From NCBI GenBank assembly GCA_028286665.1, contig JAQBRD010000003.1:1-55597 (forward strand): a stretch of 55,597 nucleotides of DNA. The letters are read 5' to 3'. The position numbers and the translations under genes are program-made. The stretch is from Candidatus Tayloriibacteriota bacterium. Its GTDB lineage: Bacteria > Patescibacteriota > Minisyncoccia > Phycocordibacterales > PALSA-1337. The notes beneath the pieces are model-generated. The model searched no databases. It had not been told where the DNA came from and was given only the letters and a program-made list of their open reading frames with translations. Position 1 is the stretch's first letter, and each line of letters starts with the position of its first letter. Below are positions 1 through 55,597 of the stretch, piece by piece.

Positions 1-1
1 C

Positions 2-142
2 GGCTTCGCGCGCATTGCAGCAGGCGTCCATCACGGCGTCGACATCGCCGGAAGCATCATCATCGCGATCGCGGTGACTGCGATCGTATATATGGTACTT
101 CGCAGGAAAGCATCCGGCGAAGAAGCCTCGCCGACGAATTAA
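2..142 (+). CDS. C-terminal fragment of a membrane protein, possibly PAP2 phosphatase family (truncated by window start)
   Basis: Open frame from base 2: GFARIAAGVHHGVDIAGSIIIAIAVTAIVYMVLRRKASGEEASPTN*; R...AGVHHGVDIAGS resembles the last PAP2 motif followed by a TM helix. Confidence 0.55.
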   Translation, partial: GFARIAAGVHHGVDIAGSIIIAIAVTAIVYMVLRRKASGEEASPTN

Positions 143-168
143 TCACATAATCAATACAAAAAATCAAC

Positions 169-588
169 ATGCTACCGATCAATCTCCTCGCAGTCGCCAT
201 CGCAGCAGTCGCAGCTTTCATCCTCGGATTCCTGTTCCATGGGCCGCTCCTCGGAAAGCTCTGGATGAAATTGGCAGACGTCCATCCGACAGGAAATGAG
301 AAGCTGTCTGAAATGGTTCCGCAACTGCTCTGGAATCTGCTCGCGAATCTCGTCACCGCATATGTCCTCGCTGCGATATATCTGTTCGCGTCATCTTCTC
401 CCTACTTGGGCGCGACAGGCGTCAAAGGCGCGATCATCTGCGCGATCTGGCTCTGGATCGGCTTCCTCGTGACGACCACGTCGATCGAAGTCATCTGGAT
501 GAAACGGAAAGTCTCGCTCTGGCTTTTCGAATGCGGCTGCTCGCTCATCGTCATGATCGTCATGGGAGCGATCATCGGCAGCATGTAA
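169..588 (+). CDS. DUF1761-like four-TM membrane protein
   Basis: 139 aa ORF, multiple TM helices, N-terminal GFLFHGPLLGKLWMK typical of DUF1761. Confidence 0.75.
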   Translation: MLPINLLAVAIAAVAAFILGFLFHGPLLGKLWMKLADVHPTGNEKLSEMVPQLLWNLLANLVTAYVLAAIYLFASSSPYLGATGVKGAIICAIWLWIGFLVTTTSIEVIWMKRKVSLWLFECGCSLIVMIVMGAIIGSM

Positions 589-622
589 TCGTCGATTTCA
601 GCGTATTACCTATACAACTATT

Positions 623-1345
623 ATGAAAATACAAGACTCGGTTATCATCGTAACCGGAGCATCATCCGGCATCGGAAAGGCAGCAGCCCAGGCACTCGCA
701 GGAAAAGGAGCGCGGGTCATTCTCGCTGCACGCAGGAAAGACTTGCTCGACGAGCTTTCAGCTCAGCTGCCCGGATCAGCAGTGATCGTCGCTGACATGG
801 CAGACGCTGATTCGATCAAAGCGCTGATACGGAAAACGAAAGATCAGTTCGGACGCATCGACGCGCTCGTGAACAATGCAGGCCAAGGCATCTATGGCGC
901 CGTAGAGAATGTCGACATCGGAAAATATCGAGGCGTCATCGAACTCAACGTCATCGGCCCGCTCATCGCCATGCAGGAAGTCGTCCCGATCATGAGATCC
1001 CAGGGCGGCGGCACCATCGTCAACATCAGCTCGATGGTCTCGAAGAATTATTTCCCATATCTTGGTGCCTACGCTTCGACGAAATACGCCCTCAATTGCC
1101 TCTCGCTCACTGCGCGCGCCGAGCTTGAGAAGGACAATATCATCGTGAGCGTCATGCACCCGACGCTCACCGAGACGGATTTCGGCAAGAACGCCATCAA
1201 ATCAGACGAGGTCGCAGCAGGCATGGAATCCCGAAACCGCGAAGGCATGCCAGCAGCCGACACTGCCGAGCAGGTCGCAGAAAGAATCGTACTTGCGATC
1301 GAATCAGGCAAGGCTGAGGTGTATGCGCATGAGGATATGGAATAG
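623..1345 (+). CDS. SDR family oxidoreductase
   Basis: TGASSGIGKAAA nucleotide-binding motif, NNAG, S..(YASTK) catalytic motif. Confidence 0.93.
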   Translation: MKIQDSVIIVTGASSGIGKAAAQALAGKGARVILAARRKDLLDELSAQLPGSAVIVADMADADSIKALIRKTKDQFGRIDALVNNAGQGIYGAVENVDIGKYRGVIELNVIGPLIAMQEVVPIMRSQGGGTIVNISSMVSKNYFPYLGAYASTKYALNCLSLTARAELEKDNIIVSVMHPTLTETDFGKNAIKSDEVAAGMESRNREGMPAADTAEQVAERIVLAIESGKAEVYAHEDME

Positions 1346-1502
1346 ACCAGCTTCTATATAATATAGAGTAAATATGCTTAGGAACTATGGGCAAGTTTGA
1401 CTTGAACAAGCAAACGACATAATCTGAAAGTATACAGGCAGAAACCGGCAAGTGTCCGGAATGACGCCATGCACATTGAGTCAACACCAGAATTGAGAGA
1501 TT

Positions 1503-2483
1503 GTGAAAAAAGACGCAAAAATCATCATTATCGGCGGCGGGCAGATTGCCACGCATCTGAAAGACCGACTTGAAAATCAAGGCCGCCTCGTCGCCCTAAC
1601 CATCGCGAACAGCAAGAACGAAACACCTTTTGCAGAGGAAATCGCTACATATCGGCCTGACATCGTATTCCTAGCCATATCGACCAAAGACAAGGGCGAG
1701 GCAGCAAAGAAATACATCGAAGACTGCATAGAGGCACGGATCCCGATCGTCACCTGCGAGAAGGGATCCCTCGCATATCATGCAGACGAGCTCAGACCGT
1801 TCATGCATAGGATCGGCTTCAGCGCCACAGTCGGCGGCGGGACAGGAATGCTCAGGTACCTGAAGGGCTTCCGGTTCGACAACAAGAAAGTCGAGATCAA
1901 TGCCATGCCCAACGGCACGTTCAACTTCATCTTCGACGAGTTTCGAAGCGGCAGGCAAAGAACCCCCGAACAAGCATGCCAGGTGGCCCGGAGTCGAGGC
2001 TATGTCGAGCCTGGCGCAGTCGATGCGCTGAGCATCATGAACAACGAGCTTGATGATGTGCGGATGAAGACCTGCGTCTTATTCAACAGGGTCCTTGCCG
2101 CGCGACGAGTCATCACGCCTGACGATCTCGGCCCGCTCAAGCTCGACAGAGAAGATCTGAGAGGGCTTTTCATAGACGAGGTCGACTATCGAATGGTCGT
2201 CACCTTCAGCAATTACGAACTCGGAATGAGACAGGAGTATTGCAGGAAAAAGCTCGTCCTGCGAGACATCGACGGCTGGCACATCAGCGTTTCGTTTCTG
2301 CAGATACTGTATCCCACGCGGCTTTCTTCCATGCTTCCGAAAGGGGCTGATAATGTCGTAAGCGTCACTGTAGGCGAAGAGCCGAATTCCCAGGAAACAT
2401 ACACCCTCACAGGACCAGGCGCCGGCTGCAGGCCGACAGTGTCTGCGATGCTTGCCGATGCCGATGAGCTCTGCCGAGGATGA
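1503..2483 (+). CDS. Homoserine dehydrogenase-like oxidoreductase (GTG start)
   Basis: IIGGGQIATHL Rossmann motif, VGGGTGMLRYLKG...NGTFNFI similar to homoserine dehydrogenase catalytic domain. Confidence 0.65.
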   Translation: MKKDAKIIIIGGGQIATHLKDRLENQGRLVALTIANSKNETPFAEEIATYRPDIVFLAISTKDKGEAAKKYIEDCIEARIPIVTCEKGSLAYHADELRPFMHRIGFSATVGGGTGMLRYLKGFRFDNKKVEINAMPNGTFNFIFDEFRSGRQRTPEQACQVARSRGYVEPGAVDALSIMNNELDDVRMKTCVLFNRVLAARRVITPDDLGPLKLDREDLRGLFIDEVDYRMVVTFSNYELGMRQEYCRKKLVLRDIDGWHISVSFLQILYPTRLSSMLPKGADNVVSVTVGEEPNSQETYTLTGPGAGCRPTVSAMLADADELCRG

Positions 2484-2512
2484 TGGTGCAAGAAATGATC
2501 GTTTAACACAAT

Positions 2513-2547
2513 AGCCGTCTTGGTTCGATACCGAGGCGGCTGTTTTT
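2513..2547. terminator. Intrinsic terminator-like hairpin
   Basis: AGCCGTCTtGGTTCGATACCgAGGCGGCT followed by TTTTT. Confidence 0.7.
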
Positions 2548-2573
2548 ATTCCAAGACTTTTTCAATTACAGGC

Positions 2574-3116
2574 TTATGGACGCATCTCCCAAACCCGCTC
2601 CACAACCCACTTGTCGGCAGGCTTCTTGAGCAAGGCGATGTTATCGAATTGCATTTTGAAATCCGGACGCTTGCCCGACTGGAGATAGTTCCATATCGTT
2701 TCATAATCAAAGGGCTTAAGAGAAGCCATGGCGACGCTCGCGTGGAAATCGCCGCCGTTATCGAATTCATCGAATGCGATCGCCTTTATTTCACGAAGCG
2801 AATTCAGCAGATCGAGAACATCCCTCGACATTTCCTGAGAAGGAATCGCGTCGACGTAGATCACGCCATTCCCGAAGTTACCGAATCCTGAAAGAGAATA
2901 CCCGCTTGGCTTGTGCGAAGCAGCAAAGGCATCGAGACTCCTGCAGAGCGCCTCCATTCCCTGCTCATCGAGCTCGAATGGACGCTTGAGCGTAAGATGC
3001 GGAGGGATTCTCTCGTGAAGCGGATGCGTAGCAAATTTCTCAGTCAGATCTCTCGTGATATTCTCGTGAGCATTCTGCGCTTCGCCCCTGATCAGGTGGA
3101 CAATGATGTGTTTCAT
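2574..3116 (-). CDS. 2'-5' RNA ligase / 2H phosphoesterase family protein
   Basis: HLTLK and HASVAM (HxT/HxS-type) motifs in a 180 aa protein. Confidence 0.75.
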   Translation of the reverse strand: MKHIIVHLIRGEAQNAHENITRDLTEKFATHPLHERIPPHLTLKRPFELDEQGMEALCRSLDAFAASHKPSGYSLSGFGNFGNGVIYVDAIPSQEMSRDVLDLLNSLREIKAIAFDEFDNGGDFHASVAMASLKPFDYETIWNYLQSGKRPDFKMQFDNIALLKKPADKWVVERVWEMRP

Positions 3117-3195
3117 TATATGACATTGTATATGACTCGCAGCTTTTTACCATGCAAAACTTCCTTTCAGAATAGCAGCTTACTACATTCTAAGC

Positions 3196-3220
3196 AAAAA
3201 ACGCCCTTCGGCGTTTTTTT
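3196..3220. terminator. Bidirectional intrinsic terminator
   Basis: AAAAAACGCCcTTCGGCGTTTTTTT. Confidence 0.8.
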
Positions 3221-3238
3221 GCTCTCTAAATTTGCTAA

Positions 3239-4336
3239 CTACTCCACTGGCACCAACTTCCCATCTTTCACTTGGGTGATGACCATCGGCTGGATGCGTA
3301 CTCCCTTATCGTCAAAAGAGATCGAACCAGAAACGCCGTCAGGATCATTGGTCTTCTGAATATTAGCTATCCAGGTCTTGGTGTTATTATCATGCTTTTT
3401 CAGAAGCACATTGACCATGTCGTAGGCAAAATCGGCGAGGAAGCCAGGCTCTTGCCCATACTTCTCTTTGAAAAGATTCTGGAACCCAGCCGCCTTTCCT
3501 GCCTTGAACCACATAGACTTCGCGCCATTTATTTTATTTGCATCTCCGAGGATTCGGGCATAATCCCCAAACCCGGTCTGCAGCTGCGCATCGTACGCGA
3601 GGATCGGTACTGATTTGTCGACAGTAAGCAACTCCTTCGTGAATAGCGCGCCATTTTCAGGAGACTCGATGATAACGACACCGTTGTAATTTTCATTGGC
3701 AATCTTGGTCGCATACCCGCGCAGATCATTCTTGCTGTTCACGATAAGCGGCGTAAAATCATGATTATACACTTTCTTGAAAGCACCGAAGAAGTCTATC
3801 TGAGCTGAAGAATTATCGTAGATTACGGCTACTTTCTTTGAGGAGAATTCTGGATCATGTCCCAAGTATCCCGCAAGATACCCTATCGGCGCCTCAGCAG
3901 CCGGGCTGAATTGAAAGATATTGTCATCCGCTACGCCAACTGTCTGAACCCCAAGTTGTATCACCGGAATACCGGCCTTCACGACATCCTCATGAATGGC
4001 GTCAATGACAGGAGTTGAAAGCATGAGGATCGCATCGACATGATCGAAGTCCATGAGCTTCCGATATGCGCTCACGCCTTTCTTCGCATCATATCCATCA
4101 TCCTCGACCACCGTCTTTATCGATGCTTCAGGATGAGCTTTCTTAAATTGATCCAGAGCAAGCTCCATTCCTTTCTGCATATTCTGACCCGCTGCAGAAT
4201 AATCGCCAGTAAGCGGCAGCATCAGTCCGAGCGTGATGGACTCAGATTTCTTTGAGGGATTATTTGAGATAACGAAACCTGCGACAATCGCACAGACCAG
4301 AATAATCATTCCTATTACTTGTGTTTTTTTATTCAT
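3239..4336 (-). CDS. ABC transporter substrate-binding protein (Leu/Ile/Val-binding, periplasmic-binding type I)
   Basis: N-terminal TM anchor, ITLGLMLPLTGDYSAAGQNMQKGMELALDQ; start set at MNKKTQ. Confidence 0.88.
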   Translation of the reverse strand: MNKKTQVIGMIILVCAIVAGFVISNNPSKKSESITLGLMLPLTGDYSAAGQNMQKGMELALDQFKKAHPEASIKTVVEDDGYDAKKGVSAYRKLMDFDHVDAILMLSTPVIDAIHEDVVKAGIPVIQLGVQTVGVADDNIFQFSPAAEAPIGYLAGYLGHDPEFSSKKVAVIYDNSSAQIDFFGAFKKVYNHDFTPLIVNSKNDLRGYATKIANENYNGVVIIESPENGALFTKELLTVDKSVPILAYDAQLQTGFGDYARILGDANKINGAKSMWFKAGKAAGFQNLFKEKYGQEPGFLADFAYDMVNVLLKKHDNNTKTWIANIQKTNDPDGVSGSISFDDKGVRIQPMVITQVKDGKLVPVE

Positions 4337-4464
4337 ATTTAGCATCAAAGCTTTTATTATTAATCCGTACTTATACAATACAATGATAAACATGTTTGTG
4401 CCACATAAATAGCACTTATGTCAATACTCGTCAAATAATCGCTTAACATAGGCACTTTCTTGGT

Positions 4465-4498
4465 TTTGATTTGACTATTTTATAGTCATATTATAAGA
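4465..4498 (+). promoter_or_regulatory. sigma70-type promoter with overlapping palindrome GACTATTTTATAGTC
   Basis: TTGACT then TAAGAT with ~17-18 nt spacing; -10 lies 7 nt before ATG at 4506. Confidence 0.5.
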
Positions 4499-4499
4499 T

Positions 4500-5327
4500 A
4501 TGCTGATGGATTGGAATGCAAAATCACTCACAGTACTCGGCCTCAGCACAACAGAAGTCGCTATTCTTAGCGCTATTTCTGAATCAAAAAATGTCCAGAT
4601 GATTGCAGGTCAAACATCCCTGTCGCGCACCGGCATCAACCACGCGCTCAAAGGCCTTATGGCGAAAGGACTTGTCATTGCAGAAACAAAAGGCAGACGA
4701 AAGGTCTACTCTTCCCTTTCGCACGCTGAACTGCAGCACAAGCTCAGGAAAACTCTTGAAGGAATGGAAATTACAGATAAGCACAAGAAAGGCAGCAAGA
4801 TACGGATCTCGAAAGAGGATGAGTTCATCATCCATATCGGCTCAAAGGAAATCATCCCTGCATACTCGAGAATTGCTGCTGAGAACAAAAACGAGCGCAT
4901 CAGGGCGATACAGCATCATCGCGCTTGGAATCGGCTCGTCGACACGATATCCCCGAAGCAGCTTATCGAATTCAACGAGGCGGTAAAGAAAAATCACCTC
5001 ATTATCGATGGCATGCTGAACAGCGGCGCATATGATGCGTACAAGAAAGAGATCCAGGAAGATCCGAAAAAGCACGCCGAAGCGGTCAGAAGCCTCGAAG
5101 GCCGCATGGCGGACTACACCGTGTTCTCTGATAAATTCTTTAATTATGATGTCGAGATATGGATCTTCAAGACAACGACTCTCATCATCAACTGGAAAGA
5201 GGAAGTGGCGATCGAGATCATCAACGCAAGCATGACCGGCTTCATCAGGGATATGTTCGAATTCGTGAAAGCAGGCGGCGAAAAGCTCGATCACAACAAG
5301 GCGATACGGGAGTTGCTCAATAAGTAA
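4500..5327 (+). CDS. TrmB/MarR-like winged-helix transcriptional regulator (start may be ATG 4506)
   Basis: N-terminal HTH 'LGLSTTEVAILSAISESKNVQMIAGQTSLSRTGINHALKGLMAKGLV'. Confidence 0.75.
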   Translation: MLMDWNAKSLTVLGLSTTEVAILSAISESKNVQMIAGQTSLSRTGINHALKGLMAKGLVIAETKGRRKVYSSLSHAELQHKLRKTLEGMEITDKHKKGSKIRISKEDEFIIHIGSKEIIPAYSRIAAENKNERIRAIQHHRAWNRLVDTISPKQLIEFNEAVKKNHLIIDGMLNSGAYDAYKKEIQEDPKKHAEAVRSLEGRMADYTVFSDKFFNYDVEIWIFKTTTLIINWKEEVAIEIINASMTGFIRDMFEFVKAGGEKLDHNKAIRELLNK

Positions 5328-5334
5328 TTGGTAC

Positions 5335-7011
5335 CTACCGATTGAGTGTCTTGAGATAATCAAGAATCGCAGGATCTTTTGATCCCAGCTCGACAGCTTT
5401 CCGATAATAGAAGATCATCTGTTCTCTGTCCCGCAACAGTCGATAGACGGCACCGAGATTTTGATACTGCCGGTAGGTATAAGGGTCCAGTTGGATTGCT
5501 TTTTCCAGAGCGGCCTGAGCTTCTGCGTACCGCCCTGCGTCCATGTAATAAGCGCCGAGGTTATTGTATGCATTGGCATAATTCGGATTTATTTCTATGG
5601 CTTTTTTGTAGTTGACGGCAGATTCATCATTCCTGCCGGTATTAGAAAGCACGATGCCGAGATTATTGTAAGCGTTGGACAATCGCGGCTCAAGCGCAAT
5701 GGATTTTCTCAGATAGGTTTCGGCTTGCTTGTAGTCTTCGCGATCCATGTACATCAATCCCAGATCATTATACGACCGAGCATCGACATCAGGCATCTTC
5801 AAAAGTTCCGCTTCTAAAGCCTTGGACTTGGCATACTGTCCGATTTCATTATAAAGATCGATCACGCGGCTTATGTGACGAGCGTTGCGCTCGAGTTCCA
5901 TGGAGATCTGAGCCTCGGTCATCGCGGCTTTCCGATCATCATATTTCTGATCATACAGAATAGACAGATTCAAATGACCTGGAGCATATCGGAAATCGAA
6001 CGACAGGGCTTTTTTATACAGATCGAATTCGGCCTTCGTGTCATTTCTTCGGCTGGCTATCAAAGCCAGAGCATTGTAAAAACTCGCATAACGGGGTTCT
6101 ATTTTGAGACCCGCATTCAGAATTTCTTCGGACTTATCGAGCTGATTTTTGTCCAAATAATATGAAGCCAGGGTCAAATATTGATTGAGGTCTTCAGGAA
6201 AATCCTTTATTGAAAGATCGAGGTAGCGGAAGAATGCATCGTCATTTCCGAGCGCAAGCTCTGCAGAAGCGATGTCGCTATACAGAAGAGGGCTTTTGAC
6301 GGTCGGGTCATTTTCAATGCTCTTGTATATTGAGAGCGCCTGATCATATTGTTTCATTCCATGATACGTAAGTCCCAGATGGTATTTGAGGATCGCCGAA
6401 TTAGGATCTTTTGATAACGCGGATTCAAGCAATTCGAGCGATCCCTGATAATCGCCTTTTTTAAGACGAGAATCGAGAGCTTTTTTTACTGTCTGAACCA
6501 GATCATCAGGCATTCCGACATACAGATTATATGTCTGCAAGGAACGATAGGTGAATGCGTCATCAAGCGAGCCGGTACCGAGGAATTCATTCGTAGATGT
6601 CGAGCGTGATGAGAATTTCTTATAGCTATCGATATTCTTGCGATACGGAGTCAGCAGGCTTTCGTCGCTCGTATCAAAGGCTTTTTTATAGACGTCATAG
6701 ACATATTCCCCGTCGCCGACACCGGCCCCATTCGAATCGAACTTTGTCGGATCAGTCTTATATATCTCTTTTTCTGCGATATCGGTCAGCCCATCTTTAT
6801 CCTTATCCGGATCTTGGAGCACATGCAGATAGATAGCATGCCCGATCGTATCGACTTTTTGATCTATATATTTCTTCACCAATCGTCCTGGAATCGAAGC
6901 GACGCTTGGATTATGAACAAGGTATGCAATAGAAACCGCCACTGCCAGCAACAGGGCAGCAAGGATTGATAGGAGTACGATGGCCCAAGTTGGAAATAGA
7001 GGCTTATTCAC
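5335..7011 (-). CDS. TPR repeat protein with N-terminal membrane anchor
   Basis: Multiple TPRs (YNNLGIVLSNTGRNDESAVNYKKAIEINPNYANAYNNLGAYYMDAGRYAEA) plus TM helix and EF-hand/thrombospondin type-3-like DKDKDGLTDIAEKE. Confidence 0.9.
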   Translation of the reverse strand: MNKPLFPTWAIVLLSILAALLLAVAVSIAYLVHNPSVASIPGRLVKKYIDQKVDTIGHAIYLHVLQDPDKDKDGLTDIAEKEIYKTDPTKFDSNGAGVGDGEYVYDVYKKAFDTSDESLLTPYRKNIDSYKKFSSRSTSTNEFLGTGSLDDAFTYRSLQTYNLYVGMPDDLVQTVKKALDSRLKKGDYQGSLELLESALSKDPNSAILKYHLGLTYHGMKQYDQALSIYKSIENDPTVKSPLLYSDIASAELALGNDDAFFRYLDLSIKDFPEDLNQYLTLASYYLDKNQLDKSEEILNAGLKIEPRYASFYNALALIASRRNDTKAEFDLYKKALSFDFRYAPGHLNLSILYDQKYDDRKAAMTEAQISMELERNARHISRVIDLYNEIGQYAKSKALEAELLKMPDVDARSYNDLGLMYMDREDYKQAETYLRKSIALEPRLSNAYNNLGIVLSNTGRNDESAVNYKKAIEINPNYANAYNNLGAYYMDAGRYAEAQAALEKAIQLDPYTYRQYQNLGAVYRLLRDREQMIFYYRKAVELGSKDPAILDYLKTLNR

Positions 7012-7044
7012 TACTCATTTATATTAGCACAAAGTGACACGCCC

Positions 7045-7845
7045 TCACTTTTTCCACACAACATATAACCCAGGATAATATACCCCGTATGGACCTTTGG
7101 TCGGTTTCGATAGATCTACCGTTGAATATATTTCAAATGCGCCTGTCGCATAGGCATAATGCAGAACGCCCAAGCAATCATACGCGATAGGATTAGACAC
7201 GCACACTCCCGCAACCTTTCCGAGAAACAGCAATGCAGTCATGGTCGTTTCATCGGAAATATCCTTCCGATTGTGCACTGATAGCCCCCGAGACTTGAGC
7301 TTCTCTTCAACGTCGAACGGCAGCTTCTCTGGCTTAACATGAGCTAGATACGCGATCATATTCATCGGTTCGATGCCTGGCTTTATTTTTACCTCAGGCA
7401 GATCGCCGATATCTTCCGCTCGATCCTTTAGGATCCGTTTAGTCCAGCCGAGCAAGGGGTAACGATAATATGAATACAGCAGATTTTTTTTATTGTGCAT
7501 GCTGACAATCACCGAGAAATACCCTTCTCCAGCGACATACATCGCCGTGCCGTCGATCGGATCGATCAAGAGCACTAATCCATTTGTCCCTTTGAATTTG
7601 GAGACGGACGGGGTTGATTCTTCAGCGATCAGTTCGCATTCGATGAGCGGCGTTTCAGCTAGCTTTGAAAGAATAAACTCCTGAACCTGCAAATCAGCAT
7701 CGGTTACAATGTCTATGCCTTCAGCGCCCGTCTCTGATTTATTATAGGATGAAACTTTATTTCTCAGACTGCACGCAAGATCGGCAGCCTGATCAAAAAT
7801 CGGTTCGAATGAAACTAAAAGAGTAAGATATTGATCTTCAGTCAT
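7045..7845 (-). CDS. Inositol monophosphatase / 3'(2'),5'-bisphosphate nucleotidase family protein
   Basis: IAEES and LIDPIDGTAMYVAG metal-binding motifs. Confidence 0.8.
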   Translation of the reverse strand: MTEDQYLTLLVSFEPIFDQAADLACSLRNKVSSYNKSETGAEGIDIVTDADLQVQEFILSKLAETPLIECELIAEESTPSVSKFKGTNGLVLLIDPIDGTAMYVAGEGYFSVIVSMHNKKNLLYSYYRYPLLGWTKRILKDRAEDIGDLPEVKIKPGIEPMNMIAYLAHVKPEKLPFDVEEKLKSRGLSVHNRKDISDETTMTALLFLGKVAGVCVSNPIAYDCLGVLHYAYATGAFEIYSTVDLSKPTKGPYGVYYPGLYVVWKK

Positions 7846-7891
7846 GATTGAGAGAGTTATCTGGGCTCGTTGCAGAGAAATAATACCATAC

Positions 7892-8446
7892 TTATCGAGG
7901 TGTGTGGGTCACCTGCTCTAAAAACGTCTTGAGCGCGGCAAACGGCTTTACCTGCATATATGTCTTCTGATCGTCCTCTTCGCTGAGCTGCGCTCGCGTA
8001 ACGGTATATCCGTCAGGTATGAAAATCTTGTCCCACCCATAGCCACTCTCTCCGGCTGGCACCTCAGCGATAGTTCCGCCGAGACTTCCTTCAAAAAGTT
8101 TAAGCATCTCACCGTCATAATATCCAAATAAGCATTTGGCGGTCGCTCGGCGGCTTTTTCCATTCACCATCGAGCAGATGGTTTCGAAAGGAACTTGGTC
8201 AACGAAGAAGCGTATAAAGGGCCTAGGAAGACCACCGAGGGCCTCGAATTCGAGAGACACGTCCTCAACAATGACCGGTTTCTTTATTTTTTCGTATGCT
8301 TGCCGGACTTTGTGTTCGACAATTTCCTTCAGATCAAGAGACTGTATCTCTTCCAAATCGAGCTTTATATGATCGACTGCATAACCCAGGTATTTTGCCA
8401 GGTAGTCTGCTTTCTTCTGATTTCCGGTTATGAACGTTATTTGCAT
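7892..8446 (-). CDS. Non-canonical purine NTP pyrophosphatase (RdgB/HAM1 family)
   Basis: ITFITGNQKKADYL, VIVEDVSLEFEALGGLPRPFIRFF, GYGWDKIFIPDG. Confidence 0.85.
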   Translation of the reverse strand: MQITFITGNQKKADYLAKYLGYAVDHIKLDLEEIQSLDLKEIVEHKVRQAYEKIKKPVIVEDVSLEFEALGGLPRPFIRFFVDQVPFETICSMVNGKSRRATAKCLFGYYDGEMLKLFEGSLGGTIAEVPAGESGYGWDKIFIPDGYTVTRAQLSEEDDQKTYMQVKPFAALKTFLEQVTHTPR

Positions 8447-8612
8447 ACTTCAATTCTAGCTTAGATATCAGCCTTTAGGTACTCGAGTCGTGCCGACACA
8501 AGTTCTTAATGCGGGTGTCTCGGGCTAGAACCTTTTAGCTCATTGCACTTAAGGCTTTGGGCAATTTTTATGAACCACAAGGACGCATGTCGAGCAGACC
8601 GAAAAGCGGGGT

Positions 8613-9791
8613 TTACATATTAATAAGTTCGCTTTTCCACAAGCCGCCTACTTTAATAAATGACAAACGCACCATTCTGCCTTTTTCTTCGGCAGATATA
8701 TCTATCAACACAACATGTGTGGGTTCATGGGTTGCGTAGTCAAAAAATGGCATCCAAGCAATGTTCTGGCCTGAAATAGTGTTTTCATTGATAGTTTCTA
8801 AAGTAGCTGAGTACCTTGATATTATGCTTGTCACATAACTCTCTGGTGATGATTCCATATCAATTTTTCTCATTTTATCTGCTCTAGAAGAGACAAGATA
8901 TTCCCTCATTTTAGCAGTATTATTCATGCCAACGATTTTATGAAGCTCCTCGACAGCTGATCTGATCTCCTCTTTTTGAGCATCATTAAGCGTTAACTGG
9001 GGTTTATTTTCTGTTACAGCCCTTCTCTGGTCATTTATAGATTCTTTAGTGCTTTCGATTATATAGTTCTTGTAAATTACCGAAAGAATTATGAGACTAA
9101 TAAAAGACAGGAAAACAAACAGCTTGCTCCTTCTCTTGGTGTCTACAACTACCGTAGAGGCGATAATGTCATGGAGAGTTTGTTTCCTCTCCGTAAAAAG
9201 TGGAAACAGGTATCCGATATTGAGAATAGCAACACTTATAATCGAAGCAGCGGCTCTGCTTATTGCTCGGAGAATACTAATTCTCTCTCCATTCTTATCT
9301 ACAACTCGCAGTCCTAATATTATTTTTCCGGGCGTTGCCTGGAGTTTCGATGCATTGAACAAAGTATAATACATCAAGTAAAAAATTAACCCCACCGTCA
9401 GGCCAACAACCATAGCCGTACCCCATATCTTGAATAGATTGAAGAAAATACTTTCTACGGATCCCTGAGTAGTTAGGTTAATTACGATGTTATTCATCCA
9501 AGGAAAAACCATCGGCGAAATAACGAGACTCGAGAATAAGTTCGACAAGACTACCACAAGAGACACGTCGATAAGATGAGCAACGAGGCGGCGTAGAAAA
9601 GTTGCGTACAACTGATTACTAGCCATTGCTGTATTTTGCGTGTTTGCTGCGGCAGAATTCATAGATTGGAAAGCCTCTTGAATGTCTTCAATCAGCCACC
9701 CTTGGGAACTCAATTCTCTTGTTATTTCGTCTCGAGATACGCCCCTTGAAATTTCACTTCTAACAAAGTTCAAAATTTCTGGTGTTATCAT
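8613..9791 (-). CDS. RDD family membrane protein
   Basis: FLRRLVAHLIDVSLVVVLSNLF...ATPGKIILGLRVVDKNGERISILRAISRAAA; RDD domain pattern. Confidence 0.8.
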   Translation of the reverse strand: MITPEILNFVRSEISRGVSRDEITRELSSQGWLIEDIQEAFQSMNSAAANTQNTAMASNQLYATFLRRLVAHLIDVSLVVVLSNLFSSLVISPMVFPWMNNIVINLTTQGSVESIFFNLFKIWGTAMVVGLTVGLIFYLMYYTLFNASKLQATPGKIILGLRVVDKNGERISILRAISRAAASIISVAILNIGYLFPLFTERKQTLHDIIASTVVVDTKRRSKLFVFLSFISLIILSVIYKNYIIESTKESINDQRRAVTENKPQLTLNDAQKEEIRSAVEELHKIVGMNNTAKMREYLVSSRADKMRKIDMESSPESYVTSIISRYSATLETINENTISGQNIAWMPFFDYATHEPTHVVLIDISAEEKGRMVRLSFIKVGGLWKSELINM

Positions 9792-10118
9792 AAATTAAAT
9801 TAGATTAAGAATAATATAGATGTAAACCAAGGTTGATATGTGAGATAAATATATCATATGTTTCGAATTTCTTGACTGTCAGGCAAAATAAAAGCAACAC
9901 CCAGAAGAGTGCTTTTTATTTTTTTGCGGGGCGTCTCGGGCTAGAACCTTTCTCGGCTAAGCCCTGCAAGGTTGTTTCAAAGAAATTTAGTATACCATTT
10001 TGACGCGACTCGAGCGCATTAGAAAGTTATGAAGGTGACACAGATTAATACATTTAGTTATATATTGACATTATAATATTATATCAGCTTCAGAACTGCT
10101 CGCCATAACTTTTATCTA

Positions 10119-11591
10119 CTAGTACCTGAGATAGTCACCGACCTGATCCATCCTCCGCAGCATAGCCATCCGTCGGTCAAATAATACATCAGCAAGTCGA
10201 TACGCTTGTTTGGCCGCTTGAAGCGCCTCTTGGGTTTCCATGGTCTTTAGTTGTCGACCCACATCTTGAGTACTTTCTCCAACCATCATGAGGGCATTAG
10301 CAATAGATTTGAGGCTGTCCACATCTTCTTTAACGTTTCTTGAACGCATTGTACCAATAGTTTCAACGCTATCCTGTAGGCGAGCAAATGACGCTGACAT
10401 CTCATCAAAATCTTGCGGCTCTTTTATGTCCATTTCACCGAGTTTTTTCATTGTCGAAGACATGCGGCCAATTTCATTGACATCAATGAGTTCCGCCAAA
10501 CGCTCATCATCTCTATTTCGGAGAACTCTGTCGAGCGATCCGAAATAATCAGACATCTGCTCTACAGTCTTTTTATACCCGCCCACTGATTCCGGTGACA
10601 CAAAAAAAGTTTCTGATTCCCTAGATGCTTCATTTTCAAGTGAAGGAGTATTTATACCGAGCGATTCTCTGACTTTTCTCAATGCTTCCGCATCTTGTTC
10701 TATCACCTTCGGTATTTCAAATTTACTTGGCTCAACCGGACCAGCCTCTTCCGTCTTTTGTTCCACTCGCTTTTCGGCTACCCCCGCCTTTTCGGGATTT
10801 TTCGGAAAATGTGTCTCTCCCGCATTTCTAAAATCAGAATGGAGCTTATCAACTTGACCATAATAGCTCAAAACTTCCTGCTCCGAACCATCAGCTTTTC
10901 TCACGGTGTATGGCGTAAAGGATGTATCAGTAAATCCGCGACCGGCCATGACCTGACTTCGCAACGCATCTCGCTTTCCGAAACGGCCACCGAGCGACTT
11001 CAATTCTTCTGTGCGTTCCGGATCCATATCCTTGAAGAAAGCATCTCGTCTTTTTCCAAGATCGAGCTCCAGATTATCCTTATCTGAACGCAACCAGACC
11101 TCATCTTCTTGACCGACTCCACGCTCTCTCATTCCCTTCTCAACTTCTTTATGGCGTGCGGTTATATCACGTAATCTATTGAGATCGCTTTCGTACTTTC
11201 GGATAAAATCAGACTCTTCCGCTGGCAATGACCGCACTTCTTGCTCGCTCTTCAAAACACCCGCCAATTCAGAATCGGGTGATATTTTCTCCGTCATCAA
11301 CTCCAACTTTTCGTCAGCATCTCCGTGACTAAATATAATGTATTCGGGATTGATAGTACCAGCTTCCACTTCCTTCAACTCTTCATTATATGAAGCTATT
11401 TTTTCCTGCTCTGCTTCCTGTTGCTGAACATCAATTTTCGAAATTAGGACAAAATCGTCAGATAGGTGAGTTTCTTCCGTGCGTTTTTTTGCAGATGCAA
11501 TATCTTCCTTTATCTTATCGCTCGCCTTCATCCTCAGAACTTCTATTGGCGTAATCTCCTGTGTTGGTATGGGTTGTTCTAGCTTTTCCAT
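10119..11591 (-). CDS. Hypothetical coiled-coil/charged protein
   Basis: Long ORF, highly charged; start set at MEKLEQPIPT; no family recognised. Confidence 0.7.
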   Translation of the reverse strand: MEKLEQPIPTQEITPIEVLRMKASDKIKEDIASAKKRTEETHLSDDFVLISKIDVQQQEAEQEKIASYNEELKEVEAGTINPEYIIFSHGDADEKLELMTEKISPDSELAGVLKSEQEVRSLPAEESDFIRKYESDLNRLRDITARHKEVEKGMRERGVGQEDEVWLRSDKDNLELDLGKRRDAFFKDMDPERTEELKSLGGRFGKRDALRSQVMAGRGFTDTSFTPYTVRKADGSEQEVLSYYGQVDKLHSDFRNAGETHFPKNPEKAGVAEKRVEQKTEEAGPVEPSKFEIPKVIEQDAEALRKVRESLGINTPSLENEASRESETFFVSPESVGGYKKTVEQMSDYFGSLDRVLRNRDDERLAELIDVNEIGRMSSTMKKLGEMDIKEPQDFDEMSASFARLQDSVETIGTMRSRNVKEDVDSLKSIANALMMVGESTQDVGRQLKTMETQEALQAAKQAYRLADVLFDRRMAMLRRMDQVGDYLRY

Positions 11592-11610
11592 TGTGTGGTA
11601 GAATAATAAC

Positions 11611-11991
11611 ATGCAATTTACTGATGTCAAAACAGCTGATGAATACATGAATTTGGTCAATAAATATTCTTGGCTCGTCGACTCAGAGCTCAAAAAAGTT
11701 GAGCTTAATATCAAGGAGCATCCAGCTCATTTGGATATGAATATCGAATCTCTACCTAAGCTGATCTCGCTCGTGAATGTGATAGGATATCTGAGAGGAC
11801 AAAATAACGCATTCATCGAAATACGACCCCATGACGTAATTGAATATCAACCTGAGTTGTATAAAAATGAAGATGCATTCGAGTCTCGGCTACACGCTAT
11901 AATCACGACCATATGTGTAGATCCTAAAAATCTTGCGCTGTGCAAATCTACCCTCGAGCGGCACTTCATCGAGTATCGACTAAAGAAATAA
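11611..11991 (+). CDS. Hypothetical protein
   Basis: 126 aa ORF, divergent from 10119..11591, TAGAAT -10-like box 6 nt upstream of ATG. Confidence 0.6.
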   Translation: MQFTDVKTADEYMNLVNKYSWLVDSELKKVELNIKEHPAHLDMNIESLPKLISLVNVIGYLRGQNNAFIEIRPHDVIEYQPELYKNEDAFESRLHAIITTICVDPKNLALCKSTLERHFIEYRLKK

Positions 11992-12022
11992 GATCAAAAA
12001 TTATTAATATAAATTAAAAAAT

Positions 12023-12529
12023 ATGAACGAGCAAGAAAAAGAGATCAAAAATCAAAATGGATTCGATGGCGTGCATGAGCTTCCTGGATCGGCTACTTTA
12101 TTTCAGGCTCGAAAGGGTGAAAAATACGGAATCTACTCATCTTCTAGAAAAGCGCTTGTCGTCCCTGTCGAGTTTGATGCGGTAAATCTTCAAGTCGATA
12201 AAGACAGGGTTTCAGTTGAGAAGGCAGGTAAGCACGGCATGTATTCTATCTCGCACGAGAAAATTGTCGTGCCGATTGAATGGGATTTTGTGAGTACCTC
12301 ACCAAATCCTACTAACACTGACACCTACGAAGTAGTAAATGGGAAGAAGCATGGTGTGTATTCACGTTTGGAATCGAAGCTCATCATGCCTATCGAATAT
12401 GACACCATCATAGAATTGGTCGGTTCAGACCACTTCAAGGATTCTCCTTACAATGGACAATACCGCGTACAGCTTGAAGAAAAAATTGGTAGGTTTGATC
12501 CAAAGACGCAGTCTGTAACTTGGAATTAA
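12023..12529 (+). CDS. WG-repeat-like protein
   Basis: Three repeats of type GEKYGIYSSSRKALVVPVEFDAV / GKHGMYSISHEKIVVPIEWDFV / GKKHGVYSRLESKLIMPIEYDTI. Confidence 0.7.
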   Translation: MNEQEKEIKNQNGFDGVHELPGSATLFQARKGEKYGIYSSSRKALVVPVEFDAVNLQVDKDRVSVEKAGKHGMYSISHEKIVVPIEWDFVSTSPNPTNTDTYEVVNGKKHGVYSRLESKLIMPIEYDTIIELVGSDHFKDSPYNGQYRVQLEEKIGRFDPKTQSVTWN

Positions 12530-12820
12530 TCTGAATCGTCAGATTCTTTCTCTATAACTTATCAATGACCGAGGACGGCTTTTTTCACCATCACGAATTT
12601 TCAACTGCCATTTCATAATATGCCATATGATCCGAGATTAGTCGGGTTAAGTGACAAATAGCTATATGTAGCTAGGCGTCTCGTGCGCGATAACCTAGCT
12701 CTAATTGGCGGAGTGAGATTCGGTCACAGGTATTTTTCTACTGAAAAATCCCGCGACCCCGCCTCGCTCGCCTACGCGAGCTCCGGCTTTCTCATCTACG
12801 CTCTGCTTCACGCAGAAATG

Positions 12821-12852
12821 AAAAAAAGAACTGCAGAAGCAGTTCTTTTTTC
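12821..12852. terminator. Bidirectional intrinsic terminator
   Basis: AAAAAAAGAACTGC AGAA GCAGTTCTTTTTT. Confidence 0.8.
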
Positions 12853-12858
12853 ATTTTG

Positions 12859-12945
12859 CGGAGAGAGCGGGATTCGAACCCGCGATGCCCTTTCGGACAT
12901 TCTACGGTTCCGGGGTAGCCCATTCGACCGCTCTGGCATCTCTCC
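12859..12945 (-). tRNA. tRNA-Ser(GGA), type II with long variable arm
   Basis: Revcomp GGAGAGATGCCAGAGCGGTCGAATGGGCTACCCCGGAACCGTAGAATGTCCGAAAGGGCATCGCGGGTTCGAATCCCGCTCTCTCCG: acceptor, variable and T arms pair; anticodon loop CCGGAAC. Confidence 0.85.
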
Positions 12946-13011
12946 ATCGACCACGATAGTAACACATAACAACCTCATAGGAAAACTAAAAAATATATTT
13001 TTTGTTTTTCC

Positions 13012-14034
13012 CTACCAACCTCCGCTCGCACCGCCTCCCCCCGAGCTTCCCCCGCCGAATCCTCCGAATCCGCCTCCGCTCGAGCCGCCAAAGCCTCCCG
13101 ATCCCCCGAAGCCTCCGCCGCCGATCCACCACGGCGGACGCCGGCCGCTCGTCATGGAGCTTGCGAACGCTTTCGAGACGATGTAATCGAAGATGAGGCC
13201 GATGATGGCGAAGGCAGCAATGGCAATGATGCCGATGAAAAGGAATCCATATATGAAGCCGACGACAACTCCGGCGATCGCGCCGAGGACGCCGCCGAGC
13301 CACCAGGATTTCGATCTGCCGAGGATGCTCGTGCACCAGATGAGGGCGAAGACGATAAAGAATATCCAGTTTCCGCTTCCGCCTCGCGAAGAGGATTCGC
13401 CACCCGAACGGTTGTCAGGATTTCCAGCACCACTTATATATTCAGGATCCTTCGATATCGTTCCGATGATGACATCTGTCGCACCGTCGACGCCTTCATA
13501 ATAATGACCGGCTTTGAACGCAGGTGTCATGACATTACGGATGATGCTGCTCGCGACAGAGTCCGTGATGACCGGCTCGAGGCCGTAGCCGACTTCGATG
13601 CGGATCTTGCGATCATCCCGGGATATGAGGATGAGCAGGCCGTTGTCCTGCTGATTGGGTGTACCTAAAGCATTCGTGCCGACACTTTTGGCCGAGCCGA
13701 TTCCCCATTCCTGAAAAAGCTTCTCGCCGAAATTCTCCACGCTGTCGCCGCCAAGATCCTTCACCGTCGCGATCACGATCGCGTTGCCGGTCGTCTTTCC
13801 GAAATCGACGAGCTTCGTCGCGAGCGCGTCGCGTTCAGCCGAGGAAAACATTCCCGCGAAGTCGTTGACGAGACCGACCGGCTTGCCTGGGCTCTGGTAT
13901 GCATATGCCGGGGCCGCGCTGAATCCGCCGAACATGCCGAATGCGGCAAATACGGCAAATGCCGCCGCGAAGAGCGGCAGCATGAGCGCTGAAATGAAAA
14001 CGACCGCACCTTTTTTTGCGCGAATCGTTTTCAT
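13012..14034 (-). CDS. TPM domain protein (YgcG-like) with Gly/Ser-rich C-terminus
   Basis: VGLVNDFAGMFSSAERDALATKL...RKIRIEVGYGLEPVITD...; Gly-rich GGFGGSGGFGGSSGGGFGG tail. Confidence 0.88.
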   Translation of the reverse strand: MKTIRAKKGAVVFISALMLPLFAAAFAVFAAFGMFGGFSAAPAYAYQSPGKPVGLVNDFAGMFSSAERDALATKLVDFGKTTGNAIVIATVKDLGGDSVENFGEKLFQEWGIGSAKSVGTNALGTPNQQDNGLLILISRDDRKIRIEVGYGLEPVITDSVASSIIRNVMTPAFKAGHYYEGVDGATDVIIGTISKDPEYISGAGNPDNRSGGESSSRGGSGNWIFFIVFALIWCTSILGRSKSWWLGGVLGAIAGVVVGFIYGFLFIGIIAIAAFAIIGLIFDYIVSKAFASSMTSGRRPPWWIGGGGFGGSGGFGGSSGGGFGGFGGGSSGGGGASGGW

Positions 14035-14041
14035 ATGCGTA

Positions 14042-14614
14042 TTACATAGTTATCTTCGGAGCCTTCGCCGCTTCTGCATCAGCCTGGAAATATGGGCGCT
14101 CATGGAATCCGAACATCGCTGCGATGATCGAGCTCGGGAATCGCTTCGCGAGGACATTGTATGCTTGGATATCGCTGTTGAATCGCGATCGTTCTACTGA
14201 AATGCGGTTCTCCGTTCCGGCGATTTCAGCGACGAGCGACTGGACGTTCTCGGATGACTTGAGCTGCGGATAATTCTCCGTGATGACGAGCAGGCGTCCG
14301 ATCGCGCTGTCGAGCTGCGATGCTGCCTTCGCCTTATCATCGATAGAGCCGCTCGTCTGAGCGCCTGCGTATCGGGTCCGGGCATCGGCGATAGCGCCGA
14401 ATACCGCTTGCTCCTGCTTCATGACGCCCTTCGTCACCTCGACGAGGTTCGGGATGAGATCGTAGCGTCGCTGATACTGAGTCTCGACCTGCTTCCACTG
14501 CGCTGTCGCCTGTTCATCGATCGCGACGAATTTGTTATATGCGCTGAAACCGTAGATCAGGACAAGGACAGCGATGATGCCGACGACGATCCAGGCTTTT
14601 GATGATGTTTTCAT
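14042..14614 (-). CDS. lemA: LemA family protein
   Basis: TM helix then YNKFVAIDEQATAQWKQVETQYQRRYDLIPNLVEVTKG...FNSDIQAYN. Confidence 0.92.
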   Translation of the reverse strand: MKTSSKAWIVVGIIAVLVLIYGFSAYNKFVAIDEQATAQWKQVETQYQRRYDLIPNLVEVTKGVMKQEQAVFGAIADARTRYAGAQTSGSIDDKAKAASQLDSAIGRLLVITENYPQLKSSENVQSLVAEIAGTENRISVERSRFNSDIQAYNVLAKRFPSSIIAAMFGFHERPYFQADAEAAKAPKITM

Positions 14615-14663
14615 GTGCAATATGCCGAAAGAGACAATCGGCGATTACTGATATGTCGTAAGG

Positions 14664-15341
14664 CTATTTCGTTGCTCCAGAATGAAGCGCTTCATTGTCG
14701 CCGTCTGCGGATACTACGAACTGGAATGATTTCACGAGATTCTTGAATGCAGTATCAGCTGCAGTGATGGCTGCCTTGTTGTTCTCGGTCGCTTTTGCCG
14801 CGTCAGCTGCTGAGAGGCCCTTGGTAGAAGGGTTCGAAGTGATCGCTGAGAAGTTGAACATATAGCAGATGCTGCCCTTCGGAGTCGAATACATTCGGTT
14901 GAAGTATTCTCGGCCCTGAGAAGCGTTCGACATCGCGATCATGCTGAATGCTGCATCCTTGACCTTGATCGAGTCGCGTTCCTTGATCGTAGTGACCTGC
15001 GGGAACGTACATGAGCCGGGAACGACGTCGATGTTCACCTGGAGCTTGCTGATGGTGTTTTCACCGATGTCAGCAACCTTCGTAGGAGCAGTGAAGATCA
15101 CGCCTGATGGAGATGCTTCGTTCGTCCATGCCGTAGGATACTGGACTGAGAAACCGAGTTCCTCGTTCTTATATGAAGAAAGCTTGTCTGAAACCTTCTC
15201 GACGCTTGTAGGATTCGCAATATTGATCGTAGTATCAGATGAGGTGCCAGGAGCAACCTTGTCCGCAGTATGACCATTGAAATACCAAGCAACCAAGCCA
15301 ATAACGATGAGAACGACTACGATAATAATTGATTTTTTCAT
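14664..15341 (-). CDS. Membrane-anchored extracytoplasmic hypothetical protein (PsbP-like fold possible)
   Basis: MKKSIIIVVVLIVIGLVAWYF anchor, YKNEELGFSVQYPTAWTNEA. Confidence 0.6.
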   Translation of the reverse strand: MKKSIIIVVVLIVIGLVAWYFNGHTADKVAPGTSSDTTINIANPTSVEKVSDKLSSYKNEELGFSVQYPTAWTNEASPSGVIFTAPTKVADIGENTISKLQVNIDVVPGSCTFPQVTTIKERDSIKVKDAAFSMIAMSNASQGREYFNRMYSTPKGSICYMFNFSAITSNPSTKGLSAADAAKATENNKAAITAADTAFKNLVKSFQFVVSADGDNEALHSGATK

Positions 15342-15377
15342 GCGACGATTATAGCATCCGCATACTGCTTTCACAAG

Positions 15378-16010
15378 CTATGAAGTGAACTTCGCGCTTG
15401 CGACGAGCGCTTCGAAATCCTTCAGATTCTGGATGTCGCGCGGAGTTCCCTTCGGTTCGTACGGATAAAGTGAGAAATGATAGACAGTCTGTCCGGCTTT
15501 CTCGCCCGCCTTCGCGCTGACGAAGAAATAGTAATCGAGCGTATGCGGAGATCCGGCATTCGCATGCTCGACCCGTTCGATGCGGATTCCGTTCTTCGTT
15601 TCAGAAGTATGCAGCGTCGGCTTTCCTGTGAAAGCATTCTCCAGGAGCTCGTTCGTCATGTACGCATCGATCGTCGTCGGCTTGTTGTGATAATCCGCAA
15701 GCGGCCCGGTCCAGACGACCATCTGATCGCCGAGCGCGAAAGACTCGCTTTCGATTTCAGGATATGTACTCTGCTTCAGGAGGACGACCGCATTCCCTTT
15801 GTCGAAGGCATGCCAGGTCGATTTCGGATATTCGAAAGAGATTCCTTTCTGCTGATCAGCATATGAAACTGATGAATTTGAAGCAGACGAAGCAGCGGAT
15901 GCCGGTTCACGCTTCTGTTCGAGAGCCTCCTGCCGATTCCAGAAAACGATACCCGCGATCAGAAAGAATGCGAAAATGAAGACGCCGGCTGTGAGGATTT
16001 TTTTATGCAT
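15378..16010 (-). CDS. Membrane-anchored extracytoplasmic hypothetical protein (same architecture as upstream neighbour)
   Basis: MHKKILTAGVFIFAFFLIAGIVFW anchor, YADQQKGISFEYPKSTWHAF. Confidence 0.6.
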   Translation of the reverse strand: MHKKILTAGVFIFAFFLIAGIVFWNRQEALEQKREPASAASSASNSSVSYADQQKGISFEYPKSTWHAFDKGNAVVLLKQSTYPEIESESFALGDQMVVWTGPLADYHNKPTTIDAYMTNELLENAFTGKPTLHTSETKNGIRIERVEHANAGSPHTLDYYFFVSAKAGEKAGQTVYHFSLYPYEPKGTPRDIQNLKDFEALVASAKFTS

Positions 16011-16160
16011 GCATCCATTATAATATGAAGCCCAGGAAATTGCCTGCGGACTTTTATTGACATTTGTATGTTTGTGTGATAAAAATACCCCCAAACAGAA
16101 CGAATGCGCAAAGAAAGCTATACACGGCTTTCAGCACATTCCTGAAATAGGAATCAAGAA

Positions 16161-16535
16161 ATGCAATCGAATGAACCGGAAAAGGACCCGAAGTTACTGA
16201 ACATCTGCCTCTGCCTCGACAGCGAGAAAATGAAGCACAGGATACTTGTAGCGCTCGGCGCCCTCGGTGATGGAATCTTCAGATTCGTCAAAGATCCCGC
16301 TGAAGCAGACCTCATCATCACGGATGCTCGCGGCGGTGAAGACGGTGCTGACAGCCTCTGGAAGCGGCATTACAAGCCGGATCTTGGCAAGATGCCGCTC
16401 ATCATGATACCTGTATCGTCCAATATCGCCGAGACTATGCCTAAAGGAATGGACTCGTACGATCCCGAAAAACCGAAGTCGAAGATTCTCGCAGTAGCGA
16501 GCAAGATGTTCGAAATTCGGTCCGCGACGCCATAA
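16161..16535 (+). CDS. Hypothetical protein
   Basis: 124 aa ORF ending just before a strong terminator hairpin. Confidence 0.55.
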   Translation: MQSNEPEKDPKLLNICLCLDSEKMKHRILVALGALGDGIFRFVKDPAEADLIITDARGGEDGADSLWKRHYKPDLGKMPLIMIPVSSNIAETMPKGMDSYDPEKPKSKILAVASKMFEIRSATP

Positions 16536-16545
16536 AAAATGCCCA

Positions 16546-16588
16546 GCCCCTCAGCGAGATACGCCAAATCGCTGAGGGGCATGCTTTT
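16546..16588 (+). terminator. Intrinsic terminator
   Basis: GCCCCTCAGCGA gatacgccaaa TCGCTGAGGGGC followed by ATGCTTTTTATG. Confidence 0.7.
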
Positions 16589-16610
16589 TATGCCCCTTTC
16601 TGCAGGAATT

Positions 16611-16639
16611 TGCCAGCCGAAGCCGGGTATGCTACGATA
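16611..16639 (+). promoter_or_regulatory. Candidate secG promoter
   Basis: TTGCCA-17 nt-TACGAT directly upstream of ATG 16647. Confidence 0.5.
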
Positions 16640-16646
16640 TTGAGCA

Positions 16647-16880
16647 ATGAAGACTATTTCATCTCTGCTTCCCTACATACAGATCGGGCTCGCAATCCTT
16701 ATGGTTGTGTCTATCCTCTTGCAGCAGACCGGCGCTCAGATCGGCGGTGCTTTCGGCGGATCGGATAATTTCAGCTCGGCTTTCCACACTCGACGAGGCG
16801 CGGAGAAAACACTCTTCATCGTGACGATCGTTATCGCGATCCTTTTTGCGGTTTCTGCTCTCGTTTCACTCATCAAATAG
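16647..16880 (+). CDS. secG: Preprotein translocase subunit SecG
   Basis: 77 aa, two TM helices, LQQTGAQIGGAFGGSDNFSSAFHTRRGAEKTLF. Confidence 0.9.
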   Translation: MKTISSLLPYIQIGLAILMVVSILLQQTGAQIGGAFGGSDNFSSAFHTRRGAEKTLFIVTIVIAILFAVSALVSLIK

Positions 16881-16943
16881 CCCCCGATTTTCGAATGCAG
16901 CTTTCCGCGGCTTCGATCATTATCAAATTACAGATCTATCACC

Positions 16944-18761
16944 ATGGCATCACGTGAATTCCGTCTCAAGGGCGGCGAGCGCATCCTCGCTATGATCCGA
17001 CATTTCTCCGCGACTGAAAAAGTCATTTTCGGCTTGCTCGTGCTTGCGTTATTCGTGAGCACGCTCATCATGGTCGTGCGCATCAACAATCACTTCCTCG
17101 TGCCAGTGCCAGCAAACGGCGGGACTTTGACCGAAGGCGTCATCGGGCTTCCTCGCCTCATCAATCCTGTCATCGCGGTGACCGATGTCGATCACGACCT
17201 CAGCTCGCTCATCTATGCAGGACTTCTCAAATACGATCAAGGCGTCATCGTGCCTGACCTTGCCGCTTCATATAAGGTTTCCGAAGACAATCTCACATAC
17301 ACCTTCACCCTGCGCGACGATGTCTATTTCCATGATGGCACGCCAGTAACCGCCGATGATGTCGAGTTCACGATTCAGAGAATACAAGACCCGGCTATCC
17401 AGAGCCCTCGGCGCGTAGACTGGAAAGACACTGAAGTGAAGAAGATCAGCAGCACGGTGATCGAATTCACCCTGAAGCAGCCGTACGCGGCGTTCATAAA
17501 CAATTTCACGACAGGCATTCTCCCGAAGCATATCTGGAAAGATGTCGACTCGACCAAATTCGTCCTCGACCAGCACAACATCGAGCCGATCGGCGCAGGC
17601 CCCTACAAGATCAGCGCGATCTACCCTGACAGCAAGAGCGTTCCGACTTCATACAGGCTTGTTCCATTCAGCAAATACGCAGGAGGCATGGCGCATATTT
17701 CAAATATCAATATCGAATTCTTCCCGAATGAGAAGACGGCTCTCGATGCGCTCCGGAACGGAAGCATCGACAGCATCGCATCAGTCTCGCCGAAGGAAGC
17801 AAGCAGCATCGCTTCGAGCACGCCGAGCGCTTCTATCCAGAGCACGCCGCTCCCGAGAATCTTCGCAGTATTTCTGAATCAGAACAATCCTCTCTTCGCG
17901 AACAAGGAGATCCGCCAGGCGCTCAGCATGAGCGTCGACAAGGATAGCCTCGTGAAGGACGTCCTCAACGGATACGGAGTGCCGATCGACGGTCCGGTTC
18001 CTTATGGAAGCTTCAGCGGCCTCAGCGCTTCGACGACCGCAGCATCGAAGACCGCATCAACGACCTCTTCATCGAAAGACGCTGCTCGTCAGCTCCTCGA
18101 GAAATCGAATTGGGCTATCAACGCGAACGGCATGTATCAGAAAATGTCGAAGAAGGAGACGAAGACCGTCAAGGGCGGAGGCAGGACTACGACGACTACG
18201 GTCACCACTGTCGCCGGCCAGACATTCGAATTCTCCATCGCGACTGCAGACAGCCCCGACCTGAAGCAGACAGCCGAGTTCTTGAAGAAAGAATGGGAGA
18301 AGATCGGCGCGCATGTCACCATCAAGGTCTTCGAGGCTGGAGATCTCACCCAGGACATCATCCGGACCCGCAAATACGACGCGCTCCTCTTCGGCGAAGT
18401 CGTCGGGAAGGATCTCGACCTCTATGCGTTCTGGCATTCATCGCAGCGAAATGCTCCCGGCCTCAATCTTTCCATGTACGTGAATGCGAAGACCGACAAG
18501 CTCCTCGAAGATGCCCGTAAATCCCCGAACAACGCCTCGCGCCTGAGCACCTATGCCGACATCGCTTCGCTCATCAAGGACGATGCCCCCGCGGTATTCC
18601 TCTATTCCCCCAACTTTATATACATTATTCCAGAAAAGCTGAAAGGCGTGATGCTCGATCATATCACCGCAGCATGGGATAGATGGAATGGCATCGGCTC
18701 GTGGTACATCGATACGGACAATGTATGGAAGGTGTTCGCGGACGACGAGAGTCAGAAATAA
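16944..18761 (+). CDS. ABC transporter peptide/solute-binding protein (SBP_bac_5 family)
   Basis: EGVIGLPRLINPV...DLAASYKVSEDNLTYTFTLRDDVYFHDGTPVTADDVEFT...KEIRQALSMSVDKDSLV. Confidence 0.92.
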   Translation: MASREFRLKGGERILAMIRHFSATEKVIFGLLVLALFVSTLIMVVRINNHFLVPVPANGGTLTEGVIGLPRLINPVIAVTDVDHDLSSLIYAGLLKYDQGVIVPDLAASYKVSEDNLTYTFTLRDDVYFHDGTPVTADDVEFTIQRIQDPAIQSPRRVDWKDTEVKKISSTVIEFTLKQPYAAFINNFTTGILPKHIWKDVDSTKFVLDQHNIEPIGAGPYKISAIYPDSKSVPTSYRLVPFSKYAGGMAHISNINIEFFPNEKTALDALRNGSIDSIASVSPKEASSIASSTPSASIQSTPLPRIFAVFLNQNNPLFANKEIRQALSMSVDKDSLVKDVLNGYGVPIDGPVPYGSFSGLSASTTAASKTASTTSSSKDAARQLLEKSNWAINANGMYQKMSKKETKTVKGGGRTTTTTVTTVAGQTFEFSIATADSPDLKQTAEFLKKEWEKIGAHVTIKVFEAGDLTQDIIRTRKYDALLFGEVVGKDLDLYAFWHSSQRNAPGLNLSMYVNAKTDKLLEDARKSPNNASRLSTYADIASLIKDDAPAVFLYSPNFIYIIPEKLKGVMLDHITAAWDRWNGIGSWYIDTDNVWKVFADDESQK

Positions 18762-18803
18762 CAGAATCGAATTATCAATCATTATCAATAATCACAGAAA
18801 TAT

Positions 18804-20897
18804 ATGAACCCAGAAAACAACAACAATCCAGGACCGTCAGTACCTCCAGCCAATCCCCAGGGCGCTCCTGGAGCAGGAAACCCTTCATCAGGGCCTATGT
18901 CTTCATTCTCATCGACCGCACCAGGCCACAGCCATAGCGGGCATTCGCACGGACCCGTAGGAAATACGATGGTTCGACGCGAAGGAATGACGAATTCCCG
19001 AGGCGGCGGACGAGGCGGCAGCCGAGGAGGATCGAGAGGCGGTCCCGGCGGAGGATCCCGAGGCGGGCCAAGCGCAGGCGGCTCGCGAGGCGGCGGCGGA
19101 CGCGACCGAGGAGGACGCGGCGGCGGACGAGGATCTTTCGGTCCGCGACCGGAAGAAACGCAGGTCCACAAGAAAGTAGAGGACACCATTCCTCCGCTCG
19201 CTCCCGACTCTATCCGCATCATCCCGCTCGGAGGCGTGGAGGAAATCGGAAAGAACATGACGTCGATCGAATACGGCGATGACATCATCGTCATCGATAT
19301 CGGCTTCCAATTCAAGGACGAGAACACTCCCGGCATCGACTATATCCTTCCGAATACGAAATACCTCGAGGAACGGAAGAATAAGGTCCGAGCAGTCATC
19401 ATCACCCACGGACACCTCGACCATACCGGAGGCATCCCATACATCATGCCGCGCATCGGCAATCCGCCTTTGTATACCCGACTGCTCACCTCAGTCATGA
19501 TCAAGAAGCGCCAGGAGGAATTTCTCGGAGAAGCTCCGCTCGATATCCGCGTCGTCGAAAAGGACGAAACGCTCACGATCGGCAAGCTCAGGGTGAAATT
19601 CTTCGCAGTGACCCACACCATTCCTGACGCGATGGGAATCATCATCCAGACCCCGCACGGATCCATCGTCCACACCGGCGACCTCAAGCTCGACCATGTC
19701 GACGGAGTCCCGACCGACGAAGAGGTCGCGGAATACGACAAGAAATTCAAGAACGAGAACGTGCTCATGCTCATGGCAGACTCGACCAACGTCGAGAACC
19801 CAGGCTTCTCTATTCCAGAAAAGACCGTCCACAAGAACATCGAAGCGATCATCAAGAACACCGAAGGCCGCCTCATCGTGAGCACCTTCTCGTCCCTCAT
19901 GGAACGAATGATCAAGATCATCGAATTCTCGGAAAAGTACGGCAAGAAAGTCGTCGTCGAAGGACGCAGCATGAAGAACAACATCGAGATCTGCAAGCAC
20001 ATCGGCTTGCTGAAACCGAAGAAAGACACGCTCATCCTCGCTGAAGACATGGAGCGATATCCTCCGGAACGGATCGTCATCCTCGCCACCGGAGCCCAGG
20101 GAGACGAATTCGGCGCGCTCATGCGCATGTCGAACAAGACCCACAAGTACATCAAGATCACCAAGCGCGACACGGTGCTCCTCTCTTCATCGATCGTCCC
20201 AGGCAACGAACGGCCGGTGCAGCGGCTCAAGGACAACCTTTCGCGACAGGGCGCGCACATCCTCCACTACCGAACCTCCGAGGTTCACTCATCGGGACAT
20301 GCGAATCGAGATGAAACGATGTGGATTCACAAGAAAATCCATCCGAAATTCTTCATGCCAGTCCACGGATACCACTACATGCTCCGCGTCCACGGCGAGA
20401 TCGCGAAGGAGGCAAACGGACTCACCGAGAACGACGTCATCATTCCTGATAACGGCTCGCTCGTCGAAATCCAGCACCTCTCGAGCGCGAATTCCGCAGA
20501 CGTGAAGATCGTGAAGCTCAAGGAGAAGGCTCCGAACGGCGTCGTCCTCGTCGACGGATTCTCAGTCGGAGACATCCAGGACGTGGTCATGCGGGACCGC
20601 CAGATGCTCGCGCAGGACGGAATCTTCATCGTCTTCGCAATCATCGATGCGCGCACCGGCAAGCTGAAGAAATCTCCGGACATCATCTCGCGAGGCTTCG
20701 TCTATCTCCGAGAATCGCAGGAGCTCCTCCACGGAGCCCGCATCATCATCAAGAGCACGATCGATGAAACGACGCGCAACATGAATCCGATCGATATGGA
20801 CTACATCAAGGACACCGTGACCGAGAACGTCAGCAAGTATCTTCTCCAGAAGACTGCGAAGCGTCCGATCGTCATTCCGGTGCTCCTCACGGTCTAA
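18804..20897 (+). CDS. rnj: Ribonuclease J with RGG-rich N-terminal extension
   Basis: ITHGHLDHTGGIPYI metallo-beta-lactamase motif, MADSTNVENPGFS, SSSIVPGNE, HSSGHA. Confidence 0.95.
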   Translation: MNPENNNNPGPSVPPANPQGAPGAGNPSSGPMSSFSSTAPGHSHSGHSHGPVGNTMVRREGMTNSRGGGRGGSRGGSRGGPGGGSRGGPSAGGSRGGGGRDRGGRGGGRGSFGPRPEETQVHKKVEDTIPPLAPDSIRIIPLGGVEEIGKNMTSIEYGDDIIVIDIGFQFKDENTPGIDYILPNTKYLEERKNKVRAVIITHGHLDHTGGIPYIMPRIGNPPLYTRLLTSVMIKKRQEEFLGEAPLDIRVVEKDETLTIGKLRVKFFAVTHTIPDAMGIIIQTPHGSIVHTGDLKLDHVDGVPTDEEVAEYDKKFKNENVLMLMADSTNVENPGFSIPEKTVHKNIEAIIKNTEGRLIVSTFSSLMERMIKIIEFSEKYGKKVVVEGRSMKNNIEICKHIGLLKPKKDTLILAEDMERYPPERIVILATGAQGDEFGALMRMSNKTHKYIKITKRDTVLLSSSIVPGNERPVQRLKDNLSRQGAHILHYRTSEVHSSGHANRDETMWIHKKIHPKFFMPVHGYHYMLRVHGEIAKEANGLTENDVIIPDNGSLVEIQHLSSANSADVKIVKLKEKAPNGVVLVDGFSVGDIQDVVMRDRQMLAQDGIFIVFAIIDARTGKLKKSPDIISRGFVYLRESQELLHGARIIIKSTIDETTRNMNPIDMDYIKDTVTENVSKYLLQKTAKRPIVIPVLLTV

Positions 20898-20916
20898 CGA
20901 CCGCAGCGAGCAGAAC

Positions 20917-20942
20917 AAAAAAGCCCCTTCGGGGGCTTTTTT
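20917..20942 (+). terminator. Intrinsic terminator after rnj
   Basis: AAAAAAGCCCCTTCGGGGGCTTTTTT. Confidence 0.9.
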
Positions 20943-20958
20943 CGTTATTTGCGCTGAA

Positions 20959-21534
20959 TTATTTCTGATACATGAGCTCGATGAGCTTCTGCTCAATCGC
21001 CGGCAGCTCGTCAGGATGCTTCACTTCGAAGAAATGGTCGAATTCGTCGGGAGACGGCAGCTGAAACACCCCGTTCTGCCGATCAAGGACTTCTTCGAAC
21101 GATCTGGAAAGGTTGAGGACGTCCTTGCTGCGGTCGGATGCCGCGATGCGCTCGCGCAGCAGGCTTTCGGGATAATTGAAATAGACTCCGATGAGCGCAT
21201 ATGAATGTTTCCTGACCATGGCCGCAGTATCGCTACGCATCCTTTCAATGAGATTGCCATTGCAGAGCACGAGATTCAGACCGCCCTTGAGAGCGTACGC
21301 GATCATGTCGCGGAACAGGATGAATTTGAGCTTCGGATCGGCGATGTCTTCATTGGTCTTCAGCTTGTCGAGCGCCTTGAGCTTCGGGAAATTATTCCCG
21401 AGAAAAGCCGCTATCGGATCCGCTTCGAGTATCTCGAAGTTCGGCAGCTCCTTCGCGAGGCGCCTTGCGAACGTCGTCTTGCCGCTATGCGTCTTGCCGA
21501 CCGTCATGATGGCGTATTTCTGATCTGATTTCAT
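20959..21534 (-). CDS. P-loop kinase/ATPase (AAA-type nucleotide or RNA kinase-like)
   Basis: IMTVGKTHSGKTTFARRLAKEL Walker A; start set at MKSDQK. Confidence 0.75.
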   Translation of the reverse strand: MKSDQKYAIMTVGKTHSGKTTFARRLAKELPNFEILEADPIAAFLGNNFPKLKALDKLKTNEDIADPKLKFILFRDMIAYALKGGLNLVLCNGNLIERMRSDTAAMVRKHSYALIGVYFNYPESLLRERIAASDRSKDVLNLSRSFEEVLDRQNGVFQLPSPDEFDHFFEVKHPDELPAIEQKLIELMYQK

Positions 21535-21601
21535 GGGAATATGATAGCACATAGGAAATCGGGACGGAGCGTGTGATATAATGATCGGCAAACCAACGCA
21601 T

Positions 21602-22777
21602 ATGCGCCATCACGGACGTATCACACTTCATAGCCACATCCTCTACACTATCCTGGTGATCGGTTTCATCTATACGCTCCACTTCACGCTGCCGATCTAT
21701 ATCGCATCGAGCTTCCTCGGCTCATTCACGAGCGAAAGCACCGTCGGCCTCATCTACGCGTTCGGATCTGCGATGACGATCGTCGGCTTCCTGCTCATCA
21801 ACGGCATCCTCTCGCGCTTCGGGAACAAGAACACCTCGCTCTGGCTCATCATCATCCAAGGATTCCTGACCTACGGAATCATGACGACGGAGTCATTCAA
21901 GCTCCTCGCGACATTTTTCATCATCCAGACCGCGATCGTTGCGATGATCGGCTTCAATCTGGACATCTTCATAGAGGCATATTCTGATGTGCAGCATATC
22001 GGCAGCATCCGCGGACTCTACCTGACCGTAACCAACGTCGCATGGATCCTCGCGCCGCTCCTCGGTGGCGCCATCGTCGATGGAAATCACTATCAGCGCG
22101 TATACATGGCGGCTTTCGGCCTGCTCTTCGTGCTCTACTATATCGTCCATAAGAATTTCAACCGATTCCACGATCCGAAGTATCCGCATATCACAATAAT
22201 GAACACGCTGCGGCATATCGCGAAGAATCACGATATATCGAAGATATTCATCGCGAACATCATCCTGCAATCTTTCTATGCATGGATGACGATCTATACG
22301 CCGATATACCTGAATACCGTCATCGGACTCTCATGGCAGAGCATCGGCGTGATCTTCACCGTCATGCTTATTCCCTTCGTCATATTCCAGCTGCCAGCGG
22401 GCAAGCTCGCCGATCGAAAATGGGGCGAGAAAGAGCTCATGACGCTCGGCTTCATCATCGTAGGCCTCTCGACATTCTTCATCTCCTATATCCACAGCTC
22501 GAATATCGTCATCTGGGCAGGCATTCTCTTCATCACGCGAATCGGCGCGAGCGTCGCCGAAGTCATGATCGAAACGTATTTCTTCAAGAAAGTCGACAAG
22601 CGCGAATCGAATGTCCTGAGCATCTTCAGGATCACGCGCCCGATCGCCTACTTCATCGCGCCGATCATCACCGGCATCGGCATGATCTACACTTCATATG
22701 CAGGACTCTTCATGATCCTCGGCATCGTCGTGCTCTGCGGGCTCTTCTTCACGCTGACGATCAAGGATACGAATTAA
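21602..22777 (+). CDS. MFS transporter
   Basis: 12-TM pattern, AGKLADRKWGEK loop; start could also be ATG 21581. Confidence 0.88.
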   Translation: MRHHGRITLHSHILYTILVIGFIYTLHFTLPIYIASSFLGSFTSESTVGLIYAFGSAMTIVGFLLINGILSRFGNKNTSLWLIIIQGFLTYGIMTTESFKLLATFFIIQTAIVAMIGFNLDIFIEAYSDVQHIGSIRGLYLTVTNVAWILAPLLGGAIVDGNHYQRVYMAAFGLLFVLYYIVHKNFNRFHDPKYPHITIMNTLRHIAKNHDISKIFIANIILQSFYAWMTIYTPIYLNTVIGLSWQSIGVIFTVMLIPFVIFQLPAGKLADRKWGEKELMTLGFIIVGLSTFFISYIHSSNIVIWAGILFITRIGASVAEVMIETYFFKKVDKRESNVLSIFRITRPIAYFIAPIITGIGMIYTSYAGLFMILGIVVLCGLFFTLTIKDTN

Positions 22778-23025
22778 AAACCGGGATATTTCTTCTCTTT
22801 GAGATATACGGAGACCTGCTCGCGGTCAGAATCAGCAAGGATTTCGCCATCGATGTCGAGAGTCGGGGTCTTCTTCTGGCCTGACTTCGCGACGAGTTCG
22901 TCGAAATATGCAGGATTGCCAAGCACCTCCCGTTCCTCATATTTGACGCCTTTCTCAGCGAAGAGGTCGAGTACGCCCTTGCACCATGGGCAGCCTTTTT
23001 TCGTGTATAGAATGATGTTGTTCAT
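22774..23025 (-). CDS. Glutaredoxin family protein
   Basis: MNNIILYTKKGCPWCKGVLDLFAEKGV...TPTLDIDGEIL. Confidence 0.9.
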   Translation of the reverse strand: MNNIILYTKKGCPWCKGVLDLFAEKGVKYEEREVLGNPAYFDELVAKSGQKKTPTLDIDGEILADSDREQVSVYLKEKKYPGF

Positions 23026-23098
23026 ATAAGTTTTTATGAAAGCATTGTATATCTTCTGAAGCCGGCAAGCCAGGCATTCCGTTTCATAAAATAGTTTA

Positions 23099-23130
23099 GC
23101 CGCCGCGCAATCGTGCGCGGCGGCTTTTTT
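23099..23130 (+). terminator. Intrinsic terminator
   Basis: GCCGCCGCGCaatcGTGCGCGGCGGCTTTTTT. Confidence 0.7.
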
Positions 23131-23142
23131 CATCAAGACAGA

Positions 23143-23460
23143 TCAGGCGATAGTGAAGCGGAGCGGCTCAGCGGCAGGATCGAGATTGATAGCCTTCTGA
23201 ACCATTTCACTCCACGTACAGGTGAAGCTGACTTTCTTGCGGTTACTGCAGCGCGGAATTTCGTTCAGGTTGCAGAACAGGCGGCAAAGCCTCTCCCGCA
23301 ATTGCTTTTTGAAATTCCGAAGGATCTTGTTGAGGAATTCCAACGTCGCGACAGTTGCTGTCGAAGCAAGCTTCAAAGTTGAACGTGCATTGGGATTACT
23401 ACGAGACTGACGCGGATTGCGTGCTGAATCGTGCGGGATATGGTGACTAATCGAACGCAT
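23143..23460 (-). CDS. Small Arg/Cys-containing hypothetical protein
   Basis: 105 aa ORF, not overlapped by a better ORF; CRLFCNLNEIPRC...C spacing. Confidence 0.45.
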   Translation of the reverse strand: MRSISHHIPHDSARNPRQSRSNPNARSTLKLASTATVATLEFLNKILRNFKKQLRERLCRLFCNLNEIPRCSNRKKVSFTCTWSEMVQKAINLDPAAEPLRFTIA

Positions 23461-23604
23461 TTGTTATTGCTCCAATTTCTTCTACGTTGTTTACGGTTTT
23501 CTATTTTTACGAAAAAGAACCAACATCTATTGGTCCGGAATAAAATACTACAACACAAGCATTAAATATGCAATTGCGACTTATGCACATGGCGGCTATA
23601 ATGA

Positions 23605-25041
<1,437 letters not shown>

Positions 25042-25065
25042 CTAAAAAGTAGCGGACAAAAAAAT

Positions 25066-25107
25066 AAATAAGGAACGGGCGACCTTCAGGTCGCCCGTTC
25101 CTTATTT
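25066..25107. terminator. Strong terminator hairpin after eno
   Basis: AAATAAGGAACGGGCGACC TTCA GGTCGCCCGTTCCTTATTT (19-bp stem). Confidence 0.85.
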
Positions 25108-25173
25108 CAAGGATAATTTTCCAAAAGAAAAAGCCATGCGTATTGCATGGCCGGAGCTTGAAGCTCCTAATGA

Positions 25174-25365
25174 CTATTCAGTGACAGCCGCTTTGGCGTG
25201 CTTTGCGGCAGACATGCGCTCGAGATAAACTCCGAGCAGCAGTCCGATCGACAAAGCGCTGATGATCATCGAGATATTGCTATGCTTGATGATTCCACCC
25301 ATCAGAAAGACTGCCAGAAGAATGAGTGCGCAGATAGGACCTAATGTATTTTCGATGAAGTTCAT
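25174..25365 (-). CDS. Small two-TM membrane protein
   Basis: MNFIENTLGPICALILLAVFLMGGIIKHSNISMIISALSIGLLLGVYLERM; GAGGAAAA-type RBS upstream. Confidence 0.6.
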   Translation of the reverse strand: MNFIENTLGPICALILLAVFLMGGIIKHSNISMIISALSIGLLLGVYLERMSAAKHAKAAVTE

Positions 25366-25410
25366 GATATTTTCCTCGTAGTTTTCACTCTGCAGCTGTT
25401 GATTTGTTGA

Positions 25411-25451
25411 GCTGCATGTTCCAATGCACGATATGCCCTGGAACATGCAGC
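25411..25451 (-). promoter_or_regulatory. 5' leader hairpin with mutually exclusive alternative stem
   Basis: 12-bp perfect stem GCTGCATGTTCC/GGAACATGCAGC; its 3' arm can instead pair as GCAGCT with AGCTGC just downstream. Confidence 0.5.
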
Positions 25452-25486
25452 CAACTGAGGAATTCAATGAATCTTATCTGTTATTA

Positions 25487-25515
25487 TTATACCAGATTTA
25501 TATACTATGTCAAAT
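25487..25515 (-). promoter_or_regulatory. sigma70-type promoter for the small membrane protein
   Basis: minus strand TTGACA-16 nt-TATAAT (tttgACAtagtatataaatctggTATAAT). Confidence 0.6.
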
Positions 25516-25784
25516 ACTCGCAAATAACTAAGAGTTATGATGCTTATGAATACGGTAACACAAAGAATTGCTTTCATAGTATTTTCAATCTGAACTTGTT
25601 TCACTGCAGTTATGACCTCCCTCTCACCGCGTAGTGACGAGAGAAATCCCTTTCTGCAGCTAACGCCTGCCCGCACAGTATCATATGGATATTCGCAGAG
25701 CAAGATGATGACTCATGGAAATATCAGCTCATAAAAAAGGACAAGGCGACCATTGCTGGCCGCCTGTTTTGAAAAGAACACTGA

Positions 25785-26600
25785 TTATAGACTGGATGTG
25801 TTCAGCACGACTGTATTCAGTACGTTGATAGTCACCCCCAATGGAAGACTCGGAGCGTACCGATCGAGCTGCAGATCATCCTGGCCTCGGATTCCATCAG
25901 GAAGGATCCCGATAGCATACGACAGCTGAACCGGATCAGCCGCAGTTTCAAGCACATCCGCCTTGATTCTCAAGATCCTTGATGAATTATGAGGTACGGC
26001 ATAGTGGAAGCCTGAGATATTCAGGAAGTAATTCAATCCTTCTTTCGCGACAGTGCCCGAGTTGAGTTCCTGCGAAGCAAGAATGCTGCCCGCATCATCA
26101 GTCACGTAGAATATCTTGAACACCTTCCTGTAAACATCCGGGTTCTGTCCGAGATCGATCCTGATTCGCTGAAGATCCATGTCTGAATCCGCAGCCCTTG
26201 CAACCAGCGACATGAGCGTCGCATTAGTCTGATTTTTTCGAATCTCGACGGCATTCGTCTGATTCGGATCAAGCTTCACGAAGAGAGGCGTCGGATCTTT
26301 CCTAAGTCTGAAGAATGCCGATGTCGGGTACTCCGCTTTGGAAAAGCTGCCCACGATTTCCTTCAGCACCGTCGAATCTGTCGGCGTCACTGATCCCATC
26401 GTACTCCAGCCCTTGAGATCGCTCGATATCTCGACCGCATAATGCATGTCTGCTTCTATCGTTCCAGTCATGTACACGAGCGTGGTATTCAAAATATCCA
26501 CCATCGTGTATCCGCTTATCTGAGGAGCAGCCGCTTGGACTGAATGCCTCAAGAAAAGAACTGCCAACGCGCAGAGCAAACCGCCGATTTTTGTTTTCAT
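25785..26600 (-). CDS. Secreted/extracytoplasmic hypothetical protein
   Basis: Signal peptide MKTKIGGLLCALAVLFLRHSVQA, 271 aa. Confidence 0.7.
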   Translation of the reverse strand: MKTKIGGLLCALAVLFLRHSVQAAAPQISGYTMVDILNTTLVYMTGTIEADMHYAVEISSDLKGWSTMGSVTPTDSTVLKEIVGSFSKAEYPTSAFFRLRKDPTPLFVKLDPNQTNAVEIRKNQTNATLMSLVARAADSDMDLQRIRIDLGQNPDVYRKVFKIFYVTDDAGSILASQELNSGTVAKEGLNYFLNISGFHYAVPHNSSRILRIKADVLETAADPVQLSYAIGILPDGIRGQDDLQLDRYAPSLPLGVTINVLNTVVLNTSSL

Positions 26601-26663
26601 TTATTCTAATCGAATTTTCAAAGAGTTAAGCGGGCAGAATGCCAGCTTTGTCACTCGGTGTAT

Positions 26664-26692
26664 ATTATAGCACACAATATACACCTGGTCAA
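26664..26692 (-). promoter_or_regulatory. sigma70-type promoter with overlapping 10-bp inverted repeat
   Basis: minus strand TTGACC-17-TATAAT; perfect inverted repeat GGTGTATATT/AATATACACC at 26657-26685. Confidence 0.65.
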
Positions 26693-26776
26693 TTATCATA
26701 CGCAGCTCGAAATAAGGCTGTGCAATTGGCGTATTACGCGATGACGTGTATGGTATCCGTCGATACAAAGAACGAG

Positions 26777-26800
26777 GCGACCTGTGAGGTCGCCCGTTTT
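26777..26800. terminator. Terminator-like hairpin
   Basis: GGCGACCtgtgAGGTCGCC then CGTTTTGC. Confidence 0.45.
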
Positions 26801-26834
26801 GCATTTATTTCACACATCGTCAGATGACGATTGG

Positions 26835-27452
26835 TCATGCTGGATTCTTCTCGAATAAGCGCGGGATAACCCGATACATATCGAGACGTGCTTCATAGAA
26901 AGGAGCTACAGAATCATCGACCTGAAATCCCGAGAACATCTCGGCATGATTCCATTGGCCAGAATCGAGAGCGGCATGCTTTTCAAGATAATACCTGAAC
27001 GCAAGAAGCTCAGCTGTGCCGCACCACCCTGGAGCCTTGAGGATGAGGGCGGGCATGCCTGAAAATTCCCGCAATCGGGATATGACGCTCATCGCGCGAA
27101 GCGGCGGAGTCATCGTCCGAACCTTACGCATGTATACGCCGCCTGATTCTCGAACTTCTTTGGACACAGTATTTTCCCCGAAATACATGGTGTCGAAAAA
27201 CCAGAGAAATTCTGAATGATCGTCGACCTTGCTGTAATCTCCGAACTTGAGGTTACCCGTCTGCAATTCGCCTGCTGCCATATCCTCAAATCCCTTGCTT
27301 TCAGGATAGAGTGCGCGGGCAAGCCTTAGGGATTCGGCGAATTCGTCTGCTGCATATGCGCTCAATATCAAGAGCGCTTGAAGATCGGCGACTGAAAGCC
27401 CCGACCAATTCAGATTAGTGATCTGCTGTGCAATTTGTATATATTTGTTCAT
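26835..27452 (-). CDS. Hypothetical protein
   Basis: ORF open to 27539 but a TTGACA-17-TATAAA promoter at 27466-27494 places the start at MNKYIQ (27452). Confidence 0.6.
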   Translation of the reverse strand: MNKYIQIAQQITNLNWSGLSVADLQALLILSAYAADEFAESLRLARALYPESKGFEDMAAGELQTGNLKFGDYSKVDDHSEFLWFFDTMYFGENTVSKEVRESGGVYMRKVRTMTPPLRAMSVISRLREFSGMPALILKAPGWCGTAELLAFRYYLEKHAALDSGQWNHAEMFSGFQVDDSVAPFYEARLDMYRVIPRLFEKNPA

Positions 27453-27465
27453 AACATCTGAATCA

Positions 27466-27494
27466 TTTATATAAAACAAAACACTGGGTGTCAA
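27466..27494 (-). promoter_or_regulatory. sigma70-type promoter
   Basis: minus strand TTGACA cccagtgttttgtttta TATAAA, 17-nt spacer. Confidence 0.65.
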
Positions 27495-27562
27495 TCTATT
27501 CATGACAATAGAAAATTGCGAAGCCCGAAGACTTCGCAATTAACACAGAGACAGTTCAATCC

Positions 27563-28147
27563 TTATTTTTCTTTGACGATCGACTGAACTTCTCCGACAG
27601 CCTCCCCGCTTACTAATTTTTTGGCAAGAGGCTTGCCGAGAGAACCCAAGACTACGAGAGAATCGGATTCAATTCCCGCGATGACAGTTTCGGCTACGTC
27701 CGGAACATTCCGGAGATCTACCTTGACCGTCACAGGATTCGGAGCTTGTTCCAAAAAACCCTGATTGATGTCCGAGAAGGTGGCCGCTCCGTCGATGATG
27801 AAAGCCGAAGCGATCATCATGCCCTTTTTGAAAAGGTACGCGACCGGAACATGGCCCGCAGCTACTGCAGTTCCTTCGAAGGTGACAGTGAGAGAAGGAA
27901 CGACCACATATCCATTTTTAACCAGGACATCTGCTATCAGGACCGTGACCATATCTGCCTCGTTCCCATTCTGTCCAGACGAAACTGCGATCAGCTGCGC
28001 CGGAGGAGTAGCAGCATCTACCGCAAGGGTAAGCGACGCTTTCTGGGGCTTTGCGGAGTTCTGAGCTTTGCCTGCAGTTTGAGCTGACACATAACCAGCC
28101 TGAGCAAGACAGAGGACCAGCAGACCGACAATAAACATGGATTTCAT
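27563..28147 (-). CDS. Secreted hypothetical protein
   Basis: Signal peptide MKSMFIVGLLVLCLAQAGYVSA, 194 aa. Confidence 0.7.
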   Translation of the reverse strand: MKSMFIVGLLVLCLAQAGYVSAQTAGKAQNSAKPQKASLTLAVDAATPPAQLIAVSSGQNGNEADMVTVLIADVLVKNGYVVVPSLTVTFEGTAVAAGHVPVAYLFKKGMMIASAFIIDGAATFSDINQGFLEQAPNPVTVKVDLRNVPDVAETVIAGIESDSLVVLGSLGKPLAKKLVSGEAVGEVQSIVKEK

Positions 28148-28222
28148 AGAATAGTTCAGTGGATTTTCAAAGAGACCGGCGGACGTCGTGCCCGCTTGGA
28201 TGCTTTCGATAATTCCTTTAAT

Positions 28223-28251
28223 ATTATAGCATATAATATATGTATAGTCAA
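28223..28251 (-). promoter_or_regulatory. sigma70-type promoter overlapping ATATTATA-GCA-TATAATAT palindrome
   Basis: minus strand TTGACT-17-TATAAT with TG extended -10 (TGCTATAAT). Confidence 0.7.
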
Positions 28252-28295
28252 TTCTCGTAAACCGCCTAAAATAACGCTATACTTGTAGCCACATT

Positions 28296-29588
28296 ATGAA
28301 AAAAGAACTCAAAATCAGCGAGCTTCCCTCGCACCTCGAAGAAACCATGCAGCTTTCAGGCTTTGTGCATTCGAGCCGAAACCAGGGCAAAGTCGGGTTT
28401 ATTACGCTCCGCAATATCAGCGGCATGGTTCAATGCGTCTTCATCGGCGAAGCTCTCATCACCGAGTTGAAAAAGATAACGACCGAATCCTACATTCGAG
28501 TCGAGGGCAAACTCGTCGCAGCGAAACAAGCTCCCGGAGGCATCGAGATCCAAGTCGTGTCGGTCACTGTCCTCGGCGCAGCAGCTCCTGAACTCCCTAT
28601 CCCGGTCGTCACGATCAAGGGCGGCGAAGAGACAGAGGCGCCGGTCCGTTTCGATTACCGATGGATCGACCTCCGCAAGCCGGAGAAGACGCAGATCTTC
28701 AAAGTCTGGACCTCGTTCGAGAAAGGCCTCCGAAATTATTGGTATGCGAATGACTACATGCAGGTGTATCCTCCCGCATTCATGAACACTCCGTCTGAAA
28801 CAGGAGCGGAAGTCTTCGAAGTGAATTATTTCGATCGAAAGGCATATCTCGCCCAGTCCCCTCAGTTCTACAAGCAGATGGCGATGGCGTCAGGCTTCAA
28901 CCGAGTATTCATGGTCGCTCCCGTATTCCGCGCAGAACTCTCCTTCACCACGCGACACCTTACTGAATTCACCGGATTCGACTTCGAAATTTCAAATATC
29001 GAAAGCCATCACGATGTCATGGATGAAGAAGAAGGCGCGCTTGTTGCTGCTTTCACCCAGCTCAAATCAGACTTCCCTGATCTCAACATCGAAATTCCCG
29101 CTCGACCATTCCCGCGCGTCACCATGCTCGATGCGAAGAAGATCCTCACAGCCGAAGGCGTCGCGAGCGGCGAAGAGCACGATCTCTCGCCTGAAGAAGA
29201 GCGCGGCATTTGCGACTACGTGAAGAAGACGCAGAATCACGATTTCGTATTCATCACCGACTACCACAAGTCGAAGAGCGCTTTCTATCACATGCGCCAC
29301 GCTGACAACCCAGACCGATCGAAGCGAGCCGACCTCCTCTACCGAGGCATCGAGATCACCACGCTCGCGCAGCGAGAACACCGCATCGAGATCCTCGAGA
29401 AGCAGGCGATCGAAAAAGGCATGTCGCTCGAGTCACTGAAGGATTATCTGAACTTCTTCCGATACGGCTGCCCTCCGCACGGCGGCGCAGGACTCGGCCC
29501 GGCTCGAATCATCATGAAGATCCTCGACCTCCCGAACGTCCGCGAAGCGACATATCTCCCTCGAGACGTGAAGCGGCTTAATCCATAA
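28296..29588 (+). CDS. aspS: Aspartyl-tRNA synthetase, archaeal-type/nondiscriminating-like (no GAD insertion)
   Basis: Class II aaRS motifs: FMNTPSETGAEVFEVNYFDRKAYLAQSPQFYKQ, VAPVFRAE, GGAGLGPARIIM. Confidence 0.9.
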   Translation: MKKELKISELPSHLEETMQLSGFVHSSRNQGKVGFITLRNISGMVQCVFIGEALITELKKITTESYIRVEGKLVAAKQAPGGIEIQVVSVTVLGAAAPELPIPVVTIKGGEETEAPVRFDYRWIDLRKPEKTQIFKVWTSFEKGLRNYWYANDYMQVYPPAFMNTPSETGAEVFEVNYFDRKAYLAQSPQFYKQMAMASGFNRVFMVAPVFRAELSFTTRHLTEFTGFDFEISNIESHHDVMDEEEGALVAAFTQLKSDFPDLNIEIPARPFPRVTMLDAKKILTAEGVASGEEHDLSPEEERGICDYVKKTQNHDFVFITDYHKSKSAFYHMRHADNPDRSKRADLLYRGIEITTLAQREHRIEILEKQAIEKGMSLESLKDYLNFFRYGCPPHGGAGLGPARIIMKILDLPNVREATYLPRDVKRLNP

Positions 29589-29641
29589 TAATTCCTGGCG
29601 CTTGTCGCGCATTTTCGCTGCGACTGCGCCGCACAAACCCT

Positions 29642-31228
29642 ATGAACAAAAAACCACAGGTAGCTCTTATCGTGCTCGACGGCTGGGGCCATCGCGAAGA
29701 CACGACGCACAATGCTGTCGCGGCGGCGAAGACGCCGTATTTCGATTCGATCTGGAAGCAGTATCCGCATTCACTCCTCGAAGCATCCGGCCTCGCCGTC
29801 GGACTCCCTGAAGGCCAGATGGGCAATAGCGAGATCGGCCACACCACCATCGGCGCCGGCAAGGTGATCGATACCGACCTCGTGCGCATCGCGAAAGCCA
29901 TCAAGGATGGCGAATTCAAGACCAACCCGGCTTTCGTGAAGCTTTTCAATCATGTGAAGAAATATGATTCGACGCTCCATGTGAAAGGCTTGCTCAGCAC
30001 CGGCGGCGTCCATAGCCACGAAGAGCATCTGTTCGCATTCCTCAAAGCCGTGAAGGAAATCGGCATCAAGAAAGTCGTCATCCACGCATTCACTGACGGC
30101 CGAGATACGCCGCCGCAAAGCGCAGCTGATTCTCTTGAGAAGCTCGAGCACCTCATCGCGGAACTCGGCATCGGAAAGATCGCTACCGCCTCAGGCCGCT
30201 TCTATGCAATGGACCGCGACAACAATTGGGATCGCCTCGCAAAAGCAGAGGCAGCGATGTTCGAATGCAAGGCCAATGCCTGCACGCCGAAGAAGCCATC
30301 TGAATTCCTCCGCGAACTCTACAAAAATGGAACAAAGGATGAGACGCTCGACCCGATCGTCTTTCTCGATGAGAACGGCAAAGGATACAAAGTCGAGCAG
30401 AATGACGGCGTCTTCTTCTTCAATTTCCGCAAGGACCGAACGCGCATGCTCTCGAAGAAGCTCGCCGATATGGCGAAGGCGAAGAATCTCGCATACGTGA
30501 CCCTCACAGAATATGATCCCGAGATCATCGCCGACGTTGCCTTCCCCACCATCGCAATCGAGACGACGCTTGCGAAAGAAGTCGCCGAAGCGAACCTCAC
30601 CCAGGCGCACATTGCTGAAACCGAGAAATTTCCGCACGCGACGTATTTCCTCAATGGAGGAACTGACAAGCCGCACAAAGGAGAGAAGCATATCATGCTC
30701 GACAGCCACAAAGTTCCAGACGCGAAGCGCGCGCCGCATGTGAAGAAGGACGCCGACGGGACTTTCGCATTCACCCATGACATGGCCCCGATGATGCGCG
30801 CAGAAGCGATCGCAGACAAGGCGATCGAGGAGGTCAATGCTGGCACCGATCTCATTTTCATCAATTTCGCAAATCCAGACATGGTCGGGCACACGGCGAA
30901 TGTTCCCGCGATCATCGAGGCCGTCGAGGAAACCGATGCGCAGCTCAAGCGCGTCTGCGATGCGATGCTCGCGCGAGCGAAGGCTAGCGGCGCTGAAGAA
31001 TTCATCTTCGTGACTGCAGACCACGGCAATGCCGAAGTGAATATTGATCCGATGACCGGCGAGAGACATACATCTCACACGATCAGCCCGGTTCCAGCCA
31101 TTCTCATACAGTCGAATGTGATGCACGCGAAGCTTGCGCATGGAGGCCTCGCCGACATCACCCCGACGATTCTGAAAATCCTCGGCGTACCGCAGCCGAA
31201 ATCGATGACAGGCAAATCGCTTATCTAA
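29642..31228 (+). CDS. gpmI: 2,3-bisphosphoglycerate-independent phosphoglycerate mutase
   Basis: LIVLDGWGHRE, GNSEIGHTTIGAGKVI, HAFTDGRDTPP, NFANPDMVGHT, TADHGNAE. Confidence 0.97.
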   Translation: MNKKPQVALIVLDGWGHREDTTHNAVAAAKTPYFDSIWKQYPHSLLEASGLAVGLPEGQMGNSEIGHTTIGAGKVIDTDLVRIAKAIKDGEFKTNPAFVKLFNHVKKYDSTLHVKGLLSTGGVHSHEEHLFAFLKAVKEIGIKKVVIHAFTDGRDTPPQSAADSLEKLEHLIAELGIGKIATASGRFYAMDRDNNWDRLAKAEAAMFECKANACTPKKPSEFLRELYKNGTKDETLDPIVFLDENGKGYKVEQNDGVFFFNFRKDRTRMLSKKLADMAKAKNLAYVTLTEYDPEIIADVAFPTIAIETTLAKEVAEANLTQAHIAETEKFPHATYFLNGGTDKPHKGEKHIMLDSHKVPDAKRAPHVKKDADGTFAFTHDMAPMMRAEAIADKAIEEVNAGTDLIFINFANPDMVGHTANVPAIIEAVEETDAQLKRVCDAMLARAKASGAEEFIFVTADHGNAEVNIDPMTGERHTSHTISPVPAILIQSNVMHAKLAHGGLADITPTILKILGVPQPKSMTGKSLI

Positions 31229-32511
31229 TCTCCCTTTTCTTCAAGCCTCTTTTCAAGCCTCAGGATCGCCGCCATATATTTCACGAACAGCACCATGAGC
31301 GTCGTCCACAAGACGCCGATCGCATAGCCTGCGACGACATCGGAAAGCCAATGCACATTGAGGTAGAGGCGGCTCAGCGGTACGAGAAAGCTGATGATGA
31401 CCGCGGCAGCGATCGCTGCTTCCCTCGCGTGATGGTTCTTGATATGGATGAAGCAGACATAAATGAGCGCCACGCAGCCGAAGGCAGCCATTCCCGCATG
31501 AAGGCTCGGGAAGCTGAAGTCGCTGTAGAGCGTAGCGCCGCCCTCAGGCCGCACGCGCATGACGAGCTCCTTGATGAAGCCGATCCAGCCCATCGTGCCG
31601 CCGAGCGACAGGATGAGGAATGCGAAGTCTTTGTAGTTTCGTTTCAAAAAATAAATGCCTGTCGCGATAATGCCGAGCAAGGCGAACGTCACCGGACTCA
31701 GCGCATTCGTGATGAATGACATGATTCCTGTCATGAGCGAGCCTGCAGGAGCAGCATGAGCCGACATCCACACGTTCACTGCGAGATCGAGCTGCTCCAT
31801 GAACGAGTGGGCGCTGACCGTATCCTGGATCATCTTGAAGCTCACGTACAGCGAGACGAGCATGAGTCCGAGTGTGAAAAGATCGTACTTGACGAAGACA
31901 TGCCATCGCTTATTGATGAAGCTATATGCCCAGATCATGATGAGCGCGATGATGAAGCCTGCGAGGACGAACTTGCCCATGACTCCTGCAGCAGCATGGT
32001 ATCCGGCGCCGAAGACATACCCGATGAGCACCGAGCTCACTGCCCAGCTCACGCCGGCGATGATATCGTACAGCCAGAACTTTCCGGCGTGTCCGCCGCT
32101 TGCGCCGACGATGAATGGCATGAGCGTTCTCGTGAGCGGATTGAATCGTCCGAAAATGATTGCCTTGCCGGTATGCTTCGCGACGAGCTGCTTCGCTTTT
32201 TCAATATGGCTCTCACGGATCGAAAGGTACCTGCTTACGCGTTCGAGAAAACCGAATCCGTATTTCCTGCCGAGGCAGAACGCTATCCCATCGCCGAGTA
32301 TGGCGCCGAATCCTCCGAGCATGAGTACTGCAGGCAGGCTCAGCACTCCGATTTTGGCCATGAATCCCGCGAGGATGATGATGGTATGCCCAGGAACGAC
32401 CGAACCGATGAGCGGCAAGCCTTCGAGGATGGACGTAATAAAAATGACCGCATATCCGCCATGAGCGACGATGCTTTCGAGATGATGGATGAACGGCGCG
32501 AAGAGATGCAT
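31225..32511 (-). CDS. DedA family / PAP2 phosphatase fusion membrane protein
   Basis: N-terminal DedA: GSVVPGHTIIILAGFMA...FGRFNPLTRTLMPFIVG; C-terminal PAP2: KELVMRVRP...FSFPSLHAGMA...SRLYLNVHWLSDVVAGYAIG. Confidence 0.9.
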   Translation of the reverse strand: MHLFAPFIHHLESIVAHGGYAVIFITSILEGLPLIGSVVPGHTIIILAGFMAKIGVLSLPAVLMLGGFGAILGDGIAFCLGRKYGFGFLERVSRYLSIRESHIEKAKQLVAKHTGKAIIFGRFNPLTRTLMPFIVGASGGHAGKFWLYDIIAGVSWAVSSVLIGYVFGAGYHAAAGVMGKFVLAGFIIALIMIWAYSFINKRWHVFVKYDLFTLGLMLVSLYVSFKMIQDTVSAHSFMEQLDLAVNVWMSAHAAPAGSLMTGIMSFITNALSPVTFALLGIIATGIYFLKRNYKDFAFLILSLGGTMGWIGFIKELVMRVRPEGGATLYSDFSFPSLHAGMAAFGCVALIYVCFIHIKNHHAREAAIAAAVIISFLVPLSRLYLNVHWLSDVVAGYAIGVLWTTLMVLFVKYMAAILRLEKRLEEKGD

Positions 32512-32555
32512 GGAGGTAGTATAGCAAATATTCAAGCTCGTCGAATGAATGCATA

Positions 32556-33144
32556 TAAAAAGGAGAGGCTCTGTCTTGGAAGACAGAGCCCTTTGTGACT
32601 GATTACTCGATTTGTGCTATTTCGGTTCCTGTGAAGTTACATACCCTCACAGGAACCTAGAGAAGAAGAACTGCATCATGGTTTACCTTCAGGATTTTTT
32701 CCAGTAATTTCTTCTCGAAATTACTGATAAATCCGGAAAGCTAGTTTGTTTTTAATCTATCAATGCGGTATTGCTGGTTACTCGGCCCATTTGGCCTTAA
32801 CCCCTTTTTCTTCTTTTCATAGTGCAAACAATCTATGATCAGAAGGATGAGCTACTCTTATCCTCGCGATGTCTAGCCTAGTTTAACTAGTGCTAGTTAC
32901 ATCTGCCTTCATGGTGTATCGACGTTGATTCATCGGTCAATCGATACCTTTGTGACTATTTCACTGCTGAAGGTGATTTGTTAGTCGCTGAGCCTGCCAC
33001 TCCTTGGCTTGGCTATCTTTCCCTATTAGTGCGTTTGGCTTCATAAGCCGTTGAGTTCCGCTAACCTGAGGAACCTGCACTCTGTGATTATATCTTCCGA
33101 AGCCGATTGGCTTCTACGTAACGTCTTGTCGTTTACTCTGTTAC
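32556..33144 (-). ncRNA. Candidate large, highly structured non-coding RNA (no known family recognised with certainty)
   Basis: No credible ORF; minus-strand promoter TTGACA-16-TATGAT at 33151-33178; terminal hairpin GGCTCTGTCTT-CC-AAGACAGAGCC + TCTCCTTTTT at 32556-32590; 10+ internal hairpins including 11-bp and 10-bp perfect stems. Confidence 0.8.
32567..32590 (-). terminator. Intrinsic terminator of the ncRNA
   Basis: 11-bp perfect stem GGCTCTGTCTT/AAGACAGAGCC, downstream T-run. Confidence 0.8.
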
Positions 33145-33150
33145 ATGTGT

Positions 33151-33178
33151 ATCATAGCATATACATGCAATTTGTCAA
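33151..33178 (-). promoter_or_regulatory. sigma70-type promoter driving the ncRNA
   Basis: TTGACA aattgcatgtatatgc TATGAT, extended -10 TGCTATGAT, near-palindrome CATGTGTAT/ATATACATG. Confidence 0.7.
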
Positions 33179-33280
33179 GTACATTTACCATATGCAAAAT
33201 AAAATCTTTATGAATTTCTTATCTGAAACTGCAGCAGAAAAGTTCGACGAGTTGCGGCATGAGACGGTATACTGCTCTAC

Positions 33281-33952
33281 ATGAAATTACTGATCATCGA
33301 GGATGATATCGCCGCCGCCGCATTCATGAAAACAAGCTTCGAGTCCGCTTCGCATGTCGTCGATCTCGCGCACAATGGCACCGACGGATCCTATGCCGCG
33401 CGAATCAATCCATATGACGTGATCATCCTCGACTTCTCGATGCCGAAGAAAAACGGACTGAAAGTCTGCGAAGAGATCCGTTCCGCCGGCAAGACCGTGC
33501 CGATACTCTTCCTTTCAGTCATCGGCGATACTGCGAAGAAAGTCGATGCGCTCGAGAAGGGCGCCGACGATTATATGACCAAGCCATTCTCATTCGACGA
33601 GCTGCATGCCCGAGTGCGAGCGCTCGCGCGCAGGCCGCATAAGATCGAGACATCCATACTTACCGCCGGAGATCTGAGCCTCAATACCGAGCGTCAGGTA
33701 GCAGTCCGCGGAGGCACCGCAATATATCTGACAAGAAAGGAATATACCCTGCTCGAGTATCTGATGCGGAATCAGGGCACGATATTATCGCGTGGTATGA
33801 TCATGGAGCATGTCTGGAACGCGGACAGCGATCCTTTTTCAAATACCATCGAAGCGCACATCCTCAATCTTCGGAAGAAGGTGAATATCGGACGGAGAAA
33901 GGATTTCATCCGGAATGTTCCAGGACGAGGATACATGATCGCTGTCGAATAG
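33281..33952 (+). CDS. OmpR/PhoB-family response regulator
   Basis: LLIIEDDIAAAAFM, DVIILDFSMPKKNG, K at TKPFSFDELHARVRAL, C-terminal winged helix EAHILNLRKKV...VPGRGYMI. Confidence 0.96.
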   Translation: MKLLIIEDDIAAAAFMKTSFESASHVVDLAHNGTDGSYAARINPYDVIILDFSMPKKNGLKVCEEIRSAGKTVPILFLSVIGDTAKKVDALEKGADDYMTKPFSFDELHARVRALARRPHKIETSILTAGDLSLNTERQVAVRGGTAIYLTRKEYTLLEYLMRNQGTILSRGMIMEHVWNADSDPFSNTIEAHILNLRKKVNIGRRKDFIRNVPGRGYMIAVE

Positions 33953-34019
33953 TGCTTCATGAATATTTCATATTTTTTTGATCAGCAATTCATGCCGGTC
34001 AGATAGAATGACTGGGATC

Positions 34020-34166
34020 ATGAAGGTCGACGTGATCAACGATCATATAAACAAACATACCCAAATGAGCATTCTCATCAAACAACTATTGCGTGACGCC
34101 GAGCAGCGGAAGAAGGCTTCCGTAGCAGCGCATTCGGAAAGCGACTTTGCCCCATGGAACGGCTAG
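34020..34166 (+). CDS. Possible 48-aa small protein between RR and HK
   Basis: MKVDVINDHINKHTQMSILIKQLLRDAEQRKKASVAAHSESDFAPWNG*; TAGAAT box 10 nt upstream; overlaps HK start by 13 nt. Confidence 0.4.
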   Translation: MKVDVINDHINKHTQMSILIKQLLRDAEQRKKASVAAHSESDFAPWNG

Positions 34167-35611
34167 AGTCTGCAACATCACAAATGGCAGCCATAACGCG
34201 CTTCGTGCAAAGGCGCGTTATCGCGCTGATACGTCCGAAATCAACTGACGAGGATACGCATCGCGAAGAATTGATTCTCAATACCATTCTTCTCACCTCG
34301 ATCGCACTGCTGCTTGTGCTCGATGCGACCATACTCTACAATCTCCCCGCTTTCGGAGCCGCATACCAGGGCGTGCATTTCATTCCGTTCACGATCATCC
34401 TGGCCATATTCGCAAGCTTGTTCGTCCTATCGAGGCGCGGAAAAGTCCGCCTGGCATCCTATCTCCTCATCAGCTTCTATATAATCGGCACCATATACTG
34501 CGGTTATGAATGGGGCGCAAGCCTGCCTGCGACGCTTCTCACGACGACGCTCGTCATCATCACTTCAAGCATCCTTATCGGAACCCGATGCGGCATGATC
34601 GTCTCGGTCGCAATGGTGTGCATTCTTTCCTATCTCGGTTTCCACGAATACAAAGTGCTCGGCGTCCAAGCATGGAAATACACCACCATCAGCACGACAG
34701 ACATCATCACCTATTCGGGAATCTTCTTCTTCATCACGCTCCTTTCATGGCTCTCAAACAGAGAAATCGAGAACTCGTTGAAACGTGCCCGGAAATCAGA
34801 GGGAGAATTGAGAACGGAACGCGACAATCTTGAGATGACCGTCACTGAGCGGACGGAGTCCCTGCGCAAGATGCAGCTTGATCAGATGGTCTACCTGTCG
34901 AGATCCGCTGAATTCGGAGAACTTTCCCGAGGATTATTCCACGATCTCATGACTCCCCTTGTTTCGATTTCGCTCGGCATAGATGCGCTCGGAAAGACCA
35001 GCTCGCCAGAAGTGAGGACTCTCCGCGAATCCCTCAGCAAGACCATCGAAGCATCCAACAGAATGGGAGAGTTCATGTCGACAGTACGGAAGACGATGCG
35101 GTCCTCAGAGTCTTCCCTGCAACCAGCGACCGCACCTCAGCTCGAGAAAACCTGCGATCTGAAGGAGTCTCTCGAATACATCCTTCAGATTCTTGGCTAT
35201 AAGATGCGGAATGCAGACGTGAAAGTAATCCATGAATATATCGGATTCAACGAAAATCCGATCATATGCAAAGATCATGTATTGATAGAGAGAATCCTCC
35301 TCAACCTCATATCGAATGCGATCGACTCATATGCGAGCTTGCCCGAGCTCGATGAAAAGAAAATCGAAGTCTGCCTGAGCAAATCAGAGGAATGCATCGA
35401 GATACAGGTCTCAGATCATGGCTGCGGCATCCCGAAGCAAAATATGAAACAGATATTCAATCCTTTCTTCACGACAAAATCGAATGAGAGAGGAAGCGGA
35501 CTCGGACTTACTATCGTGAAAACGATCGCAGAAAAAGATCTCGGCGGAACCGTCGGAATAAAGAGCGAAGCAGGAAAAGGCACCGATATACAGATAACGT
35601 TTCCTCATTAA
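34154..35611 (+). CDS. Multi-TM sensor histidine kinase
   Basis: Six to seven TM helices, GLFHDLMTPLVSIS phosphoacceptor region, NLISNAIDSY N-box, DHGCGIP and GSGLGLTIVK G-boxes. Confidence 0.94.
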   Translation: MERLESATSQMAAITRFVQRRVIALIRPKSTDEDTHREELILNTILLTSIALLLVLDATILYNLPAFGAAYQGVHFIPFTIILAIFASLFVLSRRGKVRLASYLLISFYIIGTIYCGYEWGASLPATLLTTTLVIITSSILIGTRCGMIVSVAMVCILSYLGFHEYKVLGVQAWKYTTISTTDIITYSGIFFFITLLSWLSNREIENSLKRARKSEGELRTERDNLEMTVTERTESLRKMQLDQMVYLSRSAEFGELSRGLFHDLMTPLVSISLGIDALGKTSSPEVRTLRESLSKTIEASNRMGEFMSTVRKTMRSSESSLQPATAPQLEKTCDLKESLEYILQILGYKMRNADVKVIHEYIGFNENPIICKDHVLIERILLNLISNAIDSYASLPELDEKKIEVCLSKSEECIEIQVSDHGCGIPKQNMKQIFNPFFTTKSNERGSGLGLTIVKTIAEKDLGGTVGIKSEAGKGTDIQITFPH

Positions 35612-35623
35612 TCAAATCTCAAT

Positions 35624-37510
35624 ATGCACACCAAACAACTCGACCATATGATCGAGCAGCTTTCGACGCACCTCGACTCCATGCATTCCAAAGACAAGCT
35701 GCTGCAAAGCAGAAACATATTCATCCCTGCGCTTATTCTGCTTGCGCTTCATTCAGGAAAAGAACATAGGCGAATCCAGAATATCTGCGACACGCTCATC
35801 GCTCATATTCTTGAAAATAAAAATGATGCCTGGACATGGAATTACTGGCCGAGATCGACAGGAAAGAAAACCTCAGCATCAGAACGGCCATCCTACCCCG
35901 ACGACATGGATGACACGAGCTGCGCGATCGCAGCTATCGCGCTCTGGCGGCCTGAAATGCTCTCAGGAGAAGCATTTGCGAATATAACGAAAGCTCTCAT
36001 CGCCTGCGAAACGCAGCCTGGCGGCCCTTATTTCACCTGGATAGGCGGCATGAGAGCCTCGCAGACTCCTGACATAGGCGTGAATGCGAACATCTCTTTC
36101 ATGCTTTCCCTCATAGGAGTATCGATGCCCGAACTCACAGAGTCAATCGATCATGAATTGCGCTTGGAGCAGCCCGCATCACAATTCTATTCGAACAGAA
36201 TGATGATCTTGTATTTCATTTCGCGCAATTATTCGGGAAAGGAGAAATCCCGGCTGATAGAAAAAATATGCACTGAAGGCAAGTCCAATCTCATGGATGC
36301 AGCTCTCGCAGCGAGCTCGCTCATCCGGCTTGATGCTCCTGATGGAATCATTTCTGAACACATCGCCAAGCTCGGCTCGTTCACGGTGTCGATCGGAAAA
36401 AGTGAGGCTCACCCGATGTATATCGAAAAGATCGCAAACGGAATCATCCAATATGCGACATCTGAAGCCTTCACCGCTGCAGCTGCCTTGGAGGCGTTGC
36501 TTCTCTGCAGATTGCGCCTCCAGGAGAAAACTGAGAAAGGACGCCGCGACATCGAAGCGGCAGCCGAGAATCAGATCCAATTGGCAATCATCGAAAAACT
36601 GCATTCTGAGACAAAGAGCCTCTCTTCCGAAATGAAAGCAGCATTCGACGCGCATCTTGAAAAATTCAGATCAGCAAGCCACTGGAACGAGATCGCGCTC
36701 CTGCCCTATTCGCTCGTTCGCAATTTTCCAGATGCAGATGCTGTCGCGGCAGTTGTCGGAGCTGTCGGCGTCCTTGGCTGGATCGCATACACCATCGACG
36801 ACATGAGCATGGATGAACCGATGTCCGGTCATGGGAAAGAAATTCCTCTCTCGCGTTTCATCCATAGGAAGATCGAGCATCTGATCAGGGCGGAATTGCT
36901 GCCAGCGGCAGCAGAAGGCACTCGATCAAGAATAGAAAGATACATCGGCAAAGTCTTCATCGATCTCGACAATGCGCATCATGCCGAAATCCTCGGCAAA
37001 AAAGTATCAATGACCGAAAAGTCATTCGGGCACGCGCTCCCGGTCATGCTCATCGCGCATGTATTCTCAAAAAATATCCGAAACGGGGATGCCGAGCAGA
37101 GCGTCTGCGAAAATCTGCTGAAGATGCTGGAGATGAGCTGCTCGCACTACATACTCGCCCGGCAGCTGTCAGACGACGCGCACGATTGGCAGGAAGACAT
37201 GAATTCAGGCCGGCTTACCGACGTAACTGAAATGATGCAGAGAGCCGCGAACGCTCCTATGACTGCATTCGCGCCGGAAAATGCAGAGAAGAGCATGCGT
37301 GACATATTCTGGAATGAATGCGCTCTTCGGATAGCTGACAGGATCCTCGAGCACGCCATGAATGCGAAACAGCTCGCCGAGAAATGCAGTATTCTCGACG
37401 AGCGTTTCGATATGAGTTTCCTGATCCGATGCATCTCGCGATATGAGGCTATCGGGAGATCGATGACTGAAGATATTCGGAAGACGAAGGAATTCCTTGC
37501 TGCGTACTGA
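35624..37510 (+). CDS. Candidate bifunctional terpene cyclase/prenyl synthase-like protein
   Basis: YPDDMDDTSCAIAAIALW (DxDD-type, class II cyclase-like), GGPYFTW; C-terminal GWIAYTIDDMSMDE and ARQLSDDAHDWQEDMNSGR (class I Asp-rich motif-like); all-helical composition. Confidence 0.6.
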   Translation: MHTKQLDHMIEQLSTHLDSMHSKDKLLQSRNIFIPALILLALHSGKEHRRIQNICDTLIAHILENKNDAWTWNYWPRSTGKKTSASERPSYPDDMDDTSCAIAAIALWRPEMLSGEAFANITKALIACETQPGGPYFTWIGGMRASQTPDIGVNANISFMLSLIGVSMPELTESIDHELRLEQPASQFYSNRMMILYFISRNYSGKEKSRLIEKICTEGKSNLMDAALAASSLIRLDAPDGIISEHIAKLGSFTVSIGKSEAHPMYIEKIANGIIQYATSEAFTAAAALEALLLCRLRLQEKTEKGRRDIEAAAENQIQLAIIEKLHSETKSLSSEMKAAFDAHLEKFRSASHWNEIALLPYSLVRNFPDADAVAAVVGAVGVLGWIAYTIDDMSMDEPMSGHGKEIPLSRFIHRKIEHLIRAELLPAAAEGTRSRIERYIGKVFIDLDNAHHAEILGKKVSMTEKSFGHALPVMLIAHVFSKNIRNGDAEQSVCENLLKMLEMSCSHYILARQLSDDAHDWQEDMNSGRLTDVTEMMQRAANAPMTAFAPENAEKSMRDIFWNECALRIADRILEHAMNAKQLAEKCSILDERFDMSFLIRCISRYEAIGRSMTEDIRKTKEFLAAY

Positions 37511-37524
37511 CCGAGTGGCGATTA

Positions 37525-38037
37525 CTAAGCCTTCTCAGCAACGACTTCGCATGAAGCGTCCGCGCAAGTTCCCTCTTTGCATGTCCTGCATGATCCCTTG
37601 AGAACCGAGTACCGTCCACGGCCGATGAGCGCGAGTCCGACGAGCATGAAGAAAAATATGAGATCGAATTCGAATGCATTGAAGCCTTTCGACCACTTCA
37701 TATTGAAGATGATGACGAGCATCTCGATTGCAAGTGCGATCGCTGCAGGACCCTGGAATACGCCGAGGAGTATCGCGAGGCCGCCGACAGTTTCGACGAT
37801 AGCCGTGAGCCATGCGAGGAATGAACCGTAGCCGATCGATGCGAAGAACGCAACGGTGCCGTGCATATCAGCGAGCTTGAGATAGCCGTGATGGATGAAG
37901 AGCGCGCCGAGGCCGACCCTGAGGATGAGTATGCCGACGTCTCGATTAAGATACTGCGAAGGACACCATTTGCCGCACGATTCCGAACATGTATGCTTGA
38001 ACATCTGTATATATAAATTATTGGTAAGCCGGCTCAT
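37525..38037 (-). CDS. DoxX family membrane protein
   Basis: ILRVGLGALFIHHGYLKLADMHGTVAFFASIGYGSFLAWLTAIVETVGGLAILLGVF. Confidence 0.85.
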   Translation of the reverse strand: MSRLTNNLYIQMFKHTCSESCGKWCPSQYLNRDVGILILRVGLGALFIHHGYLKLADMHGTVAFFASIGYGSFLAWLTAIVETVGGLAILLGVFQGPAAIALAIEMLVIIFNMKWSKGFNAFEFDLIFFFMLVGLALIGRGRYSVLKGSCRTCKEGTCADASCEVVAEKA

Positions 38038-38109
38038 TGTAGCATGAAAGCAAAAATCCCCGCTTTCTTGCGAAAGCGGGGATCACTCCATACTGACAGA
38101 ACTTGTAAC

Positions 38110-39234
38110 TTACGCTGCCGACCGAATTTCGTCGAGCGAAACGCCGAGCATCGATGCGACCTGGCCGTGATCGAGTTCGGTTTTGACGAAATCATCAAAG
38201 ACAGCATTGCTCTTCGTTGCCGGAACAATTTCAGGCAACGGCTCGGCATTGATGAGCGCGCGGATGAACGGAGCGCCTTCCCGCAGTCCCTGTTCGGGAC
38301 CTTTGATAGCGCACTCCCATTCCAGAACGCGAGGGATTCCGATCAATCCTTTTTCCTCGAGTGCTTCCTCGATGTCAGCGAACTGCACCTGACCGTCGCC
38401 GAGGCTGCGAAAGCGCGTATTGCGCTTGCCCCACGGCTGGAAAGCTCCGTAGAAGCCCTGATTGGCGGTACTTGCCGTTTCAGCATCTTTGACGTGATAC
38501 GCCTTGATTCGATCTGCCCATGTTTCGATGAAGCCGACGTAATCGAGGTTCATCAGGACGAAGTGCGATGGATCGAAGTTGATGCCGGCAGCCTCGTGAC
38601 CACCGACAGTTTCAAGGAAACGAGCGAACGTATCGCCATCATGCACATCTTCGCCAGGATGCAGTTCGAAGGCGATTGATTGATCAGCGTCCGATGCAGC
38701 ATCGAAGACCGGCTCCCAGCGTTTGCCGAGGATCTTGAAGGCGGTACCCACAAATTCCTGCGACAACTGCGGCCATGGATAGATGTACGGCCAGAGGAAC
38801 GACCCCGTAAAGGATGGGATGGCGTTCAAGCCGAGATTCTTGCTCGCTTTGACCGCGAGCAGCATCTGCTCCTCTGCCCACTTGTAGAGGGCTTTCGGAT
38901 CATTCGTCGTCTGCAATTCCGGCGGACCGAACTTGCGGAACAGCTGGAGGTACGCGGGATGCACGGCCATGAGCTGGCCTTGCAGATGAGTAGCGATTTC
39001 AGTCACCCCATCTTTCAGTCCCCACTCCATGATCTTGCCGACAAGATGATCGCAATAGTCCTTCGATTCCGCTGCGCACCCCAGATTGAATAGCTTGGAA
39101 TCCCAAGACGGGATCTGAATGCAGGTGTAGCCGTTTGCGGCTGCGGTCTTGCATGAGTTCTCAAGATTTTCGAATCCAGGACGTCCAGAGAATTGGGCCA
39201 GGAAAAGACCTGGACCCTTTGGTTTGGTTTGCAT
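38110..39234 (-). CDS. Sugar phosphate isomerase/epimerase (xylose isomerase-like TIM barrel)
   Basis: HLQGQLMAVHPAY, FELHPGEDVHDGDTF, INFDPSHFVLMNLDYVGFIETWADRIKAYHVKDAE, LEWECA. Confidence 0.9.
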   Translation of the reverse strand: MQTKPKGPGLFLAQFSGRPGFENLENSCKTAAANGYTCIQIPSWDSKLFNLGCAAESKDYCDHLVGKIMEWGLKDGVTEIATHLQGQLMAVHPAYLQLFRKFGPPELQTTNDPKALYKWAEEQMLLAVKASKNLGLNAIPSFTGSFLWPYIYPWPQLSQEFVGTAFKILGKRWEPVFDAASDADQSIAFELHPGEDVHDGDTFARFLETVGGHEAAGINFDPSHFVLMNLDYVGFIETWADRIKAYHVKDAETASTANQGFYGAFQPWGKRNTRFRSLGDGQVQFADIEEALEEKGLIGIPRVLEWECAIKGPEQGLREGAPFIRALINAEPLPEIVPATKSNAVFDDFVKTELDHGQVASMLGVSLDEIRSAA

Positions 39235-39518
39235 AATGTAGTATCCGATCGGAAGCCTTCGTTTTTGATGTTTGAAGGCGGTTTTCAGTTGTAACGGACT
39301 ATTCAGGAGCGACCCGAACAGAGCCAAGAACTTCCTAGCTCATGTGAAATTACCTTAGAAAACAAGATAAGTCAAATGAATTTCTCCTGCATGGACGATT
39401 GCAACCAAGCCGTACAACTTGCCTTTTCACCCTGGATTCGTAGTATTAGCGCAGGACATCTCCCTGTGTGGGGTTTTGTGTGTCCTTTGTCAGCAAACAT
39501 TCAGATATCGACTACGTT

Positions 39519-40502
39519 ATGGCCAAAATACCCGCAAGAATACTTGGGCTAGAAAAGCCCCTTCCCGGCCTCGAACTCATCGGCCGCGGAAAAGTCCGAA
39601 ACTCCTACAAGATTCCCGGACACGACGACAAGATGCTCGTCGACGTAACCAACAACATCAGCATCTTCGACTTCGTGCTCAATGCGCAAGTCGAAGGAAA
39701 GGGAGGGATTCTCACTGCGATCAATCACTTCTTGGTGACCCAAGTGATCAAGGACGCATGCGAGAGCGACTTCATCGCAGCAGGCGCAGCGATCGACGAA
39801 TACCTGCCGGCAGAGCTGCGCGGAAATTCAGAACTCCAGCGCCGAGCGACAGTAGTAAAACGCGTCAATCCGCCCGACGTCGAAGACATCGTCCGATTCA
39901 TACTCACCGGCACCGGCTGGGAAAGCTATCAAAAGGATGGAACGGTCTGCGGACACACGCTGCCTGCAGGACTCACTGACGGCAGCATGCTTCCCTATCC
40001 GATCTATACGCCCTCAACAAAAGCAGAGATCGGGCACGATGTTCATTTGACGGCGGACTCAATCGCAGAAAGATATGGCACCGAGCGCGAGCAGCTTGCG
40101 CTTAAAATCGCCAGAGCAATCCATAAGCACGCGATGAAACGCGGCATACTCATGGGCGATACGAAATTCGAATTCAGCTTCACTAATGGGCGGCTATGTC
40201 TCGTCGATGAACGAGGAACGCCGGACTCGAGCCGTTACTTCGACTTCGAGGCCTATTTGGAAGCCCGCAAGGAAGGCAAGTTGCCGCCGTCGCTCGACAA
40301 GCAATTCGTGCGGAATTACGGAATCGAAATCGGGATCAAGAAACGGAATCCCAAAGTCAACGAAGATGTCGCCTGGGTGCACGAACAAGTGATACCGAAC
40401 GAGATCCTCGACAAGACCTCAGAAATCTACAGGAACATCTTCTGGCGGCTAACAGGCCATTCAATCAGCGATTATCAGAAGAATCAGATGGGCATCGCAT
40501 AG
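39519..40502 (+). CDS. purC: Phosphoribosylaminoimidazole-succinocarboxamide synthase
   Basis: GKVRNSYKIPGHDDKMLVDVTNNISIFDFVL, GILMGDTKFEFSF, DERGTPDSSRYF. Confidence 0.93.
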   Translation: MAKIPARILGLEKPLPGLELIGRGKVRNSYKIPGHDDKMLVDVTNNISIFDFVLNAQVEGKGGILTAINHFLVTQVIKDACESDFIAAGAAIDEYLPAELRGNSELQRRATVVKRVNPPDVEDIVRFILTGTGWESYQKDGTVCGHTLPAGLTDGSMLPYPIYTPSTKAEIGHDVHLTADSIAERYGTEREQLALKIARAIHKHAMKRGILMGDTKFEFSFTNGRLCLVDERGTPDSSRYFDFEAYLEARKEGKLPPSLDKQFVRNYGIEIGIKKRNPKVNEDVAWVHEQVIPNEILDKTSEIYRNIFWRLTGHSISDYQKNQMGIA

Positions 40503-40522
40503 CGATTGCCCGCTTCACAAGA

Positions 40523-40556
40523 GGCCGCGACACTGGTTGTCGTGGCCGCTTTTTTA
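40523..40556 (+). terminator. Intrinsic terminator after purC
   Basis: GGCCGCGACActggTTGTCGTGGCC GCTTTTTTA. Confidence 0.8.
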
Positions 40557-40611
40557 TTCAGAAGAATAGCGAGGGCAAACAACTTCTATCTCTGAACAAC
40601 AGAGATCACGA

Positions 40612-40642
40612 CTGCCGTTTGCGAAAGCAAACGGCAGTTTTT
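40612..40642 (+). terminator. Intrinsic terminator-like hairpin
   Basis: CTGCCGTTTGCgaaaGCAAACGGCAG TTTTT. Confidence 0.75.
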
Positions 40643-40648
40643 ATGATG

Positions 40649-40657
40649 TGATATAAT
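40649..40657 (+). promoter_or_regulatory. Extended -10 promoter of the beta-propeller gene
   Basis: TGATATAAT, 10 nt before ATG 40668. Confidence 0.55.
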
Positions 40658-40667
40658 TTAGCATTCC

Positions 40668-43600
40668 ATGAAACGATACCTGATACTCTTCGCATTTGTC
40701 CTGTTCTCCGTCGCATACGCGCCATCCTCCAATGCTGAATTCTTCGCGAACAGCATCCCCCTCCCAGGAACGATCACCGTCAATAGCAACGGCGTGAACG
40801 CGATCGCAGTCGGGACCTCGACGATATATATCGGCGGGTCTTTCACCTATGCCGGTCCTTATTCAGGAAATTTCGTTTCAATATCGCCATCGACTGGAAC
40901 AGCTACGACGAGCTCATATGACAAAGTCCACGGCATCGTCAATGCGAGCATCCCGGACGGTCGAGGCGGGTGGTATGTAATCGGCGGATTCATAAAGGTC
41001 GCCTCATCATCCCGCAACGATCTCGCGCATATACTCCCGGACGGAACCGTGGATCCGAACTTCAATCCGAGCCTCGACAGCGAGAGCAACGCCCTCGCTC
41101 TCTCTTCGGATGGCTCCATACTCTATATCGGAGGATTTTTCAGCACAGTCGGCAGCACGACGAGGAATAGGCTTGCAGCCGTAAATACGTCCGATGGTTC
41201 AGTCGTAGCATCCTTCAATCCGAATATGAGCGGCGGAGTCACCGCACTTGCTCTCTCATCGGATAATTCGATACTGTATGCCGGCGGTTTCTTCACGACA
41301 GTCGGCGGCGTGACGTACAACAGGCTGGCAGCAATCAATACTGCAGATGGCACGGCGATCTCTGCTTTCAATCCGAATCTCAACAGTACCGTGAGCGCGC
41401 TTGCGCTTTCGTCCGACGGATCGAAGCTCTATGCGGGAGGATCGTTCACCACGGTCGGCGTAACGACGCGCAATCGGCTTGCAGGAATCACGACCTCGAA
41501 TGGCGCGCTCATCTCGGGCTTCAACCCGAACATGGGCAGCACTGTCAACGCTCTCGCGCTTTCATCTGACAATACGAAGATATATGCCGGCGGTTCCTTC
41601 ACGACAGTCGGCGGCGCGACGTACAACAGGCTGGCGGCAATCAATACTGCAGATGGCACGGCGATCTCTGCTTTCAATCCGAACATGGACGGCACGGTAA
41701 CAGCCCTGAAACTTTCGTCTGACGATTCGAAGGTGTTTGCTGGAGGATCCTTCGCCAATATGGGTTCTGCTACATCAAGCGGCCTCGCTGCGATACAGAC
41801 GTCCGATGGCACCGCAGTTTCCGGCTTCAGTCCAAACGTAGTAGGAAATATCATGACGATCTCCATGTCTGCGGACGGGTCTGCGATGGGCATCGGCGGA
41901 ACATACGTCTCCGTAGGCGGCAGCGTCCGCAACAGGCTGGCGGCAGTCGATATAACCGGCAGCACCCTTTCTTCTTTCAATCCGAATCTCAACAATACCG
42001 TCAACGCGCTTGCACTTTCATCCGACGGATCGAAACTCTATGTAGGAGGAACATTCACAGCGGTCGGCGGCACGACGCGCAATCGGCTTGCAGGAATCAC
42101 GACTTCCGACGGCGCAGTCATCTCAGGCTTCAATCCGAACGTAGGCAATACCGTCAATACCCTCAAGCTTTCTTCAGACGATGCGAAGATATACGCAGGA
42201 GGATTATTCACGACGGTCGGCGTAACGACGCGCAATCGGCTTGCAGGAATCACGACCTCGAATGGCGCGCTCATCTCGGGCTTCAACCCGAACATGAACA
42301 ACACAGTCAACTCTCTTGCGCTGTCATCCGACGATGCGATGATCTATGCGGGAGGAACATTTAGTACGGTGGGCGGCGTGACGTACAACAGGCTGGCGGG
42401 AATAAACGCATCGAACGGTACCGCAAGCTCGACATTCAACCCAAATATGGGCAACACAGTCAATAGCATCGCCCTCTCTTCTGACAATACAAAACTCTAT
42501 GTAGGAGGAACATTCACCACGGTCGGCGGCGTGACGTACAACAGGCTGGCGGGAATCAATACGGCGACTGGGGCTGCGATTTCGACTTTCAATCCGAACC
42601 TGAATGTCAACGTCAACGGAATTGCCCTCTCCCCCGATGGTTCGAAACTCTATGCAGGAGGACTGTTCACGACTGTCGGCGGCGCGACATACAATCGGCT
42701 TGCAGGAATTACGACTTCCAACGGCGCAGTCATCTCAACATTCAATCCCAGCATGGAAAGCACGGTGAACACCCTCACGATTTCTTCTGACGGAAAAAAG
42801 CTCTATGCCGGGGGATTATTCGCCTACTCGGATCTCAATAGTGCAGCGAGGAATTTCGCCATATTCTCGGGAGGAGGAGTGACGGTGAGCACGACGACTG
42901 CAGCCGCGACGGAAGGAGCGGCCGGAGACAGCTATACCGTCGTCCTTGATGCAGAACCGACGGCGAATGTGACCGTCACGATAACGCCTGATCCGAGCAA
43001 TCTCTCGACATCGCCTTCAAGCCTCGCCTTTACGGCTTCGAATTGGAATATCCCTCAAACAGTGATAATTACTGCCATTTCGAATAACAGCATCGAAGGC
43101 ACGCACACTGCTTCGATCAGCCATTCTATTTCAAGTTCCGATTCCTCATACAGCGGAATTTCGGTCACCCCCATCACAATAACGATCACGGACAGCACGC
43201 CGCACAATCCGACAGTCACCGCGAGCGCTGCGGCCTCGACTACAGAATCAGGAACAACGCTCTCAGGCGCGATAACAGCCGACGGCGTCGCATCATCTAC
43301 CGAACGAGGCTTCGTATACGGCAAAACCACCTCGTATGGCGCGACAAGCACGCAAAGCGGGATATTCGGCATCGGTTCGTTCACCGCCGATATCGCAGGG
43401 CTCAGCAGCGGCAGCCTCTATCATTTTCAGGCATATGCGACAAACGCTTCCGGAACGGCATACAGCAGCGACCTCACCCTCACGACAGTACCTGCTGCAA
43501 ATCAGCCCCAGGCTTACAAGACATCGTCTGCGCGCAGAGCCGCCAATCAGGAAGCTTCGGTCAGCACGAAAATCCTCATCGTAACCCAGACTCCGCCTGC

Positions 43601-43907
43601 ACCGAATGAAACCGCATCGAGCCCTGCCGGACAAGATATTGCTTCGCCAAAAACCCCCTCCGCTCAAGCATTCGCGAGGCCGCTCGCATATGGCAAGACT
43701 GGCAGCGACGTGAAGCAACTGCAGCAGTATCTCAATGCCAAAGGCTACGCACTGGCAGCATCAGGTCCTGGATCTGTCGGAAATGAGACGAACTTCTTCG
43801 GCCCGCGCACGCAGGCAGCGCTCCTGAAATTCCAGAAGGCAAACGGGATTTCCGCAACCGGATATTTCGGCCCGGTCACCAAGGCATTCGTCGGGAATTC
43901 GCGCTAA
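40668..43907 (+). CDS. Large surface protein: ~12 beta-propeller (delta-60-like) repeats, Calx-beta/Fn3-like domains, C-terminal PG_binding_1 domain
   Basis: Signal peptide; ~51-aa repeats [SG]FNPN(x)4-TVNALALSSDGSKLYAGGxFTTVGGxTYNRLAGINTxxGxxIS; C-terminal YGKTGSDVKQLQQYLNAKGY...FGPRTQAALLKFQKANGISATGYFGPVTKA. Confidence 0.93.
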   Translation: MKRYLILFAFVLFSVAYAPSSNAEFFANSIPLPGTITVNSNGVNAIAVGTSTIYIGGSFTYAGPYSGNFVSISPSTGTATTSSYDKVHGIVNASIPDGRGGWYVIGGFIKVASSSRNDLAHILPDGTVDPNFNPSLDSESNALALSSDGSILYIGGFFSTVGSTTRNRLAAVNTSDGSVVASFNPNMSGGVTALALSSDNSILYAGGFFTTVGGVTYNRLAAINTADGTAISAFNPNLNSTVSALALSSDGSKLYAGGSFTTVGVTTRNRLAGITTSNGALISGFNPNMGSTVNALALSSDNTKIYAGGSFTTVGGATYNRLAAINTADGTAISAFNPNMDGTVTALKLSSDDSKVFAGGSFANMGSATSSGLAAIQTSDGTAVSGFSPNVVGNIMTISMSADGSAMGIGGTYVSVGGSVRNRLAAVDITGSTLSSFNPNLNNTVNALALSSDGSKLYVGGTFTAVGGTTRNRLAGITTSDGAVISGFNPNVGNTVNTLKLSSDDAKIYAGGLFTTVGVTTRNRLAGITTSNGALISGFNPNMNNTVNSLALSSDDAMIYAGGTFSTVGGVTYNRLAGINASNGTASSTFNPNMGNTVNSIALSSDNTKLYVGGTFTTVGGVTYNRLAGINTATGAAISTFNPNLNVNVNGIALSPDGSKLYAGGLFTTVGGATYNRLAGITTSNGAVISTFNPSMESTVNTLTISSDGKKLYAGGLFAYSDLNSAARNFAIFSGGGVTVSTTTAAATEGAAGDSYTVVLDAEPTANVTVTITPDPSNLSTSPSSLAFTASNWNIPQTVIITAISNNSIEGTHTASISHSISSSDSSYSGISVTPITITITDSTPHNPTVTASAAASTTESGTTLSGAITADGVASSTERGFVYGKTTSYGATSTQSGIFGIGSFTADIAGLSSGSLYHFQAYATNASGTAYSSDLTLTTVPAANQPQAYKTSSARRAANQEASVSTKILIVTQTPPAPNETASSPAGQDIASPKTPSAQAFARPLAYGKTGSDVKQLQQYLNAKGYALAASGPGSVGNETNFFGPRTQAALLKFQKANGISATGYFGPVTKAFVGNSR
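41054..42840 (+). repeat. Tandem ~153-bp coding repeats (12 copies)
   Basis: Period ~51 codons; includes an 84-bp perfect identity between ~41454-41537 and ~42216-42299. Confidence 0.85.
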
Positions 43908-43925
43908 GCCGGAAGCCTCGAAATC

Positions 43926-44876
43926 TTATTCAGGAATCATGAACAGGTCCTGATTGTATTCGCCGACGCCGATGTATTCGGCTTCGCCCCGGAGGATCTT
44001 CTGGAATGGGCGGCATGCGAAGCATTCGGTACCGCTGCCATCTGCGACACGAGGACAGATGAAAGCCTTGTCAGGACCCTCTGCGAGGGCTTTGGCGCGC
44101 GCAGCGGCGACCTGACGGGCTACGACGATGACTCGTTCGAAGGATTCCTCGACTGATGGCAGGTCTGTTTCGACTGGAGCATCATCTCGATCGAGATACC
44201 AATAACTCGCGCCATTCACCTTCCGCTTCTGGAGATTCGCGAGAAGGAGCTGATAGATCGGCAGCTGGAGCGACTCGCCATCTTCCTGATTCTTCCCTGT
44301 CTTGAAATCGAGAATATGCACAGTATCATCCTCAGGCCGATAGATGAGCCAATCGATCTTGCCGCAGAGGATGATATTGTCGGTATCGGTAATATAGAAA
44401 TTCGGCGGCATCTCGTCCTTGCCGCTGCCTTTGCCAGCGAGCTTCACGGTCTTGTGCGCGAGCGGTTCCGGATGCTCGACTACTCGGCGAACCATGGCCT
44501 CTGCGCGAGCGCGAGCTTGCGCTTCCTCTTCGGCAGATCGAAAACCGCCTTTCTTTCCCGAGACTTTCTTCCAAGCGACGTCGAGATCTGCGATGAGCGC
44601 GTCAGTTCCTCGAGCGAAGCGCTCTTCCGTAGGAAATCGCGCGAGGCCTTCGACGACCTCGTGCACAGCGACTCCGAGCGCGAGCGCAGGAGTCGTCACA
44701 TTGATCTTGCGACGGGTCTTCGGGTCCTTGTAGACGTTATGGAGATAATACGCGCGAGGACACTTCAGGAAGTCTCCCATAGACGAATGGGATACCCAGA
44801 CAGCAGTGTATTTATCGCGAACGACTGGAGCGGCAGCCTTTATTGGAGTTTTTTCGATATGTGGCTGATCTTTCAT
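43926..44876 (-). CDS. PD-(D/E)XK nuclease superfamily protein (RecB/Cas4/AddB-like)
   Basis: CGKIDWLIYRPEDDTVHILDFKTGKNQEDGESLQLPIYQLL; Cys at FLKCPRAYY and C-terminal CPR...CFAC consistent with Fe-S cluster. Confidence 0.85.
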   Translation of the reverse strand: MKDQPHIEKTPIKAAAPVVRDKYTAVWVSHSSMGDFLKCPRAYYLHNVYKDPKTRRKINVTTPALALGVAVHEVVEGLARFPTEERFARGTDALIADLDVAWKKVSGKKGGFRSAEEEAQARARAEAMVRRVVEHPEPLAHKTVKLAGKGSGKDEMPPNFYITDTDNIILCGKIDWLIYRPEDDTVHILDFKTGKNQEDGESLQLPIYQLLLANLQKRKVNGASYWYLDRDDAPVETDLPSVEESFERVIVVARQVAAARAKALAEGPDKAFICPRVADGSGTECFACRPFQKILRGEAEYIGVGEYNQDLFMIPE

Positions 44877-44947
44877 CCTGCAATTCTATCACAGCGAAAT
44901 GAAATTCTTATCAAAAAACGCCGCTACCTGCCCTATTTCTAGGGTTA

Positions 44948-44976
44948 TTGACATATTACTATATATAATGTATAAT
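44948..44976 (+). promoter_or_regulatory. sigma70-type promoter
   Basis: TTGACA tattactatatataatg TATAAT, 17-nt spacer. Confidence 0.75.
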
Positions 44977-45089
44977 ACAGCCAGAATAGCTGCCGAACTA
45001 TTCAGGATTGATGGAAAGTTCGTATCGGTCACCATGCTGATATGAATGGCCACCATGCCCCAAGAATCCTCGTATTAGGCCTTTGAAAA

Positions 45090-45797
45090 ATGAAAAAAGT
45101 AGATCCTTTATTGGAAGGAATGGACCAGTTGCTCGGAATGATCGCTGACCCGCATCGCATTGAATGGGAAAAGAACAAGCTTGATGGTCAAAGCCTGGTC
45201 AAGATAAGAGCAAACTACCTGCGAGCATTGCAGGATAAGGAGGAAGCGGTGGCATATGATAAAGTATGGGACAAGCGACTTTTTGTAGGCATTATTGCAT
45301 TCGCCATCATCGTCCTGGCTTCGATTTTATCGAAGATGAACGAAGGGTGGGTAATGCTTGAAATCATCGTATGCGCCCTGGCCATAGGCGGCATGTTTAA
45401 TGAGCTGAATACGGCAGCGAGCGAAAAGCGCGCCGCCGAGCAGAAAGCCCAAGAGTGCGTCGAACTATTCGAAGCATACAAGAAGGCGATCGCCGATCTC
45501 GATCCGCACATCGCACCAGCCTTGAATCCCAATCCGGTCGACGCGACGATCATCCGCAAGCGGATGATCAGCCTGGCCGGAGACATACTTCACGCGAAGG
45601 CAAAGTTGGAAGTGATCCGCCTCACGCGAGCGTCAACCGAAGCAGCGATCAGGGAATCCTTGAAATGGATCGATCACTGCGAAAGGCTCTTCCTGAAGAT
45701 ATGGACTGCCGCGGGAGACTTCGGCATCGATAACAAGAAGGAGGAAATATTCCGGCTCGCTCAGGAACAGCTGGACAAGACTGCCACTCCGAAATAG
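45090..45797 (+). CDS. Hypothetical membrane protein with two TM helices and coiled coil
   Basis: 235 aa; KRLFVGIIAFAIIVLASIL and VMLEIIVCALAIGGMF TM segments. Confidence 0.7.
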   Translation: MKKVDPLLEGMDQLLGMIADPHRIEWEKNKLDGQSLVKIRANYLRALQDKEEAVAYDKVWDKRLFVGIIAFAIIVLASILSKMNEGWVMLEIIVCALAIGGMFNELNTAASEKRAAEQKAQECVELFEAYKKAIADLDPHIAPALNPNPVDATIIRKRMISLAGDILHAKAKLEVIRLTRASTEAAIRESLKWIDHCERLFLKIWTAAGDFGIDNKKEEIFRLAQEQLDKTATPK

Positions 45798-45838
45798 GAA
45801 GTCCTTCGAACACTTTTGAGAATTGCATGGAATCTCAA

Positions 45839-45872
45839 GGCTTCGAGCATAACGCTCGAGGCTTTCTCTTTT
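45839..45872 (+). terminator. Terminator-like hairpin
   Basis: GGCTTCGAGCataacGCTCGAGGC TTTCTCTTTTT. Confidence 0.65.
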
Positions 45873-45907
45873 TATAAGGATGCCGCATGGACGCATCCGA
45901 GGCGAAT

Positions 45908-46213
45908 TTAGCGGAGCGCGCCTTCCTTCTTCAGAATCGCGAGTTTTTTCTCAAGTCCGCGATTGTAGCCGCCCAATCCCCCATCCGACCTGATGACGCG
46001 ATGGCATGGAATCTTCGGATCGAAGTTCTTCGCGAGAATGCTGCCGACTGCGCGGACCGCTTTCGCATTGCCTGCGCGCCGGGCGACTTCGGCATAGGTG
46101 AGCAGCTTGCCCTTCGGGATCTTCCGGACGACTTCGCGGACCTTGTCGCCGAACGAGCTTGCGGCTGCTTTCGCCTTTGCAGTCTTCGCGATTTGCTTGA
46201 TTATTTTCTTCAT
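45908..46213 (-). CDS. MGMT-family protein (methyltransferase/ATL-like DNA-binding domain)
   Basis: VVRKIPKGKLLTYAEVARRAGNAKAVRAVGSILAKN...IPCHRVIRSDGGLGGYNRG. Confidence 0.92.
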   Translation of the reverse strand: MKKIIKQIAKTAKAKAAASSFGDKVREVVRKIPKGKLLTYAEVARRAGNAKAVRAVGSILAKNFDPKIPCHRVIRSDGGLGGYNRGLEKKLAILKKEGALR

Positions 46214-46226
46214 ATTTACTTGAACC

Positions 46227-47189
46227 CTATACGTTAAGATACCTTCGGACCGCGAGATAGCTCGAGATCGCGCCGAGCAGGACGCCGGAACCCATGATGA
46301 TGCTGAAGATCTGTCCGAAATTCGCGAGGAAATATCCGGAGAAGAGATTCACGATGATCGAGAAGTCATTCGCGCCCTCGAGGCCTGCGAATTTGAGCAG
46401 CGCAGCATCGCTATAGTACGCAGCTACTGCGAGCAGGATGAGGGTGATGATTCCGGAGATAATGCCGTACATGATGCCTGAGACGACGAACGGACCGCGT
46501 ATGTAGGTATTCGATGCTCCGACGAGCTTCATGACCGCGATCTCATCGCGAGATGTGAATATGATGATGCGGATAGTATTGAAGACGATCACGATCGTGA
46601 CAAGGACGAGCAGGATGGCGAGCGCGGTGCCAGTCTTCTGGACAGCCGGGATGATTCGGCCGAGGCGATCGATGATGAGCTTGTTCTGATTGTAATTCAC
46701 CTTCTCGACGATCGAAGTGCCGTCCTTCGACGAAGCAGTGTTCTTCGTATTATCGAGGAATTTGGCGATGCCGCCATACTGCGAAGGCTCCTTCGCCTTG
46801 ATATTGAGGACGGCCGGCAATGGATTGTAGCCGATCTCGTCGAGGCCTTGGAGGATGAGGGTGTTGTCCTTCCATTTGTCGCGGAAATCAGCGAGAGCCT
46901 TGTCTTTCGAGATATACGTCGCCTTGTCGACTTCAGGAAGCTTCTCGACGGTCTTCTGGAGCGCGAGGATATCGGCTTCGTTCGCATTGAGCGTGAAGTA
47001 GACGTTGATATCGACCTTGCTCTTCACTTCCTTGACGAGCGCTCGGCCGAAGACGCTGCTGAAGATGAGTCCGCCGAAGAACAGAAGCGCGAGCGTGAGC
47101 ACGACGATCGCTGCGAGCGAAAGGAGGCTGTTCCGCCAGAAATTGACGAAGCCGGTGCGGACGATTCTTTTGAATTTGGTGAAAATCAT
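46227..47189 (-). CDS. ftsX: Cell division permease FtsX
   Basis: Four-TM FtsX-like topology, NIRIIIFTSRDEIAVMKLVGASNTYIRGPF-type loop, directly downstream of ftsE. Confidence 0.92.
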   Translation of the reverse strand: MIFTKFKRIVRTGFVNFWRNSLLSLAAIVVLTLALLFFGGLIFSSVFGRALVKEVKSKVDINVYFTLNANEADILALQKTVEKLPEVDKATYISKDKALADFRDKWKDNTLILQGLDEIGYNPLPAVLNIKAKEPSQYGGIAKFLDNTKNTASSKDGTSIVEKVNYNQNKLIIDRLGRIIPAVQKTGTALAILLVLVTIVIVFNTIRIIIFTSRDEIAVMKLVGASNTYIRGPFVVSGIMYGIISGIITLILLAVAAYYSDAALLKFAGLEGANDFSIIVNLFSGYFLANFGQIFSIIMGSGVLLGAISSYLAVRRYLNV

Positions 47190-47222
47190 GTGATTGAAAT
47201 AATATCAGTTCTTGCGGCGCTG

Positions 47223-47909
47223 CTACAAAATATATTTGCCGTTCTTGTCATCGCGGACGATCTTGCCCTTCTCCATGGTGATGACGCGGCCGCCGACATG
47301 ATCGACGACGCCTTTGTTATGGGTGGTGAGAATGACGGTGGTGCCAAGCTCATTGATCTTCTTCAGGATGCGGATGATCTCGAAGGTATTGACCGGGTCG
47401 AGGTTTCCGGTCGGCTCATCAGCGATGATGATATCAGGCTGATTGACGATGGCCCGGGCGATGGCGACGCGCTGCTTCTCTCCGCCGGAAAGCTCGTGCG
47501 GGAAATTCCAGATCTTCGAGCCGAGATCGACGAGGTCGAGCACATGCGGGACGTCCGAGGCGATCTCGGCGTCGGTGCGGCCGGAGGCTTCCATGGCGAA
47601 TGCGATGTTCTCATATGCGGTCTTGTTCGGTATGAGGCGGAAATCCTGGAAGACGGTGCCGATGCGGCGGCGGAGCTTGCTCATCGCTTTCTTGCTGAGC
47701 TTGTGGATATTGGTCGATTCAAAAAAAATAGCTCCCTCCGTAGGCCGATCCTCCGCGATGAGGAGCTTGATGAGGGTGGATTTGCCCGCGCCCGAATGGC
47801 CGACGATGGTGACGAATTCCTTCGGTTCTACGCCGAAACTGACGCCGTCGAGCGCGACGGACTTATCCGGGTATATCTTCGATACCTTGTCGTAGTAGAT
47901 CATTGCCAC
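47223..47909 (-). CDS. ftsE: Cell division ATP-binding protein FtsE
   Basis: GHSGAGKSTLIKLL Walker A, HELSGGEKQRVAIARAIVNQPDIIIADEPTGNLD. Confidence 0.94.
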   Translation of the reverse strand: MAMIYYDKVSKIYPDKSVALDGVSFGVEPKEFVTIVGHSGAGKSTLIKLLIAEDRPTEGAIFFESTNIHKLSKKAMSKLRRRIGTVFQDFRLIPNKTAYENIAFAMEASGRTDAEIASDVPHVLDLVDLGSKIWNFPHELSGGEKQRVAIARAIVNQPDIIIADEPTGNLDPVNTFEIIRILKKINELGTTVILTTHNKGVVDHVGGRVITMEKGKIVRDDKNGKYIL

Positions 47910-47953
47910 TGATTATATCACAGCGAACCGGCAATGGAACACGTAAACAAAGG

Positions 47954-48010
47954 GCCGCTCGGATCAGCAGGTGCATACAACGGATTGTAGGCACCCCTGA
48001 TCGGAGCGGC
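47954..48010 (-). terminator. Long hairpin downstream of pyrH
   Basis: GCCGCTCCGATCAG...CTGATCCGAGCGGC with inner GTGCC/GGCAC-type pairing, then CCCTTTGTTT on minus strand. Confidence 0.6.
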
Positions 48011-48041
48011 TTTGAAAAAAAGAGCTGGGGGTTCATATCGT

Positions 48042-48872
48042 CTAATTTGTTTCGACGACGGTGCAATTGCTCTCATCGCCGAGGGCGATCCGCAGAAGAT
48101 CGCTGATGCGCCTCGGATTGCAGACGATGATCGGCTTCTTATTGTCCATGCAGAGCGAGAAAGCTGTGGAATCCATGACCTTGAGCTCTTTTCGGAGAGC
48201 ATTCCGATGACTGATGCGAGCGAAACGCTTCGCTCGAGAATTCAGTTTCGGATCAGAGTCATAAATGCCATCTACTTTTGTCGCTTTTATGATGACATCA
48301 GCCTTGATCTCATTCGCCCGCAGCGCAGCGGCAGTATCAGTCGAGAAATACGAATTTCCCGTACCGCCGCCGAATATGACCACGAGACCTTCGCTGATAT
48401 GTTTCATCGCATTCGCGCAGACATAATGCTCGCCGAATCCAGGCATCGAAGTTGCAGTCATGACGACCGCGGGAACGCCTATAGATTCGAGAGCATCCTG
48501 AAGCGCGATCGAATTGATCACGGTGGCGAGCATTCCCATATGATCGCCCTTCACCCGATCGATTCCATTCTTGCTGCCTGCGAGGCCGCGGAAGATATTT
48601 CCGCCGCCAAGCACGATGACGACCTCGATGCCGGCTTTTCGAAGCAAGGCGATCTGCGCAGCGATTCTGCGGAGGATTGCCGCGCTTATCGTATCAGAGC
48701 GATTCCCGAGGGCTTCGCCGCTGAATTTGACGAGTATCCGCGGGTATTTGAGCACCAAAGGCCCTTTTGCTGATCCGAAGGACTTCGCAAAAAACCTCCG
48801 AATCCCATTTTCGACTTTGAGATTTATAGGAGGAAGCCTGACTGTAGTAGTTTTCATAACGATATAACCCAC
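48042..48872 (-). CDS. pyrH: UMP kinase (uridylate kinase) with N-terminal extension
   Basis: RILVKFSGEALGN...VIVLGGGNIFRG...GVPAVVMTATSMPG...VVIFGGGTGNSYFSTDTAAALRANEIKADVIIKATKVDGIYDSDP. Confidence 0.92.
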   Translation of the reverse strand: MGYIVMKTTTVRLPPINLKVENGIRRFFAKSFGSAKGPLVLKYPRILVKFSGEALGNRSDTISAAILRRIAAQIALLRKAGIEVVIVLGGGNIFRGLAGSKNGIDRVKGDHMGMLATVINSIALQDALESIGVPAVVMTATSMPGFGEHYVCANAMKHISEGLVVIFGGGTGNSYFSTDTAAALRANEIKADVIIKATKVDGIYDSDPKLNSRAKRFARISHRNALRKELKVMDSTAFSLCMDNKKPIIVCNPRRISDLLRIALGDESNCTVVETN

Positions 48873-48936
48873 ATAGTTTTCAAATCACAACGCTTCATGC
48901 GCTGTGAAAACGAGCCTTTCATGATTGAAAATAGCA

Positions 48937-49872
48937 CTAGCTCAGGAAAAGGTCAATCTCCCCGTTGAGAACCTTGTCGATCTGAGAGGTTTCGACGTCG
49001 GTGCGATGGTCTTTCACCATCTTGTACGGATGCAGGACATAGGAGCGGATCTGATTGCCCCAATCGATCGAGGTGGTCTTCGAGATATACATGCCCTTCT
49101 CGCGAGCGAGGCGTTCGTCTTCGCGCTGCTTGAAGATCTTGCCGCGGAGGATGTCGAGGGCCTTCTCCTTGTTCTGAGCTTGAGATCGCTCCGAGGTCAC
49201 GTGCACTGAGAGCTTCGTCGGCACATGGACGATGCGGACTGCGGTCTCGCGCTTGTTGACGTTCTGGCCGCCAGGACCGCCGGACTTGGCGATGGAGATC
49301 TCGAGATCCTTATCAGGAATTTCGATGTCTGGACCTGCGGCCTTTTCGAATTTCGGAATGAGCTCGACCATGGAGAAAGACGTCTGGCGGAGCTGCTTGG
49401 AATTGAATGGCGAGATGCGAACGAGCCGATGCACGCCTGATTCATTCTTCAGGATTCCGTACGGACCTTTCTTCACATTGGAACCGCCGCCGATGCCGAT
49501 CGGCTTGCCGCTGATCTCGACAGTGATATTGCGATAGCCGCCATGATCATTTTCATTCATATGAATGAGTGACATCGTCCAGCCGTGATTCTCGCAGAAT
49601 TTGCGGTACATGCGATAGAGCATGCCGGAGAAGTCTTCGGCATCATCGCCGCCTGCGCCTGAGAATATCGTCATGACTGCGTCGCCCTTATCGTATTTTG
49701 CCGCGGGATCATTCGCACCAGGATCTTCGATTTCTTCCCTGAGCGACTGGATTTCCTTGATGACGGCCTGCGCCTTGTCCTTGTCAGCCCAAAAATCCGC
49801 CTCGAGCATTCCTGCTTCGAGCGCGTCGATCTTCTTCTGGAGTTCTTCGAGTCTGACAGCTTCGGGTTTCAT
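48937..49872 (-). CDS. prfB: Peptide chain release factor 2 (short form)
   Basis: VHRLVRISPFN (SPF motif), AKSGGPGGQNVNK (GGQ), SIDWGNQIRSYVLHPYKMVKDHRT. Confidence 0.93.
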   Translation of the reverse strand: MKPEAVRLEELQKKIDALEAGMLEADFWADKDKAQAVIKEIQSLREEIEDPGANDPAAKYDKGDAVMTIFSGAGGDDAEDFSGMLYRMYRKFCENHGWTMSLIHMNENDHGGYRNITVEISGKPIGIGGGSNVKKGPYGILKNESGVHRLVRISPFNSKQLRQTSFSMVELIPKFEKAAGPDIEIPDKDLEISIAKSGGPGGQNVNKRETAVRIVHVPTKLSVHVTSERSQAQNKEKALDILRGKIFKQREDERLAREKGMYISKTTSIDWGNQIRSYVLHPYKMVKDHRTDVETSQIDKVLNGEIDLFLS

Positions 49873-49929
49873 GAAAATGAGTATAGCAAATGAGTGCGAT
49901 GAAACCAATGAAATTGTCACGAATAAAGT

Positions 49930-49958
49930 TTGACATTAATAGAAAAGTATACTATAAA
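49930..49958 (+). promoter_or_regulatory. sigma70-type promoter
   Basis: TTGACA ttaatagaaaagtatac TATAAA, 17-nt spacer. Confidence 0.7.
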
Positions 49959-50016
49959 CATAAAAGGGTCTGCAGCGGGTTCATCACGAATCTGCACAGA
50001 TTGCTCTCTATTATCT

Positions 50017-50442
50017 ATGAAAACAAATAAGCTCATCGCGAGCATCCTTACAGCAGCAATGTTACTGTTGGCTATTGGCGTCGAAAGCGTACACGCTCAA
50101 ACTACGAATAAAACAGAGTTTGTGCCGAAATACGCAATATCCAAGCATCTTGATTCGGAATGGATCATTTCCTTTCCCGTCCGAAAAGGCGACTTCAGGA
50201 TTCTGCTCGAATGCAATCCCGACATCGAAATCGTATCGATATCAAAGAGTGCAAGCCGAATGGTATCGAGCATCCAAATTCCAGGAACGACGTTTACGAT
50301 TACCGCCAAAAAGAAAGGGGCGGTCACGTACGAGGTATTCGATGCGGAGATACCGCTTGGCAACGAATACACCTTGCTCATCTCACCCCGCAACGAAAAA
50401 GAACTCGGGATGGTTGCGGCAGGCCTGCAAAAAGGATATTAG
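50017..50442 (+). CDS. Secreted hypothetical protein
   Basis: Signal peptide MKTNKLIASILTAAMLLLAIGVESVHA. Confidence 0.65.
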   Translation: MKTNKLIASILTAAMLLLAIGVESVHAQTTNKTEFVPKYAISKHLDSEWIISFPVRKGDFRILLECNPDIEIVSISKSASRMVSSIQIPGTTFTITAKKKGAVTYEVFDAEIPLGNEYTLLISPRNEKELGMVAAGLQKGY

Positions 50443-50533
50443 CTCCGCGAATCGCTTCAAAATCGGTCTCAGGCAAATTGTCTGGGACCGATTTATTTTA
50501 AATTGACTTCTCCTAACAGGACGTAATATTCGG

Positions 50534-50606
50534 AGCCAAAGTCCGGGATCGAACCGGAGACCCTCGCTTTACGAAAGCGATGCTCTACCAACTGAGCTAC
50601 TTTGGC
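50534..50606 (-). tRNA. tRNA-Thr(CGT)
   Basis: Revcomp GCCAAAGTAGCTCAGTTGGTAGAGCATCGCTTTCGTAAAGCGAGGGTCTCCGGTTCGATCCCGGACTTTGGC, anticodon loop TTCGTAA. Confidence 0.93.
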
Positions 50607-50621
50607 ATATTTGCGCTGAAC

Positions 50622-51179
50622 CTACTTTGCAAGATACTCGGACAATTTCTCATCGATCTGCGCCCGGAACTCCCCCATCGTTCCGTCGTTCATGAGGAGG
50701 ACGTCCGCAGCTTTGATGCAGTCGGAGAGGCTCATCCGGGCCGGATCATCCGACTTCATCTCGACCTCCTGCTGTGCGGCGAATTTCTCGAATGTGACAT
50801 TGTCAGTCGCGCTCTTGCGGAGCACTGCTCTTTTATACCTGATTTTGAGGTCGGCGTCCACTGCCACGAGCAGGAAGTTCTCCTGCTGCTTCAGGAAGCC
50901 GACTTCGCCCATCGTCCGGACCGATTCGATGACGGCATTCTTGCCGGATTTCTCTGCCCGCCGATACAATGATTCGATGATGTGGCTTGCTCCGAATCGA
51001 GTGCGGAGATCGTCGGCAACCGCCTTCATGCTCGGACGCTCGACAGGCAAGCCGCGCTTCTCGATCTCCTCGACGAGGAAATCCCGGACGGAATAGAAAC
51101 CGAAGCCCTTCGTCGTGAGATGGCTCGTGAGCTCCCCTTTTCCCGACCCGTTTGTTCCCGTGACGCCGATGATGATCAT
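50622..51179 (-). CDS. P-loop kinase (dephospho-CoA kinase/adenylate kinase-like)
   Basis: IIIGVTGTNGSGKGELTSHL Walker A. Confidence 0.75.
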   Translation of the reverse strand: MIIIGVTGTNGSGKGELTSHLTTKGFGFYSVRDFLVEEIEKRGLPVERPSMKAVADDLRTRFGASHIIESLYRRAEKSGKNAVIESVRTMGEVGFLKQQENFLLVAVDADLKIRYKRAVLRKSATDNVTFEKFAAQQEVEMKSDDPARMSLSDCIKAADVLLMNDGTMGEFRAQIDEKLSEYLAK

Positions 51180-51201
51180 TAATCTTTATTATACCTTAGG
51201 G

Positions 51202-51274
51202 AGCCGACGTCCGGGATTGAACCGGAGACCTCGTCATTACCAATGACGTGCTCTACCAACTGAGCTACATCGGC
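51202..51274 (-). tRNA. tRNA-Thr(GGT)
   Basis: Revcomp GCCGATGTAGCTCAGTTGGTAGAGCACGTCATTGGTAATGACGAGGTCTCCGGTTCAATCCCGGACGTCGGC, anticodon loop TTGGTAA. Confidence 0.93.
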
Positions 51275-51351
51275 TTACTACTCGCACAAACTACCATGTC
51301 AGCCATGTCGGCTTACAGAGACATACTAATACACTTGGCCTTTCTTTTCAA

Positions 51352-52635
51352 TTACTTCGCCTTGATCGGCAGATACGCTGTGACCGTCGTCCCCTTTCCG
51401 AGGACGGATGAAACGGAGATCGTGCCGCCATGAAGCTCGATGATCTTCTTGGTCGTATAGAGGCCGACGCCGCTCTCATTCGGCTCGAGCGAGATGGCGT
51501 TCTTCCCTCGATGAAGCCGATCGAAGACATATGGAACATCCTCTTCCGAAATTCCGATGCCAGTATCGGTAACCGACATCACCATCTTCTCCCCATCGGA
51601 CGTTACGGAAATATCGACATTGCCCTTCGGCGAATACTTGAATGCATTATCGACGATGTTGAGGAATGCGGCCTTGAGCTTCTTGAAATCGCCTTCGATC
51701 TCGAGCTTTTCCGGAAGATTCAGATTGACTTTCACTGAACGGACGAGCGCGACATATTCGAGATCGCCGAGGATCGCCTTGATGAGGCGAGGCACGTCGA
51801 CAGGCACGCGGACGAGCTTGAGCTGATCGGTGCTTGAGCCTTCGGCGGTGGTGAGCATCTCATTGACGATGCCGATCGCATCGCCAACGCGAAGGATGCT
51901 TTCATCGATGAGTTCGCGATTCTGCGGAGATACGCCCACGTCTTCTTTGAGTGTCTCCAGGGCCCATCGGAGGCCTGCAAGCGGCGTGCGGAGCTGGTGC
52001 TGGGCAACGCTCAGGAAATCATGCTTGAGCTGCTCGATCTGCGTGAATTCGCTCAGGCGGCGGTCGATCTCTTCTTTCTCATTTTTCTGATGAAGCGTAT
52101 CGACGACGATGCGATGCATGAGATAGCAGATCAGGCCGAAGAGTACCGTGACCGTGACATGGCGGATGATGAGCGACGGGTCCGTCCAAGCTCGCGGATA
52201 CAGCACGATGAGCATCGCGAGCATGATCGTGAGCACGAGGCCTACATGCTCGGTGATGCGTTCGTCGAGGTAGACCGCGGAGACGATGACCGGAAAGACG
52301 AGCAGGAATATGAACGGGCTTCCCAGCCCCCCGGCCGAGATGATGATGCACATGAAGAAGAACGAGTACGAATAGCGGGCAGCGGTGAAGAATATCTTCT
52401 TATTGAATTTTTCATGAAGCGCGAAGAAAAGCACGTGCAGCACGGCAAGCGAGACGATGGAAAACAGGACTGCCTGCGGATACCGCATCCAGGTGAAGAA
52501 ATCAGGCGCAAGATACATGCCCAGCCCGAGTGCGATCGGTATGAGAAGGCCCAACCCTTCTACAAGATAATAATACTTCCGGAGCCGAAACTCTTGGAAT
52601 ACCGCCTTGCCTGAAGTGCGAGTATGATCCGTCAT
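51352..52635 (-). CDS. Multi-TM sensor histidine kinase
   Basis: FLSVAQHQLRTPLAGLRWALETL H-box, NIVDNAFKYSPKG, DTGIGI, SGVGLYTTKKI. Confidence 0.94.
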   Translation of the reverse strand: MTDHTRTSGKAVFQEFRLRKYYYLVEGLGLLIPIALGLGMYLAPDFFTWMRYPQAVLFSIVSLAVLHVLFFALHEKFNKKIFFTAARYSYSFFFMCIIISAGGLGSPFIFLLVFPVIVSAVYLDERITEHVGLVLTIMLAMLIVLYPRAWTDPSLIIRHVTVTVLFGLICYLMHRIVVDTLHQKNEKEEIDRRLSEFTQIEQLKHDFLSVAQHQLRTPLAGLRWALETLKEDVGVSPQNRELIDESILRVGDAIGIVNEMLTTAEGSSTDQLKLVRVPVDVPRLIKAILGDLEYVALVRSVKVNLNLPEKLEIEGDFKKLKAAFLNIVDNAFKYSPKGNVDISVTSDGEKMVMSVTDTGIGISEEDVPYVFDRLHRGKNAISLEPNESGVGLYTTKKIIELHGGTISVSSVLGKGTTVTAYLPIKAK

Positions 52636-52636
52636 G

Positions 52637-52710
52637 CGCAGCCAAGCGGGCTCGAACCGCCAACCTCTCGCGTGACAGGCGAGTGCTCTAACCAGTTGAG
52701 CTATGGCTGC
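52637..52710 (-). tRNA. tRNA-Asp(GTC)
   Basis: Revcomp GCAGCCATAGCTCAACTGGTTAGAGCACTCGCCTGTCACGCGAGAGGTTGGCGGTTCGAGCCCGCTTGGCTGC, loop CTGTCAC. Confidence 0.93.
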
Positions 52711-52762
52711 AATGCTGCTTATTATACATAAATATGCAGACCTCGCAATCGCTTTGAAGTGT

Positions 52763-52834
52763 GTCGGGGGTGGGGATTGAACCCACGACCCCGGGCTTAT
52801 GAGTCCCGTGCTCTACCAACTGAGCTACCCCGAC
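52763..52834 (-). tRNA. tRNA-Met(CAT), elongator-like
   Basis: Revcomp GTCGGGGTAGCTCAGTTGGTAGAGCACGGGACTCATAAGCCCGGGGTCGTGGGTTCAATCCCCACCCCCGAC. Confidence 0.9.
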
Positions 52835-52909
52835 ATGGAACGCCTATTTTTTCAAGCCCTCAAAATATAACAAAAAGTGGCGAAAAACGCCACCCTTTGT
52901 AATATCTTG

Positions 52910-52982
52910 TTGCGGAGGCTGGAGTCGAACCAGCGAGACCTAGGTTATGAGCCTAGTGGGCTAACCGCTACCCTACCCCGCG
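52910..52982 (-). tRNA. Initiator tRNA-fMet(CAT)
   Basis: Revcomp CGCGGGGTAGGGTAGCGGTTAGCCCACTAGGCTCATAACCTAGGTCTCGCTGGTTCGACTCCAGCCTCCGCAA; C1/A72 mismatch typical of bacterial initiator. Confidence 0.85.
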
Positions 52983-53022
52983 ATGTGGGCATATAATAAC
53001 ATTCCTGTAGAAAAAGGCAACT

Positions 53023-53664
53023 TCAAATAAAGAAGAATTCTTCGAAAACCTCCCGGAACGAATGAATGACGCGCTTCGCCTCATGATGCGTCAGCGGGTA
53101 GTCCTTGCCTTCGTGCGCAATGCGGTTTCGTACGGTGTGCCCGTCCCATGCCTTCTGAATCGACTTGAAGTCTCCTGGGTCCTCCTGCGCTCGCTTGAGC
53201 CGCCCGCCGACGCCTTCGCCCTGATAGCCGAGCTTCACGAGGAGATCATCGAGCATGATGTCCGCCTCGAGAATAGCCTGGCGCCAGTCATTCTCATTTT
53301 CAGATTCGACGGATTCCATGACATGCCTCCACCGGTTCGCCATTTCATGATCAGGCTTCGCTATGGCCGGAGTCACTTCTGCCTCGACGACATTCCATGG
53401 ATGATAGACCTTGCGCTCTGCCTTGCGGATGCGCAGGATGCCGTCGACGGCGATGAAGGTGCCGATGATGCAGAAAGCCGATATCGGAAGGGCGAACCAC
53501 ATCCAGACCGTATTGATCGATCTGAGCAGCGGGAGGATATTCTGATAATGCCCGATTTCATACGTGATCAGATTGCTGAGCTTGGTGATCACGTCGAGCT
53601 GCGGCACGGCGACTGCGCCCTGTTCTGCCGCGTGCGCTATGTTTGCAAAAAGTTCGAGGATCAT
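53023..53664 (-). CDS. Hypothetical membrane protein
   Basis: 213 aa, hydrophobic segment ALPISAFCIIGTFIAVDGIL followed by conserved-looking soluble domain. Confidence 0.75.
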   Translation of the reverse strand: MILELFANIAHAAEQGAVAVPQLDVITKLSNLITYEIGHYQNILPLLRSINTVWMWFALPISAFCIIGTFIAVDGILRIRKAERKVYHPWNVVEAEVTPAIAKPDHEMANRWRHVMESVESENENDWRQAILEADIMLDDLLVKLGYQGEGVGGRLKRAQEDPGDFKSIQKAWDGHTVRNRIAHEGKDYPLTHHEAKRVIHSFREVFEEFFFI

Positions 53665-53676
53665 AAGGTGCTCCTA

Positions 53677-55194
53677 TTATAGCGCAGAAACCGCTTCGCA
53701 AGGAAAGTCCTTTCCGGCCGCGAAGAGCGCGGCCTCATTTCCATGCCGTGCAGTGAGCTGAATTCCGACAGGCAATCTGTCTGCGCCGCCCGAAGACGTG
53801 GTGCGGCCAGCTGGAATAGACATCGCTGGCAGCCCGGTGAGATTCGCCGTGACCGTGAAGATGTCTTCGAGGTACATCGATACCGGATCGGAGGCTTTCT
53901 CGCCGATCTTGAATGCAGGCGCCGGTGCAGTCGGCATCATGATGATATCGACCTTCTCGAATGCGGCGTTGAAATCCTGCGTGATGATGCTTCGCATCGC
54001 ATTGGCCCGGTTGTAGTACGCGTCATAGTAGCCGGATGAAAGGACGTAAGTGCCGAGGAGGATTCGTCGGCGAGCTTCGCGGCCGAAACCTGCGGCTCGG
54101 GTTTCGAAATAATCATCGACGCCGGCGGCTCGATTCGCACCGAGGAAATTCTTCCCTCCTGCAATGCCGTCTTTATGGAAGCCGTAGCGCACGCCGTCAA
54201 ATCGCGATAGATTCGATGAGACCTCGGCGAAGTTGATGATGTAATAGACCGGCAGCGCGAACTCGTTGTTCGGCAATTCGACATCGACGATGCGGTATCC
54301 GAGCTTCGCGAATGCCGCTTCGGCTTCAGCGAAGACTCGCTTCACTTCAGGATGGATGCCGCCGAGCTCCATGAATTTCCGAGGGATGCCGATGGTGAGC
54401 TTCTTGCCTGCAGCTGCATCCGCCACGGCTTCAGACTTCGCATACGTATCTTCGGAGATCGTCGTGCTGTCCATAATGTCCTTGCCGCGGATTGCATTGA
54501 AAAGGATTTCCGCATCAGCGACCGTCTTCGTTATCGGTCCGATCTGATCGAGAGATGAAACTGCTGCAGTCAGTCCGTATCGGGAGACTGCGCCATATGT
54601 CGGCTTCAATCCGACCGTTCCGCAGAATGAAGACGGCTGGCGGATGGATCCTCCCGTATCAGATCCGAGCGAGATGAGCGACATGCCGGCAGCGATCGCC
54701 GCTGCTGAACCTCCGGAAGTTCCTCCGGGGACGCGCTCGAGATCATGCGGATTCTTCGTCGCTCCGAATGCGGAATTCTCCGTCGAGCCTCCCATGGCGA
54801 ATTCATCCATGTTCGTTCGGCCGATAAAGACGACGCCCTGCTCGCGCAGCCGAGCGATCGCAGTCGCATCATACGATGCTTCATAGTGCTCGAGCATCTT
54901 CGAAGCGCAGCTCGAGATTCGGCCCTTGATGAGGATGTTGTCTTTCACGGCGCACGGGATGCCAGTAAGCAGGGTCGTTTTCATGCCGCCGGACTTCTCA
55001 GCTGCGAAACGCGCATCTGCTGCTTTCGCCTGTTCGATGACATCGCTGAAAATCTCGAGATATGCGTGCACGTCCTTGTCAGCTGCTGAAATACGATCGA
55101 GATAGGCCTGCGCAAGTTCGACCGCGGTGAAATCTCCGGCGACGAGGTGCGCATGAGCTTTTTCTATCGTGAGTGTCTTGAGGTCGATGGTCAT
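53677..55194 (-). CDS. gatA: Asp-tRNA(Asn)/Glu-tRNA(Gln) amidotransferase subunit A
   Basis: GIPCAVKDNILIKG, RVPGGTSGGSAAAIAAG, LGSDTGGSIRQP amidase signature. Confidence 0.96.
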   Translation of the reverse strand: MTIDLKTLTIEKAHAHLVAGDFTAVELAQAYLDRISAADKDVHAYLEIFSDVIEQAKAADARFAAEKSGGMKTTLLTGIPCAVKDNILIKGRISSCASKMLEHYEASYDATAIARLREQGVVFIGRTNMDEFAMGGSTENSAFGATKNPHDLERVPGGTSGGSAAAIAAGMSLISLGSDTGGSIRQPSSFCGTVGLKPTYGAVSRYGLTAAVSSLDQIGPITKTVADAEILFNAIRGKDIMDSTTISEDTYAKSEAVADAAAGKKLTIGIPRKFMELGGIHPEVKRVFAEAEAAFAKLGYRIVDVELPNNEFALPVYYIINFAEVSSNLSRFDGVRYGFHKDGIAGGKNFLGANRAAGVDDYFETRAAGFGREARRRILLGTYVLSSGYYDAYYNRANAMRSIITQDFNAAFEKVDIIMMPTAPAPAFKIGEKASDPVSMYLEDIFTVTANLTGLPAMSIPAGRTTSSGGADRLPVGIQLTARHGNEAALFAAGKDFPCEAVSAL

Positions 55195-55215
55195 AATAAT
55201 ATGCATGAAAGAATA

Positions 55216-55500
55216 TCAGAGAATTTTCTTCACTGCGACGAAATCGCCGATGCGGTCAGGGGCCTCATCGAGGATCTGCTCGCGGTCTTCAGGCGAAATC
55301 TTCCGAGGCTCGTCGGAACGGCTCACGTTCTTCACTGCGCCGATCGATGCGTCCTTCGAGATCGATACGTCGGCCTTCTTGATCTGATCGACATACGCGA
55401 GGATCGAGCCGATCTCCTTCATGAGGGCCAGCTTTTCATCAGGCATGAGCTTGATGCGCGAGAGTTCTGCGAGGTTTTCGATATCCCGTTCGGTGATCAT
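55216..55500 (-). CDS. gatC: Asp-tRNA(Asn)/Glu-tRNA(Gln) amidotransferase subunit C
   Basis: ITERDIENLAELSRIKLMPDEKLALMKEIGSILAYVDQIKKADV. Confidence 0.93.
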   Translation of the reverse strand: MITERDIENLAELSRIKLMPDEKLALMKEIGSILAYVDQIKKADVSISKDASIGAVKNVSRSDEPRKISPEDREQILDEAPDRIGDFVAVKKIL

Positions 55501-55597
55501 TGTGCCGAAATTCTAGCATATATGGCACTGTTATTGAAGCCGTGAAGCTTCAAATAGAAGGTATTGTTGTCAAAATGAATAAAATATGTTATGGTTC

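Follow-up and report, generated by a model that had tools for sequence, protein, structure and literature searches.

We identified, in a 55,597-nt stretch of DNA (the window), a candidate gene for a large structured noncoding RNA of about 589 nt, which we read, with a probability of about 0.62, as an independent trans-acting RNA gene of a rare new family outside Rfam. The candidate gene lies in a genome of less than one megabase, between a divergent response regulator gene and a gene for a DedA-PAP2 fusion membrane protein, which are separated here by 745 bp. An earlier note on this DNA, made from the sequence alone, had pointed to a protein-free region of about 590 nt at this place, and this region is real. 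Between the start of the regulator (33281) and that of DedA-PAP2 (32535 or 32511), no credible open reading frame was found. The only long frame in the gap, of 77 amino acids (33051-33284, plus strand), overlaps the regulator start and seems to be spurious, since relatives do not have it in their short gap. If so, the region is the largest protein-free stretch of the window, as the earlier note had it; if the frame is counted as coding, however, 12527-13014 is slightly longer. Farther along the plus strand, an open reading frame of 628 amino acids without a Pfam match (35624-37510) adjoins the two-component genes, and a protein of 1,079 amino acids (40668-43907) contains many near-identical repeats of the ALSSDGSKLYAGGSFTTVGG type and a C terminus that, judged by eye, is peptidoglycan-binding-like.

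Both ends of the gene are marked by predicted transcription signals, and the RNA would be transcribed from its own promoter to its own terminator. The TTGACA-16-TATGAT element described earlier is present on the minus strand (hexamers at 33178-33173 and 33156-33151, with a 16-nt spacer) together with an extended -10 motif. This near-consensus, sigma-70-like promoter matches 11 of 12 hexamer positions, has the top score in the region, and places the expected transcription start at about 33144. At the other end, a terminator hairpin (32591-32566) has 11 pairs by the count of the tool and is followed by CTCC and five T. A physical loop of 4 to 6 nt leaves a stem of about 9 to 11 bp. The features of the locus are listed below together with their counterparts in G054, a genome of the same order and another family.

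Features of the RNA locus and its neighbors (positions in the window)
Feature	Position	Strand	Remarks
Candidate ncRNA gene	32556..33144	-	~589 nt; promoter, terminator, fold, no Rfam family, G054 homologue
Promoter TTGACA-N16-TATGAT, extended -10 TGC	33151..33178	-	Same spacing and TGC in G054
5' hairpin GAAGCC-AATC-GGCTTC	33099..33114	-	G054 equivalent GGAAGC-GTTTG-GCTTCC
Conserved core	33028..33081	-	Stem A enclosing stem B, loop TCAGGTTAGC; 28/30 in G054
Stem A AGTGC/GCACT	33081-33077 with 33032-33028	-	
Stem B GGTTCC/GGAACT	33075-33070 with 33059-33054	-	
PK1 loop arm GTTAG	33061..33065	-	Putative pseudoknot PK1
Second, partly conserved block CTAACAAATCACC (G054: CTGACAAATCGCC)	32972..32984	-	Holds PK1 partner CTAAC (32984-32980)
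Putative PK2, CCTTCA (32973-32968) / TGAAGG (32911-32906)	32906..32973	-	Read in the sequence
Hairpin arm AUCAGUAAUUUC	32717..32728	-	Perfect complement of response-regulator mRNA 33283-33294 (+)
Strong 3' hairpin GGTTCCTGTGA/TCACAGGAACC	32624..32657	-	
Intrinsic terminator and U run	32557..32591	-	
VTT(DedA)-PAP2 fusion membrane protein	31225..32535	-	Flanking gene; alternative start 32511, possibly leaderless
Response regulator (Response_reg and Trans_reg_C)	33281..33952	+	Flanking gene, divergent from RNA gene
Histidine kinase	34154-35611		After the response regulator

The RNA is predicted to fold much more stably than shuffled sequences: its folding energy of -188.7 kcal/mol compares with an average of -137.4 over the shuffles (z = -7.0), and none of 100 shuffles equalled it. 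Much of the excess sits in the 3' hairpins and the terminator, yet z is still -4.1 when only the first 410 nt are folded. Since the reverse complement folds equally well (z = -7.5), folding cannot fix the strand, which is set instead by the promoter, the terminator, and the homologue in G054. All of the local hairpins listed in the earlier note are found in the sequence, although many of them are single-sequence folds whose conservation is unsupported, and the GACTA/TAGTC hairpin would compete with GUUAG/CUAAC, a better supported pairing described below. Both arms of its proposed pseudoknot, CCTTCA/TGAAGG, are likewise in place; the pairing is still putative, and G054 has CCTC/GAGG at a comparable position. 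In addition, the RNA contains an exact 11-nt direct repeat, AGTCACAAAGG on the RNA strand (32590-32600 and 32947-32957), one copy of which immediately precedes the terminator, and a tiny open reading frame, ATGATGCAGTTCTTCTTCTCTAGGTTCCTGTGA (MMQFFFSRFL; 32647-32679, minus strand), preceded by GAAGG, from which a peptide is possible though unsupported.

A search of Rfam 15 returned no family for the RNA, either at the gathering threshold or at E values of up to 1. The best hit, Ref70, was at chance level (E = 1.3; 19.7 bits versus 115 needed), and the G054 copy likewise matched nothing. This search covered ROOL, GOLLD, OLE, HEARO, and raiA, and no covariance model matched. The likeness to ROOL, GOLLD, or OLE proposed earlier is therefore one of size and complexity only; membership in these families is unsupported by any model match, and the locus shows no phage or tRNA-island context. 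The earlier note had seen no signatures of tmRNA or RNase P RNA; RF00023 and RF00010 did not match here, and the genome encodes its tmRNA at C17:11347-11777 and its RNase P RNA at C13:24314-24690. Besides, our search of the literature on Patescibacteria/CPR found no report of such an RNA.

The RNA is present in a single copy in its own genome, and a BLAST search of 61 genomes gave one hit outside it, in the metagenome bin AlinenLipids_bin-9080 (G054, locus L011), with 28 of 30 nucleotides identical (E = 5e-6 for that genome). The order of elements in G054 matches that of the RNA gene: a promoter, TTGACA-16-TATGCT with TGC before the -10 hexamer (L002 1411-1438), is followed by a GGAAGC/GCTTCC hairpin and then by the core, which lies about 60 nt from the expected start in both. 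The G054 RNA measures about 460 nt in all, up to a hairpin of high G+C content (CCCCGG..CCGGGG) with ATTTTCTTT behind it; this 3' end was read by eye, because the hairpin loop exceeds the limit of the terminator scan. It folds only slightly better than its shuffles (z = -1.7). The genes next to it are unrelated to those in the window, the next one lying several hundred nucleotides past the terminator-like hairpin, which suggests that the RNA has no fixed partner gene.

Within the core, the loop UCAGGUYAGC differs between the two sequences at a single position (U/C), and this difference is matched by A/G in the downstream block CURACAAAUCRCC. The putative pseudoknot PK1 would accordingly pair GTTAG with CTAAC here and GTCAG with CTGAC in G054, a compensatory change with p values of 0.012 (column shuffle) and 0.04 (looser unaligned null); as the pairing was chosen after the sequences had been seen, these values are support rather than proof. 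Stems A and B have the same sequence in both RNAs and thus give no covariation. Beyond the core, the next 150 nt show a weak, gapped similarity to G054 (p = 0.03), whereas over its full length the 3' part is not significantly similar to it (p = 0.28 and 0.35) and the remaining ~400 nt cannot be aligned. The look for homologues and covariation that the earlier note had suggested thus yielded one homologue and one compensatory pair, PK1, from two sequences only. A new RNA family with two known members is likely, although two sequences allow no formal covariation test and the family is accordingly not established.

We searched for further members with covariance models of the 5' domain. No credible third member was found in 398 genomes of the order, 357 of the class, 290 of the phylum, and 54 of the family, or among 386 relatives of G054 (these samples overlap). 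The model built from the window RNA and G054 (R1) scores its own two source sequences at 110 and 83 bits. The weak model hits L022-L024 and L026-L029 were discarded as chance matches, since they all fall inside long open frames, and so was L064, a stretch of AT-rich sequence in which the core loop is missing. A scan of the GTDB species collection for the exact motif gave 16 loci; the flanking core is present at the G054 locus but missing from the remaining 15, which are no more than chance would give. In viral contigs the exact core was absent and a looser pattern gave three spurious matches, while phages gave a single 35-nt match by chance, close to the terminator, and plasmids gave none.

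It is probable that the lineage to which the window belongs acquired the RNA gene at this site, between the regulator and DedA-PAP2. In seven family relatives the response regulator (56 to 67% identical) and DedA-PAP2 are divergent neighbors only about 10 to 110 bp apart, and the RNA is carried by 1 of the 54 family genomes, so that a gain in this lineage would be simpler than a loss in all of the others. The DedA(VTT)-PAP2 fusion itself is full length in most family relatives. An empty site was also sought in G134, the sister of G054, in which the neighbor protein was not found; that genome is only 73% complete. In G+C content the two RNAs (43% in the window and 45% in G054) resemble each other more than either resembles its surroundings (51% and 40%, respectively), a pattern compatible with transfer as well as with structural constraint.

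The position of the RNA raises the question of whether it acts in cis, as a long 5' untranslated region of DedA-PAP2 with a regulated terminator at its end (a riboswitch or attenuator). The two lie on the same strand, and the terminator ends only about 20 to 55 nt ahead of the DedA-PAP2 start. However, DedA-PAP2 has a TGC-TATACT element of its own just before the ATG at 32511, so close that a leaderless mRNA is likely; its counterparts in the seven relatives have no room for such a leader; and the G054 RNA precedes neither a DedA gene nor any other close gene. The two RNAs do not sit ahead of the same kind of gene, although with only two members this is a weak test. We consider a cis-acting leader unlikely. 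An antisense regulator, in which the arm AUCAGUAAUUUC would pair with the start-codon region of the response-regulator mRNA and block its translation, is in our view very unlikely. The perfect 12-nt complementarity takes in part of the start codon and codons 2 to 5, and no other gene start of the 48 in the window offers more than 9 nt, yet the arm sits in a stable hairpin of the nonconserved part of the RNA, and opening it would cost 15.5 kcal/mol against a duplex energy of -12.8 kcal/mol. Furthermore, the one G054 neighbor start tested has only a 6-nt match, and the find was made post hoc, 12-nt matches being expected by chance somewhere in 55 kb. The predicted pairing is only a lead.

It is also conceivable that the sequence is a passenger or decaying remnant of a mobile element, with structure but no function. 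The apparent gain at this site, the very patchy distribution, the G+C content below that of the window, and the weak fold of the G054 copy would all be in keeping with this. Nevertheless, 28 of 30 core nucleotides have been kept between families, and the promoter and hairpin have stayed at matching positions although the remaining sequence diverged, which argues for selection; moreover, the RNA is single copy, no adjacent mobile genes were seen, and phages, plasmids, and viral contigs gave no match. A functionless passenger is thus quite unlikely.

An independent trans-acting RNA accounts best for these observations. Its 5' third may form a compact pseudoknotted core, in which stems A and B present a GUYAG loop to a downstream CURAC, and this core would be the working or partner-binding part, whereas the poorly conserved 3' two-thirds would be a fast-evolving scaffold. 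That the chief role of the core is to bind a conserved cellular protein or RNA is, in our view, less likely than not; it may instead act as a ribozyme, a sensor, or an oligomer-forming RNA. We give about even odds to a reading in which the two RNAs are the first known of a new and rare class of trans-acting RNAs in bacteria with small genomes, large and pseudoknotted, whose 5' core is conserved while the 3' scaffold evolves freely, and which spreads as a self-contained promoter-to-terminator cassette. Large structured bacterial RNAs without an assigned function are few, and several known ones form unexpected assemblies. If our reading is true, one more family of this kind, unrelated to the others, is encoded in a sub-megabase genome between a promoter and a terminator of its own. 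Its expression and structure would clearly deserve study, and the 30-nt core could serve as a probe for more members in metagenomes.

Among known RNAs, tmRNA and RNase P RNA are also large, pseudoknotted, and standalone, but both are encoded elsewhere in this genome, on other contigs. OLE RNA, which is known in Gram-positive extremophiles and has a size near 600 nt, shares with the RNA its size, standalone state, and complex structure, whereas the RNA here has no Rfam match and its host has a sub-megabase genome. ROOL, of which the solved env-120 RNA has 659 nt (PMC12286853), is likewise a standalone RNA of similar size with many hairpins and proposed pseudoknots; it differs in its Rfam match and in its phage and tRNA-island setting. 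Indeed, phages and prophages are the usual carriers of ROOL and GOLLD, frequently in the vicinity of tRNA islands, and ROOL, GOLLD, and OLE form homo-oligomeric RNA complexes (PMC12286853). The neighbors here are instead a two-component system and DedA-PAP2, and the nearest tRNAs are about 17 to 20 kb away. Many GOLLD RNAs exceed 800 nt, whereas the RNA here is shorter and has neither an Rfam match nor a phage or tRNA array beside it. Both are large and ornate with one end better conserved than the other, which in GOLLD is the 3' end (PMC12286853) and in the RNA described here the 5' end.
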